NCBI GenBank assembly: GCA_020072565.1
Contig: JAIQGI010000002.1
Span: forward strand, 62,001 to 126,000
Source: Terriglobia bacterium
Lineage (GTDB): Bacteria; Acidobacteriota; UBA6911
Length of the DNA: 64,000 nucleotides
Reading direction: 5' to 3'
In this document: positions 1-64,000 of the stretch, piece by piece
Layout: every line of letters begins with the position of its first letter
How positions within the stretch are numbered: position 1 is the stretch's first letter
Notes under the pieces: model-generated
What the model was told of the DNA's origin: nothing
The model's input: the letters and a program-made list of their open reading frames with translations, nothing else
The model's database searches: none
Program-made: the position numbers and the translations under genes

Positions 1-1
1 C

Positions 2-76
2 CTGAAGCCCCAGAACAGCCGGCTCTGGTGGAAAACGGTCCAGGACTGGATCGACCAGTGGACGAAAGCGAAGTGA
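2..76 (+). CDS. C-terminal end of a peptidase-like protein (partial, runs off the left edge)
   Basis: Only the last 24 codons are in the window, ending at a TGA at 74-76. The tail contains WWKTVQDWIDQW followed by a basic end. This resembles the closing helix of S9-family (prolyl oligopeptidase/acylaminoacyl peptidase) alpha/beta hydrolases, in which a final Trp-rich helix carries a WL/DRWL-type ending. The frame stays open to the first base. Identification rests on a very short stretch, so the family is a guess while the presence of a coding end is more likely. Confidence 0.45.
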   Translation: MKPQNSRLWWKTVQDWIDQWTKAK

Positions 77-247
77 CCTTGCACTGCGAAGCAAGCGCTT
101 TCGCCCCGTCTGCAGCGGCGGCCAAAGCGCTTGCCCAGGTCCAATTCGTGTTCTTCGTATCATCTTGTTGCCCGCAGTGTCTGCGCCCCAGTGGCGACCG
201 GCTTCTCTCTTGTCAGCTTATCCGAGTGCTCCTATACTGATTCGGTC

Positions 248-649
248 ATGCCGGCAACGACCCTTATCATATCCACCACCAGGAACAAACAAATCGTCGA
301 TATCACCGGCCCGATTGAGCGCTACCTGGCGACGACAGGTATCCATCAAGGCCTGTGCAACATCTTTGCCGCGCACACCACGGCGTCCCTTACGACGGGC
401 GAAGTAACTGAAGGGACCGACGAAGATCTATCCGAGACCCTGGGGCGCATGATCCCCAAGATCAGTTTCCGCCACGAACACAATCCCACGCACGCTCCGG
501 ATCACATGATTTCGTCGATTCTCGGACCGAGCCTCACCATCCCCTTCCGCGAAGGAAAGCTGAGACTGGGCGCGTGGCAGAGCGTCCTGCTCGTCGAACG
601 GAACGGACCGCGTGAACGCGACCTTGTGGTGACGGTCGTGCCCGCATGA
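248..649 (+). CDS. yjbQ: YjbQ family protein (secondary thiamine-phosphate synthase family)
   Basis: 133 aa, the normal family length. The conserved YjbQ/UPF0047 blocks are present: an early HTTASL segment, the central HEHNPTHAPDHM histidine-rich block, and the C-terminal LGAWQSVLLVERNGPRER signature. Family members have a small trimeric fold with a metal-binding His cluster, and E. coli YjbQ has weak thiamine-phosphate synthase activity; the physiological role is unsettled. The ATG at 248 is chosen because homology begins there; an upstream in-frame start at 131 would add 39 residues unlike the family. It stands alone between the peptidase end and convergent decarboxylase genes. Confidence 0.88.
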   Translation: MPATTLIISTTRNKQIVDITGPIERYLATTGIHQGLCNIFAAHTTASLTTGEVTEGTDEDLSETLGRMIPKISFRHEHNPTHAPDHMISSILGPSLTIPFREGKLRLGAWQSVLLVERNGPRERDLVVTVVPA

Positions 650-854
650 TGCCATCCAGCGAATTTTCAACGAAATTGCTATGCGGTGACGGTATCTCTG
701 TCCCGGGCGCACCGAAGAAGCAGGCGACACCTGCAGCCGGTTTCCTGTTGCCGCATTCCTGACCTGAATTGTTCATGAAGCAGAAGCGCACGCCGTGAAA
801 AGCAACAAAATTGGACGCTGATAAACGCCGGCAGGAGCCTTTGCCGCCCTGCTT

Positions 855-894
855 GCCGACCAAGACCGATCGGTCGGCGGCGGTCGATGTTTTT
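855..894 (+). terminator. Possible terminator downstream of yjbQ
   Basis: GCCGACC (855-861) and GGTCGGC (872-878) form a 7-bp stem around a 10-base loop. A short run of five T lies 11 bases after the stem. The distance to the T run is longer than ideal. Nothing else is evident in the 293-base gap between the convergent genes ending at 649 and 943. Confidence 0.3.
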
Positions 895-942
895 CCGCGT
901 CCAAAAACTGCATTTGGGTCGTACATTCATGAATAATCCCGG

Positions 943-2379
943 CTAAGCTTTCGCAGCTTCACAGATCAATTGGAAAACACGTGTTACCCGATCCATGCCG
1001 GTCTGCAGGTTGCCGATCGCCACGCGCAGGCAGTAGCGCCCCTTCAGCCTGGTATGGGATAAGAATACTTCGCCGCTGGCGTTGACGCGCGCAAGCACAT
1101 CGGCATTCAGATTTTCCAGTGCGTCCTCATCGTTCATGTCCGGGGGATGGACGCGGAAGCACACTACCGAAAAAGGCGAGGGCGCAAGCCGCTCCAGGAC
1201 AGGATGCGCGTCGACCCATGAGGCGAGCATTTGCGCCAGCCGCACATGCTCGCGAATCCGGGCCGCCAGGCCCTCCGTGCCGAAATAGCGGAAAACGAAC
1301 CAGAGCTTGATGGCCCGGAACCGTCTGCCCAGCTGGAAGGAATAGTCCATGAGATCGACGCCGCCGCGGGCATCCGTCTTCAGATATTCAGGCACAAGCG
1401 AAAAGGCATTTCGAAATATCTCCGGCCGGCTGGTGAAGAGCACCGAGCAATCGACCGGCGTAAACAGCCATTTGTGGGGATTCACGACCAGTGAGTCGGC
1501 CCGCTCGCACCCGTGCAGCACCCAGCGGAACTCCGGCGCCACGGCCGAACTCCCCGCGTAGGCGGCATCCACATGAAGCCAGAGGCGGAAGCGACGGCAG
1601 AGAGCTGCAATTTCGGTTACAGGATCTACGGCGGTCGCTGATGTGGTCCCGACAGTCGCCACGACCGCAAACGGATGTCGTCTCTCTGCGAGATCCTTTT
1701 GAATTGCGGCCTCGAGCGCGTCGACCTGCATCCGGAACGCGCTGTCGCCGGGGATGCGCCGAATCCCTTGCATCCCGACGCCCAGTACGAGACCTGCCTT
1801 GTCGACGGAAGAATGCGCCTCCTCTGAGCAGTAGAGAACCAGAGGGGGTTTTCCCGAGAGCCCGTCTTCTCGCACCTGGAGGCCCGTCGCTTCGCGCGCC
1901 GCCGCCAGTGCCACCAGTGTGGAAGTGGAGGCCGTGTCGGTGATCATCCCGAACCATGCGGCAGGAAGGCCGATTGCAGACGCAAACCAGCGCATCACCA
2001 CCTGTTCCAATTCTGTGAGCGCCGGGCAGGTTTTCCAGAGCATGCCGTTGCTGTTGATGGCCCCGCTCACCAGTTCGCCAAGAATGCCGGGAGCGGATCC
2101 CGTGATCCCGAAATAAGCCATGAAACCAGGGTGATTCCAATGAGTTATGCCCGGCAGTATGATCTCCTCAAGATCCTTGAGCCACATCTCGACCGGCTCT
2201 CCGAACCGAGGTGCCTCGGGTGGTAACGCTCTTTCAACCTCTCCTTGAGATATTCTGGACAAAACAGGCATGGAGCCAACGTTTTTTCTGTAGGCGGAAA
2301 CCCACTCAGTGACCCTCGCGAGCGCTGCACGGAATTCCATGTCCGTCATGTCAGCATGATCGGATAGAGCTTGTTCCAT
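943..2379 (-). CDS. Group II pyridoxal-phosphate decarboxylase (aromatic amino acid decarboxylase-like)
   Basis: 478 aa. It belongs to the fold-type I PLP decarboxylases that include aromatic L-amino-acid, glutamate and histidine decarboxylases. Visible hallmarks are EEAHSS (His189, stacks on PLP), HVDAAYAG (Asp271, pairs with the pyridine nitrogen) and NPHKW (Lys303, Schiff-base lysine). The N-terminal region with HWNHPGFMAYF is typical of tyrosine/DOPA/tryptophan decarboxylases, so an aromatic substrate is likely but not proven. The start at 2379 has GGAG six bases upstream; a longer frame to 2478 would run into the ubiD end. It follows the UbiD gene by 73 bases on the same strand and may be co-transcribed. 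Confidence 0.85.
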   Translation of the reverse strand: MEQALSDHADMTDMEFRAALARVTEWVSAYRKNVGSMPVLSRISQGEVERALPPEAPRFGEPVEMWLKDLEEIILPGITHWNHPGFMAYFGITGSAPGILGELVSGAINSNGMLWKTCPALTELEQVVMRWFASAIGLPAAWFGMITDTASTSTLVALAAAREATGLQVREDGLSGKPPLVLYCSEEAHSSVDKAGLVLGVGMQGIRRIPGDSAFRMQVDALEAAIQKDLAERRHPFAVVATVGTTSATAVDPVTEIAALCRRFRLWLHVDAAYAGSSAVAPEFRWVLHGCERADSLVVNPHKWLFTPVDCSVLFTSRPEIFRNAFSLVPEYLKTDARGGVDLMDYSFQLGRRFRAIKLWFVFRYFGTEGLAARIREHVRLAQMLASWVDAHPVLERLAPSPFSVVCFRVHPPDMNDEDALENLNADVLARVNASGEVFLSHTRLKGRYCLRVAIGNLQTGMDRVTRVFQLICEAAKA

Positions 2380-2452
2380 TGATTTCTCCAATTCGATTTC
2401 AAACCTCGAAAGACGCCGCGCGCCGCGGCAGCGACCCACGGCTTGTCTGCTA

Positions 2453-4210
2453 CTAAAAAATTCTGGACCACAATGCATCGATCCGCTTTACGGTCTCGGG
2501 ATCGGGTTCGACCACGGGAGGAAACCAGGGCTTGAGGCGGCAGTCGAACAGGATTGGCGCAGACATGCTGACATGATAGCGCCGCAGTTGCGGGTTGCAT
2601 CCGTAGACGTCGGCGGCGGGTTCGAAGCGGGTAAATACCGTCCACAGAAATGAGGTCTCGTCGCGCACGCATTCAGCGGCATCGTCGACCAGGCACACGA
2701 GGCGAAACGACTCCACCGCTGCCTCCTGGAGCAATTGCTCCGCGGCCCTGTCATTTTCCCGCCATGCCGGACCTTCGACGACCAGAACACCCGGCGCGAA
2801 CACTCTCTGGCGCCTGAAAATGGGATTGCTCAGGTCCGCCCGCAGTTCCGGCGCGAGCCCGTAGCGCTTGTCGCCCAGACCCATCAGAACTGCCTTGCTC
2901 CCTTCATTCAGGGTCCGCGACGTGTAATCCAGAGTATCCTGCGAGACGTGGGATAAGATAAAGAGGTCGCTGGCGAAATCGGCCCGTTCGAGAATATGAA
3001 CCAGCAGGGGGCGGAATTCCTTGAGCGGAAGCCGCGCATCAGTGACCATCAGAAACTTGGTCAGGGAGAGCTGGCCCTCACCTAGAATCCGCATCGCTGC
3101 CATGAACGCTTCCTTGCGGTACCGTTCACGCACGACCGCTGCGGCAAGGGGGTGCATGCCGGCCTCGTCATATGCCCAGACGGCAATCACGCCATTCATG
3201 ACCAACGGGTACATGGGTGCAAAGAGCTCCTGCAGGAATTCACCGATATAATGATCTTCCTGCGGCGGGCGCCCCACGACCGTGGCCGGGAATACGGCGT
3301 CCTTGCGGTGATAAATCCGCTCGACTTCGAGAACCGGGAACTCATGGGCGAGCGAATAGCAGCCGTAGTGGTCGCCGAAGGGCCCCTCGAGGCGGCGTAT
3401 CAGCGGCGGTATTTTACCGACCAGGAGAAAGTCAGCCTCGGCCACGATCGGCAGTGGGCTGAAAGCCGGATCGTTCACGGTTGCGATGCGGCCGCCCTGG
3501 AGAAGGGAAGCCAGAATGAGCTCGGGGACATTTTCGGGGAGGGGAGCGACCGCGGACATGATGAGGGCAGGCGGTCCTCCGAGAAACAGGTTGACCGGGA
3601 GGGCTTGGCCTTGGCGCTCAGCTTCGTGGTAGTGAAAGCCGCCTCCGCGGTGAATCTGAAAATGCATGCCGGCGGTCCGGTCATCATAGATCTGGTTGCG
3701 ATACATCCCGAGGTTGGCTTTTCCTGTGATCGGGTCCTCGGTGTACACGAGCGGCAGCGTCAGGAAAGGGCCGCCGTCGTGCGGCCAGCATTGTATCTGG
3801 GGGAGTGCGCGCAATCGGACCGGCTCGATGCTGCGTTCCAGCACGGGGCCGGTCCGCCGCGTCCTCGTTCCCGATCTCAGGCTCAATTTCAGCAGATCGC
3901 GAAAATGCCATAAACTGGAGGGTTTCGGCGGCATGAGCATTTCAGCTGCTTCGACGATTCTGCGGACAAACTTCTGCGGGTCGGTGCCGAAGGCGAGTTC
4001 GATGCGCCTCCGGGTACCGAACAGGTTGGTGGCGACAGGGAATTGAGAACGCGCCACGCGGGTGAAAAGAAGCGCGGGCCCCTGGCGCGCCACAGTCCGG
4101 CGTTGGATTTCCGCCAATTCCAGGTGCGGATCGACCGTCTCCTCGATGATGCGAAGTTCGCCTTCGCGCCGGAGCGTATCGAGAAAACTCCCGAGATTGA
4201 TGTGTTTCAT
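2453..4210 (-). CDS. UbiD family (prenylated-FMN dependent) decarboxylase
   Basis: 585 aa, full length for the family. UbiD enzymes reversibly decarboxylate aromatic or alpha,beta-unsaturated acids using prenyl-FMN made by UbiX. Recognisable blocks are LGMYRNQIYDD, the GMHFQIHRGGGFHYHEA segment and EGPFGDHYGCYS, which match the conserved cofactor and substrate regions. No ubiX partner lies in the window. The family covers ubiquinone/menaquinone precursor decarboxylation and aromatic acid catabolism; with a futalosine-pathway mqnA at 28.7 kb a role in menaquinone maturation (MqnP/MqnL-type step) is possible but cannot be settled here. No clear ribosome site precedes 4210, so the exact start is uncertain. 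Confidence 0.85.
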   Translation of the reverse strand: MKHINLGSFLDTLRREGELRIIEETVDPHLELAEIQRRTVARQGPALLFTRVARSQFPVATNLFGTRRRIELAFGTDPQKFVRRIVEAAEMLMPPKPSSLWHFRDLLKLSLRSGTRTRRTGPVLERSIEPVRLRALPQIQCWPHDGGPFLTLPLVYTEDPITGKANLGMYRNQIYDDRTAGMHFQIHRGGGFHYHEAERQGQALPVNLFLGGPPALIMSAVAPLPENVPELILASLLQGGRIATVNDPAFSPLPIVAEADFLLVGKIPPLIRRLEGPFGDHYGCYSLAHEFPVLEVERIYHRKDAVFPATVVGRPPQEDHYIGEFLQELFAPMYPLVMNGVIAVWAYDEAGMHPLAAAVVRERYRKEAFMAAMRILGEGQLSLTKFLMVTDARLPLKEFRPLLVHILERADFASDLFILSHVSQDTLDYTSRTLNEGSKAVLMGLGDKRYGLAPELRADLSNPIFRRQRVFAPGVLVVEGPAWRENDRAAEQLLQEAAVESFRLVCLVDDAAECVRDETSFLWTVFTRFEPAADVYGCNPQLRRYHVSMSAPILFDCRLKPWFPPVVEPDPETVKRIDALWSRIF

Positions 4211-4244
4211 GCCGTCGTTTTCCGCATGCAGGATACACTTACAG

Positions 4245-4277
4245 AAACCACGAATTACACGAAAATTCTCTCGTGTA
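4245..4277. repeat. Short degenerate repeat relic with a dyad, between pgl and ubiD
   Basis: The 75-base gap holds AACCACGAATTACACGAAAA, a motif resembling the short ACACGAATT-type dispersed repeats I recall from many environmental bacterial genomes. TACACGA (4256-4262) and TCGTGTA (4271-4277) form a 7-bp stem with an 8-base loop, which could act as a weak processing or pausing site between the two leftward genes. Confidence 0.35.
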
Positions 4278-4285
4278 CTTTATGA

Positions 4286-5014
4286 TCAGGGTTCCTGGCG
4301 GAGCAGCGATGCGGCGGCGCTATCTACCATCCAGGTCAGCGCTCCTTCAGCGGGCTTGATTCTTCTGGCAGGATAATCGCAAGCCGGGTCCTCCAGGACT
4401 CTCTTCAGGGCGTGAGCCTTGGCCTGCCCCGCGGCCAGAAAGATCACACGGCGGGCGGCATTCAGAAGCCGCGGCGTCATCGAGATGCGTCGGAAGGGCG
4501 GATGCGGGCTATGGTTGGCGATGACCAGCCTGCTCTCGTCCCAGCGCGTACCCGGGAACAGCGAGGCGGTATGGCCATCGTCACCCATGCCCAGAAGCAC
4601 GAGGTCGAAACTTGGGAGACCCGGCGCGGCGAAGCTCTTCAGGATCTCTTCTTCATAGAGCCGCGCCGCATCTTCGCTGTTTTCCAACTCGGCCGGGATT
4701 CTGTGAATATTCCTGTCCGGGAGGGAGAGCCGGGAGAGCAGGGACTCTCGTGCCATGCGGAAGTTGCTCGCCTCGTTGTCGGGCGGGACGCAGCGCTCAT
4801 CGCCCCAGAAGAATTCGACGGCGCTCCAATTCTGAAACGCGCAGGACGTGCCCAGGAGTTCATACACCCCTCGTGGTGTGGTGCCTCCTGCCAGAACAAA
4901 GGTCAGCTTCGGGTGCTCGCGCAGGCCGGCCTGCAACACCTGAGTCACGGCCTCTGCAGCCGCACGGAACAGCGATTTCGGATCCGGGTAGATCTTGAGC
5001 TCGAGTTCCGACAT
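4286..5014 (-). CDS. pgl: 6-phosphogluconolactonase
   Basis: 242 aa. It hydrolyses 6-phosphogluconolactone, the second oxidative pentose phosphate step. Conserved blocks are VLAGGTTPRGVYELL near the N-terminus, WGDERCVPPDNEASNF in the middle and LLGMGDDGHTASLFPGT, which carries the catalytic region of the NagB/RpiA-like fold. AGGGGA lies about seven bases before the ATG at 5014. It follows opcA by 11 bases and zwf on the same strand, so the three form one operon for the oxidative branch and NADPH supply. Confidence 0.95.
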   Translation of the reverse strand: MSELELKIYPDPKSLFRAAAEAVTQVLQAGLREHPKLTFVLAGGTTPRGVYELLGTSCAFQNWSAVEFFWGDERCVPPDNEASNFRMARESLLSRLSLPDRNIHRIPAELENSEDAARLYEEEILKSFAAPGLPSFDLVLLGMGDDGHTASLFPGTRWDESRLVIANHSPHPPFRRISMTPRLLNAARRVIFLAAGQAKAHALKRVLEDPACDYPARRIKPAEGALTWMVDSAAASLLRQEP

Positions 5015-5025
5015 GGGCTTGTCCC

Positions 5026-6165
5026 CTAGCGCAAGCTCGTCTCGAGTGCCGACGCTGCTGCGAGCGCGGCCTGAAATCCCGTATCCTCACCCGGCAGCGA
5101 GAGCTCACCGACGAGCAGATCTGCTTCCGCCGTCGACAGACAGGGAACCGTGTGCATGACCGGCTTTGCCGCAGGTCCGGTTGCGGTTGCGGTCATGCAC
5201 GCTTGCTCGCGGTTCTCGGACACCGAAAACAGGTTGCCACTGCGGGTCCGGAGCGTGACCGCCCCGATGACGCCCTGGGTTGAGCCCGCGGGCGAGGATG
5301 TAAAGCGAATCAATATATCGCCGTCAGGGCCGGCCATGCGTGAGATCCATTCGCCGTGCCTCTGCTCCGCCGTGGCCGTCCGCCACGAGAGCCTCGAGGC
5401 CAGCCAGCCGGCAAGCAGCAGGGCGATTTTAGGAATGCCGCCACGGGGTGACACAACGCATTGGATCTCCACCTCGGTCAACTCCTTGAGGAGGCTTCTC
5501 GAGGCCTGCGTGTCGAAAAACTGAGCGATGAGGTCGCGCCAGGCGGTCAGCCGCGACCATGCCAGATCGCGAATTGCGATTCGCCGTGGCGCCGGAGCAA
5601 GAATCCCCAGTTGTTGCCCGCCATTGTGGATTTCGGCAGGCGACTGCTCTGAATCCACGATTAGGAGGTCCGCGAGTCGAATCAGTGCCTCGACAAAATC
5701 CCTGTCGGCGATTCTGGGGGAGCGCCAGTAGAGGAACACCGGCAGGTCCGGTACCAGAAGGGAAGCCAGAGTGTCGGCCAGACCCCCGGCCGCTTCTCGC
5801 CTTACCCCGATGGTAATAACCTCACTGCACACTTGCGGCCCTCCGCCTGACTGGCGCCTGCACTGAACGCGAATCCATCCCCGCATGGGGGGCGAATCCG
5901 GCTCCGCATCCTGCAACCCCTGGAAGGCGACAAGTGAACGGCAGGGATGCCATTCCGCGACATCGGCGAGCACAGGGGGCAGAGCTTCGGCCTCTGCCTG
6001 GCCGGACACGACGACCATGAGATTGCAGGAACAGGCTCGGATGGTCGCGGTCTCACCGGCTCGCTGCGAAGCGGTTCCCCAGAATTCCGTCAACTCGCGC
6101 TCGATAGCGCTCAGATCGGCACCCAGTGGTATGCCCAGATTTGCCACGGTTTCGGAATCATGCAT
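5026..6165 (-). CDS. opcA: Glucose-6-phosphate dehydrogenase assembly protein OpcA
   Basis: 379 aa. OpcA is needed for G6PDH assembly and activity in cyanobacteria and actinobacteria. The typical SLLVPDLPVFLYWR stretch is present near the middle, together with the following DLLIVDS segment. The position between zwf and pgl is the usual one for this protein. GGAG lies eight bases before the ATG at 6165. In cyanobacteria OpcA responds to thioredoxin; I see no obvious equivalent here beyond a few scattered Cys residues. Confidence 0.9.
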   Translation of the reverse strand: MHDSETVANLGIPLGADLSAIERELTEFWGTASQRAGETATIRACSCNLMVVVSGQAEAEALPPVLADVAEWHPCRSLVAFQGLQDAEPDSPPMRGWIRVQCRRQSGGGPQVCSEVITIGVRREAAGGLADTLASLLVPDLPVFLYWRSPRIADRDFVEALIRLADLLIVDSEQSPAEIHNGGQQLGILAPAPRRIAIRDLAWSRLTAWRDLIAQFFDTQASRSLLKELTEVEIQCVVSPRGGIPKIALLLAGWLASRLSWRTATAEQRHGEWISRMAGPDGDILIRFTSSPAGSTQGVIGAVTLRTRSGNLFSVSENREQACMTATATGPAAKPVMHTVPCLSTAEADLLVGELSLPGEDTGFQAALAAASALETSLR

Positions 6166-6195
6166 GCTTTCAACTCCGTGCGTCAGACGCGGCTC

Positions 6196-7728
6196 TCACA
6201 GCAGCCGCCAGCGCCTGTGCTCGCGCTCCAGAAGGAAGTCGGCTTCCGGCGGCCCCCACGACCCGGAGGCATAGGTCGGAATTACGGCGGGGCGGTGTGA
6301 CGACCAGACATCGAGAAAAGGCTGGACCAGTGACCAGGCCGCCTCAACCGAATCCGCGCGGTTGAACAGGGTCGGATCACCGAGCATGCAATCGAGCAGC
6401 AACCGTTCGTAAGCGCTCGCCAAATGAATGCCGAAGGTGCTGCCGTAGCGGAAATCCATATTCACCGGCTGGATGTTCACGGATTGTCCCGGCAGCTTGG
6501 CGACAAACTTGAGAGTGATTCCCTCATTGGGTTGGATGCGCAGAGCAAGCACGTTCGCACCCAAGTCCGCGACCGGGGACTGGCGGAAAATGAAGTGAGG
6601 AGTCCGCCGGAACAGGATTGCGATCTCGGTGACTTGCTTGGCGAGGTTTTTCCCGGTCCGCACGTAGAAGGGCACATCCGCCCAGCGCCAGTTGTCGATG
6701 GTAAAACGGATCGCGGCAAAGGTCTCGGTGCCCGACTGGGGGGACACATTCGTCTCTTCCTGGTATCCGGCGGTCGGCTTGCCGGCGATGAATCCAGGTC
6801 CGTACTGCGCGCGCACCGATACTTTCTCCACCTCGTCGGCTGATGTCGGATGGATGGATCGCAACACCTTCGCCTTCTCATCCCGGACAGTATTGGGGGC
6901 AAAATCGGGCGGCGGCTCCATGGCGACGAGCGTCAGCAGCTGCATGACATGGTTTTGGATCATGTCGCGCAACGCGCCGGCCTCCTCATAGTAGCTTCCC
7001 CGTGTGCCCACGCCGATGTTCTCTGCGGCCGTGATCTGCACGCTGTCCACATACTGGCGGTTCCAGATGGGTTCGAATATGCCGTTCGCAAAGCGAAGCA
7101 CGAGGATGTTCTGCACCGTTTCCTTGCCCAGGTAATGGTCGATGCGATATGCCTGGTCTTCCCGAAAGTGGGCGACCACCACTTTGTTGAGCGCCAGAGC
7201 CGATTCGAGGTCACGACCGAAAGGCTTCTCTATGATAATGCGCGTCCACGCGCCGCCGTCGGTGTGTTCGCGCGCCAGTCCGGCAGCTCCCAGGTTTTGA
7301 ATGATGCCCACATAATCACTGGGGGCCGTGGCGAGGTAGTAGATCCGGTTGCCGCCGGTGCCGCGCTGGACATCATACTCGGCCAGCGCTTTCTTGATCT
7401 CTTGGTAGGTTTCGGGACCATGGTAATCGGCCGAGAGGTAGTGGATGCCGCGCGCAAAAGCCTCCCACGCCGACGCTTCCAAGGGGGCACCGGACTCGGC
7501 GAGCGCCTGGCGTAGCTTCTCGCGGTACTGGTCATCGCCGAGCGGAGAGCGGGAAAGCGCCAGGATCGTGAAGCCGCCCGGAATCGCACGTCCCTGCGAG
7601 AGATTGTAGAGGGCGGGGACAAGCTTGCGCCTGGTGAGATCGCCGGATCCGCCGAAGATGACCATCACGCACGGTTCAGGACTGCGGCTCATGCGCCCGC
7701 CGTGCCTTAGGGGATTCTCATCGTCCAC
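6196..7728 (-). CDS. zwf: Glucose-6-phosphate 1-dehydrogenase
   Basis: 510 aa. It oxidises glucose 6-phosphate to the lactone with NADP+ or NAD+. The N-terminal dinucleotide motif IFGGSGDLTRRKL, EKPFGRDLESA, the active-site RIDHYLGKETVQNIL and the late VRTGKNLAKQ are all intact. A GTG at 7728 is the chosen start because GAGAGG lies eight bases upstream; TTG at 7734 and ATG at 7692 are alternatives. First gene of the zwf-opcA-pgl operon. Confidence 0.95.
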   Translation of the reverse strand: MDDENPLRHGGRMSRSPEPCVMVIFGGSGDLTRRKLVPALYNLSQGRAIPGGFTILALSRSPLGDDQYREKLRQALAESGAPLEASAWEAFARGIHYLSADYHGPETYQEIKKALAEYDVQRGTGGNRIYYLATAPSDYVGIIQNLGAAGLAREHTDGGAWTRIIIEKPFGRDLESALALNKVVVAHFREDQAYRIDHYLGKETVQNILVLRFANGIFEPIWNRQYVDSVQITAAENIGVGTRGSYYEEAGALRDMIQNHVMQLLTLVAMEPPPDFAPNTVRDEKAKVLRSIHPTSADEVEKVSVRAQYGPGFIAGKPTAGYQEETNVSPQSGTETFAAIRFTIDNWRWADVPFYVRTGKNLAKQVTEIAILFRRTPHFIFRQSPVADLGANVLALRIQPNEGITLKFVAKLPGQSVNIQPVNMDFRYGSTFGIHLASAYERLLLDCMLGDPTLFNRADSVEAAWSLVQPFLDVWSSHRPAVIPTYASGSWGPPEADFLLEREHRRWRLL

Positions 7729-7770
7729 GGCCAAAACCTCTCCATTGAGTTTCGCAGTGAGGGATAGGGT

Positions 7771-7980
7771 TTAGCGGGTCGGGGCCGGCATTTTCCTGGC
7801 AACACCCAGCTTGTTGAGAATGTCCTCCATCAAACACCACTTTGTCAGCGACGACTGAAGCAGGTTGACGCCCACAAAAACCGTGAACCACAACCAGTTG
7901 GGATTGACCCAGTGCGCCAACGCCAGGCTGATGAGGACGAAAGTTCCTGCAATCATTCGAATCCACCGTTCCATACTCAT
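7771..7980 (-). CDS. Small DUF2892/YgaP-like membrane protein
   Basis: 69 aa with two hydrophobic segments: one around FVLISLALAHWV and one around WLWFTVFVGVNLLQSSL. A polar end carrying MEDILNKLGV follows. This is the layout of the DUF2892 (YgaP transmembrane) family, which often occurs alone or fused to rhodanese domains; function unknown. AGGAG lies eight bases upstream of the ATG. It sits at the tail of the RND efflux operon, 53 bases after the uspA-like remnant. Confidence 0.75.
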   Translation of the reverse strand: MSMERWIRMIAGTFVLISLALAHWVNPNWLWFTVFVGVNLLQSSLTKWCLMEDILNKLGVARKMPAPTR

Positions 7981-8033
7981 TGTCCGTCTCCTCCCACCTT
8001 CAAATTAATATTGCTCTGCCATGCCAGCCGTGA

Positions 8034-8166
8034 TCAAGTCTTTGGTACCACCATGATGGGGACGGGCGCGGCCCGCATCACCCGTTGGCTTCTGCACCGC
8101 TGAAGAAGCAGCGCTCATGTCGGTTGGAATGAGAATCTTTCGGGGCGGAAATGCATGCGCTTTCAT
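8034..8166 (-). pseudogene. Universal stress protein (UspA-like) gene with its middle deleted
   Basis: Reading leftward from an ATG at 8166, preceded by a good GAGGAG site, the frame opens with KAHAFPPRKILIPTDMSAAS. That is a UspA beta1 start. After about 23 residues it leaves homology. In the +1 frame the last 20 codons read RSQRVMRAAPVPIMVVPKT and end at TGA 8034-8036; this is the conserved UspA C-terminus, the VPIMVV strand. About 100 residues between the two ends, including the ATP-binding G-2x-G-9x-G region, are missing. A translated product would be about 65 aa of mixed sequence. It starts 13 bases after the RND pump stop, so it was part of that operon. Confidence 0.72.
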
Positions 8167-8179
8167 ATCTGGGCTCCTC

Positions 8180-11100
8180 TCATTCCGAGTCTGCGGGTGG
8201 CGGCAAAGGCGATTTGCCAAGCTCGCGCCGGCGCATTATGTAAAACAGCACCGGCACCGTCATGCGGCTCAGAAGCAGCGAGGCCACTTCTCCGGCCATG
8301 AGCGAGATCGCCAACCCTTGAAAGATCGGATCGAACAGGATAACCGCAGATCCGACTACGACGGCCGCGGCAGTAAGCATCATCGGGCGGAAACGCACCG
8401 CGCCGGCATCCACCACAGCTTGCGCCAGTGGCTCGCCCATCTTGAGGCGCAGTTCGATGAAGTCCACGAGAATGATCGAATTCCGCACCACGATGCCGGC
8501 GCCCGCGATAAATCCGATCATCGAAGTGGCGGTGAAGAAAGCTCCCAGAGCCCAGTGCCCGGGCAGAATTCCGACCAGAGAGAACGGAATGACCGCCATG
8601 ATTACAAGGGGAGTCTTGAAACTCTGGAACCAGGCGACCACGAGGATATAAATCAGTACCAGCACCGCCGCAAACGCCAGGCCGAGATCCCGGAAGACCT
8701 CGTAGCTGATATGCCACTCCCCGTCCCACTTCATCGCCAGCCGGTCGCCGCTTTCGGGCTGGCGCGCCGTGTAGGTCTGCAGGCTGTACCCTTCCGGCAA
8801 TCGCATGGCATGGATATCCTTGTCGAGCTGAAGAATCGGGTAAACCGGGCTCTCTTCGCGTCCCGCCACGTCGGCCGTCACGTAAACAACGGGCATCAGA
8901 TTCTTGTGATAGATGCTGCGGTCGCGCACCGTCTTTTCCCAGTAGCCCAGCTCGGAAAGGGGCACCAGCTTCCCTGACGCAGAAGGGACACGCAGCTGGT
9001 TTAAGTCTTCCATGCCGGTGCGGGATTGCAGAGGAAAGCGCAACACCAGCGGCACATCCTCGGCTTCCTGCGGGAGATGCGCCAGGCCGGCACCGGTTCC
9101 GCCCAGGGCCATCTCCACCGACTGCTGGAGGTCGGTCGGCGAGACACCGGCCATGGAGGTCTTGAGCCGGTCGATGTTGAAGCGCAGCTCGGTTTGTTCA
9201 TGCTCCACGTACCAATCGACGTCCACGACTCCCGGTGTCTTCTCGAGCATGCCGCGAATCTGCCGGGCAAGATCAATCTGGCGCTCGTAGTCCGAGCCAT
9301 AGACTTCAGCAACCAATGTCTCCAGCACCGGCGGACCGGGAGGGACTTCCGCCACCTTGATGCGCGCACCTGCCTTCTGGGCAATCGGCGCGAGCAGGTC
9401 CCTTGCCCGGCGCGCGATACTGTGGCTTTGATCCGAGCGCTCACCCTTTGGTGTGAGATTCACCTGGATGTCGGCGACATTGTCACCGCGGCGCAGATAG
9501 TAGTGGCGCACCAGGCCGTTGAAATTGAACGGCGAGGCGGTTCCTACGTAGGTCTCGAGATCGGTGATTTCGGGTATCCTGCCGAGGGCCACGGACAGAT
9601 CGCGCGTGACTGCTGCTGTGCGCTCCAGGCTTGTTCCCTCGGGCAGGTCGACGATGACCTGGAACTCGCTCTTGTTGTCGAAAGGAAGCATCTTCACGAT
9701 TACCGCACGGAAATAAACCATGCTCATTGACAGCAGCAGCAGCAGCGAAACCAGCGCCAGAAAAGCCCACCGGTTTCTCGGGCGTGCCAGCAAAAATGAC
9801 ATGAACTTGCGGTAGAGCCGCGTGCTCCGGTCGTCCTGCTCCCCGGTTGCATGCGGATGTCCGGAATTCCTGAGGAGGCGGATGGCAGCCCACGGCGTAA
9901 TGACGAAGGCTACCAGGAGCGAGAAAATCATTGCCGCCGAGGCTCCGATCGGAATGGGCCGCATGTAAGGGCCCATCAGCCCACGCACCATGGCCATCGG
10001 CAGGATCGCGGCGATTACCGTAAAGGTAGCCAGAATCGTGGGATTGCCGACCTCATCGACCGCCTCAATCGCAACCTCGGAGAAACGGCGATTGCGGTTC
10101 TGCGGCATGCGCTTGTGGCGCACGATGTTCTCGATCACCACGATTGCATCATCGACCAGGATGCCGATCGAGAAAATGAGCGCAAACAAGGTGATGCGGT
10201 TGAGCGTGTATCCATAGAGCAGAAAAACCACCAGAGTCAGAGCAAGGGTTACCGGAATGGCCACTGCGACGACGCCCGCCTCCCTGAATCCGAGAATAAG
10301 CCAGATGAGCACGGTCACGGAAAGGACCGCGATCATCATGTGCAGGAGCAGTTCGTTGGATTTTTCGGCTGCGGTCTCGCCGTAGTTTCGTGTCACGGTC
10401 ATCTGCAGGGAGGCAGGGAGATGGCGGGCACGGAATTCCCCGGCGCGCTTGATGGCCGCTTCCGCCAGGATGACGGCATTCTTGCCCTTGCGCTTTGCCA
10501 GCGATATCGTCACAGCCGGCATCAGATCCTTTTCGCCTCTCGCCGACGGGGGGCTTGCGCTGGCCGGCCGCAGTGCGGTGCCCCCCGGCGCGGGGATCCC
10601 CTTCGCGGCGGCGGCGGGCCCCGGCGAAAAGAAGACATAATCCCTTGGTTCCTCCGGACCGTCGACAATGCGGGCAACATCGCGCAGATACACAGGCAGG
10701 GCATTGTGGACACCGATTACCAGGCCGGCCAGATCATCGGCGGTTTTGAGAAAGCCGTTGAGGCGCACGGCGATCGCTTCGTTCTGGCCGGTGAGGGTGC
10801 CGGCGTCCGCGGCGCGGTTGTTCATTAAAAGCGTGCCGCGGATCTGGGTTCCGCTGACCCCATACGCTGCCAGCTGCACCGGATCGAGTTCGACGCGCAG
10901 TTCGCGCCGCTGGCCGCCGATGAGTTCCGTGGCAGAAATGTCCGGGATTTTCTGCAGATCATTGCGCAACTCGGCCGCGGCGCGGCGGATCTGATAGCCG
11001 TCCATCTCATCGCTCCACAAAGTCAGCGCCAGAAATGGCACGTCATCAATCGAACGCGGCTTGATCAGCGGCTGGGAAGCGCCCGGCGGAATCAGGTCGA

Positions 11101-11464
11101 AGTTGGCAAACATCTTCTGGTTCAACCTGACGATGCTCTTTTCCTCATCCTCACCCACATAAAACCGGACGATCGCCAATGCCCCTCCCGGGCTGGAGGT
11201 GCTGTAGACATACTCGACGCCCGGAATTTCCCACAGCAGTCGCTCCATCGGCCTGGCGACCCGGGTTTCGACCTCCTTGGCTGAGGCGCCCGGAACGGCA
11301 ACGAACACATCGATCATCGGAACGATGATCTGAGGCTCTTCTTCCCGCGGCAGCAGCAGGACGGCGGCCACGCCCATGGCAACTGAAGCCATGAGGATCA
11401 GGGGGGTGAGCTTTGAATGGATGAAGCCTTTGGCCAGCCTGCCGGCAAACTGAGGCCTGCTCAT
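8180..11464 (-). CDS. RND efflux pump inner-membrane transporter (AcrB/HAE-like)
   Basis: 1094 aa, the usual size for AcrB-type proton antiporters. A first transmembrane helix near residues 20-38 is followed by a large periplasmic porter domain. The TM4 proton-relay motif [13 protein letters not shown] carries Asp438-Asp439, which points to the drug/amphiphile (HAE) type rather than the metal (HME) type. The second half repeats the fold and closes with helices around 890-1080. Odd feature: residues about 280-314 form an Ala/Pro/Gly-rich low-complexity stretch in the periplasmic loop before TM2, absent from typical AcrB. The ATG overlaps the adaptor stop by four bases (ATGA), implying translational coupling. 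Confidence 0.93.
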
Positions 11465-12660
11465 TTGCGGACCTCCAGGAGCGTGCCGTCAAGGATCTCG
11501 ATTCCCGGATTGGCTATGATCTTCTCGCCCGGGTCGACGCCTGACAGGAGCTCGATACGTTCCCCATCATAGGGTACAACTTTGACCAGCCGGAAGCGTG
11601 CCACGGAACTGCTGTCGACGACGAATACCCCGGTCAGCTGACCCGTTTCGCGCACGGCCTGGCGGGGCACCAGCAGCGCCGGACGATCTCCCGACGGCAC
11701 CGCCACCTTGACGAAACGGCCCGCAAGCGCCGAGAAGCCTGCGGGGAGGTCGACCTTGAACTGAACGGTGTGCGAAGCCGGATTCGAGAGGGGAGTGATC
11801 TCCGCGATGCGCCCGGTGACGACGGCCGTGGACTCGCCCGTGTCAAAAACCCGAACTTCGAGGCCGCGGAGCAGAAGTCGGGACTGGCGGGTCGGGATGT
11901 CGGCGAGCACCTGAGGATTTTCGGTTGACTCAAGGACAAGCAGCGGGCTGCCCGGGAAAATCGCACTTCCCGGGTCTACGAGCTTCTCCGCGATCCGTCC
12001 GGCGGCCGGGGCCTTGACCCGCGTCCAAGCGAGCACAACATCGGCGCGTGCTGCCTGAGCATCGGCTTGAGCTATCCTCGCCGTAGCCTGGCGCAGCCGA
12101 TCCTGTGCAGCGGCTACCACCGTCTCCCTGGCCGCGAGGTCCGCTGAGGCGGCATCGCGGCGCGCCCGCACTTCGTCCAGCTCCTGGGGGCTGACTGAGC
12201 GTGCCGAGAAGAGCTTCTGATAGCGTGCATACGTTGCGCTTGCCAGATCCGCCGCGGCTTTGGCGCCGTCGCGCATGCTGGCCGACATCTCCGCCGATTT
12301 GCGGGCTTCCTCGAGAGCGGCCCTGGCCTCATCGATGCCTGCTGCTGCGGCGGCCTTCTGGCCGTCGGCATCGCGCGCATCGAGGGTGACAAGAAGCTGG
12401 CCTGCGCGCACGGTGTCCCCGGATCGGACTGTCACTTCACGCACGGATCCATTGATCTGGGCCGAGAGCGCTACCCGACTGCGGGGCTGCACCGATCCGG
12501 GTACCTCAATCACAGCGGGTACGGTCACATAGGCGGCGCTGACGACGCTGACTGCAACCGGGCGCCCTGTGGTGGGAGCAGGCGGCGCCGAAGCGTTGCA
12601 TGCAATCAGCAGTGCGGCGCCGGCGATGATCAGAAAGCCATACACGAATTGGGTACGCAT
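11461..12660 (-). CDS. RND efflux periplasmic adaptor (membrane fusion protein, lipoprotein)
   Basis: 399 aa. It starts with a lipoprotein signal peptide ending in LLIAC, so the mature protein is probably lipid-anchored in the periplasm. It contains the barrel-sandwich half [16 protein letters not shown], a long Ala-rich helical hairpin (about residues 100-210), the second lipoyl half ending [17 protein letters not shown], then beta-barrel and membrane-proximal domains. It bridges the transporter downstream to the TolC-type channel encoded 14 bases upstream. AGAGG lies about ten bases before the ATG. Confidence 0.92.
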
Positions 12661-12674
12661 AGTTCCGAAACCTC

Positions 12675-14039
12675 TTACTGATTCATGGCTGTGGATGTGG
12701 GGCTGAGCGTTCCTGCGGCAAACTCGAGGCGCGCGTAGCTGACACGATACCGGTAGATGGCTTCGGCCAGAGCGGTGCGCGCCACGGCTCGAGCCGTCTG
12801 GGCCGACAGGAGGTCGGTCATGGTGGCCAATCCGGCCTCATACCGGTTTTGCAGAATGCGCTGGCTTTCCAGGCTTTGAGCTTCGGCGGCGCGCATCGCC
12901 TCGACCTGCTGCCCGGCCGAACGCACCTGGATCAAAGTCTGATGCAGCTCGAGCGCAAGAGCCGACTCGAGCGCCTCCAGCTGCCGTTTGCTCTGCTCCT
13001 GTCGATTCCGTGCCGCGTGAAGCTGGGCGGTATCGGCGCCGCCGGCGAAGATGTTCCAGCGCAGGTTGATGCCGGCGGTCCAGTTATTGCCGCCGTACTC
13101 GCGGAAGGAAGGGTTGTCGATTTCCCAGCCGGCGAACGCTCCCAGCACCGGCAAAAGATCGGTCTTGCGGGAAAGAGTTTCGAGTTCCGACCGGCGTACT
13201 TCGGTGAGCATGCGCTGATAGTCCGGGCGCCGGCGGAGCTGCTCTGCGAGGAGCGCATCCTCCGAGGGGAGGGGAAGTGACACGGGTGTCAGGGCGGATG
13301 TCTCCCCGAACGGAGCTTCGAGCGGAGCTCCCATGATGCGGTTCAGCGCCGCACGGGCCATCTCCAATCGGCCGCGCGCCTCGATCTCCTGCTGACGTGC
13401 GGAAGCCAGGACGACCTGGCTGCGAAGCAGGTCGGACTCGACGGCGAGACCGCTGTCGACACGCGCCTGGGCCTGGCCTGCGATGGACTCTGCGGAGCGC
13501 AGCGATATGCGCGCCGTTTCGAGCGCGCTGTCCGCGAGCGACACCGAGAAATAGGCCTCATAGACGGCGAGCAGAACCTGGTTGACGTGCTCGTCGTGGC
13601 TGCGCTCGGTGAGCGCCAAACCCAGACGGGCCGTTTCCACCCGTGCGCCCGTGCGGCCGAAGTCCCAGATCATCTGCTGGCCGGTCACGCGCGACTGCAG
13701 ATTCATGACCGGATCGGGCGTGTTGAGCGAGGGAATTGCGAAGTTCGCCTCGGTGAAACGCCGTTGGTTCAACAGCGTACCGAAGACGTACACGGGATTG
13801 TTCCCTCCCGTCAGAGACTGCTCAAAATCGATGCGAGGCAGATAACCCGCGCGACCGGCATCGATCTCGGAGCGTGCCGCGGCCTGCGCCGGCGCGTCGA
13901 TTGCCAGTTCCGGATTGTGGGCCAAGGCGCGGCTGACAGCCTCGGCCAAAGTGAGACCCGGCTGCTGGGCCGGCAGGGGAACGGTGCCGGCGGCCCAGGC
14001 CAGAAGAACAAAAATCAGAAACCTCGCGTCAGTTTTCAT
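12675..14039 (-). CDS. TolC-family outer membrane efflux protein
   Basis: 454 aa with a cleavable signal peptide (hydrophobic core FLIFVLLAWAAGTV, cleavage near LPAQQ). Two homologous halves follow, each with long coiled helices: LTLAEAVSRALAHNPEL opens the first, and the second carries AQTARAVARTALAEAIYRYRVSYARLE near the end, typical of OEP family members. It forms the outer-membrane duct of the tripartite pump. It lies between arsR and the adaptor gene, all leftward. Confidence 0.92.
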   Translation of the reverse strand: MKTDARFLIFVLLAWAAGTVPLPAQQPGLTLAEAVSRALAHNPELAIDAPAQAAARSEIDAGRAGYLPRIDFEQSLTGGNNPVYVFGTLLNQRRFTEANFAIPSLNTPDPVMNLQSRVTGQQMIWDFGRTGARVETARLGLALTERSHDEHVNQVLLAVYEAYFSVSLADSALETARISLRSAESIAGQAQARVDSGLAVESDLLRSQVVLASARQQEIEARGRLEMARAALNRIMGAPLEAPFGETSALTPVSLPLPSEDALLAEQLRRRPDYQRMLTEVRRSELETLSRKTDLLPVLGAFAGWEIDNPSFREYGGNNWTAGINLRWNIFAGGADTAQLHAARNRQEQSKRQLEALESALALELHQTLIQVRSAGQQVEAMRAAEAQSLESQRILQNRYEAGLATMTDLLSAQTARAVARTALAEAIYRYRVSYARLEFAAGTLSPTSTAMNQ

Positions 14040-14076
14040 AGGTTTATCTCACGGAAAACTCGCGCACGGCGTGTCA

Positions 14077-14430
14077 CTACCGTGCTCTGCGTGCTCCGAT
14101 AGCCGAAGCCAGCTGCTCTTCCTTTTTCAGGCGGCGATGGAGGATGGAACGCATGATGGAACACGCCTCGTGGATCTCCGGATGCGCGAGACGGTAAAAG
14201 ACCTGGCGGCCTTCGCGCCGCTGCTCGACGATGCCGACGTGCAACAGCAGCGCCATGTGCTTGGAGAGGTTGGCCTTGGACGTCTCAAGATCTTCCAGCA
14301 GAGCGGCGGCCGGCACCTCTTCCTGGCTCAGGGTCTCGACGATTTCCAGGCGCACGGGATGCCCCATCGCCTTACAGATCTCACACTGCATTTCGAAGAT
14401 TCTGCGCAACGTCTGCTTGTTTCTCTTCAT
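14077..14430 (-). CDS. ArsR-family transcriptional regulator of the RND operon
   Basis: 117 aa winged-helix protein. The HTH is seen in PAAALLEDLETSKANLSKHMALLLHVGIVEQRREGRQVFYRL. An N-terminal CEIC pair (MQCEICKAMGHPVR) lies in the helix before the wing fold and could bind metal or sense thiols; the classic alpha3 ELCVCDL metal box is absent. First gene of the operon, 37 bases before the TolC-type gene. A consensus promoter and a dyad directly upstream (14451-14498) suggest autorepression, released by an unknown inducer. Confidence 0.88.
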   Translation of the reverse strand: MKRNKQTLRRIFEMQCEICKAMGHPVRLEIVETLSQEEVPAAALLEDLETSKANLSKHMALLLHVGIVEQRREGRQVFYRLAHPEIHEACSIMRSILHRRLKKEEQLASAIGARRAR

Positions 14431-14450
14431 CGGCGGTCACCTGGTTTCTA

Positions 14451-14470
14451 TGTTTCTTGATTTCGAAACA
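14451..14470 (-). promoter_or_regulatory. Candidate ArsR operator
   Basis: Inverted repeat TGTTTC (14451-14456) / GAAACA (14465-14470) with an 8-base centre that is itself A/T-rich. It lies immediately downstream of the predicted -10 box and covers the expected transcription start of the arsR-tolC-adaptor-pump operon, a classical repressor position. Assignment to the ArsR protein is inferred from position only. Confidence 0.55.
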
Positions 14471-14498
14471 ATTATAAGATCAAAGATCGTCGTGTCAA
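14471..14498 (-). promoter_or_regulatory. Consensus sigma-70 promoter of the arsR-RND operon
   Basis: On the minus strand TTGACA (14498-14493) and TATAAT (14476-14471) match both consensus hexamers exactly, with a 16-base spacer. The expected start of transcription is near 14464, about 34 bases before the arsR ATG at 14430. Such a perfect match implies a strong promoter that needs repression. Confidence 0.8.
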
Positions 14499-14648
14499 CC
14501 CAAAAAATGTCCTGTTTCGGCGGAACTGGTTTTCCCCGACGGAGGCAGGGTGCCGCCCGGAGTGCTCGGGACTCTGGCGTCTCGATGGTCTATCGATCTG
14601 TTCTGTGCCGGTCAGGTTCCGGTCGGGCCGCATCAGCTAATGAAAGGT

Positions 14649-15188
14649 TCAGTCCTCGGGGGCCGATCGGGCTTCCGACAGCGCCTTGGTGTAATCATCA
14701 TGGGTGTTCTGATCGAAGCAGACGACAGTCACTTGGGCGGGATTCTCACTCCGTTCCAGGAAGTTCCTGATCCCGCGCAGAGCGATTCTGCAGGCCCGGT
14801 CGACCGGGAAACCGAACGCGCCGGTACTGATAGAGGGAAACGCGACCGTTTTCAATCTGTTTTCTTGGGCAAGCAGGAGGCAGTTCCGGTAACAGTCGGC
14901 GAGGAGCTCGTCTTCTCGGTGACCGCCGCCTTTCCAGACGGGCCCGACGGTGTGAATGACCCAGGAAGCCGGAAGGCGATACCCGCGCGTGATTTTTGCG
15001 GCGCCGGTCGCGCATCCATGGAGTTGCCGGCATTCCTCCAGCAACTCGGGTCCCGCGGCGCGATGGATGGCGCCGTCGACACCTCCGCCGCCAAGAAGGG
15101 AGGTATTGGCGGCGTTTACGATGGCATCGACTCGTTGCCTGGTGATGTCCCCGTGCACGATTTCAATCCTATCAAGCGCGCTTGCCAT
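14649..15188 (-). CDS. Macro domain protein (ADP-ribosyl/O-acetyl-ADP-ribose hydrolase)
   Basis: 179 aa single macro domain of the YmdB/MacroD type, which removes acetyl from O-acetyl-ADP-ribose or ADP-ribose from proteins. Family blocks: VDAIVNAANTSLLGGGGVDG (ribose and adenine loop), IHRAAGPELLEECR, and the phosphate-binding SISTGAFGFP loop. GGGAGG lies eight bases before the ATG. It is separated from thiI by 103 bases on the same strand and faces the ArsR operon promoter across an empty stretch. Confidence 0.93.
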   Translation of the reverse strand: MASALDRIEIVHGDITRQRVDAIVNAANTSLLGGGGVDGAIHRAAGPELLEECRQLHGCATGAAKITRGYRLPASWVIHTVGPVWKGGGHREDELLADCYRNCLLLAQENRLKTVAFPSISTGAFGFPVDRACRIALRGIRNFLERSENPAQVTVVCFDQNTHDDYTKALSEARSAPED

Positions 15189-15291
15189 TGCTGTTTCCTC
15201 CCGATCGCGTCCGGAATGGAGACGGGTCGCTTCGAATCGGTCTCCTTATCTTCCATCTGCAGTGCCAGGCGGCCGGGAGGCTCTCCTCTCC

Positions 15292-16485
15292 TCAGGAAGT
15301 GTGCGCCGGCACGGCGGCAAAGTCAGGCATGATCATTTCACTGGTCGCCGAGGCCAGGGCTGCGGCCGTCAGGCGCGGCAGATCGAGCAGGCTCTCGGCC
15401 CTGGCAATCTGCTCCAAGCTTGCCATAGTCTCGGGGTGCCGCGGTACGAAGAGAGTGCAGCAATCCTGGTCCGGCAGGATGCTGATTTCATAAGTGCCGA
15501 TCTCGCGCGCCACCCGGATGATATCCTCCTTGTCGTCCCCGACGAGCGGCCGGAAGATCGGGAGCTCCGTGGCTGCAGCCGAGACGACGCGCAGGTTTTC
15601 GAGAGTCTGACTGGCCACCTGGCCCAGACTGTCGCCGGTCACCAGAGCGCCCACTCCCTCCCTGAGGGCCATTGCTTCCGCGATGCGGACCATGAAGCGA
15701 CGGTACAGAACAACACGTAGAGGTGGGGGCGCGAAGGCGACAATTTCACGTTGCACTTCCGCGAAAGGGATGAGGTGAAGCTTCCCTTTCAGCTGGTAGC
15801 GTCCCAGCACCCGGATGATGCGCCGGACCTTATCCTGCGACTCTGTCGTGGTGTGGGGGAAGCTGTGGTAATGGACAAACCGAACCTGACACCCCCGGCG
15901 CAACAGGCGATAGGCGGCTACAGGAGAGTCGATTCCCCCCGATAGCAGGCAGAGAACCTTACCGCCTGTTTGAGCAGGCAATCCGCCGCAGCCCGGGATC
16001 TTGGTGAAATAGAGAAAGGCGCGCGGGCCCACGATTTCGACGTAACAGGTCAGGTCGGGATTCTCCATGCGCACTGCGGCACCGGTCAGCTTCTGGACGA
16101 ACTGTCCCAGCTTCTCGTTGAGCTGCTGTGAATTCAGCGGAAAGTCCTTGGTCCCGCGGCGCGTGTCGATCTTGAATGAGACAAATTTCCTGGCCTGAAT
16201 CAGAGAGGACACGCCCGCAAGGATGGATTCCACATCCGCCGGCACCTCCCAGGTAAACGCGAAGTTGGCTATGCCGGACACCCATCGGAGGCGCCGTTCG
16301 ATCTCAGCAAGTGGGGAATCCGGTTTGAGTGCTATCAGCAGACGTCCTGCATAGCGGCGCACGCCGTCATGGACGAGATCGTGGAGCAAAGACTCCACAT
16401 GCTGGTGGAGCCGGTTCTCAAACCAGCCCCGATTGTTCCCTTTAAGGTTGATTTCATGATAATGCGCAAGAACGACTTGATTCAC
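15292..16485 (-). CDS. thiI: tRNA 4-thiouridine synthase ThiI (no rhodanese domain)
   Basis: 397 aa from a GTG at 16485. It makes s4U8 in tRNA and may supply sulfur for thiamine thiazole. An N-terminal ferredoxin-like/THUMP region starts at HYHEINLKGNNRGWF, followed by the PP-loop ATP pyrophosphatase motif CLLSGGIDSPVAAYRLL and a late DQDCCTLFVPRHPE block. There is no C-terminal rhodanese domain, so sulfur must come directly from a cysteine desulfurase, as in Bacillus-type ThiI. The open frame extends to a TTG at 16569, but homology starts at the GTG; neither start has a good ribosome site. Confidence 0.9.
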   Translation of the reverse strand: MNQVVLAHYHEINLKGNNRGWFENRLHQHVESLLHDLVHDGVRRYAGRLLIALKPDSPLAEIERRLRWVSGIANFAFTWEVPADVESILAGVSSLIQARKFVSFKIDTRRGTKDFPLNSQQLNEKLGQFVQKLTGAAVRMENPDLTCYVEIVGPRAFLYFTKIPGCGGLPAQTGGKVLCLLSGGIDSPVAAYRLLRRGCQVRFVHYHSFPHTTTESQDKVRRIIRVLGRYQLKGKLHLIPFAEVQREIVAFAPPPLRVVLYRRFMVRIAEAMALREGVGALVTGDSLGQVASQTLENLRVVSAAATELPIFRPLVGDDKEDIIRVAREIGTYEISILPDQDCCTLFVPRHPETMASLEQIARAESLLDLPRLTAAALASATSEMIMPDFAAVPAHTS

Positions 16486-16758
16486 GGGCTGCCCGAAAGA
16501 AAAAGACCGGCCGACATCTTCCGGCCAGGAATCGGAACTTGCCTCCTTCCCTGCAACTGCGGGGATCAAACGTGTCGCGTTCCGCCGTCGTCACCGACCT
16601 GGATCCTGCTCCCTTCGACGATAACCGGAACCAGAGGTTGCCCTTAGTATACCGCAGCATCCGATCTATGGCCTCCTCATCCTTTGTGACGTTGGACCTC
16701 CGTCCTCAAAGTCGGCAGCGATCACGATTGCGATCCCGACGCCGGCCTTGGCCAACCA

Positions 16759-16776
16759 GAAAAGCACGCGCTTTTC
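16759..16776. repeat. Perfect 7-bp hairpin in the thiI/DUF362 divergent gap
   Basis: GAAAAGC (16759-16765) and GCTTTTC (16770-16776) pair perfectly round a 4-base ACGC loop. It lies about 85 bases before the DUF362 gene and about 275 bases upstream of thiI. It is too A/T-rich with no T tail to be a convincing terminator. An operator or transcript 5' hairpin is possible. I see no protein remnant I can name in the rest of the gap. Confidence 0.3.
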
Positions 16777-16861
16777 ATGCGTGTGAATGCTCCCCGGCGC
16801 AGGGGGGCTTTTCCGGAAACAAATACTTTCTCTTGCATATCGCCTCCCTCATCCGGATAAC

Positions 16862-17926
16862 ATGGACGCGATGAATCGACTCACGAAATTCAGCGCCTCT
16901 GCCGGCGCGGTCACGCGCCGCGAGTTCGCGCACCGGGCTGGCCTGGGGATCGCGGGTTTTGCTCTGGCACGCAGGGGCCATCCCGCGCAGGAGGCGCCCC
17001 ATTCCCAGCTGGCCCTGGCTCGAAACCCAGAACGCCGTCTTGCCATTGGGGCTGCGCTCAACCTGTTGGGGAGAATCGATTTCGGCGGCAGAGACCTTTA
17101 CCTCAAGGCGAACTTCAACAGCCCTGACCCGTTTCCGGCGACGACTCATCCCGACACCCTCAGCGCGGTCGTCGGCTTCCTCAGAGAGCGCAACTGCGGC
17201 CGCATTACGCTTGTCGAACGTAGCGGCATGGGATCGACGTTGGACATATGGGATAAGCTGGGAGTTCCTGGCCTGGCGCAGCAGCTTGATCTGAATTTGG
17301 TGGCACTCGACGACCTGCCGGCCGAGCAATGGCGCAAGGAGGATCTGCCGGGCTCCAACTGGAAGGCAGGCATTGAAGTTCCCAAGTTCCTCGATCGTGA
17401 CACCTATCTGGTTCAGATCTGCAACCTGAAGACCCACCGGTTCGGGGGTGTGTTTAGCGCCAGCCTCAAGAATTCCATCGGCTTGGTGGCAAAATTCGGC
17501 CGGCTCAATGCCGGCTACAATTACATGAGGGAGTTGCACTCGTCATCCCAGCAGGGCGCCATGATTGCCGAGGTGAACCTCGCCTACGAGCCAAAACTCA
17601 TCATCATGGATGCGATGCAGGTGTTTGCCAGCGGCGGTCCCGAAGCAGGTGAACTGGCTATGCCCGAAGTGGTGCTGGCATCCGCGGACCGCGTGGCGAT
17701 CGATGCTGCCGGGGTGGCCCTGCTTCGCCTCCAGCGCGAAGGACCCGAACAACAGCTGAACCGGCGCGCCGTATACGAGCAGGATCAGCTGAAGCGCGCG
17801 GCCGAACTCGACCTCGGGGCGAAAAGTGCCGACGAAATGCGCTTCCTGACTGCGGACGCGCGGGGTGCGATGCTGGCCTCGCAACTCGAAGGGATCATCC
17901 AGGAATTGCCCAAGCCCAAAAAATAA
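16862..17926 (+). CDS. DUF362 domain protein, Tat-exported
   Basis: 354 aa. The N-terminus has a twin-arginine signal, TRREFAHRAGLGIAGFALA, so the folded protein is probably exported. The body resembles DUF362 proteins, which often occur near ferredoxins and bind Fe-S clusters or cofactors: VYLKANFNSPDPFPA-like early block, FLRERNCGRITLVERSGMG, ICNLKTHRFGG and the late YEPKLIIMDAMQVFASGGPE. The central region contains few Cys, so a cluster is not evident. The ATG at 16862 is chosen because the Tat motif follows closely; another ATG lies nine bases on. The biochemical role is unknown. Confidence 0.75.
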   Translation: MDAMNRLTKFSASAGAVTRREFAHRAGLGIAGFALARRGHPAQEAPHSQLALARNPERRLAIGAALNLLGRIDFGGRDLYLKANFNSPDPFPATTHPDTLSAVVGFLRERNCGRITLVERSGMGSTLDIWDKLGVPGLAQQLDLNLVALDDLPAEQWRKEDLPGSNWKAGIEVPKFLDRDTYLVQICNLKTHRFGGVFSASLKNSIGLVAKFGRLNAGYNYMRELHSSSQQGAMIAEVNLAYEPKLIIMDAMQVFASGGPEAGELAMPEVVLASADRVAIDAAGVALLRLQREGPEQQLNRRAVYEQDQLKRAAELDLGAKSADEMRFLTADARGAMLASQLEGIIQELPKPKK

Positions 17927-18156
17927 TCGGCCGCCGGCCGTGAGTAGGGTGAGGCAGGCCGAGGGAAACCAAGAGCCGGTAGCCGACCTCATGTATTGGG
18001 GGCGGTTCTTCCGATTATCATTCCCCGCTTGCCATCGCCGACTGCGTTTTGGGGGAAATGAACAGGCGGTTGGAACGTAATTAGTAGCATGCATCGTTTC
18101 GGGGCTGCTCGATCGGGTTGTCCACTGCGAGGGTTGCGTTCGCGTTTGGAGGGAGA

Positions 18157-18552
18157 ATGAAAAAAGACCTTGACTCAATTATCCTCACGCGCCAGGAGCT
18201 GCAGATAATGAAAATAATCTGGGACCTGGGTTCGGCGACCGTCAAGGAGGTATGCATCGCGATATCGCTGCAGAAACGTACGGCATATACGACCGTCCTT
18301 ACTTTGATGGGCATTCTTGAGGAAAAAGGGGTGTTGATTCACCAGCGTTGCGGGCGCGCTTACAACTACAGACCGCTTCTGTCCCGGGCGCAGGCGACGA
18401 GAAATCAGGTCAGGGATGTGGTATCGCGCTTTTTTGATGGAAGACCCGAGAAGTTGATTGAGACGGTTCTGAAGAGCGAGAACCTGACGCCGGAACGGCT
18501 TGATGGTTTAGCGACCCTGCTCAAACCGCGGGAGCAGCACCAGGTGGCCTGA
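18157..18552 (+). CDS. BlaI/MecI/CopY-family transcriptional repressor
   Basis: 131 aa. A winged helix in the first 80 residues: LTRQELQIMKIIWDLGSATVKEVC then KRTAYTTVLTLMGILEEKGVL, followed by a dimerisation tail. This is the BlaI pattern. The start is fixed by GGAGGG a few bases before ATG 18157; an in-frame start at 18118 lacks one. Normally paired with a BlaR1-type protease sensor, but none lies nearby, so the signal is unknown. It converges on the VWA gene with only three bases between the stops. Confidence 0.88.
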   Translation: MKKDLDSIILTRQELQIMKIIWDLGSATVKEVCIAISLQKRTAYTTVLTLMGILEEKGVLIHQRCGRAYNYRPLLSRAQATRNQVRDVVSRFFDGRPEKLIETVLKSENLTPERLDGLATLLKPREQHQVA

Positions 18553-18555
18553 CCC

Positions 18556-19530
18556 TCATTGTTTGCCGGTTGGAGCGAAGTATCCCTTGCGATAGTGGAG
18601 CTGCAGGTTTTTTTCAGCCACCTTGACCTCGATCTTGCGATAGCCGCCGTCCCGCAGGAGATTGCTGGAAACATAGCCGATGTTGTATTGGCTGCGTAGC
18701 TCTTGGCTGATCTCCCGGAAGGAGCTATCCAATTCCTCAACCTGGAAGGGAAAGAGCGCTTGGCCGCCTGTCTCGGTGGCAAGCTGCCTCAATACTTTGT
18801 CTCCAGCCCTAGTGTCACCGCCGACCCCGAAAAATCCGCCGCGGTTGACACTGATCGAAAAAATCGTTGCTTCGGCGGTTACTGCCATCTGCCGAGCCCG
18901 CTCGAGAGTTTCCGTACTTGCCGAATCGTCTCCGTCGGACAAGATCACGATGGCCTTGCGGCCGGTCTCGCGAATCAGTTTCTCGTCGCAGGTTCTGACG
19001 ATAGCATCGTAGAGCGCGGTGTTGCCGGCGGCCTGCATCAACTTGATCTGCTTGGCAAGTTTGTTTGGGTCGTTGGTAAAGTCCTGGGACATTGTCACGG
19101 CAGAGTCAAACTCAACCAGCATGGCCCGATCACCTGGTTTCAGCACGGTGTAAAAAAAGTTGCTCGCTGCCTCCTGTTCAAATTTGAGTTTGGGTGCCAC
19201 ACTGTTGCTGGTGTCGACCAGCAGCCCCAATGTCAGCGGAAGATTGGCTTCGCGCGCAAAATTGGTGATCTCCTGCTTTTTCCCGTCCTCGTACACGGTG
19301 AAATCTTCGCGCGCCAGATTGGTTACAAAAGACTTGGTGTCCTTGTTATAGACCGAGACGAAGACATTGACCAGATCGACGGGAACCCGGTAGGTTTGGT
19401 CCGAGATCCGACCGGGAAGCCGCTGCTTGTCCGACTGCGCAGAGGTGCGCCCGGGGCCCTGGTTGGATTGCACATAAGGCTGCAAGACAAGGGTAAAACC
19501 GAAAGCAGCGGCCAGACCGAAGCGCAACAT
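18556..19530 (-). CDS. Secreted VWA-domain protein (acidobacterial VWFA-related type)
   Basis: 324 aa. A signal peptide (core FGLAAAFGFTLVLQPYV) precedes a segment with VPVDLVNVFVSVYNKDTKSF and the FTVYEDGKKQEITNFARE block. A von Willebrand A domain follows, with MIDAS-like DTSNS in LGLLVDTSNSVAPK and a later ILSDGDDSAS. Residue order and the VYEDGKKQ block match the VWFA-related family first described from Acidobacteria. Role unknown; probably extracellular protein binding. Start 19530 has AAAGG nine bases upstream; 19539 is an alternative. A good promoter lies directly upstream. Confidence 0.85.
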   Translation of the reverse strand: MLRFGLAAAFGFTLVLQPYVQSNQGPGRTSAQSDKQRLPGRISDQTYRVPVDLVNVFVSVYNKDTKSFVTNLAREDFTVYEDGKKQEITNFAREANLPLTLGLLVDTSNSVAPKLKFEQEAASNFFYTVLKPGDRAMLVEFDSAVTMSQDFTNDPNKLAKQIKLMQAAGNTALYDAIVRTCDEKLIRETGRKAIVILSDGDDSASTETLERARQMAVTAEATIFSISVNRGGFFGVGGDTRAGDKVLRQLATETGGQALFPFQVEELDSSFREISQELRSQYNIGYVSSNLLRDGGYRKIEVKVAEKNLQLHYRKGYFAPTGKQ

Positions 19531-19555
19531 TGACAGCATCCTTTTCCCCGTATCT

Positions 19556-19575
19556 CTAAGCAATGATAAGCTTAG
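19556..19575 (-). promoter_or_regulatory. Dyad over the predicted start point of the VWA gene
   Basis: CTAAGC (19556-19561) and GCTTAG (19570-19575) flank an 8-base A/T-rich centre. The dyad starts about seven bases after the -10 box, where a repressor would block initiation. It could equally be a 5' leader hairpin. Which protein binds is unknown. Confidence 0.4.
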
Positions 19576-19582
19576 CTTTTGG

Positions 19583-19611
19583 ATTATAAATTTCGGCCCC
19601 GGGCGAGTCAA
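19583..19611 (-). promoter_or_regulatory. Sigma-70 promoter of the VWA gene
   Basis: On the minus strand TTGACT (19611-19606), a 17-base spacer, then TATAAT (19588-19583). Five of six and six of six consensus matches with the ideal spacing. Transcription should begin near 19576, about 46 bases before the ATG at 19530. Confidence 0.75.
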
Positions 19612-19737
19612 GCCGCGCCTTTATGAAGCTGCGCTTCAGACACTGCGGGCAAAAAGCAGCATACAACGACACGAAGCATACGAATGGCGTCTGGGCAAGC
19701 GCAGTCGCCGCCTCTGCTGCCCACTGCATCCTCTGGG

Positions 19738-20709
19738 TTAAGTATTTGCTTCTGAATTATGGTGTTGAAGCAGAATCAGAAAATCCGTCAGCTCAGGCGG
19801 CAACCCGGCGGTGAAAGAGAGATTTTCTCCAGTTCGAGGGTGGCGGAATTCCAGCCGTTGGGCATGCAGGAAGTGCCGCCGCAGATCTCGGACTGCCGAT
19901 CGCAGCCGTGCATCTGCCAGGTTTCTTGAGCGGTTGCCGCCATAGAGGATGTCCCCTGCCACCGGGTGCCCCATCTGGGCGAGATGCACTCGAATCTGAT
20001 GGGTTCGACCGGTCTCTATGCGTACGCGCAGCAGGGAAAAGGGTCCATAATCCCCCGCTTCGCGATAGTGAGTGACTGCTGCGCGCCGCCGCCGGGAGCG
20101 TACGGAGATCTTCTTTCTGTCCCTGAGATCGCGACCCAGCGGCATGTCGATGGTTCCCGCAGGCGGGATGGGACGCCCGTAGACAAGAGCCAGGTATTCT
20201 TTTTTCACCTGGCGGCTCTTGAACTGGCGCGCAAGTGCCCGATGCGTTTCCAGATTCTTGGCTATCACCAGAAGGCCGCTGGTAAGCTTGTCGAGGCGGT
20301 GGACGATGCCTGGCCGCAAGGCGTCTCCGGTCTGCAGCGGGCCCAGGTGGTACAGCAGCGCATTGACCAGCGTCCCTGAAGGCACGCCGGCGCCGGCATG
20401 GCAGACCAGCCCGGCGGGTTTATCAACCACCGCGAGATCTTCATCCTGATAGATCACATGGAGGGGGATGTTCTCCGGCTGAGGCTGGAGCTGTGGAGAT
20501 GCGAGCTTCAGCTGGAGGGAAATGACGTCACCCGGCCTCAGCAGATAGCCGGTTTTTGTCCGGGAGTTGTTGACCAGAACGCTTCCGCTGCGGATCCATC
20601 CTTGTATCTGCGAACGACTTTGGCCCGGCTCCAGTTCCAACAGATAGCGGTCCAGCCGGACTCGTGCGGCATCAGATGGAACCTGGAAGCATTTGCTGTG
20701 ATCGATCAC
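19738..20709 (-). CDS. RluA-family 23S rRNA/tRNA pseudouridine synthase
   Basis: 323 aa. An S4-like RNA-binding start (RLDRYLLELEPGQSRSQIQGWIRSGSVLVN) is followed by the catalytic domain with the motif HRLDKLTSGLLVIAKN, whose Asp is the nucleophile, and the later GRTHQIRVHLAQMGHPVAGD block. S4 plus this catalytic core is the RluD/RluC arrangement. It overlaps the lgt stop by four bases, so the two are translationally coupled. Which uridines are modified cannot be decided from sequence alone. Confidence 0.93.
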   Translation of the reverse strand: MIDHSKCFQVPSDAARVRLDRYLLELEPGQSRSQIQGWIRSGSVLVNNSRTKTGYLLRPGDVISLQLKLASPQLQPQPENIPLHVIYQDEDLAVVDKPAGLVCHAGAGVPSGTLVNALLYHLGPLQTGDALRPGIVHRLDKLTSGLLVIAKNLETHRALARQFKSRQVKKEYLALVYGRPIPPAGTIDMPLGRDLRDRKKISVRSRRRRAAVTHYREAGDYGPFSLLRVRIETGRTHQIRVHLAQMGHPVAGDILYGGNRSRNLADARLRSAVRDLRRHFLHAQRLEFRHPRTGENLSFTAGLPPELTDFLILLQHHNSEANT

Positions 20710-21503
20710 ACCTCGGGCGCCTCACGGTGGCGATACCGCAGATAGAAAAAGGCTGCCGCCGCTCCCAGAATCGTCAAGATTCCTATGAATTGGGATATAG
20801 ACAGCAGGCCGTGCAACACGAATCCCCGATCCTCGTCGCCGCGGAAAAACTCGATGACGAACCGCAGCGCCGCATATGACATCAGATACTCCAGTATGAT
20901 TTGCCCGGTGAAATGTTTCTTGCCCAGCCGCCACATCAGAAAGATGAACAGCAACAACGTTCCCACGGATTCATAGATCTGCGTTGGATGGAGCGCGATA
21001 TTGAGCGGCACCCCGACGTTCTCAGCCGAGTACGGGTTGGTAAAAGTGATGCCCCAGGGCATGTGGGTCGGCTTCCCGTAACAGCAGCCCGCCGAGAGGC
21101 ATCCCAGGCGGCCAATCGACTGCCCCAATGCGATTCCAGGGGCGGTAATATCGGCCACCTGCCAGCTCGGAAGCTTGGACTTGCGCATATACCAGGCCGA
21201 GGCTGCCAGGGCCAGCAGCAGGCCTCCGTAATAAACGCCGCTGGACCGCAGAGTGGCAAGCGAGAAAATCTCGCGAGGATTCTCCGAGTAATAGGAGTAG
21301 TCCGATATGAAGAGCAGGAGTTTGGCGCCGACCAGGGCGGAGAAAATGATGATCAGTCCGAGGTTCCAGATGGAATCCGGATTCAGGCCTGCCTTGGCCG
21401 CGTTGCGGCTTGCCAGCCAGATCCCGACGATGAATGCCAGGGCCAGGAGCAGGCCGTAGGTGTGGATCGCGAGCGGACCCAATTCGAATAGTTTTGGATA
21501 CAT
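20706..21503 (-). CDS. lgt: Prolipoprotein diacylglyceryl transferase
   Basis: 265 aa multipass membrane enzyme. It transfers diacylglycerol from phosphatidylglycerol to the lipobox Cys of prelipoproteins, such as the pump adaptor and the cytochrome peroxidase of this window. Visible: LGPLAIHTYGLLLALAFIVG start, GIALGQSIGRLGCLSAGCCYG (the Lgt signature region) and a C-terminal PTQIYESVGTLLLF segment. About seven hydrophobic helices. Nine bases separate it from the EF-G-like gene upstream. Confidence 0.94.
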   Translation of the reverse strand: MYPKLFELGPLAIHTYGLLLALAFIVGIWLASRNAAKAGLNPDSIWNLGLIIIFSALVGAKLLLFISDYSYYSENPREIFSLATLRSSGVYYGGLLLALAASAWYMRKSKLPSWQVADITAPGIALGQSIGRLGCLSAGCCYGKPTHMPWGITFTNPYSAENVGVPLNIALHPTQIYESVGTLLLFIFLMWRLGKKHFTGQIILEYLMSYAALRFVIEFFRGDEDRGFVLHGLLSISQFIGILTILGAAAAFFYLRYRHREAPEV

Positions 21504-21512
21504 AGAGTCGTT

Positions 21513-23603
21513 TTATTCTTCCTCTGCCTTTTTGTCCTTGTTGGCTTCCTCGATGATCTTCTGGGCGATATGGGCCGGAACTTCATCGTAGTGTGAGAAC
21601 TCCATGTGGTAGACGCCGCGACCGCCGGTCATCGAGGTCAGGACCGGCGCATAGGTGACCATTTCGGCCATGGGGACCTCGGCTTTGATGACCTGCATAT
21701 CCCGTTTCATGTCCATGCCCTGAAGCCTTCCGCGCCTGCTGGTCAGATCACCCATCAAATCGCCGGCATACTCCTGCGGGGTGATGATCTCCACATCCAT
21801 GATGGGCTCGAGCAGGACGGGCTGGGCCTGTTCCATGGCTTTCTTGAATGCCAGGCTGCCGGCAATCTTGAATGCCATTTCCGATGAATCCACGGGGTGA
21901 TAACTGCCGTCGTAGAGGATGACCTTAAAGTCGACCACCGGGAAGCCGGCCAGATAGCCTCTCCCGGCCGACTCGATGACTCCCTTTTCCACGGCAGGGA
22001 TGAAGTTCCGCGGAATGGAACCGCCGAAGATCTCATCCACGAACTCGAAGCTCCCGCCGCGCGGCAAGGGTTCCATCCTGATCCAGCAGTCACCGAATTG
22101 CCCGTGACCGCCGGTCTGCTTCTTGTGCCTCCCCTGGACATCCGCCCTCCCCCTTATGGTTTCGCGATAGGGGACCTTGGGAGTTTTCAGGATTACCTCG
22201 ACGCCGTAACGCTTGCGCATTTTGGCGACGGTCACTTCGACGTGGAGCTGGCCGGCGCCTGACAGCAGCAGCTGTTTGGTTTGGGGATCGCGATTGTATT
22301 TGATTGCCGGGTCTTCCTCGGCGATGCGTGCCAGGGCATTGCTGATCTTGTCCTCGTCCCCTCTGGCTTTGGGTTCAATCGCGAAGGTGATGGACGGCTC
22401 GGGAATCTCCACGGCAGGGAACAGGATGGGCTGGGAAGGATCGCAGAGGGTGTCGCCCGTGCTGGTCTCCCGCAGCTTGGTCACGGCGAAGAAGTCGCCT
22501 GCATGAACCTCTCCCACCGGAGTCATGGTCTTGCCCTGCAAGCCTTGGAGCGGGCCGAACTTCTCCTGCTTGCCTTTGGTTTGATTATTGTAGGTCGTAT
22601 CCGACCGCATAACGCCCGAGTAGAGGCGGATAATGCTGATGCGTCCGGTAAACGGGTCCGCAACTGTCTTGACCACGTAGGCGGCGTAAGGGTCCTTGCT
22701 GCTGACGTCGCGTTCCACCGGTTCGTTGGTCTTGGGATTGATGCCGGCCACCTTTTCGATGCCGGGAGGCGGAAGGAGGTCCACGATGGCGTCCAAAATC
22801 TGCGGGACGCCGATGTTGAAATTGGCGCTCGTGCAGAGGATGGGGAACAGGTTGCGGGCATGAACGCTCTTTTTTAGGCCCTGCAGCAGATCGGAAGGCG
22901 ACAACGTACCCTCGGCGAAAAACTTCTCCATCAGTTCGTCGCTCCCCTCGGCCACCATCTCGATCAGCTTTTCCCGCGCCTGTTGCAGTGTTTCCTTATG
23001 CTCGGCTGGCACCTCTGCGGTCTGGAATTTTCCGGCCCCATCTCTCTCGAAGCGATAGGCCTTGCCGGCGAGGATATCGATCACACCCGTGAACTCGCGT
23101 TCGGAGCCGATGGGAAGCTGGATCGGAACCCCGGAGCGGCCGAAGGCCTCTTCAATTGAAGCCAGCGCCCGCTCAAAGCTGGCATTGTCACGATCCATTT
23201 TGTTGATGACCAGGATGCGCGGCAGATCGAACTCCGTTGCATATTCCCATACCTTCTCGGTCTGAACCTCCACTCCTGCGACGGCATCGATGACAACGAC
23301 AGCCGCATCGGCGGCGCGCAGAACCAGCTTGGTATCCGTCAGGAAGGGGCGATACCCCGGCGTATCGAGGATGTTGATTTTCTTCTTGTTCCACTCGCAA
23401 TAAGCCAATGCGCTGCTTATGGAGATCTTGCGTTCAATTTCCTCCTCTTCGTAGTCGGTAACTGTGTTCCCGTCCTCGACACGGGCAAGCCGATTGATGG
23501 CGCCGGCATCGAACAGCATGGCCGAAGTCAGAGATGTCTTGCCTGAAGTGCCATGCCCGATGATCGCGACATTCCGTATGGATTCACTCTCGTAAACCCT
23601 CAT
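21513..23603 (-). CDS. Elongation factor G-like translational GTPase (EF-G type 2)
   Basis: 696 aa. GTPase motifs: IIGHGTSGKTSL (P-loop), DTPGYRPF, NKMDRDNASF. Domains II to V follow in EF-G order, with TGGHGQFGDCWIRMEPL in domain IV and a closing EFSHYDEVPAHIAQKIIEEANK. The switch I segment reads RKISISSALAYCEW, not the RGITI form of canonical EF-G, and the P-loop is GHGTSGKT. These features fit the EF-G2-like paralogue common outside Proteobacteria, whose role is less certain than translocation by FusA. AAAGGAG lies six bases before the ATG. It heads a leftward run with lgt and the pseudouridine synthase. Confidence 0.85.
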   Translation of the reverse strand: MRVYESESIRNVAIIGHGTSGKTSLTSAMLFDAGAINRLARVEDGNTVTDYEEEEIERKISISSALAYCEWNKKKINILDTPGYRPFLTDTKLVLRAADAAVVVIDAVAGVEVQTEKVWEYATEFDLPRILVINKMDRDNASFERALASIEEAFGRSGVPIQLPIGSEREFTGVIDILAGKAYRFERDGAGKFQTAEVPAEHKETLQQAREKLIEMVAEGSDELMEKFFAEGTLSPSDLLQGLKKSVHARNLFPILCTSANFNIGVPQILDAIVDLLPPPGIEKVAGINPKTNEPVERDVSSKDPYAAYVVKTVADPFTGRISIIRLYSGVMRSDTTYNNQTKGKQEKFGPLQGLQGKTMTPVGEVHAGDFFAVTKLRETSTGDTLCDPSQPILFPAVEIPEPSITFAIEPKARGDEDKISNALARIAEEDPAIKYNRDPQTKQLLLSGAGQLHVEVTVAKMRKRYGVEVILKTPKVPYRETIRGRADVQGRHKKQTGGHGQFGDCWIRMEPLPRGGSFEFVDEIFGGSIPRNFIPAVEKGVIESAGRGYLAGFPVVDFKVILYDGSYHPVDSSEMAFKIAGSLAFKKAMEQAQPVLLEPIMDVEIITPQEYAGDLMGDLTSRRGRLQGMDMKRDMQVIKAEVPMAEMVTYAPVLTSMTGGRGVYHMEFSHYDEVPAHIAQKIIEEANKDKKAEEE

Positions 23604-23966
23604 AGAAGGCTCCTTTCAGAAGGGGTCATATGTATGAGTTCAAAAAGATAGTGATAGTACCACAGGCACGGACGTGCCGCAACGATGCCGAAGGCGAGTT
23701 CCGCGGCTCCAAAAATCCCAACGCAGAGATCGCTGAGATTGCCGAGGAATGTGGTGTTTTCAATGTGTCTTTCTCTGCATGCCCCCCGCTCTCTGTTGAG
23801 ATTTCTGATATGCGCCTATGCGGCGACCCGGGTCCGCCCAGGCCATGAAACGGTTGAAACACGCCACGACGATCTGAGTGCATGTCCTATAATGGTGGTT
23901 GCTGAAGCGGTGCGGCCCATGCGGTGATATACTTGGCGCGGCAGGCAACGCAATTCTGGAGGAATC
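23604..23966. other. 363-base divergent intergenic region with short repeat relics
   Basis: No convincing gene. It holds a palindrome GGCACG-GA-CGTGCC (23665-23678) and three imperfect 9-base units CGCAGAGAT, CGCTGAGAT, TGCCGAGGA (23722-23748). These resemble the CGCAGAGA-type low-grade repeats I recall from environmental genomes. Promoters for the EF-G-like and glutaminyl-cyclase genes should lie here, but I find no clear hexamer pair. Confidence 0.5.
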
Positions 23967-24866
23967 ATGCGCAACGCAATCCGCATTCATCTGATTCTGG
24001 TGATGTTCGCTTCCGCCGCTTGCGCCCAGTCTCCGAGCGCAGCAACGCCGCCATTAAGCGGCGAAAAAGCCATGGAGCATGTCCGCGCCCAGGTTGCATT
24101 CGGACCCCGTCCGCCGGGATCCGAAGCGCTGGAACGGTGCCGGGAGTACCTGGTCCGGCAACTCGAAGGCTTCGGCTATCAGGTCGAGAAGGACACTTTT
24201 GAAGCGGCCACCCCCTATGGACCGAAGAAGATGGTCAATCTCATCGCGCGCAAGAAATTGGGGGGCGACAGCATCATCGCGATGGCGAGTCACTACGACA
24301 CCAAGTACTTCGAGAAGGTGCGCTTTGTCGGTGCCAACGACGCGGGAAGCAGCACGGGTTTGCTGCTGGAACTGGCCCGGGTGCTTGCCGCCAGGAAGGA
24401 CAGTTTTGATTATTGGTTCCTCTTTCTCGACGGCGAAGAGGCCTTCATCGATTGGAGCACATTCGACAGTACCTATGGCAGCCGGCACCTCGCCAAACGA
24501 TGGCAGGAAGAGGGAACGGCCCCTAAGGTGCGTGCTCTCATCCTCCTGGACATGATCGGCGATAAAAACCTCGATCTGCTCAAAGATACCAACTCCACAC
24601 CTTGGTTGATGGATCTCGTCTGGAATACGGCCGTCGAGGAGGGCTTCCGCGATATTCTCTCTAACACACCGTCTGCCGTGGAGGACGATCACATACCGTT
24701 CCTCGATGTCAAGATTCCCTGCGTGGACATTATCGATTTGAACTACACCCCGTGGCACACGGAGGGCGACACCCTGGATAAGATCAGTGCCGCGAGCATG
24801 GAGAAAGTGGGGAAACTGGTGCTTGCCGTGCTGCCGAAGCTGGAGCGCAGGCTGACAGGCCGTTGA
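23967..24866 (+). CDS. Glutaminyl-peptide cyclotransferase-like M28 family protein, exported
   Basis: 299 aa. A signal peptide ends near FASAACAQS, possibly with a lipobox Cys. The M28 zinc fold follows: ASHYDTKYFEKVRFVGANDAGSSTGLLLELARVL, then FLDGEEAFIDWSTFDSTYGSRHLA, DDHIPFLDVKIPCVDIIDL and WHTEGDTLDKIS. The DGEEAF-W-YGSRHLA order is that of QPCT-type glutaminyl cyclases rather than aminopeptidases, so it probably converts N-terminal Gln to pyroglutamate in the periplasm. GGAGG precedes the ATG by six bases. Confidence 0.87.
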   Translation: MRNAIRIHLILVMFASAACAQSPSAATPPLSGEKAMEHVRAQVAFGPRPPGSEALERCREYLVRQLEGFGYQVEKDTFEAATPYGPKKMVNLIARKKLGGDSIIAMASHYDTKYFEKVRFVGANDAGSSTGLLLELARVLAARKDSFDYWFLFLDGEEAFIDWSTFDSTYGSRHLAKRWQEEGTAPKVRALILLDMIGDKNLDLLKDTNSTPWLMDLVWNTAVEEGFRDILSNTPSAVEDDHIPFLDVKIPCVDIIDLNYTPWHTEGDTLDKISAASMEKVGKLVLAVLPKLERRLTGR

Positions 24867-24961
24867 TCTGCTCTGTTATATCCCTTGCGTGTGCGGCAGG
24901 CTCTTGGTGCACGCCGCCACAAAGAGATGTGGATGTCCCGAAGACTCGATGAAGCGAAGGC

Positions 24962-27373
24962 CTACTCTTCCTCGTAGGGTTCTTTAAAGCCGCATTTCCT
25001 GTCGTTGCAGAACCGCAAGGTGCCCGAGCGCTTGGTGGTTTTTACAACAGTAAAAGCCGCGCTGCATTTTGGGCACGGTTTGGCCACCGGCTTGTTCCAA
25101 AGCACAAAGTCGCACTCGGGGTAATTGGAGCAGCCGTAGAAGGTCTTGCCGCGCCGGGACTTCCGCTCCACGATCTCCCCGCCGCAGCCCCGGGGGCACT
25201 GGACACCCGTGGTTTTAAGCTTGATGTACTTGCAGTTCGGGTAGTCGCTGCAGGCCGTGTATGCGCCAAAACGCCCGTGCTTGACGGCCAGGTGCTTCCC
25301 GCACACGGGACATTTTTCTTCGAGTGGGATGTCCTGTTTGACCTCGACGGAATCGGTCCCGGTTACGATCTTCTTGGTGTTGCGGCATTCGGGATAGCCG
25401 GAGCAGGCGAGGAACTCGCCGAAACGGCCCCTTTTCAGGACCATCGGCCGGCCGCATTTTTCGCACTCGATCTCTTCGACCTCCGGCGCATCGGTACCGG
25501 CCTCGGTGCCGTTCTTCGGAATCTCGCGGGTGTTTTTGCATTCCGGGTAGGCAGAGCAGGCCATGAAACGCCCGAACTTGCCCCACTTGATCACCATGCC
25601 GCTGCCGCACTTCTCGCAGACTTCGTCGGTGGGGATCTCCTCGGTTTTGACGTCCCGCATGTGGGTTACGGCGGCGGCGAGTCGTTGCGAGAAGCGCTGC
25701 CAGAAGCTGCGCATGGCATCCTGCCATCGTTCGCGTCCCGATTCGATCCGGTCCAGATGGTCCTCCATGCGGGCCGTGTATTCGTAGTCGAATATGTCCC
25801 TGAAGCTCTCGATCAGCAGATCTACCACCAATTCGCCAGTCTCGGTCGGATAGAATCTCCCCTGTCGCTTGTGGACGTATTCGCGGTCTTGAATAGTGCT
25901 GAGGATGGAAGCATAGGTGCTGGGACGTCCGATGCCGCGCGCTTCCAGGGATTTAACCAGGCTGGCTTCGTTGTATCGCGGAGGTGGTTGGGTGAAGTGC
26001 TGCGTCGGTTGCAGGGCTTTGACTTCCAGGTGCTCGCCTTCGGCAAGCTCCGGCAACAGGGCTTCCTGGTCTTCAGCCTGCGCTTCAGGCTTGCTTGCCG
26101 CAGGTTTGGCCTCCCGGTAGACAGCCAGGAAACCGTCGAACTTGAGCACCGATCCGGTGGCCTTGAATTCCACTCGGCCCGCCTCGATGACGACGTCTGT
26201 CTGATCAAAAAGGGCAGGGCTCATTTGGGAAGCAACAAACCTCTGCCAGATCAGCCTGTAAAGCTTCCAGAGGTCCGGTTCCAGTAGATGCTCGAGGCCT
26301 TCCGGAGAGCGCGCCGCCGACGTCGGGCGAATGGCTTCATGTGCTTCCTGAGCCGTCTTTTTTGATTTGTAGTAAATCGGATGATGCGGCAGATAGGATT
26401 GCCCGTACTGGCTCCGGATCAAGTCGCGCACCTCGCTCAGTGCGGTCTCAGCGACACGCGTGGAGTCCGTGCGCATGTAGGTTATCAGCCCGACGGCCCC
26501 TTCCTCCCCGATCTCGACTCCTTCATACAGCCTCTGCGCCAGGAGCATCGTCTTTTTGACGGTAAAGCTCAGCGTGTGCGCAGCCTCCTGTTGCAGGTTG
26601 CTGGTGATGAAGGGAGGCACGGGATAGCGCTTTTTTTCTCTGCGGTGAATCTTCTGGACCACAAATGCGGCCCCGCGCAATTCCTCGACAATCGCATGCG
26701 CCGTCTCTCCGTCGCTGACTTTCCATTTCTCTCCATTTACGCTGGTGGCCTTGGCGGTGAACTCCGGGGGAACGTGGCCGCCGAGGCGCGCGGCCAGATT
26801 CCAGTATTCTTCCGACTTGAACGCTCGAATTTCCTGCTCCCGATCTACGATCATGCGCAAGGCTACTGTCTGGACGCGGCCCGCGGACAAGCCCCGCCTG
26901 ACCTTGTCCCAGAGTAAGGGGCTGATCTTGTAGCCGACAAGGCGGTCCAGAATGCGGCGCGCCAGTTGGGCTTCTACCTTGTGGGCGTTGACCCGCCCGG
27001 GATGCTGGAATGCTTCTTCGATCGCGTTCCTGGTGATCTCGTGAAACAGGACCCGATAGATTTCCTTCGACTTGCTGCCCAGTTCTTCGGCCAGATGCTG
27101 GCAGATCGCCTCTCCTTCACGATCAGGGTCTGCCGCTAGATAGATGACCTTGGAGGTCTTAGCGGCAGCCCGGAGTTCCCGGACCACCTTTTCTTTGGAG
27201 GGGATGATGCCGTAGTGGGGCGTGAAATCATCGTCGACATCGACACCCAGCTTGTTTTTGGGCAGGTCCTTGATGTGTCCGACGGAAGCCTTAACGTCAA
27301 AACCCCTGCCAAGGTATTTCTTGATGGTCTTGGCTTTGGCCGGCGATTCGACGATTACCAGTGAGTTTGCCAT
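24962..27373 (-). CDS. topA: DNA topoisomerase I
   Basis: 803 aa type IA topoisomerase relaxing negative supercoils. TOPRIM start SLVIVESPAKAKTIKKYLG, DPDREGEAICQHLAEEL (metal acidic triad), catalytic Tyr in LITYMRTDSTRVAE, GLSAGRVQTVALRMI. The C-terminus carries four Cys4 zinc ribbons, about residues 575-790, each with CEKCG/CPKC plus a YPEC-type second half; several are of the F-x-ACS-x-YPEC kind. Full length. Almost no 5' leader or ribosome site can be seen before the ATG at 27373. Confidence 0.96.
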   Translation of the reverse strand: MANSLVIVESPAKAKTIKKYLGRGFDVKASVGHIKDLPKNKLGVDVDDDFTPHYGIIPSKEKVVRELRAAAKTSKVIYLAADPDREGEAICQHLAEELGSKSKEIYRVLFHEITRNAIEEAFQHPGRVNAHKVEAQLARRILDRLVGYKISPLLWDKVRRGLSAGRVQTVALRMIVDREQEIRAFKSEEYWNLAARLGGHVPPEFTAKATSVNGEKWKVSDGETAHAIVEELRGAAFVVQKIHRREKKRYPVPPFITSNLQQEAAHTLSFTVKKTMLLAQRLYEGVEIGEEGAVGLITYMRTDSTRVAETALSEVRDLIRSQYGQSYLPHHPIYYKSKKTAQEAHEAIRPTSAARSPEGLEHLLEPDLWKLYRLIWQRFVASQMSPALFDQTDVVIEAGRVEFKATGSVLKFDGFLAVYREAKPAASKPEAQAEDQEALLPELAEGEHLEVKALQPTQHFTQPPPRYNEASLVKSLEARGIGRPSTYASILSTIQDREYVHKRQGRFYPTETGELVVDLLIESFRDIFDYEYTARMEDHLDRIESGRERWQDAMRSFWQRFSQRLAAAVTHMRDVKTEEIPTDEVCEKCGSGMVIKWGKFGRFMACSAYPECKNTREIPKNGTEAGTDAPEVEEIECEKCGRPMVLKRGRFGEFLACSGYPECRNTKKIVTGTDSVEVKQDIPLEEKCPVCGKHLAVKHGRFGAYTACSDYPNCKYIKLKTTGVQCPRGCGGEIVERKSRRGKTFYGCSNYPECDFVLWNKPVAKPCPKCSAAFTVVKTTKRSGTLRFCNDRKCGFKEPYEEE

Positions 27374-27385
27374 AAGAGGGCGCAG

Positions 27386-27413
27386 ACTATACCAGTGATT
27401 CCCAAAATTCCAA
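27386..27413 (-). promoter_or_regulatory. Possible promoter of topA
   Basis: On the minus strand TTGGAA (27413-27408) and TATAGT (27391-27386) are separated by 16 bases. If real, transcription would begin only about six bases before the topA ATG, implying a leaderless or nearly leaderless message, consistent with the missing ribosome site. Read-through from dprA, which ends at 27420, is the alternative. Confidence 0.35.
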
Positions 27414-27419
27414 ACAAAA

Positions 27420-28556
27420 TCATTCTTCGCGCCTGGCGACCCTGATGAAGAGGTTGCCGGGCACCTGCCGGATCCGGCCTTTCATTTCAAGGTTCAACAG
27501 CAACTCACTCAGATCCGGAATATTCATGCCGCTCTTCTGCAGGATCCTGTCGAACTGGGTCGCCTGATCGTAGGCCAGCATCTCAACAATGTTACTCTCT
27601 TCTGCGGTGGCAAGTTCGAGTTCCGGCGCCCGACAGGGTCGGGAATCTTCCCTGGCCAGGATTCCATGACGCACCTCTGCTGGAAGCTCTTCGACAATAT
27701 CCCGCCAAACCTGAACAAGTTTCCCTCCCTGCTTGATCAAATAGTTCGGTCCAAAACTCTGTGGCGACGTGAGATTCCCCGGAACCGCAAAAACCTCGCG
27801 ATTCTGTTCCATGGCCAGCCGCGCCGTAATCAAGGATCCACTGTACTCACTTGCCTCCACGATCACTGTTCCCAACGACACCCCACTAATGATGCGATTT
27901 CGCACCGGAAAGTTTTGCGGTGCCGGTGATGTTCCGGGTGGAAACTCTGAAATGAGCAGCCCGCTCTCGGCAATTTGCTGCGTCAACTGGCGATGCTCAC
28001 GCGGGTACACGACATCGATCCCGCATCCGAGCACTGCGACCGTTCGACCTCCCGTTTCCAGGCAGCCCCGATGAGCGGCGGCATCGATCCCTCGAGCCAA
28101 GCCGCTGACGATGACCACATCCCGCTTGGCCAGATCGCAAGCCAATCCTTGTGCCATCTGCAAGCCATAATAGGTCGGCCGGCGTGTACCCACAATCGCC
28201 ACGGCCGGCAGGCCCAGAATCTCAAGATTTCCGCGGCAGTAAAGGATGAGAGGGGGGTCGTATATTTCATTCAGGAGCATCGGGTAACTGATCCCGCCGC
28301 GCACAAGCAACCGGCACTTCTCACGATGGGCCCAGTCGATGATCTCCTCTGCCATCGGACGATAGCGGCGGGTACTGATCGCAACGCCGGCCTCCGGCGG
28401 CACGCCAAATGATTCGAGCTCGCGACCGCTCATGCCGAGCAATTCCGGCAGCCGGGGGCAGGCTTTCCACAGGCTGCATTGGGCCAGCGTGCCCACACCC
28501 GGAACCAACGACAATTCTATGGCCGCCCGTGCCTGGTCTTCTCCGCTTTTGTCCAT
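27420..28556 (-). CDS. dprA: DNA-processing protein DprA
   Basis: 378 aa. It loads RecA onto incoming single-stranded DNA in natural transformation. It has an N-terminal SAM/HhH-like part (SLVPGVGTLAQCSLWK), the central Rossmann-like fold with AIVGTRRPTYYGLQMAQGLACDLAKR, VSGLARGIDAAAHRGCLETGGRTVAVLGCGIDVVYP, and a C-terminal winged-helix (LELATAEESNIVEMLAYD onward). Adjacent to topA on the same strand, a frequent bacterial pair. Other competence genes are not in view. Confidence 0.94.
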   Translation of the reverse strand: MDKSGEDQARAAIELSLVPGVGTLAQCSLWKACPRLPELLGMSGRELESFGVPPEAGVAISTRRYRPMAEEIIDWAHREKCRLLVRGGISYPMLLNEIYDPPLILYCRGNLEILGLPAVAIVGTRRPTYYGLQMAQGLACDLAKRDVVIVSGLARGIDAAAHRGCLETGGRTVAVLGCGIDVVYPREHRQLTQQIAESGLLISEFPPGTSPAPQNFPVRNRIISGVSLGTVIVEASEYSGSLITARLAMEQNREVFAVPGNLTSPQSFGPNYLIKQGGKLVQVWRDIVEELPAEVRHGILAREDSRPCRAPELELATAEESNIVEMLAYDQATQFDRILQKSGMNIPDLSELLLNLEMKGRIRQVPGNLFIRVARREE

Positions 28557-28729
28557 ATTCTCATCGCCTTGGCCCTAAGATCCCAAGCATCTCGAAGATC
28601 GGTAGGAATTTGAGGCTGCTCGCTTGAGGTCTTTGTGGCTTTGGAGGTCTTCATTCTCTATAATTGGTCACCGTAATTGTTTCGCGTCCCTGGGTCCTAT
28701 TTCCGCCTTTTCCTCGGGAGGGCAGAGTT

Positions 28730-29551
28730 TTGAGCCTCCGGATTTCACTCGTCCATTACCTGAACGCGGCACCTCTGGGGTGGTTTTTCTTGCATGGTCC
28801 TGCTCGACACAGGTTCCGGATCCTGCCTGCTTCTCCGGCAGGATGTGCGGAGCAGCTTGCCAGGGGAGAAGCCGATATCGGTCTGATCCCCACCATCGAA
28901 TACCAACGAATCCCCAACCTCCATGTGATTCCGGACGTGGCCATCGCAGCTTCCAACGAGGTGCGCAGCGTTCTGCTGGTTCGCCCTTATGGTGTCGCGA
29001 GCATCCGATCCGTTGCCTTGGATACCAGTTCGCGCACCTCGGTAGCACTGGTTAAGCTGTTGCTCCAATCCAGAATGGGAATTCAGCCGGAGTTCGTCCC
29101 TCACGAACCCAGTGTTGCGGAAATGCTTCGCAGGTGCGATGCGGCGCTCATTATCGGGGATGCCGCTCTCCGGTGCTCAACCGACCAATATCAGATCATG
29201 GATCTTGCCGCGGCGTGGCGGGATTGGCAGGGGCGGCCGTTTGTTTTCGCTTTCTGGGCCTGCAGACCAGAAGTCCTGCCATCGGATGGTCTGGCCGAGA
29301 TCTTCCAGGAGGCGAGAGATTGGGGATTGGAACGCATCGGGGAAATCGCCGCCAGCTACTCACGCACGCTGAGTCTGCCGGCACCATTTCTCGAGAAATA
29401 CCTTCAGCGCAATCTTGATCATACGATGGGGCCGGAGCACATAGAGGGCCTTGATCGATTCTACCGACTCGCATTTGAGGCCGGGTTGATCGGCCGCTTT
29501 ACCCCGGTTCGCTTCCTTGCCAGAACCGAAGGCCGCAAGCACAACTTCTAG
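28730..29551 (+). CDS. mqnA: Chorismate dehydratase MqnA (futalosine pathway)
   Basis: 273 aa, periplasmic-binding-protein fold. It starts SLRISLVHYLNAAPLGWFFL, typical of MqnA, with the later EADIGLIPTIEYQRIP, AALIIGDAALR and WRDWQGRPFVFAFWACRP segments. It makes 3-enolpyruvylbenzoate from chorismate, the first step of the futalosine route to menaquinone. A TTG at 28730 is chosen: GGGAGGG lies seven bases upstream and homology starts there, whereas the in-frame start at 28664 has neither. The other mqn genes are not in the window. Confidence 0.87.
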   Translation: MSLRISLVHYLNAAPLGWFFLHGPARHRFRILPASPAGCAEQLARGEADIGLIPTIEYQRIPNLHVIPDVAIAASNEVRSVLLVRPYGVASIRSVALDTSSRTSVALVKLLLQSRMGIQPEFVPHEPSVAEMLRRCDAALIIGDAALRCSTDQYQIMDLAAAWRDWQGRPFVFAFWACRPEVLPSDGLAEIFQEARDWGLERIGEIAASYSRTLSLPAPFLEKYLQRNLDHTMGPEHIEGLDRFYRLAFEAGLIGRFTPVRFLARTEGRKHNF

Positions 29552-29688
29552 TTGACCGGCGGCTTCACGACCTATGAAAAAAGGAACATTCCCCTTTTCG
29601 GTCATCGCTGTGATCGAGATGCACGATGACAGGAAATCGGGATGGCCCCCTTTCAGTCAGAGGCACAACAAACAGATGATGTAATACC

Positions 29689-30228
29689 TCAGGTATCTCC
29701 ATCTAACTCCACATTCCAATAGAAATAATCACGCCAGGACTCAGGGGCGCTCTTGAAGCCGATGGTGATGCGCAGCATGTTAGGAACCCAGTCGGGTTCT
29801 TTCGGACGCCGGATCAACCGCATACCTGCCTCTTCGGGGGTTTGCCCCCCCTTCCGATGGTTGCACTCGAAGCAGCAGGTGACAATATTATCCCAGGTCT
29901 TGCTTCCCCCTTTGACGACAGGGATGACATGATCAAATGTCAGGTCTTCCGTGGAGCACTTTGTGCCGCAATATTGGCAAGTGTGCAAATCCCTGGCGTA
30001 GATATTGGCCCTGCTGAACTTGATGTGCTGGAAGCGCTTTCGCATCCGGACGTATTTCAGGAGACGGAGCACGCTCGGCATCTTGATCGTGAAGCTTATG
30101 CTGCGGATTTCACGGTCGTACTCGGCCAATACCTCCACCTTGCCCTGGAAGAGCAAGGTGATGGCCCGCTTCCAGGGGATGATGTTGAGGGGCTCATAGC
30201 TGGCATTGAGAACGAGTGTATGTTCCAT
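29689..30228 (-). CDS. HNH endonuclease family protein
   Basis: 179 aa. An N-terminal segment VLNASYEPLNIIPWKRAITLLFQGKVEVL precedes an HNH fold: CQYCGTKC, then LTFDHVIPVVKGGSKTWDNIVTCCFECNHRKGG. Two CxxC pairs bind structural zinc and DHVIP holds the catalytic His. This is the small stand-alone type common in bacteria of many phyla, with presumed nicking or DNA processing role; it is not obviously part of a restriction system or intron here. Start is ATG 28 bases inside a TTG-extended frame boundary, at 30228. Confidence 0.85.
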   Translation of the reverse strand: MEHTLVLNASYEPLNIIPWKRAITLLFQGKVEVLAEYDREIRSISFTIKMPSVLRLLKYVRMRKRFQHIKFSRANIYARDLHTCQYCGTKCSTEDLTFDHVIPVVKGGSKTWDNIVTCCFECNHRKGGQTPEEAGMRLIRRPKEPDWVPNMLRITIGFKSAPESWRDYFYWNVELDGDT

Positions 30229-30625
30229 CAATCATTCCCGGCTGTCAAAAGCTGGCTCGGCGCAAACGGCAGTACCGGGAGGGAATACGTCGAGAGCAAC
30301 CAATCTCAGGTCGAGTGGCAATAACATGGCTCGGACTCATTTCTCGACACCCGGCAGTTACTCCATTCCCAAGGTACACGGCGCTAAGCGAGTGTTATTG
30401 AAATATAACGAATTGCAGCAGTCAAGCACTTTTGGGCTGAAGAGATGGACGGCAATTCTCCGGGACTTGCCGCGGATTCGTGCATGTCGCATTTGGGTTG
30501 GAGTTCTATGGGCGGGATTGGTCTCCTTTCTGATATTCTTATGTGTTCAATCAGTTTACAAATAAGTTTATCAGATTGCATTGTGCGGGGCGACCTTTTG
30601 GCGCCCTGGCGAGGGGTTCGAATCG
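30229..30625. other. 397-base divergent intergenic region
   Basis: Contains the 5' regions of the HNH gene (leftward) and the NamZ-like gene (rightward). A rightward open frame 30326-30565 would encode 79 aa ending in a hydrophobic helix (IWVGVLWAGLVSFLIFL). It has no ribosome site or recognisable relative, so I do not call it a gene. A locally A/T-rich stretch at 30395-30420 could hold promoters. Nothing else is seen. Confidence 0.45.
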
Positions 30626-31798
30626 ATGACGGTTCGTCCGGGGATTGAAATCTTGCTGCGAGAGCGGAAGCAGATCCTCGCAGGGGCACGGGTCGGGGCG
30701 GTGGTGCATCCGGCTTCGATTCTTCCCAGCCTTCAGCACACGGCAGATGCTCTGCAGGGCGAGAGATCATTCCATCTTGTCTCTCTTTTCGGGCCTCAGC
30801 ACGGCGCGCGGGGTGAGAAACAGGACAACATGGTGGAGTCTGCTTCTTACCTCGACCCGGACACGCGCCTTCCGGTGCATAGCCTCTATGGTGAAACGCG
30901 GCGGCCCACGGAAGAAATGCTGAGCGATCTCGACATTCTGATCTTCGATCTTCAGGATGTCGGGACGCGCGTCTACACTTTTATCCATACCATGGCCTAC
31001 TGCATGGAGGCCTGCGCCCGATATGGGAAATCCATGGTGGTGCTGGACCGGCCCAATCCCATTAATGGGGCTCAGGTCGAAGGCAGCCTCCTTGATCCGG
31101 AATTCAGTTCCTTCGTGGGATTGTATCGAGTGCCGATGCGCCACGGAATGACGGTTGGGGAGCTTGCTCTGCTGCTGAACTCGGAATTCGGCATTGGGTG
31201 TCCCCTGACTGTGGTTCCCATGCAAGGATGGCGCCGCAGCCAGTGGTTTGACCATACGGATCTGCCCTGGGTCATGCCTTCTCCCAATCTTCCGACATTG
31301 GATTCTGCAACCGTCTATCCTGGAATGGTGCTCGTTGAAGGCACGATGCTGTCCGAAGGTCGTGGAACCACACGCCCCTTCGAGTTTGTCGGCGCTCCCT
31401 ATGTCAACGCCCGTTCGCTGGCAGGGAGGCTGAACGCGCTGCAACTCCCCGGAGTTGTTTTCCGCCCCGCCTACTTCGAACCAACCTTTCAAAAGTTCGC
31501 GCGCGTGATGTGTGGAGGCGTCCAGATCTACGTCCGGAAACGTGATATCTTCGAGCCTTTCCTGACGGGAATCGCAGTTATTTCGGGTCTCAGAGCGCTC
31601 TATGCGGACTTGTTCCAATGGCGGCAGCCGCCTTATGAGTATGAATCCCAGAAAATGCCGATCGAGATCCTGTGCGGCGGAAATTCCATTCCGCGGCAGA
31701 TCGAGGCCGGGACTCCACTGGAAGATATCCGCCGGAGTTGGCAGCAGGACGTAGCGCATTTCCGCACACAGCGCCGCCCCTACCTGCTATACGATTAA
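30626..31798 (+). CDS. DUF1343 protein (NamZ-like exo-N-acetylmuramidase)
   Basis: 390 aa. DUF1343 proteins such as Bacillus NamZ remove terminal MurNAc from peptidoglycan fragments. Conserved segments: PGIEILLRER start, LFGPQHGARGEKQDNM, LDILIFDLQDVGTRVYTFIHTM, LDRPNPINGAQVEG, WVMPSPNLPTLDSATVYPG and LSEGRGTTRPFEFVGAP. The ATG at 30626 has GAGGGG upstream and homology starts there. No signal peptide is visible although many relatives are secreted, so it may act on imported cell-wall sugars in the cytoplasm. Confidence 0.88.
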   Translation: MTVRPGIEILLRERKQILAGARVGAVVHPASILPSLQHTADALQGERSFHLVSLFGPQHGARGEKQDNMVESASYLDPDTRLPVHSLYGETRRPTEEMLSDLDILIFDLQDVGTRVYTFIHTMAYCMEACARYGKSMVVLDRPNPINGAQVEGSLLDPEFSSFVGLYRVPMRHGMTVGELALLLNSEFGIGCPLTVVPMQGWRRSQWFDHTDLPWVMPSPNLPTLDSATVYPGMVLVEGTMLSEGRGTTRPFEFVGAPYVNARSLAGRLNALQLPGVVFRPAYFEPTFQKFARVMCGGVQIYVRKRDIFEPFLTGIAVISGLRALYADLFQWRQPPYEYESQKMPIEILCGGNSIPRQIEAGTPLEDIRRSWQQDVAHFRTQRRPYLLYD

Positions 31799-32004
31799 CC
31801 GCCGATAGTGTCGGAAATGGAGTGAAAGGATGTCAATTTCCTAACTTCTCGGTCAGGAAGGAACCTGGTGATAGGATACGCTTTTCCTGGATTGCGCGGT
31901 CACGATATCAGTGGCGGAAGCATCCGGTCTGTGAAACGCTCTATTGTCGGGCGACGGAATCGGGAGACATGTATCCCGTCACCACCTTTTAGTAGGAGAT
32001 GTCG

Positions 32005-32577
32005 ATGGCTGTGAATAGAGAAATGTCATGGGAGTTGCTTACGGAGTGTACCAAGAGCGACAGTTTGCGCAAACACGCGCTGGCCGTCGAAACCTTGATG
32101 CGGGCCTATGCGAAGAAATATGGCGAAGACCCCGAAGTCTGGGGAATCGTGGGATTGCTTCATGACTTTGACTATGAGATGTACCCCACCATGCCCGACC
32201 ATCCCAACAAGGGGGCTGAGATTCTCCGGCAGCGCGGATATCCGGAAGAGACTATCTACGCCATTTCTTCACATGTCGGCGAGCTGAAGCTGCCCCGCCA
32301 CAACCTTCTGTGCAAGGCCATCTATGCCTGCGACGAGCTGGCGGGGTTTCTTGTGGCCAGCGCACTGGTGCGTCCGGGGAAGTCGATAATAGGCATGGAG
32401 GCCAGGTCGGTGCGCAAGAAACTCAAGGACAAGGCGTTCGCGCGCGCGGTCAATCGCGACGACATCTATAAAGGAGCCGAGGAGCTCGGGGTGGATCTGG
32501 ATGAGCACATCACATTCTGCATTCGAGCCATGGAAGAAAATGCCGCGATGCTGGGACTCGATGGCGCAGCTCAATGA
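32005..32577 (+). CDS. HD-domain phosphohydrolase
   Basis: 190 aa. The HD metal site is visible: RKHALAVETLMRAYAK (first His), GLLHDFDYEMYPTMPDHP (HD pair) and ISSHVGELKL (later His), then an Asp in YACDELAGF. The size and order fit small HDIG-type hydrolases acting on nucleotides or related phosphates; the substrate is unknown. The start is decided by AGGAG: it abuts an upstream ATG at 31999 but is six bases from the ATG at 32005. The next gene, 167 bases on, handles deoxynucleotides, which hints at a nucleotide role. Confidence 0.8.
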   Translation: MAVNREMSWELLTECTKSDSLRKHALAVETLMRAYAKKYGEDPEVWGIVGLLHDFDYEMYPTMPDHPNKGAEILRQRGYPEETIYAISSHVGELKLPRHNLLCKAIYACDELAGFLVASALVRPGKSIIGMEARSVRKKLKDKAFARAVNRDDIYKGAEELGVDLDEHITFCIRAMEENAAMLGLDGAAQ

Positions 32578-32744
32578 CGGATGACGGCTGATCCGGAAAT
32601 AGCAATGAAAAGCAGATGCTCGACGCACAGGGCGCAGAAAGATCTGGATTGAGGCTCGAATTTGTTTCGTGTCCTCTGGCGTTCTTGCGGTGAGCTGTTG
32701 GGGCTGGCGTTGGTTTGCGGGGCTGTTCCGGGATGAGAGGGGAT

Positions 32745-33743
32745 ATGATCATTGGGTTGACGGGCAAGAACGGGGCCGGCAAGACCGAAGTCTGCCAGTA
32801 TCTGGTGAGCCGGGGATTCGAGTACCATTCGCTTTCCGACGAGATTCGTGACGAGGCGAGGAAACGCGGCGAGGAGATCACCCGCGAAGTGCTGATCGAG
32901 GTCGGAAACGAGCTTCGCAGCCGGTTTGGTGCGTGCGCGCTGGCAGAGCGCATCCTGGTTCAGCTGGGTCATGACCGCAATCACGTCATCGACTCCATCC
33001 GCAATCCGACGGAGGTGGAGGTCCTGAGGCGGCGCAAAGGCTTCATGCTGATGGCGGTCGATGCCAATCAGGTTGTCAGGTTCGAACGCAGCTGTTTGCG
33101 GGGCAGGGAGGGAGCGGCGCTGACGTTCGAGCAGTTCGTTCAGGAAGAGGAAAGGGAACTGCAGAACGCGGATCCGGCAAACCAGCAACTGCTTGCGACC
33201 CGGCGTCTGGCCGACGTCGTGGTCAACAATGACGGGACTGTCGAGGAACTTCACCACAAGCTGGACGAGATTTTGCCGGCGTTGATGAGCAACTTCGATC
33301 GCCCTGACTGGGATGAGTACTTCCTGAGCATCGCTAAGGTTGTGGCCTCGCGCAGCAACTGCATCAAGCGCAAGGTGGCCGCGCTCATCGTCCGGGATCG
33401 GCGAGTGATTTCAACCGGTTACAATGGCACGCCGCGCGGCGCCAAGAACTGCAATGAGGGCGGTTGTCCCAGGTGCAACAGCATGGCCCAGAGCGGCACG
33501 TCGCTGGAGGAGTGTTTGTGCTGCCATGGTGAGGAAAACGCCATCACGCAAGCGGCGTATCACGGAACCAGCCTGAAGGGGGCGACGCTCTACACCACAT
33601 TTGCCCCGTGTCTGCTCTGCACAAAAATGATCATCAACAGCGGTATCGTTGAGGTTATCTACAATCAGGATTATCCCCTCAACGAGCGTGCCATGGCCCT
33701 GTTACGCGAATGCGGCGTAATGCTGCGCAAACACCGCGTGTGA
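32745..33743 (+). CDS. Fusion of a P-loop kinase-like domain and deoxycytidylate deaminase
   Basis: 332 aa. Residues 1-180 form a CoaE/adenylate-kinase-like P-loop domain opening IIGLTGKNGAGKTEVCQYL. Residues about 185-332 form a zinc-dependent dCMP deaminase: KRKVAALIVRDRRVISTGYNGTP, CCHGEENAI (His and Glu of the catalytic site) and FAPCLLCTKMI (PCxxC zinc ligands). Extra Cys in GGCPRCNS and ECLCCH recall the second zinc site of phage and yeast dCMP deaminases. The same two-domain order occurs in the AvcD antiphage deaminases and in yeast Dcd1, so either housekeeping dUMP supply or defence is possible. ATG 32745 starts exactly at the first beta strand; ATG 32733 is an alternative. Confidence 0.85.
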   Translation: MIIGLTGKNGAGKTEVCQYLVSRGFEYHSLSDEIRDEARKRGEEITREVLIEVGNELRSRFGACALAERILVQLGHDRNHVIDSIRNPTEVEVLRRRKGFMLMAVDANQVVRFERSCLRGREGAALTFEQFVQEEERELQNADPANQQLLATRRLADVVVNNDGTVEELHHKLDEILPALMSNFDRPDWDEYFLSIAKVVASRSNCIKRKVAALIVRDRRVISTGYNGTPRGAKNCNEGGCPRCNSMAQSGTSLEECLCCHGEENAITQAAYHGTSLKGATLYTTFAPCLLCTKMIINSGIVEVIYNQDYPLNERAMALLRECGVMLRKHRV

Positions 33744-33755
33744 AAAGGGAACCCT

Positions 33756-33807
33756 TCGAATTTCCGGCGTAACACCCGGAATGGCCGCCTGAAAGCCGGA
33801 AATTCGA
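33756..33807. repeat. 13-bp perfect inverted repeat after the deaminase gene
   Basis: TCGAATTTCCGGC (33756-33768) and GCCGGAAATTCGA (33795-33807) flank a 26-base centre. It starts 12 bases after the deaminase stop. There is no T run, so it may stabilise the transcript end or be an unrelated dyad such as a mobile-element or protein-binding relic. Confidence 0.55.
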
Positions 33808-33912
33808 GACGTCTCCTGTTTCACCAGGGAGCGAATCATGCGGACGTCCATCTATCATTTTTCCCCGCTGGCACTTCCGCTCTGATGGGATTCTGGATTG
33901 GCCGGATAGAAC

Positions 33913-33946
33913 GAGGCGGCCGGCATTTCTGCCCGCCGCCTCTTTT
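33913..33946 (+). terminator. Intrinsic terminator between convergent genes
   Basis: GAGGCGGC (33913-33920) pairs with GCCGCCTC (33935-33942). Three more pairs form inside one mismatch around an ATTTCT loop, and TTTT follows directly. This is a strong Rho-independent terminator for rightward transcription from the deaminase gene, and lies just before the convergent coiled-coil gene ending at 33987. Confidence 0.75.
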
Positions 33947-33953
33947 CGCGACT

Positions 33954-33982
33954 CCCAAATCCGCAACCCAAAATCAGAAATT
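33954..33982. repeat. Degenerate intergenic repeat relic
   Basis: The stretch containing AATCCGCAACCCAAAATCAG matches the general look of the AATCCGAAATCCGAAATC-type dispersed repeats I recall from environmental genomes. Only one degenerate copy is seen here, wedged between the terminator and the end of the leftward gene. Confidence 0.3.
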
Positions 33983-33986
33983 GGAA

Positions 33987-34901
33987 CTACTCGTTGTACT
34001 GCAGAGCCTTCTGCTTGAATGCATCCATGGTGAGCCTGCCGGCTTTGTAGTCCGTGATCCACGATTTCTGCACCGAGACAACATGGGTGCCTTCGTAACC
34101 GTCGATCGTGATCACGATGCTGACGTACTCACTGGGTTTCACCGTGGTCAGCGAGTCTCCATAATTTGCCAGGGTCTCGATGAGACTCGCCTTCATTTTT
34201 CCGATATCCTCAATGACCTTGCTTCGTCTGGCTTCCAACTCTTTGCGGTCCTTTTCGACCTGCTGCTGAAATTGGGCGAGGCTCGCTTGGCGTGTCAACT
34301 CCGCCGCTTTCATTGTCTCCATGCTCTTGGCGTATTGCGCCTCTACTTCCTTGAGGCGCTGCTCGAGAGCCTTGACCTGCGCCGCATAAGCATCCATAGC
34401 TTGCTTGTAAGCCTGCTCCCCGCTCTGGGCAATTGGCGGAGGAGGCGGTTGGGGTAGGGCTGGAACCGTCGCTGGTTTTGGGGTTGGTGCCAGCGCTGGC
34501 GTGGGAGGAAACGGACTGCTCATGATGCCGGAGCCAGTGCCTGATCCCAGGCCTGATCCGAGGGCGCCCCAGAACCCTGAGGAGCCGGTCACGCGCAGGG
34601 AGGAGGAGGGAACTACGAACACGGCTCCCTGACCATATAAATAGAAAGCGGAGATACGGGGGTAGAAGCTATAGCCAAGCTGTGGGTTTACGGAAACGCG
34701 GCCTCGCCCGGAGGCAGTTGCTGTCACACCCTGATCCGGGCTTGCCTGTGCGACATAGCCGAGCGTAGTGCTCAGGATGCCCTTCATGATTTCGAGTTCC
34801 TGTGCGGATTTTTGCGTATCAAACAGTTCCTTGTTTCCTTGGGCCCAGGAGAGTGTTCCCAGGCAGGCAAGGATCAAAAAAGAGGCGCTGTACTTTTTCA
34901 T
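33987..34901 (-). CDS. Exported protein with Pro-rich linker and coiled coil (sigma operon)
   Basis: 304 aa, not recognised. A signal peptide (FLILACLGTLSWA) is followed by a Gly/Ser-rich region near residues 100-125. Next comes a Pro/Ala linker (TPALAPTPKPATVPALPQ) and a long charged coiled coil about 160-245 (KQAMDAYAAQVKALEQRLKE onward). A small C-terminal domain ends with YEGTHVVSVQKSWITDYKAG. GGAGAG lies five bases before the ATG, which overlaps the anti-sigma stop as ATGA. As third gene of the sigma/anti-sigma operon it may be an envelope component whose state is monitored, or a product of the regulon. Confidence 0.7.
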   Translation of the reverse strand: MKKYSASFLILACLGTLSWAQGNKELFDTQKSAQELEIMKGILSTTLGYVAQASPDQGVTATASGRGRVSVNPQLGYSFYPRISAFYLYGQGAVFVVPSSSLRVTGSSGFWGALGSGLGSGTGSGIMSSPFPPTPALAPTPKPATVPALPQPPPPPIAQSGEQAYKQAMDAYAAQVKALEQRLKEVEAQYAKSMETMKAAELTRQASLAQFQQQVEKDRKELEARRSKVIEDIGKMKASLIETLANYGDSLTTVKPSEYVSIVITIDGYEGTHVVSVQKSWITDYKAGRLTMDAFKQKALQYNE

Positions 34902-35695
34902 TTTTGCTCTCCGGTTGGTTTAAGGCTCAAGTTGGGAAACTGGAGCAACATGTCCAGGATTGCGTCGGTCCGCCTGGCGCTGACCTCACCATCCGCAGCA
35001 ACTCTGTCGACGCGCGCACTGATCGTTTGCATGTCCTCCTGGTGTTGCAGCGACACGGCCCGATAGACGGTAGCAATCGACTCTTTCGTGCCTGTCCTGA
35101 TTTCGTCGGTGGTCAGCGCCATCCGGTTAGTGAGGCGTGATTCCAGACCGGTCAACGCTGCCACGAGCTGGATCTGCTGCTGCTGCGTCAACTCCGTGCG
35201 CGAGTTGGCTATCTCAGACCGCATGTCTTTGATCCATCCCAGGGCGGCCTCCCGGTTCCTGTCCTCGGCAGTTTTCAGGATGTCGGCTTTGAGGGCAATG
35301 GCATCAATGGCGGCCGTCGCACTGCCGCGCCCGAAACTCACAGCCCAGCCGGCTTGATCGGATCGGATCTGGAGCCCGGCTATGGCTGCGATAGCGAAAA
35401 ACACGAACAATCCGGTCACGCATGCCATGGCCACCTGCCAGCGGGGCATCAATTGACGAAACAGCTTCCAGGGATTAGCCCCGCGCTCCTGGGGATAGAC
35501 AAAGAAATGACGGGGAACGGGCTCATCGCCGGTCGACTGCAACAAACGCAGTGTTTCCGCGTAGCGCCCGTATTCCCCTTTGCAAGGCGGGCACGCGGCC
35601 AGATGGAGATCCAGGGCCTGCTGTTCTTCGACAGTCAGATCTCCGACGAGGGATCGCGGGATATGTTTCTGGTGCTCGCTGCATTCCGAAGTCAT
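34898..35695 (-). CDS. Membrane anti-sigma factor with zinc-type N-terminal motif
   Basis: 265 aa. The N-terminal LHLAACPPCKGEYGRY contains the HxxxCxxC signature of zinc anti-sigma domains that grip ECF sigma factors. A transmembrane helix around residues 92-112 (VAMACVTGLFVFFAIAAIAGL) anchors it. The outer part is a helical Gln/Ala-rich domain with repeated heptad-like segments (RSEIANSRTELTQQQQIQLV). It lies 19 bases after the sigma gene. Regulated proteolysis or a signal through the outer domain probably releases sigma. Confidence 0.87.
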   Translation of the reverse strand: MTSECSEHQKHIPRSLVGDLTVEEQQALDLHLAACPPCKGEYGRYAETLRLLQSTGDEPVPRHFFVYPQERGANPWKLFRQLMPRWQVAMACVTGLFVFFAIAAIAGLQIRSDQAGWAVSFGRGSATAAIDAIALKADILKTAEDRNREAALGWIKDMRSEIANSRTELTQQQQIQLVAALTGLESRLTNRMALTTDEIRTGTKESIATVYRAVSLQHQEDMQTISARVDRVAADGEVSARRTDAILDMLLQFPNLSLKPTGEQK

Positions 35696-35714
35696 GTTCT
35701 TGTCCTCCAGCCAG

Positions 35715-36365
35715 TCAGGCTGCGGCGCCCAGCCTGACTTTCAATATCTCCAAGCCGGCGTAGAGCCGCGATTTGATTGTGCTCAGGGGGACCTGGAGGA
35801 TGGCTGCGATATCCTCGAAGGTCAGTTCCTGGAAAAACTTGAGCTCGATGACCGCCCGTTGGTCCGGCGGCAGGAACGCGAGCGCCGTGCGCACCCGGCT
35901 CCGATTCTCCGCGCGCAAAAGTTCGCCGTCCTGAGTGCCCGTGATGCTCAGCTCGGCCGGCCGGGCCCCTTGCTCGTCGCTGTCGAGTGAAAAATGAGTT
36001 CCCTGAGGCCGCCGCCTGGCGCGCGAGACACAGTGGTTTACCGCGATCCGGTAAATCCAGGTAGAGAACTTCGAGTCTTGACGGAAGCGGCGGATGTTCC
36101 TGAAGGCTGCCAGGAAAACCTCCTGGGTCGCTTCGGCCGCTTCGTCTCGATCCTGAAGCATTCTCAGGGCCACGTTGTAAACCGTTCTCTCCCATTTCAA
36201 CACCAGACGATTGAAGGCCAGGGTGTCGCCGCCTTGGCTTGCTGCCACCCAGGCAGTCTCCTGGACATGGTCGGGGGAGGCGGGCAAGGATCTGTCCTGA
36301 GCCCAAACGGAACCGAGCTCCCCATTGACCCGCCCTGTCTGCCCCCTCGCCTGTTCTCGTTCCAT
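35715..36365 (-). CDS. ECF-type RNA polymerase sigma factor
   Basis: 216 aa. Region 2 reads LAFNRLVLKWERTVYNVALRML then EVFLAAFRNIRRFRQDSKFSTWIYRIAVNHC. Region 4 reads ALAFLPPDQRAVIELKFFQELTFEDIAAILQVPLSTIKSRLYAGLE. Regions 1 and 3 are absent, as in ECF sigmas. The N-terminal 40 residues look disordered and a later start is possible. First gene of the sigma, anti-sigma, coiled-coil operon. Its own target promoter, if autoregulated, would lie in 36366-36480, where I see no clear AAC/CGTC pair. Confidence 0.92.
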   Translation of the reverse strand: MEREQARGQTGRVNGELGSVWAQDRSLPASPDHVQETAWVAASQGGDTLAFNRLVLKWERTVYNVALRMLQDRDEAAEATQEVFLAAFRNIRRFRQDSKFSTWIYRIAVNHCVSRARRRPQGTHFSLDSDEQGARPAELSITGTQDGELLRAENRSRVRTALAFLPPDQRAVIELKFFQELTFEDIAAILQVPLSTIKSRLYAGLEILKVRLGAAA

Positions 36366-36479
36366 CTATTAACATTTGACATGTGGCACGCTGAAAAAGT
36401 CGAACTATTTTTTAACCACCGGGTTTTTCCGCTTGCTTTGGCAGGCAGCAAGAAATTAGCTTCTTGGCGGGGAGGGCAT

Positions 36480-37079
36480 GTGGCTGTCGAAACGGAAGTA
36501 AAGATAGAGCTGGCCGATATCGATGAATTCCGCGAAAAGCTGCAGCTTCTGAATCCATCGTTGCTGTCTGCGCGCCATTTTGAGGACAACTTTGTCTTGG
36601 ACTATCTCGATGGGCGAATGCGGTCCCGGGGGTGCCTGTTGCGGGTGCGCAAGACGAAAGGGAAGGAATCTGTTACATTTAAGGGTCGGCCGCAGCCATC
36701 TGCCCTCTTCAAGCGCCGCGAGGAACTGGAAACCCCGGTGGATAGTGCGGACACCATGCTCAGGATCCTCGGGCAGCTCGGCATGGAGGTCTGGTTCCGC
36801 TACCAGAAGTATCGGGAGGAGTTTTCTCTGGCCTTGACTTCAGGACCCGCAGGGGAACTCAAAGTGGCTCTTGACGTGACGCCCATCGGGAACTACGCGG
36901 AGTTGGAGGGGTCGGAGGAGGGAATCAGAGAAGGAGCTGCAAGGCTTGGACTTAAAGAATCCCAGTTTTTGCGTGATAGCTACTATTCTTTGTTTCTCCA
37001 GTTTTGCCGGCAACGGGGCGAAGAGCCTGGGCACATGGTCTTCTCCATGCAGGGGGGAGGTTCCAGTGCCCCGGGCTAG
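36480..37079 (+). CDS. CYTH-domain protein (class IV adenylate cyclase/thiamine triphosphatase-like)
   Basis: 199 aa from a GTG start. The CYTH signature ETEVKIELADIDEFREKL opens the domain, followed by DNFVLDYLDGRMRSRGCLLRVRKTKGKESVTFKG with basic strand residues, and RYQKYREEF with LDVTPIGNYAELEGSEEGI later. The order matches CyaB-like proteins, which hydrolyse or cyclise triphosphates; many bacterial members are triphosphatases. GGAGGG lies three bases before the GTG, which is short; ATG 36381 would add 33 residues unlike the family. Confidence 0.82.
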   Translation: MAVETEVKIELADIDEFREKLQLLNPSLLSARHFEDNFVLDYLDGRMRSRGCLLRVRKTKGKESVTFKGRPQPSALFKRREELETPVDSADTMLRILGQLGMEVWFRYQKYREEFSLALTSGPAGELKVALDVTPIGNYAELEGSEEGIREGAARLGLKESQFLRDSYYSLFLQFCRQRGEEPGHMVFSMQGGGSSAPG

Positions 37080-37091
37080 AAAGGATCGACA

Positions 37092-38384
37092 ATGCAGGCT
37101 GTTTACGTCGAAAAGATAGCTGCGCATGAGGGCAGCGAGGTGACGCTGCGCGGCTGGGTTTACAACAAACGCAGCAGCGGAAAGCTGCAGTTCATCCTGC
37201 TGCGCGATGGGACGGGGATCATTCAGTGTGTCGCTTTCAGAGGCAACTTCACGCCCGGGCAGTTTGAGGCGCTCGACAAGCTCACCCAGGAGTCGAGCCT
37301 GGAGATTCACGGCACGGTACGCCGGGACGAGCGCGCGCCAGGTGGATATGAGATTGACATTACGGGATTCAAAATTCATCAGGTTGCGGAAAGCTATCCT
37401 ATAACGCCCAAGGAGCACGGCACAGCCTTTCTGATGGAAAACCGACACCTCTGGCTGCGCAGCACGCGACAGCATGCCATTCTCAAGGTCCGTCATGAGA
37501 TCATCAAAGCCACGCGTGACTATTTCGATGACCAGGGATTTACGCTGGTCGACACGCCGATATTTACCCCGAACGCATGTGAAGGAACCACAACTCTGTT
37601 TGAGACGGAGTACTTTGATGAAAAAGCCTACCTCACGCAGAGCGGCCAGCTCTACAACGAGGCCACGGCCGCCTCGTTCGGCAAGGTCTACTGCTTCGGG
37701 CCGACCTTCCGCGCCGAAAAATCCAAGACGCGGCGTCACCTGATGGAGTTCTGGATGGTCGAGCCGGAAGTTGCCTTTGCGGAGCTCGAAGACACCATGG
37801 AACTCGCCGAAGGACTGATCTGCTTCATTGTCGAGCGAGTTCTGTCGAAGCGCAGGAACGAGCTCGAAACACTTGAGCGCGACATCTCGCGTCTGGCGGC
37901 GATTTCACGGCCGTTTCCCAGGCTCTCCTATGATGATGCGCTGCAGAGGCTGAAAGCCGCCGGTTCCGAAATCGAGTGGGGCGGCGACTTCGGCGGGACC
38001 GATGAAACGGTCCTTTCGGAACAGTTTCCGGCTCCAGTGATGGTGCATCGCTATCCGTCAAAGGTGAAGGCCTTCTATATGCAGCCCGATCCACAACGTC
38101 CGGAAGTGGCTTTGTGCGTCGATGTACTCGCGCCGGAGGGGTATGGGGAGATCATCGGTGGCGGCCAGCGCATTCACGATCATGACCTGCTCCTCGGCAG
38201 GATCCGGGAGCACCAACTTCCTGTGGAAGCCTTTCAATGGTATCTCGACCTGCGCAAGTTCGGGAGCGTTCCTCACGCGGGATTCGGCATGGGCATCGAG
38301 CGCGCGGTGGCGTGGATCTGCAAGCTGGACCACCTGCGCGAGACCATCGCTTTTCCGCGTATGCTCTACAAGATCTATCCCTGA
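37092..38384 (+). CDS. asnS: Asparaginyl-tRNA synthetase
   Basis: 430 aa class IIb synthetase. An N-terminal OB fold ([31 protein letters not shown]) binds the tRNA anticodon. Class II motif 2 lies around [25 protein letters not shown], and motif 3 is [15 protein letters not shown] near the end. A start 12 bases after the CYTH stop suggests co-transcription. Full length. Confidence 0.95.
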
Positions 38385-38501
38385 TGCCGGCGCCTGGTAT
38401 CGAACTTCATGTCGCCGGTCTCTTGTCGAACCGACAGCTGCATGAGCAACCTGGCGAAAGCCCGAATTTCGGGCCACGATAGTGCAGGAGTTGAGAATTC
38501 A

Positions 38502-40163
38502 ATGGAGGCCTCAACCCGGAACCCATTCGAGGCGTATGCCTCTCGAGGAATCCTGCTGCTCGGCGCCGTCATCGGCCTTTGCAGCTTTGCATACTATTAC
38601 CTCCATGGACTCTCGACGGTGCACTACGATGCCAAAGCGCATCTTGTGGTGGCGCGCCGCATCGTGGACTCAACGGCGCCGGGATATTCCCAGATGGGCG
38701 CGCACTGGCTGCCGTTGATCCATTTATTGTATCTGCCGTTCGTGCTCATCGATTCCCAATACCGGACGGCATTGATCCCCAGTCTGATGTCGGTTTGCGC
38801 ATTTGCGCTCTCGGCGTGGCTGGTGTACCGCATTTCGATGCGCCTGACCGGTTCGGTGCCGGCGGGGCTCTTCGCGGCCGCAATGTTGCTCGCCAATCCC
38901 AATCTGCAGTTTTTGCAGAGCGCTCCGCTAACTGAGCCTGTTTACATGCTTTTTTCACTCCTGGCATTGGATGGGCTCTTGCGATGGCGTGCACGCGGGG
39001 GAGGGGATTCGCCCTGGCTGCCGGCGATCTGGGCTGCGCTGGGCGCGCTCTGCCGGTACGAAGGGTGGGTCTTCCTCGCTGGAGCGGTTGCGCTGATTGT
39101 CTATGACATGCGGGCCCGGCGGTTCTCCCGACCTCATGCGCTCAGAGCCATCGCAGTCTACCTCGGCGTGTTCGCCGTGCCGGTGATGGCACATTTCGGT
39201 TACATCTATGCGCATCTGGGAGACAGCTTCTTCCAGCGTGTGGCCAGGGGCAATCCGGCACCCTACGAGACCTACCGGCGCCCTTTCCTCTCGGTCTTAT
39301 ATCATTTCGGGGAACTAGCCCAGGCAGCCGCGCTCGTACCGCTGCTTATCGGTCTGGCAGGAGTGGTCTATTGCCTGCTCGAGCGCGACCGTTTGCGGCG
39401 CGCTGTGCCATACTTTCTGTTGTGGCTGCCGTGTTCGCTGAACATATCGGCTCTCTATTGGGGCTTGATTTATCGGGTTCGCTATTCGTCGTTGCTGCTG
39501 CCGGCGGTGGGCGTCTTCGGCAGCCTTATCCTCGCCAACGAGAAGGCGGTCAAGCGGGTGACTGTTCTCTGCTGCGTTACAGTCTTTCTGCTGCCGTGGA
39601 TTTCCTGGCTTTTTCCAAGCCGTTGGGAGTACCACTTCGTCTATCCCGGCCCCGGCATTCTTCTGCTTCCCGCGGCGGCATTGGTCTTGCTCCTGGCAGC
39701 CGCGGCCGGCGGGCACTATCGCTGGGCACTGCTGGCGCTTGCCGTCCTGAGCATGCAGGCGCCAGTGTTCGAAGGCGAATCGCGCCCCATGCTGTCGGAG
39801 TCCTTCGAGCACCGATACCTCGATTCGGAACAACAGGAGTTGCTGAGTTATCTCGGCAGTCACTACGACGGCAGCCGCATCCTGATTGATGTGGGGCAAC
39901 TGGCTCCCTTGATGTATGATTCCGGCCTCCCCCTCAAGCAGTTTGTCTATCATGACGGGGATCTTACTGACTGGGACAGGGCGGCAGTCTCACCACGCAA
40001 CCATGTCGGTTGGATCTGTGCCGAGAAGGGGGACGAGATCTGGGGAATGCTTCATGTTGACCCCCATTGGGCGGATGGGTATTCTCTTTGCGTAAAGACT
40101 GAAAATTACGTCATGTATCAACTGAACCCTGAGAGTCGGAACGTCAGGCTTCCGACCCGGTAA
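38502..40163 (+). CDS. GT-C fold membrane glycosyltransferase (PMT/ArnT-like)
   Basis: 553 aa with about a dozen hydrophobic helices and a short C-terminal soluble part. The first outer loop carries YDAKAHLVVARRIVDSTAPGY, where an Asp sits at the usual GT-C catalytic position, followed by the GAHWLPLIHLLYLPF block. Helix-rich middle with ALCRYEGWVFLAGAVALIVYD. The enzyme would transfer a sugar from a polyprenyl-phosphate donor to an envelope or protein acceptor; acceptor unknown. The ATG at 38502 has GGAG about eleven bases upstream; 38442 is an alternative. Confidence 0.82.
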   Translation: MEASTRNPFEAYASRGILLLGAVIGLCSFAYYYLHGLSTVHYDAKAHLVVARRIVDSTAPGYSQMGAHWLPLIHLLYLPFVLIDSQYRTALIPSLMSVCAFALSAWLVYRISMRLTGSVPAGLFAAAMLLANPNLQFLQSAPLTEPVYMLFSLLALDGLLRWRARGGGDSPWLPAIWAALGALCRYEGWVFLAGAVALIVYDMRARRFSRPHALRAIAVYLGVFAVPVMAHFGYIYAHLGDSFFQRVARGNPAPYETYRRPFLSVLYHFGELAQAAALVPLLIGLAGVVYCLLERDRLRRAVPYFLLWLPCSLNISALYWGLIYRVRYSSLLLPAVGVFGSLILANEKAVKRVTVLCCVTVFLLPWISWLFPSRWEYHFVYPGPGILLLPAAALVLLLAAAAGGHYRWALLALAVLSMQAPVFEGESRPMLSESFEHRYLDSEQQELLSYLGSHYDGSRILIDVGQLAPLMYDSGLPLKQFVYHDGDLTDWDRAAVSPRNHVGWICAEKGDEIWGMLHVDPHWADGYSLCVKTENYVMYQLNPESRNVRLPTR

Positions 40164-40168
40164 CACCA

Positions 40169-40912
40169 GTGAAAACCGCGAAGACCGGACCTGATTTCCA
40201 GAAAAAGTTCGATTTCTCCCCGCCTCGCGCGCGGCCGTTTCTGGCCAGCCTGCCGGCCAAGATCGACACCTATGAAGAGGGTGTGGCGCGCCTGTTTCAG
40301 TGGCGCACGGGCCTGGACTATTACGCCACGATCGATCAGATCGTCGACTTCATCGTCAACACCCGGCGGACCAGGATTGTGGACCTTCTCAGCGATACGG
40401 CGACCCTTGCCTTACGACTGGCCGGGCGCAAGGCCTTTTTCGGAAAGATTCAATCCTTCGACACCAACATCACATTGCTGGAGCGTGCCCGTCAAAGAGC
40501 TCGTTATCTGAATCTGGGTCAGGTCGTCGAATTCCAGCAGTTCGAGGAACCGGGATGGCCCATCCCGGATGGTTTCGCTGAGATCGCAGTGTCGATTTTC
40601 GATTTTCACCGGCAACAGGCCCAGCGCTTCCTGCAGGAAGCGTTTCGCATCCTTGCCCATGAGGGCTATCTCCTCCTTGCCGAAGTGATCGAGCCCCGCT
40701 CGTTCGGGAACAGTGTGGCCCGAGGCTGGCAGAGATTTCATCTGCGATTCATTCAGGGAAACGCAGGCGAGGCGCATGGTGTTTATTTTGACCAGGAAGA
40801 AATGATCCGGATGCTTTTTGAAACGGGCTTCCGCCAGATAGTGATTCAAGGGCTGAAAAGCCCTTCTTCGCCTCGCCAGGGAATATTCAGCTTGGTGGCA
40901 GCTACGAAATAG
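40169..40912 (+). CDS. Methyltransferase-like protein with degenerate SAM motif
   Basis: 247 aa, starting with GTG five bases after the glycosyltransferase stop. The order matches class I methyltransferases: RIVDLLSDTATLALRLAGR in place of motif I, SFDTNITLLERARQRARYL (acidic residue of motif II), FAEIAVSIFDFHRQQAQRFLQEAFRILAHEGYLLLAEVIEP (motifs IV-V). Motif I lacks the usual GxGxG, so SAM binding may be altered or lost. Substrate unknown. Tight coupling to the upstream membrane glycosyltransferase suggests a shared envelope or lipid-linked pathway. Confidence 0.65.
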   Translation: MKTAKTGPDFQKKFDFSPPRARPFLASLPAKIDTYEEGVARLFQWRTGLDYYATIDQIVDFIVNTRRTRIVDLLSDTATLALRLAGRKAFFGKIQSFDTNITLLERARQRARYLNLGQVVEFQQFEEPGWPIPDGFAEIAVSIFDFHRQQAQRFLQEAFRILAHEGYLLLAEVIEPRSFGNSVARGWQRFHLRFIQGNAGEAHGVYFDQEEMIRMLFETGFRQIVIQGLKSPSSPRQGIFSLVAATK

Positions 40913-40984
40913 ACGTAGGGGCTCCGTGGGTGGGAAGCGGCGTAATCCTGAACACCGAACCGGGAAATACGGGGAAAACGTCAT

Positions 40985-41944
40985 ATGAATATGAAGAAGA
41001 TACAGTGTAATCTGCTTTCCTTCGTCCTGCTTCTGGGGGTACCCGTTTCCGGCAAAACCGTCAGCATCAAAAAAGTCGGAGAATTCCCCAATTTTCTCGC
41101 GCTCAGTCCCGACGGCAAATTCGCCTATGTGACGTCTTACGGCACGGGTGAACTGATCGAGGTGGACCTGAAGCAGCGGGCTGTGACGCGCGCCATCCCG
41201 GTCGGACAGGCACCTCTGGGCATCGCGCTCGCCGACGCAGGCAAGGCCGCGTTTATTGCCTGCCGGGATACGGGTACGGTCGCCGTCGTGAATCTGGAAA
41301 CGTTCCGAGTCGAAGCAGACATCAAGGTCGGTGGCGCACCGACTGCCGTTGCCATTGGCCCGAGAGGATACCGGGCATTCGTGACCAACTTCGGCCGCAG
41401 CAAAGAGGGTATGTTGAACATTATTGATATTCAGGAACGCAGAATGACGGCAACCATAAAGGTCGGGATGTCACCCATAGCCTTGGCCGTCTCGCCCACG
41501 TCCGAGATGGTGTACGTAGTCAACGGCGGTTCCAGCGAAGTATGGTCTGTCGATCCAACACGGCAAACGGTAACGCAGAAGATTCCGGTCGGGAATACAC
41601 CCGATGGCATTGCCATCACACCGGACGGCGAGCGACTGTTTGTAACCAACAGCCAGTCGAACGACCTGTCCGTGATCGATGTCCGGCTGGGCACCGTTCG
41701 TGTGACCATCCCGGTGGGCAAGAGCCCCTTCGGAGTCGCCGTCAGTCCGGACGGGAAGCGAGTCTTCATCGTGAACACAAATTCCCGCACCGTGTCTGTT
41801 CTGCCGACGGATCTGAGTTCATTGGAGGCGGCGACCATTCAGGTTGAGAAGGGCCCGGTCGGGATCCAGGTCGCGCCTGATAATCGGACCGTGGTCGTTG
41901 CCAATGAGCAAAGCCACTCCCTGACAATCGCGGAAATTCTCTGA
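40985..41944 (+). CDS. Exported YncE/YVTN-type beta-propeller protein
   Basis: 319 aa. A short hydrophobic signal-like start (LLSFVLLLGVPVSG) is followed by about seven repeats, each like LSPDGKFAYVTSYGTGELIEVDLK. Units recur every 40-45 residues with VSPDGKRVFIVNTNSRTVSV and ITPDGERLFVTNSQSNDLSV as clear examples. YVTN propellers are periplasmic or surface binding proteins of unknown ligand. It follows the methyltransferase-like gene by 72 bases on the same strand. Confidence 0.85.
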   Translation: MNMKKIQCNLLSFVLLLGVPVSGKTVSIKKVGEFPNFLALSPDGKFAYVTSYGTGELIEVDLKQRAVTRAIPVGQAPLGIALADAGKAAFIACRDTGTVAVVNLETFRVEADIKVGGAPTAVAIGPRGYRAFVTNFGRSKEGMLNIIDIQERRMTATIKVGMSPIALAVSPTSEMVYVVNGGSSEVWSVDPTRQTVTQKIPVGNTPDGIAITPDGERLFVTNSQSNDLSVIDVRLGTVRVTIPVGKSPFGVAVSPDGKRVFIVNTNSRTVSVLPTDLSSLEAATIQVEKGPVGIQVAPDNRTVVVANEQSHSLTIAEIL

Positions 41945-42025
41945 TTTCATTGGCAACTTTGGATTGAGGGTCGGATTTCAGACACACCTGAGGCTCACTA
42001 TCCGCGGACAAAATCCCCAATCGCC

Positions 42026-42973
42026 CTAGGTTTTATTGAGGAACCAGGCTGCAAACTTGCGGATGCCTTCTTCGATCGGGGTAGTGGGCTGGTATCCGAG
42101 AATCTGGCGGGCTCTGCTTATGTCGGCATAGGTGATGCGCATGTCGCCGGGCTGCTCGGGTAGAAGACGCCGTGTAGCCCTTTTGCCCAAGGCCTCTTCC
42201 AGGAGTGAAATCAGCTGCGACAGGGTGGTCGTGCGCGATTCGCCGAGATTGATGATCGCAAATCGGGGATTTACGCGCAGGGCCGAGACCACCCCGGAGA
42301 TGATGTCGTCCACGTAGGTATAATCCCGTCGTGACTCGCCGTCGCCATAGACGGGGATCTCCTTTCCCTCCTGCATCAGCTGTGCGAACTTATGAATCGC
42401 CATCTCGGGGCGTTGGCGCGGGCCATACACGGTGAAAAACCGCAGGCAGGTGATGTGCATCGCGTAGTTGCACGCGTAAGTATGACACAGCAATTCACCG
42501 GCGCGTTTGGTTGCCGCATAGGGCGAAACCGGCCGATCGACCGGATCGTCCTCGGAGAAGGGAACACGCTCGCTGCCGCCGTAAACCGACGATGAAGAGC
42601 CGAAGATGAAGCTCTCCACCTCGAACGCGCGCGCCAACTGAAGAACGTTTAGCGTGCCGGAAACGTTCACGCCGGCGTAAATCTCCGGATTTTCCAGGGA
42701 AGGGCGCACCCCCGCCCATGCTGCCAGATGAACGACCGCGTGCGGGCGCGTCTCTTCGAATGTCCGCCGCAAGCGTGCGACGTCGAGAATGTCAGTCTCG
42801 TGGAGCTTGATGGGACCGCGCGACTCCAAGTCACGGACATTCTTCCGCTTGAGTGCCGGATCATAGAAACTGTTGAAATTGTCCAGGAGTACGACATCGA
42901 AGCGCTCATCCTGGAGTCTGGCAGCCAGATGATACGCAATAAATCCGGCGCCACCCGTAATCAGAATCCGCAT
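42026..42973 (-). CDS. NAD-dependent nucleotide-sugar epimerase (UDP-glucuronate 4-epimerase-like)
   Basis: 315 aa extended short-chain dehydrogenase. The NAD-binding ILITGGAGFIAYHLAARLQ, the SSSSVYGG serine motif, the catalytic YAATKRAGE (Tyr and Lys) and FFTVYGPRQRPEMAIHKFAQLM fit UDP-glucuronate/UDP-glucose 4-epimerases. YTYVDDIISGV and DISRARQILGYQPTTPIEEGI are the late blocks. It supplies galacturonate or related sugars for envelope glycans. It lies alone, leftward, convergent with the propeller gene. Confidence 0.9.
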   Translation of the reverse strand: MRILITGGAGFIAYHLAARLQDERFDVVLLDNFNSFYDPALKRKNVRDLESRGPIKLHETDILDVARLRRTFEETRPHAVVHLAAWAGVRPSLENPEIYAGVNVSGTLNVLQLARAFEVESFIFGSSSSVYGGSERVPFSEDDPVDRPVSPYAATKRAGELLCHTYACNYAMHITCLRFFTVYGPRQRPEMAIHKFAQLMQEGKEIPVYGDGESRRDYTYVDDIISGVVSALRVNPRFAIINLGESRTTTLSQLISLLEEALGKRATRRLLPEQPGDMRITYADISRARQILGYQPTTPIEEGIRKFAAWFLNKT

Positions 42974-43156
42974 GCGATCCCTCCTGCCGGCCGAGGCAGC
43001 TTATATCATGGAATCTGGTGACGGGACACCCATTTTCCAGCCTCGCAGGCGCCAGCATGGCCGGCGATACTGCAAAGGGGGTGTTCTGCATCGAATTTGC
43101 TCTTTTCTTCGGTTCAGGATTTGGCGGTCTCGCGGCCTGTGTTAAGATACACGGCT

Positions 43157-43792
43157 ATGTTGCAGGTCGGTCTGACAGGGAACATTGCATCGGGAAAGAG
43201 CCACGCGTCGAGCGTTTTCGCCGAATTGGGTGCTCACGTGATCGACGCTGATGTGATTGCCCACGAACTGTTTTCGCCTGGAACTGCCACCTACGCCAAA
43301 GTCGTGCAGGCTTTCGGGAACCGGATTCTTGCTCCCGACGGTACGATTAATCGGAAGGTTCTCGGCGATATCGTTTTCCGTCAGACGGAACAACGGTTGC
43401 TGCTGAATGCCCTCGTCCATCCGGATGTGCTGACGGAAGTCATGCGCCGGACATTCGAACTGGAGAACAAGGGTTTTGACGGCATTGTCATTGTCGATGC
43501 CGCGCTGATGGTGGAGTCGGGCTTCTACAAAATGCAGGATCGCCTTATTGTTGTCACCTGCGACCCGGCGCTCCAACTGGCGCGCGTCATGAATCGTTGC
43601 GGGGTGAGCGCCGAGGACGCCAGGCTTCGCATTACGGCGCAGATGCCGGTGGCGGAAAAGCTCAGGCTGGCCGACTACACCATCGATACGTCCGGCACTT
43701 ATGCCAGCACCAGGGAGCAGATCGAGCGGATCTATCGCGAACTGATACTGCAGGAGCGGGTGCGCCGGGATGCGGACGCGCAGGGTGGCTGA
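43157..43792 (+). CDS. coaE: Dephospho-CoA kinase
   Basis: 211 aa. It phosphorylates dephospho-CoA in the last CoA step. P-loop LQVGLTGNIASGKSHASSVF, the conserved GAHVIDADVIAHELFSPGTATYAKVVQAFG, the LVHPDVL block and LIVVTCDPALQLARVMNR lid region are all present. The start at 43157 matches the family start; an upstream in-frame start at 43097 is not favoured. Expressed alone rightward. Confidence 0.93.
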   Translation: MLQVGLTGNIASGKSHASSVFAELGAHVIDADVIAHELFSPGTATYAKVVQAFGNRILAPDGTINRKVLGDIVFRQTEQRLLLNALVHPDVLTEVMRRTFELENKGFDGIVIVDAALMVESGFYKMQDRLIVVTCDPALQLARVMNRCGVSAEDARLRITAQMPVAEKLRLADYTIDTSGTYASTREQIERIYRELILQERVRRDADAQGG

Positions 43793-44094
43793 GGTCGGCC
43801 TTCACTCTTTGTCCCGCCGCGGACCTGCCCCTCACCATAGGTGAAGATGGGGTCCAGCTCGCGGAGAATAAGGTGGGGTATTTTCATTGACACGGTGTGT
43901 GCGCTATGTTACTTAGTCTCTCCTTATTGCCTGAGGTGATTCGCTTTAGAGCAGTCGGAGGCCGGATCGAGCGGGAACAGGGCTAGGTTCGACCTTAACT
44001 CCATCGGGAGTCTGCAGCGAGAATCCCCAAGCAACTCGGCTGAAATCCTCGAGGAATTGTTGGAACTCAGGCCCCGGAGGCAAAGCAGGGAATT
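43793..44094. other. 302-base gap upstream of nuoL
   Basis: No gene seen. A TTGACA occurs near 43888-43893, but no good -10 lies 16-18 bases after it; the nearest candidates are TACTTA and TATGTT. AGGGA lies a few bases before the nuoL ATG. No end of a nuoK or other complex I gene is present here. Confidence 0.4.
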
Positions 44095-46152
44095 ATGCTC
44101 GAATATTTATGGCTGGTTCCGATTCTACCGTTGGCTGGCAGCGCGCTCATCGGCCTGGTGGGGCTGATCAAGCTGCGGGCGACAGGCGAAAAGCCTGGAA
44201 AAAAGCTGGTCTCGCTGATTGCGCTCCTCTCGGTGGGCTTGGCATTCGTCATATCGCTGATCTCCATCTACCAGCTTTTCGTTTTGCAGGGAGGGGAGAT
44301 CTATGCGAAGGATCTCTTCACCTGGATTCGCAGCGGAGCATTGCCGCTTACCGACGGCGGGCGGGCGACGTTCGAAGTTCCCTGGGGACTTCAACTGGAC
44401 CCCCTATCGTCAGTGATGATCCTGGTCGTGACCGGTGTCGGCTTTCTGATCCATGTTTATTCCACCGGCTACATGTGGGAGGATACCGGGTACTACCGCT
44501 TCTTCTCTTACTTGAATCTCTTTATGTTCGCTATGCTCACGCTGGTGCTGGCGAACAACTTCCTGATGATGTTCGTAGGTTGGGAAGGAGTAGGGCTGTG
44601 CTCGTACCTGCTGATCGGGTTCTACTTCGACAAAAAGAGCGCGGGTGACGCCGGCAAAAAGGCTTTCATAGTAAACCGCATTGGCGATGCCGGGTTCATA
44701 CTCGGCATGATGCTGATATTTGTTCATTTCGGCTCCTTGCGTTTTGAAAAGGTTTTCGCCGGCGCTGCCAACCTGCCGGCACAGGACGGACACGGATTCC
44801 TGTTCTGGGCGACGCTCTGTCTTTTCATTGGAGCTACAGGCAAAAGCGCGCAGATCCCACTCTATGTCTGGTTGCCGGACGCCATGGAGGGTCCCACCCC
44901 CGTCAGCGCCCTCATTCACGCGGCAACCATGGTCACTGCGGGTGTCTATATGATCGCCCGGTGCAACGCCCTGTTCAGCCGGGCTCCGGAAACGATGGCA
45001 ATTGTCGCCCTCGTGGGTGCAGTGACGGCCATATTTGCCGCCACCATCGGAGTTGCGCAAACGGACATCAAGCGGGTTCTGGCCTATTCCACTGTGAGCC
45101 AGATCGGTTACATGGTTGCAGCCTTGGGCGTGGGCGCGTTCGTCGGGGGAATCTTTCACCTGATGACGCATGCTTTCTTCAAGGCTCTCCTGTTCCTTGG
45201 TTCGGGTTCGGTCATCATGGCCATGCATCATGAGCAGGACATGCGGAAGATGGGCGGACTGCGCAAGTATCTGCCCTGGACCTACTGGACCATGCTGATC
45301 GGGACGCTGACCATCGCGGGTGTGCCGGGTCTGGCAGGATTTTTCAGCAAAGATGAGATCCTCTGGCGTGCCTGGAGCAACGGGCACCCCTTTGTGTGGC
45401 TGCTGCTCTGGCTCAGCGCCGGTATGACCGCCTTCTACATGTTCCGCCTCATCTTCCTGACATTCTGGGGCGAAGAACGCATGGATGAGCATACCAGGCA
45501 TCACATTCGCGAGTCACCCAAGCGCGTCGTGTATCCCCTGGCAGCGCTGGCGATATTGTCGGTTGTAGGGGGGTATGTGGGTCTGCCTGGTTGGACGGGG
45601 GTGTCGAACAGCTTTGAGCGCTTTCTGGAGCCCGTCTTGCGGCTGCCGGAACCCGCGCACGAGGTCGCGGTTCACATGACCGGCCAGGAGTTTCTGTTCA
45701 CTTGCCTGTCCGTGGTGATCGCCCTGATCGGCATTTTCGTCGCCTACCGCCTCTATGTGGTCAACCCGGGAATCCCTGATCGGATCGCAAACCGGTTTAA
45801 GGGCCTGTACACTCTGATCCACCAGAAGTACTACGTGGATGAGCTCTATGACGCCTTGTTTGTGAACCGCACTAAGGATATCGGAAACGCGTGCTACTTC
45901 GTCGACTCGAAGTTCGTGGACGGCGCGGTCAATGGCACCGCCGCCACGACACGAGGCACGGCTACGTTATCCCGCCTCTTTGACACATATGTGGTGGATG
46001 GACTGGTGAATCTGGTGGGCTGGATCAACATGACGCTGAACCGATTCGCCACGGCGCTTCAGACGGGACTGGTGCAGCGCTACGCGCTGGGGGCGGTTTT
46101 CGGCATTCTGATTTTCATCCTGATTTACTACAACGGGCTGTTCAAGCTTTAG
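44095..46152 (+). CDS. nuoL: NADH-quinone oxidoreductase subunit L
   Basis: 685 aa antiporter-like proton-pumping subunit of complex I. Key charged membrane residues are visible: FVGWEGVGLCSYLLIGFY (TM5 Glu), ATGKSAQIPLYVWLPDAMEGPTPVSALIHAA (TM7 Lys and TM8 His) and HAFFKALLFLGSGSVIMAMHHEQDM. The C-terminal extension beyond residue 560 should provide the lateral helix and the last TM helix. Full length. The upstream genes expected in a nuo operon (nuoA to nuoK) are not here. Confidence 0.95.
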   Translation: MLEYLWLVPILPLAGSALIGLVGLIKLRATGEKPGKKLVSLIALLSVGLAFVISLISIYQLFVLQGGEIYAKDLFTWIRSGALPLTDGGRATFEVPWGLQLDPLSSVMILVVTGVGFLIHVYSTGYMWEDTGYYRFFSYLNLFMFAMLTLVLANNFLMMFVGWEGVGLCSYLLIGFYFDKKSAGDAGKKAFIVNRIGDAGFILGMMLIFVHFGSLRFEKVFAGAANLPAQDGHGFLFWATLCLFIGATGKSAQIPLYVWLPDAMEGPTPVSALIHAATMVTAGVYMIARCNALFSRAPETMAIVALVGAVTAIFAATIGVAQTDIKRVLAYSTVSQIGYMVAALGVGAFVGGIFHLMTHAFFKALLFLGSGSVIMAMHHEQDMRKMGGLRKYLPWTYWTMLIGTLTIAGVPGLAGFFSKDEILWRAWSNGHPFVWLLLWLSAGMTAFYMFRLIFLTFWGEERMDEHTRHHIRESPKRVVYPLAALAILSVVGGYVGLPGWTGVSNSFERFLEPVLRLPEPAHEVAVHMTGQEFLFTCLSVVIALIGIFVAYRLYVVNPGIPDRIANRFKGLYTLIHQKYYVDELYDALFVNRTKDIGNACYFVDSKFVDGAVNGTAATTRGTATLSRLFDTYVVDGLVNLVGWINMTLNRFATALQTGLVQRYALGAVFGILIFILIYYNGLFKL

Positions 46153-46197
46153 ATCTGGGAGGTCGTTCGGCCTTTCACAGCTGAGGAGTACGAACCG

Positions 46198-47775
46198 ATG
46201 GACTTCTTCATGGACAACATTCTGAACATAGTCTGCTATCTCCCCCTGGCCGGGATGGTAGTGATTATGCTCATCCCGCGGGAGAATGTGAAAGCCATCA
46301 AGTGGACGGCAAACATCGCGGCTTTTCTTGGCTTTCTGGTCTCCCTCCCCCTCCTGACTGCGTTCAACAATCCTAAGTACATTGACACAGCCTCGGGCTT
46401 CCGGTTCGTCTATAATCGCCCCTGGATCACGCTGATCGGCGCCAACTATAAGCTGGGGATCGACGGCATCAGCATGCTGCTCGTGCTTCTGACCACACTG
46501 CTGGGCACGGTCGCCATTCTCTCCTCGTGGACTGCGATCACCGAGCGCGTCAAGGAATACTACGCATTCATGCTCCTGCTCCAGACCGGGATGATCGGGG
46601 TATTTATTTCGCTCGACTTTCTCGTATTCTACGTTTTCTGGGAAGTGATGCTGGTGCCGATGTATTTTCTCATTGGGGTCTGGGGCGGGCCGAGGAAGCT
46701 GTATGCGGCAATCAAGTTCTTCCTGTACACGCTCGCCGGCTCCGTTCTGATGCTGGTCGGTATTCTGGCCATCTACTTCTATCAGTACAACACTACCGGG
46801 GTATACTCCTTCGACATCCTGAGATTCCAGAAGCTCGGGTTCCCGACCGATCTGCAGTTCTGGGTGTTCCTGGCTTTCTTTATCGGTTTCGCCATCAAAG
46901 TACCGATGTTTCCGTTCCACACATGGTTGCCCGATGCGCACGTGGAGGCACCCACGGCCGGTTCCGTAATCCTGGCGGGCGTGCTCCTGAAAATGGGAAC
47001 TTACGGCTTTGTGCGTTTCTCGCTGCCGATGTTCCCTTGGGCGACCATGCACTTCCTGAAACCATTATTGATTCTCTGCCTGATCGGCATTATCTACGGC
47101 GCCCTCGTAGCCATGATGCAGAAGGACATGAAGTCGCTGGTGGCTTATTCATCGGTCAGCCACCTCGGTTTCGTCATGCTGGGCGTTTTTGCTGCTACGC
47201 CTGTTGCACTGCAAGGCGGTGTCCTGCAGATGATCAATCACGGCATCTCCACGGGTGCCCTCTTCTTGATCGTGGGCATCATCTACGAACGACGCCACAC
47301 ACGCATGATTTCCGAATACGGTGGACTGAGCCACATCATGCCGGTGTACGCAACCGTTTTCATGGTAATGACGCTCAGCTCGATCGGCATGCCCGGTTTG
47401 AACGGTTTCATCGGAGAGTTCTTCATCCTCCAAGGGACGTTCGCCGCGCCCGGCCTCTGGATCTATGCCGCACTGGCGGTTCTTGGCATTGTGCTGGGCG
47501 CCGCCTATATGCTCTGGCTGTACCAGCGCGTGATGTTTGGCAAGCTCGAAAACCCGTCGAACAAAGCCCTGCCCGATCTCAACCTGCGGGAGTTCGCCAC
47601 TTTCGCCCCGCTGATCATTCTCGCTTTCTGGATCGGGATTTATCCGACCTTTTTTACCAAGTATCTTGATGAACCGGTGAATGCCATCGTCGCACGAGTG
47701 CGCACGGAATATTATTCCGGCCGCGCGGCGCTCCCCGCGCTACCTCCCACGATGCAAGTTACAGGCGCGAAATAG
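46198..47775 (+). CDS. nuoM: NADH-quinone oxidoreductase subunit M
   Basis: 525 aa antiporter-like subunit. YVFWEVMLVPMYFLIGVWGG carries the TM5 Glu, FAIKVPMFPFHTWLPDAHVEAPTAGSVILAGVLLKMG the TM7 Lys and TM8 His region, and LINHGIS-type HGISTGALFLIVGIIYERRHTRM the later helix. It starts 45 bases after nuoL. Complete, but nuoN does not follow; leftward gene debris begins two bases after the stop. Confidence 0.95.
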   Translation: MDFFMDNILNIVCYLPLAGMVVIMLIPRENVKAIKWTANIAAFLGFLVSLPLLTAFNNPKYIDTASGFRFVYNRPWITLIGANYKLGIDGISMLLVLLTTLLGTVAILSSWTAITERVKEYYAFMLLLQTGMIGVFISLDFLVFYVFWEVMLVPMYFLIGVWGGPRKLYAAIKFFLYTLAGSVLMLVGILAIYFYQYNTTGVYSFDILRFQKLGFPTDLQFWVFLAFFIGFAIKVPMFPFHTWLPDAHVEAPTAGSVILAGVLLKMGTYGFVRFSLPMFPWATMHFLKPLLILCLIGIIYGALVAMMQKDMKSLVAYSSVSHLGFVMLGVFAATPVALQGGVLQMINHGISTGALFLIVGIIYERRHTRMISEYGGLSHIMPVYATVFMVMTLSSIGMPGLNGFIGEFFILQGTFAAPGLWIYAALAVLGIVLGAAYMLWLYQRVMFGKLENPSNKALPDLNLREFATFAPLIILAFWIGIYPTFFTKYLDEPVNAIVARVRTEYYSGRAALPALPPTMQVTGAK

Positions 47776-47777
47776 AA

Positions 47778-48221
47778 TCAGGGGCAACGGCGGCGGGGAG
47801 GGAAGCGAACTATTTCGTGTATGGTTTCCAGGATGTCCTGAAGGTAGCGCTTCCCCACAGGCGTGCAGTAAGGGCCCCGAATCTCGGTAACATCGCGCGA
47901 TCGTGGTTTTCCCTGGCGCTGGTTCAATTTGAGAAAATGCTCGTCCGCCGGCGTAAACATCGGAGTTGTCCATAGGGTGCCGTTAAACAAGGCGGCCCGG
48001 TCGGGGGAGGCATTGCCCCCTCCGATGAGCGTGCAGGTGCCGGTCTTTTCCAGCTCGGTGACGAAAGCTCACACCATACGGACAGGCTCGCCTCCCAGCG
48101 CTCCCAGGGCACAACCGAGCGAATCGAGCACCCGGATCTTGAGTTGGTCGCTGGCCACCTGGGAAAGCTGATCGCAGGACGCCTGGACGGCAAACGCTGC
48201 CAGTTCTTCGGCAATCGTCAT
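47778..48221 (-). pseudogene. Fused remnants of an MmgE/PrpD gene and a ComA/HSA32-like gene
   Basis: Leftward from ATG 48221 (GGAGG upstream) 50 codons read like the start of MmgE/PrpD proteins: LAAFAVQASCDQLSQ, then IRVLDSLGCALGALGGEP. A TGA follows at 48069-48071 where an Arg codon (CGA) would be expected. Beyond it, same frame, homology resumes (ELEKTGTCTLIGGGNASPDR, AALFNGTL). After FNGTL the frame changes character to FTPADEHFLKLNQRQGKPRS and VTEIRGPYCTPVGKRYLQDI. That resembles the start of phosphosulfolactate synthase (ComA)/plant HSA32-like proteins. It stops at 47778 before any catalytic core. Both genes have lost most of their length. Confidence 0.6.
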
Positions 48222-48855
48222 GAGTCCTCCATGCGCTCCTTCTAATATATTCGTGCCTTTTGCGCCTTAGGCAATAGTGACCAGCGGCGGCGCAAACGGT
48301 AGACGCTCAACCATTGAAAGTTCTTAAGGATCGAGGCGTCGCGGCAGCCCGGGACCATGCGAAAAGACTTGTCATCCGAAAGGAAAGATGAGAGGATGAC
48401 AGCAACTCTAAGAGATCGCCAGAGGCTCGCGAAAGGATTTTGGTTAAACCTGTTGCGATGGAACTGGAATCAGCCACCGGCGAACTCCAGGCAGGTGTCT
48501 GCCGGTGGACGTGGCAAAACCAAGCGCTCATGCTCATGCGCTAACGGACATTTTCGAAATTTCAACCGGGGACTCGAGGAGGGAAAGCGGCACCCGCTGC
48601 GCGTACTTTGATGCGTCCGAATCGTAGAAGATCCTGGAATGCGCCGGCGGCAAGTTAAGAGCGACCACGCGGTTAGGCGACGATTCGAAATCCGGCATTA
48701 ACTGCGTCAAGCGTGGCTAAATCACTCCTGGTCATCAGCCATTGCTCCTGCCCATCTTCCTGGCCACGCCAGAAGGGCGAATCATAACTATTCATTACGT
48801 GTCGGATTCAGTCGGGAGGAGCTTTGTCCCCTAACATCTCACACTAGCGGAGCAG
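48222..48855. other. 634-base gap with several inverted repeats ahead of the redox cluster
   Basis: I find no supported gene. GTCATCC (48371-48377) pairs with GGATGAC (48394-48400). CCACCGGC (48474-48481) pairs with GCCGGTGG (48501-48508) round 19 bases. AGCGCTCATGCTCATGCGCT follows at about 48523-48542. Closely spaced hairpins could form a structured 5' leader of the downstream operon, but they match no riboswitch class I can name. Confidence 0.4.
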
Positions 48856-49419
48856 ATGAAAATGTCTGAATGCCTGCACCAATGGATAATGGCGAACATT
48901 CAATTCGGTTTCGTGGTTTTCGAGAAGTGTTTTCACTGCAATGGCGTCAGAACCTATTTTACTAAAGAAGGAATTGCCGTTCTCGGAGAAGAGTATCGTG
49001 AAGGCGACCACTTCTGGCATCGGGTCGAAAACGCCCAGTCGTTCAGGTTCGATCTGAACTGTCCCATGTGCGGAGATGCGGAGAGGTTTGATGACTTGAT
49101 GGGCCTTCTTTACTGTACGGGGTGCCTGGCCGATTGCAGGCTGGAAATCCTGAGACAGGAACTGGAAGCCGGGCGCAACTACCTCGTGCTGGCCTGCGGT
49201 TTTCTCGAGGAAGGCGATATCAAGCCGAAGCAAGTCCAGCCCCGCAAGTTGAGCAAGCTCGCCCAATATTTCAACCAGCGGAGAGATCCCTCCCGGTTTA
49301 CAATCGCAATTGCTCCCTTCGACCTTGAAGACGGCTTTGCCAGATGCAAGGGTGAGTTTCTCCACGATATAGGAATGCTTTCCCCGGAACCCGTAACCAG
49401 TCGGAAATCCCCGTTCTAA
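48856..49419 (+). CDS. Cys-rich protein of unknown function, first gene of the redox cluster
   Basis: 187 aa, not recognised. Cys pairs: CFHC near residue 24, CPMC near 73, CTGC with a nearby C near 92-97, plus later single Cys in LACGF and FARCKG. The first two pairs could form one zinc ribbon or Fe-S site. The N-terminal half reads like a zinc-ribbon wrapped by beta strands (VRTYFTKEGIAVLGEEYREG); the C-terminal half is mixed alpha/beta. GGAG lies just before the start; ATG 48862 is an alternative with better spacing. Located 47 bases before the DRTGG gene, so it probably belongs to the sensing part of the cluster. Confidence 0.72.
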   Translation: MKMSECLHQWIMANIQFGFVVFEKCFHCNGVRTYFTKEGIAVLGEEYREGDHFWHRVENAQSFRFDLNCPMCGDAERFDDLMGLLYCTGCLADCRLEILRQELEAGRNYLVLACGFLEEGDIKPKQVQPRKLSKLAQYFNQRRDPSRFTIAIAPFDLEDGFARCKGEFLHDIGMLSPEPVTSRKSPF

Positions 49420-49466
49420 CTTATGAGGCGATTTCACGACGTGACTCGTGACTTAGGAGAACTGAC

Positions 49467-49802
49467 ATGACCATTCAAGAGCTGATCGAAAAGTTAGCGC
49501 TAAAGCCGTTAAGCAAGTTCGAAAACCGGACCGTTGCAGGTGTTTACATTTCCGACATGGTCAGCGATGTCATGGCCGGTGCCAAGTCAGGCGATCTCTG
49601 GCTCACAATTCAGACTCACAAGAGCATTGTACCCGCCGCCAATCTGGTGGATGTATCTGCAATTATCATTACGGGAGGCAAGCAAGTTCCTGCTGAGACT
49701 GTGGAATTCGCCAGCAAGTACGGCATTGCGATACTGGCGAGCGAACTGCCCACCTTCAAACTCGTCGGAAAGCTCTATGCACTGGGTGTGGGAGCGAGTT
49801 AA
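49467..49802 (+). CDS. Stand-alone DRTGG-domain protein
   Basis: 111 aa, one DRTGG domain: MTIQELIEKLALKPLS start, VAGVYISDMVSDVMAGAKSGDLWLTIQTH and AIIITGGKQVPAETVEFASKYGIAIL. Such small DRTGG proteins commonly accompany sensory [FeFe]-hydrogenase-like genes in anaerobes (recalled, not checked). The domain also occurs in Pta-type and CBS proteins and is thought to be regulatory. AGGAGA lies six bases before ATG. 261 mostly empty bases follow. Confidence 0.8.
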   Translation: MTIQELIEKLALKPLSKFENRTVAGVYISDMVSDVMAGAKSGDLWLTIQTHKSIVPAANLVDVSAIIITGGKQVPAETVEFASKYGIAILASELPTFKLVGKLYALGVGAS

Positions 49803-50063
49803 TCCGGGTTTTTCATGAAAGTTGCATGCTTTGGGGCCACCATTCAAGCGCAAATCCAAAATAAATGGGGTTGCAGAGCTTTTTGGACGCGGAACCAGTC
49901 TGCGTGCGTCGGCGTTTACCCGAGTTCGAAAACGCTTTGCGGACGGTATTTCGTGAATAGTCCGTGGTAATGATCCGGACTTCGATGTTTCTTATTGTAG
50001 CGCTCTGGCAGCAACCTCAGATGAGATATAGCGAGCGTATGTTGCGGAAACAGGGTACGGACT

Positions 50064-50861
50064 GTGCAGATCAGGCTGATTAAGGATGCTCTCGAAGCTT
50101 CCGTAATCGAGGGGGAGGACAATCTCGATATCGAGGTCGAGCACATCTATGCATCCGACCTGATGAGTGATGTCCTGGCTTTCGGAAAACCCAATTCGAT
50201 CCTGTTCACTGGGCTCGCCACCCAACAGGCCGTAATCTCCGCCCACATGGCGGAATTCAAAGGAGTGGTTTTCGTCCGTGGAAAAAAGTCCAAGGACGGG
50301 TCGAGCAAGGTCGCCCGCGACAATCACCTGGCCCTGCTCACCACGCGTTTCGACATGTACGATGCCTGTGTCAGGATCGATTCGGTCCGGCGGGGAACGG
50401 TACCTGCATCGGCGCCATCGTCTGTGGAACAAGCCCCTGCGGAGATGTCGCTGAGTCACCACGCGTTGATCCTGGGAAACGACTTTGCCAATGCGGGCAT
50501 GGTATCCACCGAAGTGAAATCCATTCTGAAGAAGATCGGGCTGAGTCCCAGGCTCGTCCGCAGGGTTGCCATCTCCACTTATGAAGGCGAGATGAATGTG
50601 GTGATGCATGCCGTTCGCGCCAAGGTGAGTCTGGTCGTGACACCCCGGTTGGTCGAGGTGACGATCGACGATGAGGGAAAGGGCATTCCTGACGTCGAAT
50701 TGGCCATGCAGGAAGGATTCACGACAGCAACCGAGGAGATGCGAGCCATGGGGTTTGGCTCAGGGATGGGGCTGCCCAACATCAAGAGAAACGCGGATGA
50801 ACTGAACATCAGGAGTGAGATCAACAAAGGCACCCGATTGATGATGAGATTCTTCATCTGA
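50064..50861 (+). CDS. DRTGG-like plus anti-sigma-type HATPase protein
   Basis: 265 aa from a GTG. Residues 1-115 are a DRTGG-like domain (VEHIYASDLMSDVLAFGKPNSILFTGLAT). Residues about 130-265 are a GHKL ATPase of the RsbW/SpoIIAB kind: N-box YEGEMNVVMHA, G1 DDEGKGIPD, G2 GFGSGMGLPNIKRNAD, and a closing NKGTRLMMRFFI. There is no phosphoacceptor His domain, so it is a serine-kinase or switch type rather than a classic histidine kinase. In related clusters both domains are usually separate genes; here they are fused. It precedes the H-cluster-like sensor by 37 bases. Confidence 0.82.
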   Translation: MQIRLIKDALEASVIEGEDNLDIEVEHIYASDLMSDVLAFGKPNSILFTGLATQQAVISAHMAEFKGVVFVRGKKSKDGSSKVARDNHLALLTTRFDMYDACVRIDSVRRGTVPASAPSSVEQAPAEMSLSHHALILGNDFANAGMVSTEVKSILKKIGLSPRLVRRVAISTYEGEMNVVMHAVRAKVSLVVTPRLVEVTIDDEGKGIPDVELAMQEGFTTATEEMRAMGFGSGMGLPNIKRNADELNIRSEINKGTRLMMRFFI

Positions 50862-50898
50862 ACAGCAGGCTTTGGAGCACCTGCACAGGAGGTGTACA

Positions 50899-52167
50899 AT
50901 GGAGCAATATTATCATGCTCACAAGATAGATCTCACAAAGTGTCGCGGCCGCTCGAAGTGCATGCGGCGCTGTCCCACTCAGGCCATCAGAATCAGGGGT
51001 GGCAAAGCAATTCGATCGGAAGATCTTTGTGTCGACTGCGGAGACTGCATGGCCGTGTGCCCTTCAGATGCTATCGTCCCGATTTCAGATCCTATCGGGG
51101 GAATCCCCGGTCGCAAATATAAAGTGGTAGTGCCCACCTCGGTACTCTACTCACAATTCGAACCCAGTATTCACCCATACATTGTTCATCTGGCCTTCAA
51201 AGAGCTTGGCTTCGACGAGGTCGTGGATGTGAGTCTCTCTTGTTCGACCGTGGCAAGGGCATACCTCAAGTACATGAAGACGCACCCGAAACTTCTACCC
51301 CTCATTGCCTCCGACTGTCCTACCACGATACGGCTGATCCAAGTGAAATATCCGGAACTGGTGGAGCACATTTCCCCGCTCGATGTGCCCAGAGAGCTGA
51401 CCGCCAAAGAGATAAAGACAAAGTGGCCGGCGAAGTTGGGCCTCAAGCCCGAGGAGATCAGTGTGGTTTATGTTACTCCCTGCCCGGCAAAGATTGTTTC
51501 CATCAAGCAACCTGCCGAGAAAGCGATCTCCTGGTTTGACGGGGCCATCCGTGTAAACGACGCATATTCCTTGCTGCTGCCGCACGTCCTCGCGATAAAG
51601 TCGCGATTCGAAAAGAGGCAGGTGCCTGAAGATTTTTGCTTCAGCATAGGCTGGGCAACGCTCGGGGGTATGACCCACGCGGTCAACATGGAAAACTGGC
51701 TGGCGGTTTCGGGGTTGGACCATGTGATGAAGATTCTCGACGATATCGAGAATTCGCGCTTGCGCAATGTGGATTTTGTAGAGGCGTTTGCATGTATGTT
51801 GGGATGCATTGGCGGGCCGTTTAACATTGAAAATCCCTATGTCGCCCGGATGAACAGCATTAAACAGAAAGAAAAGTATGAAAATCCGATCGAGATTAAT
51901 GACGACGAGATTGCGCGCAAACTTGATCAGGGGTACTACTTTTTGGAAAATCCGGTTATGCCGCGCCCGACCAAATACTTTGATACAGATCTGGAGACAT
52001 CAATAAAGAGAATGAAGGAGAGCGAGCGGGTGTTTCAGAAGCTTCCCCAGACGGACTGTGGTTGTTGCGGAGCGCCGACCTGCATGGCTTTTGCGGAAGA
52101 CCTGGTCCGCGGCGAGGCGAAACTCGAAAATTGCATTTTTCTGTCTGGGAAGGAACACGGTGGCTGA
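50899..52167 (+). CDS. Sensory-type [FeFe]-hydrogenase-like Fe-S protein
   Basis: 422 aa. N-terminal ferredoxin pair: the first cluster motif has Cys15, Cys21, Cys25 with Arg18 where a second Cys is usual; the second (CVDCGDCMAVCP) is complete. The hydrogenase large-subunit domain keeps DCPTTIRLIQVKYPELVEHI (Cys140, replacing the catalytic TSCCPxW), TPCPAK (Cys195) and FACMLGCIGGPFNIENP (Cys299, Cys303). The C-terminal FeS domain has CGCCGAPTCMAFAEDLVRGEA. This is the regulatory group C/D type, not a H2-producing enzyme. No PAS domain. AGGAGG lies seven bases before ATG 50899. Confidence 0.85.
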   Translation: MEQYYHAHKIDLTKCRGRSKCMRRCPTQAIRIRGGKAIRSEDLCVDCGDCMAVCPSDAIVPISDPIGGIPGRKYKVVVPTSVLYSQFEPSIHPYIVHLAFKELGFDEVVDVSLSCSTVARAYLKYMKTHPKLLPLIASDCPTTIRLIQVKYPELVEHISPLDVPRELTAKEIKTKWPAKLGLKPEEISVVYVTPCPAKIVSIKQPAEKAISWFDGAIRVNDAYSLLLPHVLAIKSRFEKRQVPEDFCFSIGWATLGGMTHAVNMENWLAVSGLDHVMKILDDIENSRLRNVDFVEAFACMLGCIGGPFNIENPYVARMNSIKQKEKYENPIEINDDEIARKLDQGYYFLENPVMPRPTKYFDTDLETSIKRMKESERVFQKLPQTDCGCCGAPTCMAFAEDLVRGEAKLENCIFLSGKEHGG

Positions 52168-52215
52168 GGCAGCGGCGCCAAAGGCCTCGAGGGTGTCCGA
52201 ATTGGAGGTTTAGCG

Positions 52216-52668
52216 GTGTCTAAAGATGATTATGCTCCTGTATTTTCGGCGTTTAGAGGTGAGGAAGGAGATTTGATCCCGATTCTTCAGGGAATCCAGG
52301 CAAGGCTGGGGTATATTTCCGAGGAATCTGTCAAGCATGTTTCACACTTTCTGAGGGTGTCTGAGAATCAGATCTTCGGGGTGGCCTCCTTCTATTCTCA
52401 GTTTCGTTTCACTCCGCCGGGCAGAAACTCGATCAAGGTGTGCCTCGGGACTGCTTGCCACGTAAGGGGTGGCCAGATTCTCAGCCAGTCCCTTGAAAGG
52501 GAACTCGGCATTCTGCCCGGACAGGCGACCGTAGACCGAAGATTCGATCTGCAGCGTGTCGCTTGCCTGGGCTGCTGTGCACTGGCGCCGGTCGTGGCGG
52601 TCAACAACGATATATACAGCCGAATGACCGTGATTCGGCTCAAAAAAACATTGAGTGAATATGAATAG
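52216..52668 (+). CDS. NuoE/HydC-like [2Fe-2S] subunit
   Basis: 150 aa thioredoxin-like ferredoxin subunit. The Cys pattern CLGTACHVRGG and, 40 residues on, CLGCCALAPVV supplies the [2Fe-2S] ligands. GDLIPILQGIQARLGYISEESV and FGVASFYSQFRFTPPG are typical NuoE/HndA/HydC blocks. GTG start with GGAGG seven bases upstream. It overlaps the next gene by eight bases. It pairs with the NuoF-like protein to accept or deliver electrons at NAD(H). Confidence 0.92.
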   Translation: MSKDDYAPVFSAFRGEEGDLIPILQGIQARLGYISEESVKHVSHFLRVSENQIFGVASFYSQFRFTPPGRNSIKVCLGTACHVRGGQILSQSLERELGILPGQATVDRRFDLQRVACLGCCALAPVVAVNNDIYSRMTVIRLKKTLSEYE

Positions 52669-54565
52669 TCTGCAGGCACTGAGGATCACCGCTCTGGAAC
52701 GATGGAGCCTGTTGAAAGATAACCGGATTCCCATCATTTATGTAGGCACGGCTTCCTGCGGCAGGGCTGCCGGGGCTCTGGCAGTGCTCGACACGATCAG
52801 GACCATCCTCGACGAAAAGGGGTTCAGTGCGAAGATCGTCGAGGTGGGGTGCATCGGACCGTGCTATCTGGAGCCTCTGGTGGATTTTCAACTGCCGGGC
52901 CGGCCCAGAGTGAGCCACGCCAACGTTACACCGGAAAAAGTTAAAAACCTCGTCAAATCCTATTTGGGCAGCGACAAGCCTCCGGTGGGTCTCGCAGTCG
53001 GCCATTACGGCGACAACGGATCCGAATTCACACAGAAGGTTCCCAGGTTCTTCGACCTGCCGATGCTGAAACCGCAGGTCAGAGTCGTGCTGAGAAACTG
53101 CGGCTTCATTGATCCTGAGCAAATCGATCACTACCTTGCCAACGACGGCTACCAGGGGCTCCTGAACGCGTTCACCAAGGGCCCGGAAGGAGTGATTGCG
53201 GAGGTCAGGGAAGCGGGACTAAGGGGCAGGGGGGGTGCGGGGTTTCCTACCTTTAAAAAATGGGAGATCTGCAGGAACGCTCCCGGCGCCACCAAGTACC
53301 TCATCTGCAACGCGGATGAGGGCGATCCGGGTGCATTCATGAACCGGTCACTGCTCGAGGGCGATCCGCATTCAGTTCTTGAAGGGATGTTGATCGCGGC
53401 CTATGCAATCGGCGCCTCTCACGGATATATCTACATTAGGGCGGAATATCCACTGGCGATCGTGCACCTCAAAAAGGCCCTGGCCCAGATGCGAGAGTAT
53501 GGGCTGTTGGGCGAGGACATTCAGGGCTCCGGCTTTGGGTTTGAAATCACAATCAAAGAAGGCGCGGGCGCTTTTGTCTGCGGCGAAGAGACTGCTCTGA
53601 TTGCTTCGATCGAGGGAAAGAGGGGCATGCCGAAATCACGGCCGCCCTTTCCGGCGATCGCCGGCCTGCACGGCATGCCTACCATTATTAACAACGTGGA
53701 GACTCTGGGGACCCTGCCGAACATCTTGCGGAATGGCGCAGCCTGGTACCGGCAGTTCGGCATTCAGGGAAACCACGGCACCAAAACCTTTTCGCTTGTC
53801 GGCAAAGTTCGCCGCCCGGGTCTGATCGAGGTGCCTCTCGGCATGACGCTCAGGAAGATCATCTTCGATGTAGGCGGGGGTACCGCGAAGAAATTCAAGG
53901 CAGTACAGACGGGCGGGCCCTCGGGTGGTTGCCTCTCGGATGAGTTCCTCGACATGACGGTCGATTATGAGTCTCTCGGTGCTGCCGGATCGATCATGGG
54001 ATCGGGGGGGCTCATCGTGATGGATGAGGACACCTGCGTGGTCGACCTGGCTCGATATTTTCTCGACTTCACTCAGAAGGAGTCCTGCGGTAAGTGCTCC
54101 CCCTGCCGCGTCGGCTCCAGGCACCTGGTGGAGATTCTCGAAAGGATTACCAAGGGACAAGGTCAGCCGGAAGACCTGGCCAAACTCCAGAATCTGGGCG
54201 AAACCGTAAAGCGGGGGGCACTGTGCGGCTTGGGCCAGACGGCTCCCAACCCGGTCTTGACCACGCTTCGCTACTTCCGGCCCGAATATCTGGTGCATGT
54301 GGCCGATAAATTTTGCCCGGCGACCGTCTGCCGGGAACTGCTCGAGTACCGGGTGATCCCCGAGAAATGTACCGGGTGCCAGCGATGTGTCAGCGTATGT
54401 CCGACCGGCGCCATCGTAGGACCCAGGGCGGAGCCGCATAATCTTGACCCATCCAAGTGCATCAAGTGCAGAGCTTGTTATGAGATTTGTCGCTTCGACG
54501 CCATAGCCGGAGATGCGATTGTCATCAGGTCCAAACGGAGAGGTTCGGATGAACAGCGGGCATGA
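52661..54565 (+). CDS. NuoF/HydB-like FMN, NADH-binding subunit with extra ferredoxin domains
   Basis: 634 aa. N-terminal thioredoxin-like [2Fe-2S] part (TASCGRAAGALAVLD, VGCIGPCYLEPLV), then the Nuo51 FMN/NADH domain (AGLRGRGGAGFPTFKKWE, YLICNADEGDPGAFMNRSLL), SLBB, and the [4Fe-4S] motif SCGKCSPCRVG with Cys in GALCGLGQTAPN. The C-terminal ferredoxin has two cluster motifs (CTGCQRCVSVCP, CIKCRACYEICR). This is the HydB/HndC layout of bifurcating hydrogenases and the recalled Stn transhydrogenase. ATG 52661 overlaps the NuoE-like stop; GTG 52655 is an alternative. Confidence 0.93.
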   Translation: MNSLQALRITALERWSLLKDNRIPIIYVGTASCGRAAGALAVLDTIRTILDEKGFSAKIVEVGCIGPCYLEPLVDFQLPGRPRVSHANVTPEKVKNLVKSYLGSDKPPVGLAVGHYGDNGSEFTQKVPRFFDLPMLKPQVRVVLRNCGFIDPEQIDHYLANDGYQGLLNAFTKGPEGVIAEVREAGLRGRGGAGFPTFKKWEICRNAPGATKYLICNADEGDPGAFMNRSLLEGDPHSVLEGMLIAAYAIGASHGYIYIRAEYPLAIVHLKKALAQMREYGLLGEDIQGSGFGFEITIKEGAGAFVCGEETALIASIEGKRGMPKSRPPFPAIAGLHGMPTIINNVETLGTLPNILRNGAAWYRQFGIQGNHGTKTFSLVGKVRRPGLIEVPLGMTLRKIIFDVGGGTAKKFKAVQTGGPSGGCLSDEFLDMTVDYESLGAAGSIMGSGGLIVMDEDTCVVDLARYFLDFTQKESCGKCSPCRVGSRHLVEILERITKGQGQPEDLAKLQNLGETVKRGALCGLGQTAPNPVLTTLRYFRPEYLVHVADKFCPATVCRELLEYRVIPEKCTGCQRCVSVCPTGAIVGPRAEPHNLDPSKCIKCRACYEICRFDAIAGDAIVIRSKRRGSDEQRA

Positions 54566-57048
54566 GGTAAACGTCACTATCGACAATCAGGCCCTCAAAA
54601 CGGAAAAGGGGCTGACCATCCTTCAGGTTGCCGAGCGCAACAATATCTATATTCCAACACTCTGCGCCCACAAGGATCTGACCCCCTTCGGCGGGTGCCG
54701 CATGTGCATCGTTGAGGTGGACAAGATGCGCGGACTCCCCACAGCCTGCACCACTCCGGTTGAGGACGGTATGGTGATCCGGACTCGCACGGCCCAGGTT
54801 CATGCCGTGAGGCAGGAGATCCTGCAACTCATCCTGAGCGAGCACACCTCGAGTTGTTTGATCTGTGACGAAAAGGAGGAATGCAAGCTTTTCTCCACCA
54901 CCATCCGTAAAGCAGGCGTCACCACGGGTTGCCGATACTGTCCGAACGACCAGCAATGCGAGCTGCAGAAGGTCGTGGAGAGCCTGGAACTCAAGGAAAT
55001 CGGCTATCCCATCTATTATCGCAATCTGCCGGTGGAAAAGGACGACCCGTTCTTTGATCGGGACTACAACCTCTGCATCCTGTGCGGCAGGTGCGTCCGA
55101 ATGTGCCAGGACGTTCGTACGGCCGGCACTCTGGCCTTTTCTCAGAGAGGACCTAAGACGGTCATTGGCCCGGCTTTTCAGCGCACCCATTTGGACGCCG
55201 GCTGTGAATTCTGCGGCGCATGCGTCTCCGTTTGTCCTACCGGAGCTCTCTCGGAGAGGGCCCGCAAGTGGGAGGGGAAGCCGGAGCGTGAAGAACCTAC
55301 GACGTGCCCGCTCTGCGGTGTCGGGTGCCAGATGCGCCTTCTGGTGAAGGGCAACGCAATCATGGGCACAATGCCGGCGGATGATCCCCTGATCAATGAC
55401 GGACAGCTATGCGTGAAGGGGAGGTTCTGTATCACGGAACTTGTGAATGGTCATCAGCGCCTGCAGAAACCCTACCAAATTCAAAACGGCACCAAAGCAC
55501 TGATCAGTTGGGAACAAGCCATCGACCTGGCCGCGGCACAACTCTCTGCCTGCGCGCCGGAGGATTTCGGCATGCTCATTTCCCCCAACTGCGGCAACGA
55601 GGATCTATACATCGCCCAGAAGTTCGTTCGCGTCGCGATGAAGTCACATCACATCGATAATTCTGCGCGGATTTTCTATGGTTCCGCGTATAGCGCCTAC
55701 CTCGACCTCCTGAAGAGCTCTGTTCCCCTTTCCGACCTGCAGAAGGCTTCTGCCGTCGTCTGCCTGGGGCTTGATGCCAGATTTGGCAGATCCGTCGTTG
55801 GGGTCGAACTTCGCAAGGCGCTTAAGAGAGGCGCAAAGGTCATCACGATCCATCCCCGGCATCACAGCCTCGGCACCATCAGTGACTGCTGGATCCGGCC
55901 GGCTCCTGGCACGGAGATGGACATCTTTCTCTCTCTCGCGAGTCTCACAGGCAAGGACGCCGCATCGGAATGCGCCGGCGATTGGGGAGCCGAGCTCCGT
56001 GCGACTGCAGGGCTCCTGAAGGAAGCGACGGCGCCTGTGCTGCTGGTGGGCTCGGAGTTCCTGCACTATGATGCCGGCGCGGACATCCTGAAGGCAATTG
56101 CCCAGGTCGCTCAGAACACAGGGGCCGGGATTGCACTACTCCCCGCGCACAACAATCTGCTGGGCACGATCTTGATGGGGGCGTGTCCGGAGATTCTGCC
56201 CGGCGGTGCTTCCTCCACGAATCACGGCAGCAGCCGCGAGATCGGCCGGCGATGGGATGCGGCAATTCCGGAGGGACAACCTTCGTGGAATGCCGCCGGC
56301 ATCTCGTCATCGAAAAAGCTGAGGCTGCTCTACCTGGTTGGCGAGGTTCTGCCCAATCTGCGGTCCCATGCCGAGTTTTCGATCTTTCAAAACATCTATC
56401 CTCCGGACCCCTTCGATGATGCAGACCTCGTCCTTCCTGCGGCCGCCTTCGGCGAGGCCGAGGGCACGGTCGTCAACGGCGAGGGGCGAATCCAACGGCT
56501 CGCCAAGGCCGTACCGCCTCCAGGTCAGGCCCTGGCTGATTGGCAGATCATCTGCCGGATCGCCGGGAAAATGGGTGTGACAGGATTCGATTTCGCCGAC
56601 GTCGCCGAGATTCAAAGAGAGATCTCGTCGCTGGCACCGGAGTTGGCAGTGTTTGAGGACAAATCCCGGACATGCCATCGCATGTCTTTCAACGGGAGAT
56701 CCTCCGCGGCTGCGACCAAACGGGGCTCGGCAAAAAAGCGGAACGACCGATTCCCTCTCGTGCTGAGCGTGCGCCTGAATGAGCACACCTATCGGGGCTT
56801 CCCCCTTTCAGCCTGGGTTGAGGGAACGAGGAAGATCTTCGCGGAGGGAGTCGTCGAAATCAGCCCGAAGGACGCAGCCGAAGCTGCAATAGCCGACGGC
56901 GAAAATATCGTCCTGACCTCCGACCACGCCGAGAAGATCCTGCCGGCACGGATACTGGAAGATCAGCCGGAAGGAGTTCTCCACGCGGTTCTGCAGCAGA
57001 GCGAAGCCGTTAATCCCAACCCACTCCGTGTCAGGATAAGGAAAAGCG

Positions 57049-57056
<8 letters not shown>
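54549..57056 (+). CDS. NuoG-like Fe-S protein with a molybdopterin-oxidoreductase fold, no catalytic Cys/Sec
   Basis: 835 aa. Cys39, 50, 53 and 67 hold a [2Fe-2S] cluster; H99-C103-C106-C112 a His-Cys3 [4Fe-4S]; C176-179-182-186 and C219-222-225-229 two more; C253-256-260-288 the cluster of the molybdo-fold. At the spot where formate dehydrogenases carry Cys or Sec it reads ARIFYGSAY (373-381), so no formate dehydrogenase active site. A molydop-binding C-terminus remains (RFPLVLSVRLNEHTYRGFPL). It probably serves as an electron-wiring subunit, like NuoG. It overlaps both neighbours in sequence. Confidence 0.85.
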
Positions 57057-59321
<2,265 letters not shown>

Positions 59322-59323
59322 CG

Positions 59324-59780
59324 GTGTCCGCCGGGACTGTGCAGCCCGCCAATGTACTGGTCATTGGAGCAGGGTTGGCCGGCTTGCAGGCAATCGCCAC
59401 CCTGCATCAACGAGGAAATGGTGAAGCTGATGGTCCCTGGATCGGTCATCGTGGACGTTGCTGCCGAGCAGGGCGGAAACTGCGAACTGACCGTGGCCGG
59501 TGAGACCGTGGAAAAGTATGGTGTTACGATTCACGGGGCCGTGGAACTCCCCTCCCAGATGCCCCAACACACGAGCCTCCTGTATTCACGCAATGTGAGC
59601 CGGGCTTTTGAGAACCTATATCCTCATCAAGATGACTCCATCAATCTCGAGGATGACATTAACCGGGCTGCTCTTGTAACATACCGAGGTGAAATCATCA
59701 GCGAAACCTGCGGAGGGAAGGGAAGTTCTGAAACTCCGCCCAGCAGGATGCTGAGAAGACAGACAGGCATTGAGGTCTGA
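59324..59780 (+). pseudogene. pntA: Deletion-scarred pntA (NAD(P) transhydrogenase alpha subunit)
   Basis: Starting three bases after the NfnB-like stop, the frame from 59324 reads SAGTVQPANVLVIGAGLAGL then QAIAT, the NAD-binding Rossmann start of PntA. Near 59402 the match ends and, one frame over, continues as EEMVKLMVPGSVIVDVAAEQ, GGNCELTVAGETVEKYGV and the SLLYSRN region, the closing part of the PntA soluble domain. The N-terminal 150 or so residues and a segment between the two pieces are missing. Ends at TGA 59778-59780. Cannot encode a working subunit. Confidence 0.8.
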
Positions 59781-59825
59781 CCACACCGTTCATCAAACGT
59801 GATGTTTACAGGCAGGGAGGATGCA

Positions 59826-60893
59826 ATGCATAAATCATATCTAGGAATACTACTGATCGGAATGTTTGCCGTGCTTAGCTTTAGCACCGGCTGTGGTAAG
59901 AGCGCAGCCCCACCGCCCAGCCCCGTCGCAATCGATGCCGCCAGGCTGCAGCCTTTTGCTCCTTTGCCGGCAGTGATGACATCTGCATCGAACTCGATCA
60001 CGGATGAGAAGGTCGTATTGGGCAGGATGCTTTATTACGAGCCGCGCTTGTCCAAGAGCCAGAAAATCGCATGCAACACCTGCCACCTCCTCGACAAATA
60101 TGGCGTGGATGGGCAGGCGACGTCTGACGGGCATAAAGGCCAATTGGGCAATCGTAATGCTCCCACCGTCTATAACGCCGCCGGTCACCTGGCACAATTC
60201 TGGGACGGCCGCGCCGCGAATGTCGAAGAGCAGGCAAAAGGGCCGGTGATGAATCCGGTTGAAATGGCCATGGACTCTGAAGAAGAAGTCATCGTGGTTC
60301 TGAAGTCGATGCCGGAATATGTCACGGCGTTCAAGAGCACATTCCCGGGAGAGAAGGACCCCGTAACTTATGACAACATGGCCAAAGCCATCGGCGCCTT
60401 TGAACGCAGGCTGGTAACACCTGCCCGTTGGGACAAGTTCCTCGGCGGTGACCAGAACGCACTGACTTCCGATGAGAAGGCCGGATTTAACGCCTATGTC
60501 GAGGCCGGATGCCAGACGTGCCACGCGGGCGCGTATCTCGGCGGAAACCTCTATCAGAAATTGGGCATGGTGAAACCGTGGCCGGATGCATCCGATCCCG
60601 GGCGGGAGAAGATCACCAAGAGCGAGGCTGACCGCATGGTATTCAAAGTGCCTTCGCTGCGGAACATCGACAAGACCGGACCTTACTACCACAACGGCAA
60701 GGTCGCGACATTGGAGCAGGCCGTCTCCCTGATGGCGGAATATCAGCTTGGCAAGTCGCTCACGGATGCCCAAACCAAGTCGATCACCACATGGCTCGGG
60801 GCCCTGACTGGAGATATCCCGGCTGAGTACGTCAAGGAGCCGGTCTTGCCGAAAAGCACGGCCAGAACTCCAAAGCCGGACATATCGGATTAA
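59826..60893 (+). CDS. Dihaem cytochrome c peroxidase/MauG-like lipoprotein
   Basis: 355 aa. A lipoprotein signal ends LSFSTGC. Two haem c motifs: CNTCH near residue 80 and CQTCH near 235. YDNMAKAIGAFERRLVTP, VPSLRNIDKTGPYYHNGKVATLEQAV are family blocks of bacterial di-haem peroxidases. It reduces hydrogen peroxide in the periplasm with electrons from small cytochromes. GGGAGG precedes the ATG by about six bases. Alone rightward, convergent with the glycosidase-like gene. Confidence 0.9.
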   Translation: MHKSYLGILLIGMFAVLSFSTGCGKSAAPPPSPVAIDAARLQPFAPLPAVMTSASNSITDEKVVLGRMLYYEPRLSKSQKIACNTCHLLDKYGVDGQATSDGHKGQLGNRNAPTVYNAAGHLAQFWDGRAANVEEQAKGPVMNPVEMAMDSEEEVIVVLKSMPEYVTAFKSTFPGEKDPVTYDNMAKAIGAFERRLVTPARWDKFLGGDQNALTSDEKAGFNAYVEAGCQTCHAGAYLGGNLYQKLGMVKPWPDASDPGREKITKSEADRMVFKVPSLRNIDKTGPYYHNGKVATLEQAVSLMAEYQLGKSLTDAQTKSITTWLGALTGDIPAEYVKEPVLPKSTARTPKPDISD

Positions 60894-61016
60894 TCCGACG
60901 CACGAGTCTGGAAGCCGATCGCTGACGTCCTGCCAGGGGGCCGCAACGGCAATTTTCGCAAATCGCGGAGATGTGCCCGATGGTTCGGTTCCCCCTGGAA
61001 TCCTCCAAAACCGCAG

Positions 61017-63872
61017 TTATCTTCTTGCGACGACTTTGTTCGTGTATTCGGGCTCGACGTTCTCGAAGAAAAGGCCCTGGAATCTGCCTTGGGCGATTTG
61101 GGGCACCGTAACTTCGATCACATGTTTCACCCCCGGCTCGAGAGACGATATGTCGGCGTAGCTTCCGAGGAAATTCCGTTTGTTGTTCCCGTAAATGTTG
61201 TTGTAAGCCTTCCTCACCTGAACCGGTTTACCATCGATGGTCATAGTGACTTCCCTGGAATCATCCGGCTCGGCGGTGTGCGCGTACAGCAGCAGCCGGT
61301 GAGAACCCAGCCAGGGAGCGATCAAGTCATCCTCCGTATAGGGTACCGGCCAGGCTTGCTGCCTGCGGCGGAGCTGGTCCAAGATCCGGGCCGGAATCTT
61401 AAATGCAGCTTTGATTGTGCCGCCGGCGAAGGCAGGGTCATAGGCCCATAGGGGTTGGCTTCTGGTGAACGCTTCACCCGCAAACCTGATGCGGGCAAAT
61501 ACCATGTTCCCCGCCTGCTGGAACTGCACGCGCGTGCCGCTGGCAGTCACCGAAATCATCCTGGTATCGCCCGGCAGCATGACGGCAATCTCGCGTTCGG
61601 AACCCGCCTCACCCTCGATTCCGACAAGAGCCAGCCTGTTTCCTGTGACAGCCGCCCTCCCGCGGACGCCGAAAAGAACGGGTTGCGGCATAGCAGGCGC
61701 CGCCGGCCTGATGGCGAGCACGACTGCCGTGTTCCCCGCCATCGGTAGTACCAGTCGTGCGCCGGACTTCCAAATGCCAGATTGAGGATGGCCGATGAGA
61801 CGACCTTTTTCGGGGTACAGTTCCTCGAGAAAGAACAGAGATCCCTTTTCGAGCCCGATCGATCCGTCCAGGGCAAATTCTGCATTCACCACCCGATAAT
61901 TCGGGTTGAAGAGGAAAACGAATCCACGATCACCCTCACAGGCGGCGGTGCCGTCGACACGCCCGATCATGGGTGGCCCGATGATCGGCTTGATGCGCCT
62001 CAGGATGGCCTCGTTCGTGTCGGTCCAGTCGAGCCAGGCGCGGAACCAGCGCTTGTCTTCCTCTGAAAACGCCTTGAACTCATCCGGATCCCGAGCCGGG
62101 ATGTAGTCTATTACATGGTTGAAAGGCGCAGTCCCGATCGAAGACAGCACCGAGAATTTCCAGCCGAGAACGTCCCAGTCACGAGGCCGGAAACGGTCCC
62201 GCCGCATGACTTTCTTGGCATCGCTCCGCTCGGTCTGATGAGTCATGAAGCCCGGCAGAATCTCAGGCGGGCAGAACCGCTGCATGCGGTATGTCCATGC
62301 AGCGAACCGCTGACGATCGGCAGAGACACGATCCGTGTGGAGATCGGGAAAAGAAACAAAGCTCTCGGGCTGCTCATCGGTCAAGGACGGGTGCGGGTAG
62401 GAGCCCGCAAGCCACGTCCAGGGCCCGAAGTTCATGTACTGTTGCCGGCCGTCGATCACGATGTCCGGAAGGCGCCGGCGCAAGGTTTCGAGGATGCGGC
62501 GGCAGCCGTTCCATTGAGCATACTTGCTCGACGCGTTGTCATATGCGATCCACCAGTGGTCGAAAGAAAATCCGCCGGCACCAGTGGCGCTGACAAAATC
62601 AACCAGCTTATCCACCCACCAGTCCTGGAAGCTGCGGAGTCCCATGTCGGGTCCATTGTACCCACCGACCTTGCCGGCAGCCCACCTTGTCCATTCCGGG
62701 TTCTGCATGAAGGGGAGCGAGGGATAAGCATAAGCGACAAGCTTGATGTTTTTCGATCTTGCGTAATCGAGAGTCTGCTGCAGCGACTGTGGGATGGGAT
62801 CTCTGGCCGGGTCCCATTCGCCTTTGCGGATCTTCTGGCCCATGGCAAAAAAGAGGAGGTTTTCCCAACCCCAGGCGTCGCGGTTCTCGGCGAGGCTCGA
62901 CAGGCTGCTGTTCGCCGGTGTGAAGAGCGTGTACTGGCAGCCTAGTTCGGAGGCCCGGTCAATGATGCGCCTGAACTCCTGCCATCCTTCTGCGGTCGCG
63001 ACGTCGATCTGATAATCATTCTCGCACCAAGGTACATGAACCCGGATGCTTTTGTGCGGCCGGTAAGGCAGAAACCAGTGGACGCAGTCGACCAGGGCAT
63101 CCACTTCGGCCATGTCGATCAATGGATTCTCAGTAAGATACCGCTGGTAGTCGGGTACATAGGTCCACTCAGGGACGGCTCTGGCCAGAAACACGGAGCC
63201 GCTGAGGGGGTACAGCCCGATGAGAAATCGGTCCGAGGCATACGGGCCGTAAGCGGACTTCCAGTCGATTTCGGGAGCGTAGGAAGCGGACATGACCTCT
63301 CCATCCTTCTTCCAGACATTAAAGGGATTCTGATAGAGGAAGAACGCCCCAAACGCCTGCCTGGAGGAGACGGCACTACCCTCGCCAAACCGGAGCAAGG
63401 TGCCCCATGTGCCCCTTGTGAGCGGCACCTCCTGGCGGGAGGCGGGCTCGATCCTGGCGGCGAAAGCTTCCACTTCATTGACGCGATAATCCGCAGGATC
63501 CAGAGGCTGGACGACAATCTGCTTGGACAGGAACCTGCATCCCGGCGAGAGCTCGTAGATCACATCAACAGTGAAATGCGACCCGCGGTAAGATACGGAC
63601 ACCCTCCAGTTGGAGCCCATCATATCGATCCATGTCAAATTCTGGGCGGTGATCTTCTCCCCTGCGACGGTCAGTGAGAAAGCTTCATCCGCAAACCGGA
63701 CTCGAAATCCCGTGCGTGCATCTACGAGCGCCGTGAGGCGGGACGCGGAAAACTCCGCGCGAAGGAATTCATTGGCGAGAATCGGCACAGCCTGACCTGC
63801 CGCAAGATGTGGCCGGGCCGGAAACAAGATGAATGCAAGCGCCCACCAGATTTTGAGTCCTGGATTATTCAT
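61017..63872 (-). CDS. Large secreted glycosidase-like protein (GH36/GH31-superfamily-like barrel)
   Basis: 951 aa. Signal peptide (WWALAFILFPARPHLAAG). Residues to about 280 form beta-rich GH36-like N-terminal domain (RLTALVDARTGFRVRF, FTVDVIYELSPGCRF). A TIM barrel region follows, with IRVHVPWCENDYQ, CQYTLFTPANSSLSSL, NIKLVAYAYPSLPFM, GAGGFSFDHWWIAYDN and IVIDGRQQYMNFGPWTWL. The Asp in FSFDHWW and the Asp of VIDGRQQ are candidate catalytic residues. C-terminal beta domains close the chain. I cannot place it in a numbered family with certainty. GGAAGGG lies just before ATG 63872. Confidence 0.6.
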   Translation of the reverse strand: MNNPGLKIWWALAFILFPARPHLAAGQAVPILANEFLRAEFSASRLTALVDARTGFRVRFADEAFSLTVAGEKITAQNLTWIDMMGSNWRVSVSYRGSHFTVDVIYELSPGCRFLSKQIVVQPLDPADYRVNEVEAFAARIEPASRQEVPLTRGTWGTLLRFGEGSAVSSRQAFGAFFLYQNPFNVWKKDGEVMSASYAPEIDWKSAYGPYASDRFLIGLYPLSGSVFLARAVPEWTYVPDYQRYLTENPLIDMAEVDALVDCVHWFLPYRPHKSIRVHVPWCENDYQIDVATAEGWQEFRRIIDRASELGCQYTLFTPANSSLSSLAENRDAWGWENLLFFAMGQKIRKGEWDPARDPIPQSLQQTLDYARSKNIKLVAYAYPSLPFMQNPEWTRWAAGKVGGYNGPDMGLRSFQDWWVDKLVDFVSATGAGGFSFDHWWIAYDNASSKYAQWNGCRRILETLRRRLPDIVIDGRQQYMNFGPWTWLAGSYPHPSLTDEQPESFVSFPDLHTDRVSADRQRFAAWTYRMQRFCPPEILPGFMTHQTERSDAKKVMRRDRFRPRDWDVLGWKFSVLSSIGTAPFNHVIDYIPARDPDEFKAFSEEDKRWFRAWLDWTDTNEAILRRIKPIIGPPMIGRVDGTAACEGDRGFVFLFNPNYRVVNAEFALDGSIGLEKGSLFFLEELYPEKGRLIGHPQSGIWKSGARLVLPMAGNTAVVLAIRPAAPAMPQPVLFGVRGRAAVTGNRLALVGIEGEAGSEREIAVMLPGDTRMISVTASGTRVQFQQAGNMVFARIRFAGEAFTRSQPLWAYDPAFAGGTIKAAFKIPARILDQLRRRQQAWPVPYTEDDLIAPWLGSHRLLLYAHTAEPDDSREVTMTIDGKPVQVRKAYNNIYGNNKRNFLGSYADISSLEPGVKHVIEVTVPQIAQGRFQGLFFENVEPEYTNKVVARR

Positions 63873-63894
63873 TATCCCTTCCTCTGAAAAGGTG

Positions 63895-64000
63895 TCAATC
63901 AAGCAGGCGGTCAGGTGCCAGGGCTGATGACGATGGATGAGCACTTGCTCCTTCGGCCACCCATTGTGCCGCAAGTTCGCCGACGAGCGGAGCGCATGTG
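63895..64000 (-). CDS. C-terminal end of a FAD-dependent oxidoreductase (partial)
   Basis: The frame on the minus strand reads in from the right edge for 34 codons to TGA 63895-63897. It contains CAPLVGELAAQWVAEG and ends ALAPDRLLD. This is the usual closing helix of DAO/sarcosine-oxidase-like flavoproteins (pattern GELIAEWITGG, then LxPxRF/L). The short length limits certainty. It lies 22 bases ahead of the secreted glycosidase-like gene on the same strand, so the two may share an operon. Confidence 0.55.
   Translation of the reverse strand, partial: TCAPLVGELAAQWVAEGASAHPSSSALAPDRLLD

Follow-up and report, generated by a model that had tools for sequence, protein, structure and literature searches.

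Two readings have been offered for the gene studied here, in which a P-loop domain is joined to a zinc-dependent deaminase. The first-pass annotation regarded it, together with an adjacent HD-domain gene, either as a source of dUMP or as a nucleotide-depleting defence unit of the AvcD kind. The question is therefore what such a fusion does for its host and, in particular, whether the P-loop half is a working kinase. It has been addressed in a window of 64,000 nucleotides, the whole stretch of DNA that was analysed, and by comparison with 60 genomes of Acidobacteriota and with more distant carriers. The features are collected in Table 1. The fusion has the appearance of an enzyme of core metabolism, in Acidobacteria as in other microbes, and not of a phage defence.

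The fusion protein and its surroundings

The ORF listing and the translation give one ORF of 332 aa for the fusion. Both this gene and the HD gene reported next to it are present, and Pfam agrees with the two assignments. Pfam places AAA_18 at residues 3-122 (9.8e-10) and dCMP_cyt_deam_1 at residues 188-306 (4.3e-24) of the fusion. The HGE and PCxxC motifs that had been assigned to the C-terminal deaminase are intact as H261-G-E263 and P288-C-L-L-C292. In an alignment of 23 relatives the key residues of these motifs and the Walker A lysine K13 are invariant, and the HxE and PCxxC zinc site is invariant in 45 relatives.

Table 1. Positions and supporting evidence for the features of the window.
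Feature	Position	Strand	Evidence
HD-domain protein, HDIG family; neighbour only, outside any conserved unit	32005..32577	+	Pfam HD 1.3e-10, HDIG 1.8e-13
Spacer, proposed site of an antitoxin RNA	32578..32744	.	Fold z, Rfam, conservation: nothing for an RNA
P-loop NMP-kinase-like/dCMP deaminase fusion protein	32745..33743	+	ORF, translation, Pfam, 49/60 relatives matched
N-terminal kinase domain, residues 1-181, AdkA/UPF0200-like fold, proposed (d)CMP kinase	32745..33287	+	Fold match to 3lw7; exclusion with Cmk
Walker A motif GKNGAGKT, residues 7-14	32763..32786	+	GxxxxGK in 41/41 relatives; K13 invariant
C-terminal zinc dCMP deaminase domain, residues 185-332	33297..33740	+	Pfam, phmmer
GYNG, residues 225-228, dCTP/dTTP allosteric-site motif of dCMP deaminases	33417..33428	+	In 40/41 relatives
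HGE catalytic motif, residues 261-263	33525..33533	+	H261, E263 invariant
PCLLC zinc motif, residues 288-292	33606..33620	+	P288, C289, C292 invariant
Dedicated dephospho-CoA kinase CoaE	43097..43792	+	PF01121 2.1e-52

The deaminase half resembles dCMP deaminases of the DCTD/ComEB type (PDB 2hvw, 1vq2, 2w4l) in its HxE, PCxxC and GYNG motifs and in its fold, and phmmer matched it to the S. mutans dCMP deaminase 2hvv at 3e-21. In dCMP deaminases, dCTP and dTTP act allosterically at the motif G(Y/W)N(A/G) (PMC12088426), and this motif of DCTD is present in the fusion as GYNG. The known dCMP deaminases are single-domain proteins with protomers of about 20 kDa in hexamers (PMC12088426), whereas the present one is fused to a kinase. 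Stand-alone dCMP deaminases of the same phylum show up to 44-50% identity to the deaminase half. The ComEB equivalog TIGR02571 gave 112.9 bits and its cut-off of 219.45 was not reached; judged by sequence, the fusion deaminase is related to ComEB and is not ComEB itself.

Within the family, synteny and Pfam reveal the gene string topA-dprA-(mqnA)-HNH-namZ-fusion-CYTH-asnS, the asnS call being a reading of the ORF at 37092. In a wider set of 65 proteins the close same-strand neighbours are LytB/IspH, CYTH, IF-2, polyprenyl synthetase and similar. Conserved linkage to thymidylate synthesis genes, named in the first-pass annotation as contrary evidence to its proposal, was not found: none of 81 neighbourhoods, extending at most 10 kb to each side, contained a match to thyA, thyX or dcd. 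The small HNH protein at 29689-30231 (-) of the window has an HNH part that is partly IscB-like (NF040563, 49.5 bits vs a cut-off of 175), and synteny of its gene with dprA and namZ is seen across the family. At 33987-36365 (-), genes for a sigma factor, a zf-HC2 anti-sigma protein and a coiled-coil protein separate the fusion from CYTH, unlike in several relatives of the family, in which CYTH directly follows the fusion.

The HD ORF spans 31999-32577 (+) and encodes 192 aa from its first start. The start at 32005 is the better one, with AGGAG a few bases upstream and an alignment with the ATG of the same-genus relative. The suggestion that the HD protein is a functional partner of the fusion found no support. 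Only in this genus does the gene sit between namZ and the fusion on the same strand; it is divergent in one relative (G002) and 2-4 kb off in G025 and in G026, while most genomes carry it on a different contig from the fusion, and the co-occurrence of HD and kinase domain was not beyond chance (p 0.79). The HD gene is a chance neighbour of the fusion.

Relation to AvcD and inheritance

AvcD deaminates dCTP and dCMP and is restrained by the RNA AvcI (PMC10511110). The AvcD-like domain order noticed earlier was borne out: AvcD/DcdV (NF041025, PADLOC dCTPase) likewise has a P-loop domain at the N-terminus and a zinc deaminase after it, and is homologous to the fusion over both domains, the profile comparison of the kinase parts giving E 3.8e-21. 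This common order, along with a match of the fusion to the PADLOC dCTPase model at 4e-56, speaks for an AvcD-type anti-phage enzyme which, with or without the HD protein, would deplete deoxycytidine nucleotides on infection. The scores, however, speak against it: the PADLOC model gives 189 bits for the fusion vs 463-588 for AvcD proteins and 120 for an ordinary dCMP deaminase, while NF041025 gives 136.8 bits vs a cut-off of 400 bits, which none of the 60 relatives passed.

Comparison of the motifs is also against defence. GxxxxGK was found in 41/41 fusion relatives vs 0/12 AvcD and GYNG in 40/41 vs 0/11, and the spacing from GxN to HxE is 36 residues in the fusion vs 71-90 in AvcD. The 12 AvcD proteins examined have 468-627 aa and neither the Walker A lysine nor GYNG, whereas both are kept in the 332 residues of the fusion. 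Their genes are on plasmids, several of them beside transposases or recombinases, whereas the fusion belongs to a housekeeping gene string. As GYNG and Walker A are kept, the deaminase half retains the housekeeping regulatory site and the kinase half the lysine that was lost in AvcD. An AvcI-like RNA, which had been placed in the spacer upstream of the fusion, found no support in the sequence either: the spacer folds no better than shuffled sequence (z -0.79 and -0.72 for the two strands), matches no Rfam family at gathering score and differs in length and sequence in the same-genus relative.

The deaminase tree places the fusions in one group (99/97) and AvcD in another (89/94). The phylogeny called for in the first-pass annotation thus sets the fusion clade apart from AvcD, while a single clade of AvcD and fusion deaminases was not rejected (AU p 0.41). 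AvcD looks like a distant relative with a decayed kinase motif.

The distribution of the fusion is that of a core gene. The fusion query matched 49 of the 60 relatives at E 0.001; within the same family and class, most of the matches span the full length, with 56-77% identity and in single copy. Among the class genomes that are at least 90% complete, 21/25 have the fusion as a single-copy gene of full or almost full length; the other four contain the kinase part only (one), a distant deaminase only (one) or nothing (two). At least 536 relatives were found among named genomes, which are mostly MAGs, many of them from other phyla and from DPANN archaea. The best 80 of these, with 55-77% identity over nearly the full length, come from Acidobacteria, Deltaproteobacteria, Omnitrophota, Planctomycetes, Elusimicrobia, Nitrospinae, Tectomicrobia, Micrarchaeota and Diapherotrites. 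The fusion is a vertically inherited core gene, unlike a patchy defence gene. Because of this inheritance, and because of kinase and allosteric motifs that AvcD lacks, the defence reading is not supported and we regard it as highly improbable; of the two options considered at first, the supply of dUMP is the better one. The PADLOC dCTPase model nevertheless matches 45/45 members of the fusion family tested, so that false defence calls are likely in environmental genomes, surveys of which may count this core enzyme as defence.

The kinase domain and the distribution of Cmk

To our knowledge, the cytidylate kinase Cmk is otherwise near-universal. PF02224 was detected in 14/14 control genomes, over the cut-off in 13/14, while the genome under study, the fusion included, gave no match at E 0.001. 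For the comparison across genomes Cmk was scored as PF02224 over its length, the one CMP-kinase family covered. The own genome, together with its 25 nearest relatives, gave the first indication of a mutual exclusion of kinase domain and Cmk; for the remaining 34 of the 60 genomes the exclusion was a prediction, and it held. Full-length Cmk was found in 0/38 kinase-positive genomes (kinase fused or alone) vs 15/22 kinase-negative ones (Fisher p 3.2e-9), and the exclusion persists on 42 good-quality genomes (p 1.4e-9) and on 28 families (4e-7); these p-values come from 60 genomes of Acidobacteriota only and, the genomes being related, overstate their independence. Counted by family, 15 have the kinase only, 12 have Cmk only and none has both. 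Neither was found in seven genomes (G004, G005, G024, G027, G029, G033 and G048), which are 65-96% complete.

Genomes with one half of the fusion are informative here. The five that carry the kinase only as a stand-alone gene (G018, G039, G040, G054 and G055) are all without Cmk, and the 10 in which the deaminase is present and the kinase absent all have Cmk, so the exclusion tracks the kinase and not the deaminase. The presence of a deaminase as such showed no association with Cmk (p 0.15). Within the class, the sole Cmk-bearing family (f6) is without the kinase; G019 alone in the class is Cmk-positive, and its Cmk scores above the TIGR00017 cut-off. The weak partial PF02224 matches in kinase-positive genomes, as far as examined, were adenylate kinases or MiaA by sequence reading. 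Since the kinase half occurs only in genomes without Cmk, it probably does the job of Cmk and stands in for it, the pattern being a correlation. A literature search for a known Cmk replacement returned none.

The context of cmk in the Cmk-bearing relatives is rluB-hisC-cmk-rpsA, with names read from the sequences. Only rluB of these genes was met near the fusion, at one locus, so there is no sign that the fusion occupies the former cmk site in Acidobacteria; its position next to lytB/ispH in some Omnitrophota is no more than suggestive of this. A pseudouridine-synthase-like sequence lies beside each of two of the five stand-alone kinase genes (L133:5076-5972 in G054 and L134 near 6528-6995 in G039), and a rluB-like gene is near cmk in the Cmk-bearing relatives.

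The predicted model of the fusion has pLDDT mostly 78-94 in the kinase part. The closest fold is that of the UPF0200/AdkA-like protein SSO1041 of Sulfolobus (PDB 3lw7), with a VIA-align Z of 21.7 and 2.0 Å over 166 residues; the best matches have Z of 21.7 and 21.4, and the next different protein 16.7. The two share the NMP-kinase fold at 25% identity, whereas SSO1041 is a stand-alone protein, crystallised with AMP, and the kinase of the fusion is linked to a deaminase. The NCBIfam model PRK08356 gave 75.4 bits for the fusion, below its cut-off of 189 bits. Since PF02224 is matched in a Sulfolobus control genome as well, SSO1041 need not be a CMP kinase. By profile, the kinase of the fusion is slightly nearer to Cmk (E 3.7e-9) than to Adk or CoaE; Cmk (TIGR00017, PF02224) is nevertheless another family, and the similarity is at the level of P-loop kinases only.

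The AMP-bound state of this closest fold, and Cmk statistics uncorrected for the relatedness of genomes, speak for a kinase whose substrate is dTMP, AMP or dephospho-CoA, or dNMPs over a broad range, with the Cmk exclusion as a by-product of clade history. Separate genes for such kinases, however, exist: Tmk is present in 25 of 26 genomes, Adk is a separate gene in 3/3 kinase-positive genomes examined, and a role as CoaE was discarded for the fusion kinase because of the dedicated CoaE within the window. Cmk is the NMP kinase found missing and, in the class, the one family that has it is the one without the kinase. We therefore consider another substrate quite unlikely.

Somewhat less unlikely, though still doubtful, is that the P-loop domain has no kinase role and only binds nucleotides to regulate or assemble a housekeeping deaminase, some other enzyme having replaced Cmk. 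AvcD does keep a degenerate P-loop domain on such a deaminase, and most relatives of the fusion have Gly directly behind the Walker A lysine. Against a purely regulatory domain stand the invariance of the Walker A lysine and of several arginines in the alignment of relatives, the fact that the exclusion of Cmk follows the kinase, and the stand-alone copies in five genomes of the phylum, which are placed among the fusions in the kinase tree and indicate that the kinase domain is kept without the deaminase.

A proposed branch-point enzyme in pyrimidine metabolism

Our preferred reading, which we regard as fairly probable, is a bifunctional housekeeping enzyme, (d)CMP kinase and dCMP deaminase in one, which replaces Cmk and supplies dUMP. 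In the proposed mechanism dCMP is a branch point: a CMP kinase takes it back to dCDP and dCTP, and deamination leads to dUMP and dTMP. The N-terminal domain of NMP-kinase fold, in place of the missing Cmk, would convert CMP and dCMP to CDP and dCDP by phosphotransfer. The C-terminal zinc domain would deaminate dCMP and so provide thymidylate synthase with dUMP, dCTP and dTTP probably acting as its switch at GYNG. NMP kinases are reversible, so the kinase could also feed the adjacent deaminase; in reverse, dCDP from ribonucleotide reductase would become dCMP for the adjoining domain, and the two activities would be coupled.

The own genome contains Tmk, Dcd, ThyA and CoaE, and no dUTPase was detected in it. 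A direct route from dCMP to dUMP would thus be useful, Dcd notwithstanding, although with Dcd present the deaminase may not be the sole source of dUMP.

On a wider scale, we are evenly divided between belief and doubt about the following extension. Much of Acidobacteriota, and probably the other carrier phyla and DPANN archaea, would have lost Cmk, with the fusion of a hitherto unrecognised UPF0200-type kinase and a dCMP deaminase as its replacement and as a single enzyme at the dCMP branch point, while the N-terminal domain of AvcD would be a decayed CMP kinase of shared ancestry that now serves as a sensor. If true, this would explain an unnoticed gap, that of Cmk, in how a large bacterial phylum handles its nucleotides, would give a function to a UPF0200-like kinase family and would suggest, in a form that can be tested, where the puzzling P-loop domain of AvcD comes from.

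A further observation concerns thymidylate synthase in a sister genus of the same family. Most of its genomes have neither canonical ThyA nor ThyX but carry a ThyA-like ORF, as at L173:1498-2394 (G026) and L172:1858-2736 (-) (G003). The ORF of G026 scored 129.5 bits with the methanogen-type thymidylate synthase TIGR03283, the cut-off being 174.55, and the ThyA-like ORF of this genus may represent another enzyme replacement in the same pathway.

Follow-up and report, generated by a model that had tools for sequence, protein, structure and literature searches.

Sensory [FeFe] hydrogenases of groups C and D (HydS) are assumed to be H2 sensors, with little physiological proof. The closest described protein to the one considered here is TamHydS, a group D HydS (M2e) with a ferredoxin domain holding two clusters, an H-domain, a C-terminal FeS domain, and no PAS domain. 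Replacement of its proton-path residue E252 leaves <0.01% of H2 oxidation (PMC10407848), and its C20A variant, in which iron is labile, shows no [4Fe-4S]+ signal and a weak signal at g=2.02 and does not form a functional holoenzyme (PMC13104023).

We analyzed a stretch of 64,000 nucleotides from a Terriglobia bacterium (the window), in which a gene for a 422-residue HydS-like protein is the fourth in a row of nine genes (48856-59321; Table 1). The protein is a confirmed, conserved variant of group D HydS in which arginine takes the place of the second cysteine of the first ferredoxin motif. At the level of titles and abstract openings, mostly outside subscription journals, we found no description of a HydS lineage with a basic residue at this position.

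Table 1. Features of the nine-gene row and of the HydS-like protein encoded within it
Feature	Positions	Strand	Length (aa)	Details
Gene 1	48856..49419	+	187	no Pfam or NCBIfam match
DRTGG-like protein	49467..49802	+	111	
Anti-sigma-factor-type HATPase protein	50064..50861	+	265	N-terminal half weakly DRTGG-like
HydS-like protein, Arg18 variant	50899..52167	+	422	group D-like [FeFe]-hydrogenase fold
First ferredoxin motif	50941..50976	+		C15-x2-R18-x2-C21-x3-C25-P
Codon 18	50950..50952	+		CGC (Arg)
Second ferredoxin motif	51028..51060	+		C44, C47, C50, C54; complete
L1 loop	51310..51321	+		S138-D139-C140-P141; Asp in place of the proton-transfer Cys, ligand Cys retained
L2 loop	51475..51492	+		TPCPAK (C195, K198)
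Residue 258	51670..51672	+		Met, at the position of the group D proton-path Glu (TamHydS E252)
L3 loop	51781..51807	+		E295-AFACMLG-C303
C-terminal FeS domain	52042..52140	+		PF04060; C387, C390, C395, C412
NuoE/HydC-like subunit	52216..52668	+		
NuoF/HydB-like subunit	52655..54565	+		C-terminal ferredoxin domain
NuoG-like subunit	54513..57056	+		FdhF-like molybdopterin domain
NfnA-like subunit	57049..57891	+		FAD/[2Fe-2S]
NfnB/GltD-like subunit	57900..59321	+		NADPH-binding

A group D-like HydS with a basic residue in its first ferredoxin motif

Pfam assigns several Fer4 families to the N terminus of the protein, the [FeFe]-hydrogenase C-terminal domain (PF02906), and a PF04060 FeS domain to the C terminus, with no match to a PAS domain. 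The AlphaFold model (mean pLDDT 85.4) resembles [FeFe] hydrogenases in the PDB, the 50 matches listed having TM-scores of 0.58-0.68 when normalized to the query. Domain matches and fold together give the ferredoxin domain, H-domain, and C-terminal FeS domain of a HydS. The NCBIfam hydrogenase models score below their cut-offs (TIGR02512, 85 versus 406 bits; TIGR04105, 118 versus 450 bits), and with TIGR02512 below cut-off and an SDCP L1 loop lacking the CpI-type cysteine pair, the protein does not have the marks of a catalytic group A enzyme.

An earlier note on this DNA had described a first motif with Cys15, Arg18, Cys21, and Cys25 and an intact second motif; the ORF translation bears out both. 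Two complete N-terminal [4Fe-4S] motifs would be usual for a HydS; here Arg18 interrupts the first, which shares a replaced second cysteine with the CXX?XXC(X)nCP type of [3Fe-4S] ferredoxin site. The column of Arg18 is cysteine in HydA2 of the H2-dependent CO2 reductase (alignment to 7qv7). By numbering carried over from TamHydS R30/R32 to Arg31/Arg33, TamHydS C17 corresponds to residue 18 and C20 to Cys21. By comparison with hydrogenase structures, the cluster at residue 18 is the distal, surface-near one and a natural entry point for electrons.

To place residue 18 among homologues, we drew on a scan of GTDB contigs (80 loci) and on the genomes of two phyla, that of the window (297 genomes) and that of a Zixibacteria record, L005 (132 genomes). 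The first scan was based on peptide patterns of the query, and the sample is skewed to close relatives. Removal of 14 duplicates from 133 rows gave 119 distinct homologues. Left out of these are the window gene's own copies (L081, L084), a paralogue record already counted as L082 (L083), distant sequences (L110-L113), two with the N terminus outside the matched frame (L056, L079), rows below 120 bits, and the loci collected for context (L114-L125).

Among the 119, residue 18 is Cys in 69, His in 28, Arg in 21, and Lys in 1, with no other residue present, and C15, C21, C25, C44, C47, C50, and C54 are cysteine in every row. Whenever the cysteine is missing its replacement is basic (50 of 50), yet S, G, D, N, or Y could be reached by one-step mutation from CGY or CAY. 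The rows with a basic residue 18 (basic-18) that carry a name belong to Zixibacteria, Calditrichota, Acidobacteriota, Bacteroidetes, Ignavibacteria, Eisenbacteria, and Aminicenantes; clostridial rows in which the site is present have Cys18 throughout. The earlier note had proposed to check whether close homologues consistently lack the cysteine; all 50 rows of the lineage do.

A sequencing error at codon 18 was considered and ruled out. Because the non-Cys rows come from independent assemblies, Arg18 is not a lone read error, and because the nearest neighbors of the window protein have His18, an error at this codon would not restore a cysteine. A scan for Cys or polar residues conserved in basic-18 rows (at least 85%) and not in Cys18 rows found no substitute cysteine ligand, and the objection that a ligand from elsewhere in the protein might complete the cluster finds no lineage-specific conserved cysteine to rest on. 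The same scan picked out the adjoining Met19 as gained in basic-18 rows (33 of 36); it could lie close to the cluster.

In a 105-row tree, residue 18 changes twice, although the starred branches force only one change, and two long-branch rows (L102, L104) break the basic-18 grouping. A 71-row tree built without L102, L104, L087, L109, and most clostridial rows has one change, on a branch with a support of only 23, so a single origin of basic-18 is neither shown nor excluded.

Proton path, maturation genes, and gene neighborhoods

The statement in the earlier note that the L2 and L3 cysteines are kept stands, whereas its claim that the catalytic L1 pair is lost proved only half right: Asp139 occupies the proton-transfer position equivalent to CpI C299, but Cys140 is invariant. 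Cys299, the presumed [4Fe-4S]H ligand equivalent to CpI C499, is present in the window protein; His replaces it in 17 of the 50 basic-18 rows (among them L129, L135, and L013), compared with 0 of 68 Cys18 rows. The window protein retains the L2 cysteine, the L2 lysine, and the [4Fe-4S]H ligands, so that its H-cluster pocket is not destroyed.

The proton path of group D is largely gone. We placed columns 258, 255, 271, and 295 as TamHydS E252, S249, D265, and E289 by spacing and by conservation in Cys18 rows rather than by alignment to TamHydS, using the proton-path conservation given in PMC10407848. With the columns so placed, the window protein has M258, L255, and S271 and keeps only E295. 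The losses of Glu258 and Asp271 are linked to residue 18: of the 69 Cys18 rows, 61 have Glu258 and 51 have Asp271, and neither occurs in any of the 50 basic-18 rows. A second HydS-like gene in the window's own genome (G000, contig C38:45487-46728; L082, L083, L154) keeps Cys18 and has also lost Glu258.

The window's genome (98% complete) has no HydG (TIGR03955), HydF, or group A HydA above cut-off, and the protein itself retains the cubane ligands of the H-cluster. HydG is above cut-off in only 2 of 50 basic-18 genomes (own genome, 0/1; other batches, 2/25, 0/8, and 0/16). HydF exceeds its cut-off in the same two among 34 examined; both are Acidobacteriota (L013/L014, genomes G101/G063) that also encode HydA. 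Completeness is known for 11 basic-18 genomes, all at least 90%, and 9 of these 11 lack HydG. Among 26 genomes of the window's phylum, HydG and group A HydA occur in the same 7. Many Cys18 genomes also lack HydG (10 of 15 in the window's phylum and 5 of 8 among clostridial MAGs), and we therefore rejected its absence as a mark of residue 18. The idea of a normal H-cluster sensor, with which the earlier note began, fits poorly with a lineage in which the group D proton path is gone and 48 of 50 genomes lack HydG.

Downstream of the HydS-like gene, the NuoF-like protein has its best PDB matches among bifurcating-type B subunits, namely T. sibiricus NfnB, StnB, and HydB (names in part after PMC10482914). 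In the FdhF-like domain of the NuoG-like protein, alignment puts Phe at the position of the formate dehydrogenase catalytic Cys. As judged from the genes, the NuoG, NfnA, and NfnB set resembles a split Stn-like transhydrogenase. Promoter and terminator scans gave results at chance level. Relatives of the 187-residue opening protein stand at the same place in several phyla. Genes named by eye flank the row: complex I NuoL- and NuoM-like genes upstream (44095-47775) and a cytochrome c peroxidase-like gene downstream (59799-60893).

All nine genes recur at 13 of the 18 closest loci; four others (L002, L009, L011, L012) end at contig edges, and L007 has no match for the first two genes despite a long contig. 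The same nine also surround an Arg18 gene in another genome of the phylum (L118, G116). Further afield, the ATPase genes are constant across lineages, NuoE/NuoF accompany them in most loci with a long enough contig, and the third component varies among a HydA-sized protein, NiFe-Hdr, StnC-like, and split NuoG/Nfn sets. Clostridial Cys18 loci have NuoE, NuoF, and a HydA-sized neighbor, and two Cys18 relatives (L122, L123) adjoin an apparently fused StnC, with NuoG-like and GltD-like parts in one long frame. The Eisenbacteria loci (L019-L022) have Hdr-like genes in some cases and no NuoE/NuoF match. Another Cys18 gene (L125, G054:C160) adjoins NfnB and a fusion of NuoG with NfnA; its genome encodes HydG, HydF, and HydA.

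Arg18 loci of the Aminicenantes type have Hdr-NuoEF sets, as do the Lys18 locus (L119) and the Cys18 paralogue of the window's genome. The paralogue neighbors HdrABC-like, NuoEF, HdrA-like, and MvhD genes and small and large NiFe-hydrogenase-type subunits; the neighboring large-subunit ORF has intact NiFe motifs. Such a large subunit with intact motifs also occurs at 5 of 10 loci searched (L114, L115, L116, L119, L120), and none was found within the stretch covered at L117, L118, L124, L019, and L022. The partner complex was rejected as a mark of residue 18, as Arg/Lys18 and Cys18 genes both accompany Hdr-NuoEF sets and window-like sets occur with both (L118, Arg18; L125, Cys18).

Function of the basic-18 lineage and comparison with known systems

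Taken at the level of sequence, the window protein most likely senses redox state and carries out no H2 chemistry. Our preferred reading, at a probability of roughly 0.55, is that a lineage derived from group D HydS has moved off H2 chemistry, presumably dispensing with the [2Fe] subcluster, and acts as an Fe-S redox sensor for a NuoE/NuoF-type bifurcating complex, here the Stn-like transhydrogenase. Electrons from the ferredoxin or pyridine-nucleotide pool would enter the N-terminal ferredoxin domain, where the outer cluster (C15, residue 18, C21, C54) would be held by three cysteines together with a selected basic residue and have a higher potential or be labile, so that the protein would answer to a redox window other than that of its Cys18 relatives. 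The neighboring DRTGG and anti-sigma-type ATPase proteins, as candidate signaling partners, would receive its redox state, and the complex served would be the ferredoxin/NAD/NADP transhydrogenase encoded directly downstream. That a three-Cys site could alter redox sensing had been proposed in the earlier note, and the restriction of residue 18 to His, Arg, or Lys in 50 of 50 lineage rows supports it. The nonfunctional TamHydS C20A weighs against the preferred reading: a Cys18 protein is intolerant of losing this cluster, and the basic-18 lineage must have adapted.

Two arrangements of the outer site are compatible with a redox sensor. It is quite possible, at somewhat less than even odds, that three cysteines bind a [3Fe-4S] cluster, with residue 18 covering the open corner and tuning the potential. 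All Mycobacterium marinum ferredoxins of the CXXHXXC(X)nCP type examined contained [3Fe-4S] on isolation, their potentials ranging from -340 to +230 mV, according to PMC6237146, and TamHydS C379A yields a [3Fe-4S] cluster at another site. Precedent leans toward this arrangement; however, the residue here is H, N, Y, S, T, or F in the P450-partner type (same paper), and the exclusively basic residues of the HydS lineage suggest that the side chain does more than cover an open corner. The pattern also speaks for a second arrangement, which we advance tentatively, in which His, Arg, or Lys serves as a nitrogen ligand of a [4Fe-4S] cluster that is possibly labile or switchable. A Lys-ligated [4Fe-4S] cluster is reported from cryo-EM of StnC, where K170R keeps half the activity and K170A and K170C lose most of it (PMC10482914), and arginine is a cluster ligand in biotin synthase (PMC11138216). 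Against it, His at the same position gave [3Fe-4S] in the P450-partner ferredoxins studied (PMC6237146). The H/R/K-only pattern leans slightly toward a required basic side chain.

More speculatively, and on balance doubtfully, the lineage may comprise hydrogenase-fold sensors without a [2Fe] site in which Arg, His, or Lys N-ligates a ferredoxin-type [4Fe-4S] cluster and the ferredoxin/NAD(P)H balance is relayed to anti-sigma-type ATPases controlling bifurcating transhydrogenases.

The protein might instead still sense H2 with a full H-cluster, only the electron exit being altered. The retained L2 and L3 ligands and Cys140, and the two basic-18 genomes with HydG, HydF, and HydA, speak for this and against a loss of H2 chemistry, and the Aminicenantes-type Arg18 genes adjoin NiFe-hydrogenase large subunits whose motifs are intact, which may give H2 a role at those loci. 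With E258 and D271 lost in all 50 basic-18 rows, position 139 next to the ADT taken by a bulky Y, F, or H in 33 of 50, and HydG so rarely present, we consider an H2 sensor improbable. A degenerate, nonfunctional remnant, as the loss of one cluster cysteine and of catalytic residues might suggest, is very hard to reconcile with intact frames, invariant remaining ferredoxin cysteines, and an operon conserved in several phyla.

A large lineage of the same fold without the proton path and mostly without maturases, standing beside non-[FeFe] bifurcating complexes, raises the possibility that the older shared task of these proteins is redox sensing for HydBC-type bifurcation. In addition, naturally occurring proteins with His, Arg, or Lys at a single corner of the cluster form a ready series for the influence of a basic residue on the type and potential of the cluster.

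Compared with TamHydS, the window protein has the same domain order, the same loss of the L1 proton-transfer cysteine, the equivalents of R30/R32, and the retained Glu295. It differs in the replacement of the second cysteine of the first motif by Arg (His or Lys in relatives), in the lost equivalents of E252 and D265, in a genome without HydG or HydF above cut-off, and in a gene that does not adjoin an [FeFe] hydrogenase. The M. marinum P450 ferredoxins have the same cysteine replaced, often by His, but are small, single-cluster proteins that use many residues there, Arg and Lys not being among those named in the passages of PMC6237146 drawn on here. The neighboring genes resemble Stn (StnABC) and the Bfu/HydABC family in their NuoE, HydB-type NuoF, NuoG whose FdhF-like domain has no catalytic Cys, and NfnB/GltD module; the FdhF domain of StnC is likewise inactive (PMC10482914). 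Unlike Stn, this predicted transhydrogenase set has the parts of StnC as separate genes and an added NfnA-like gene.
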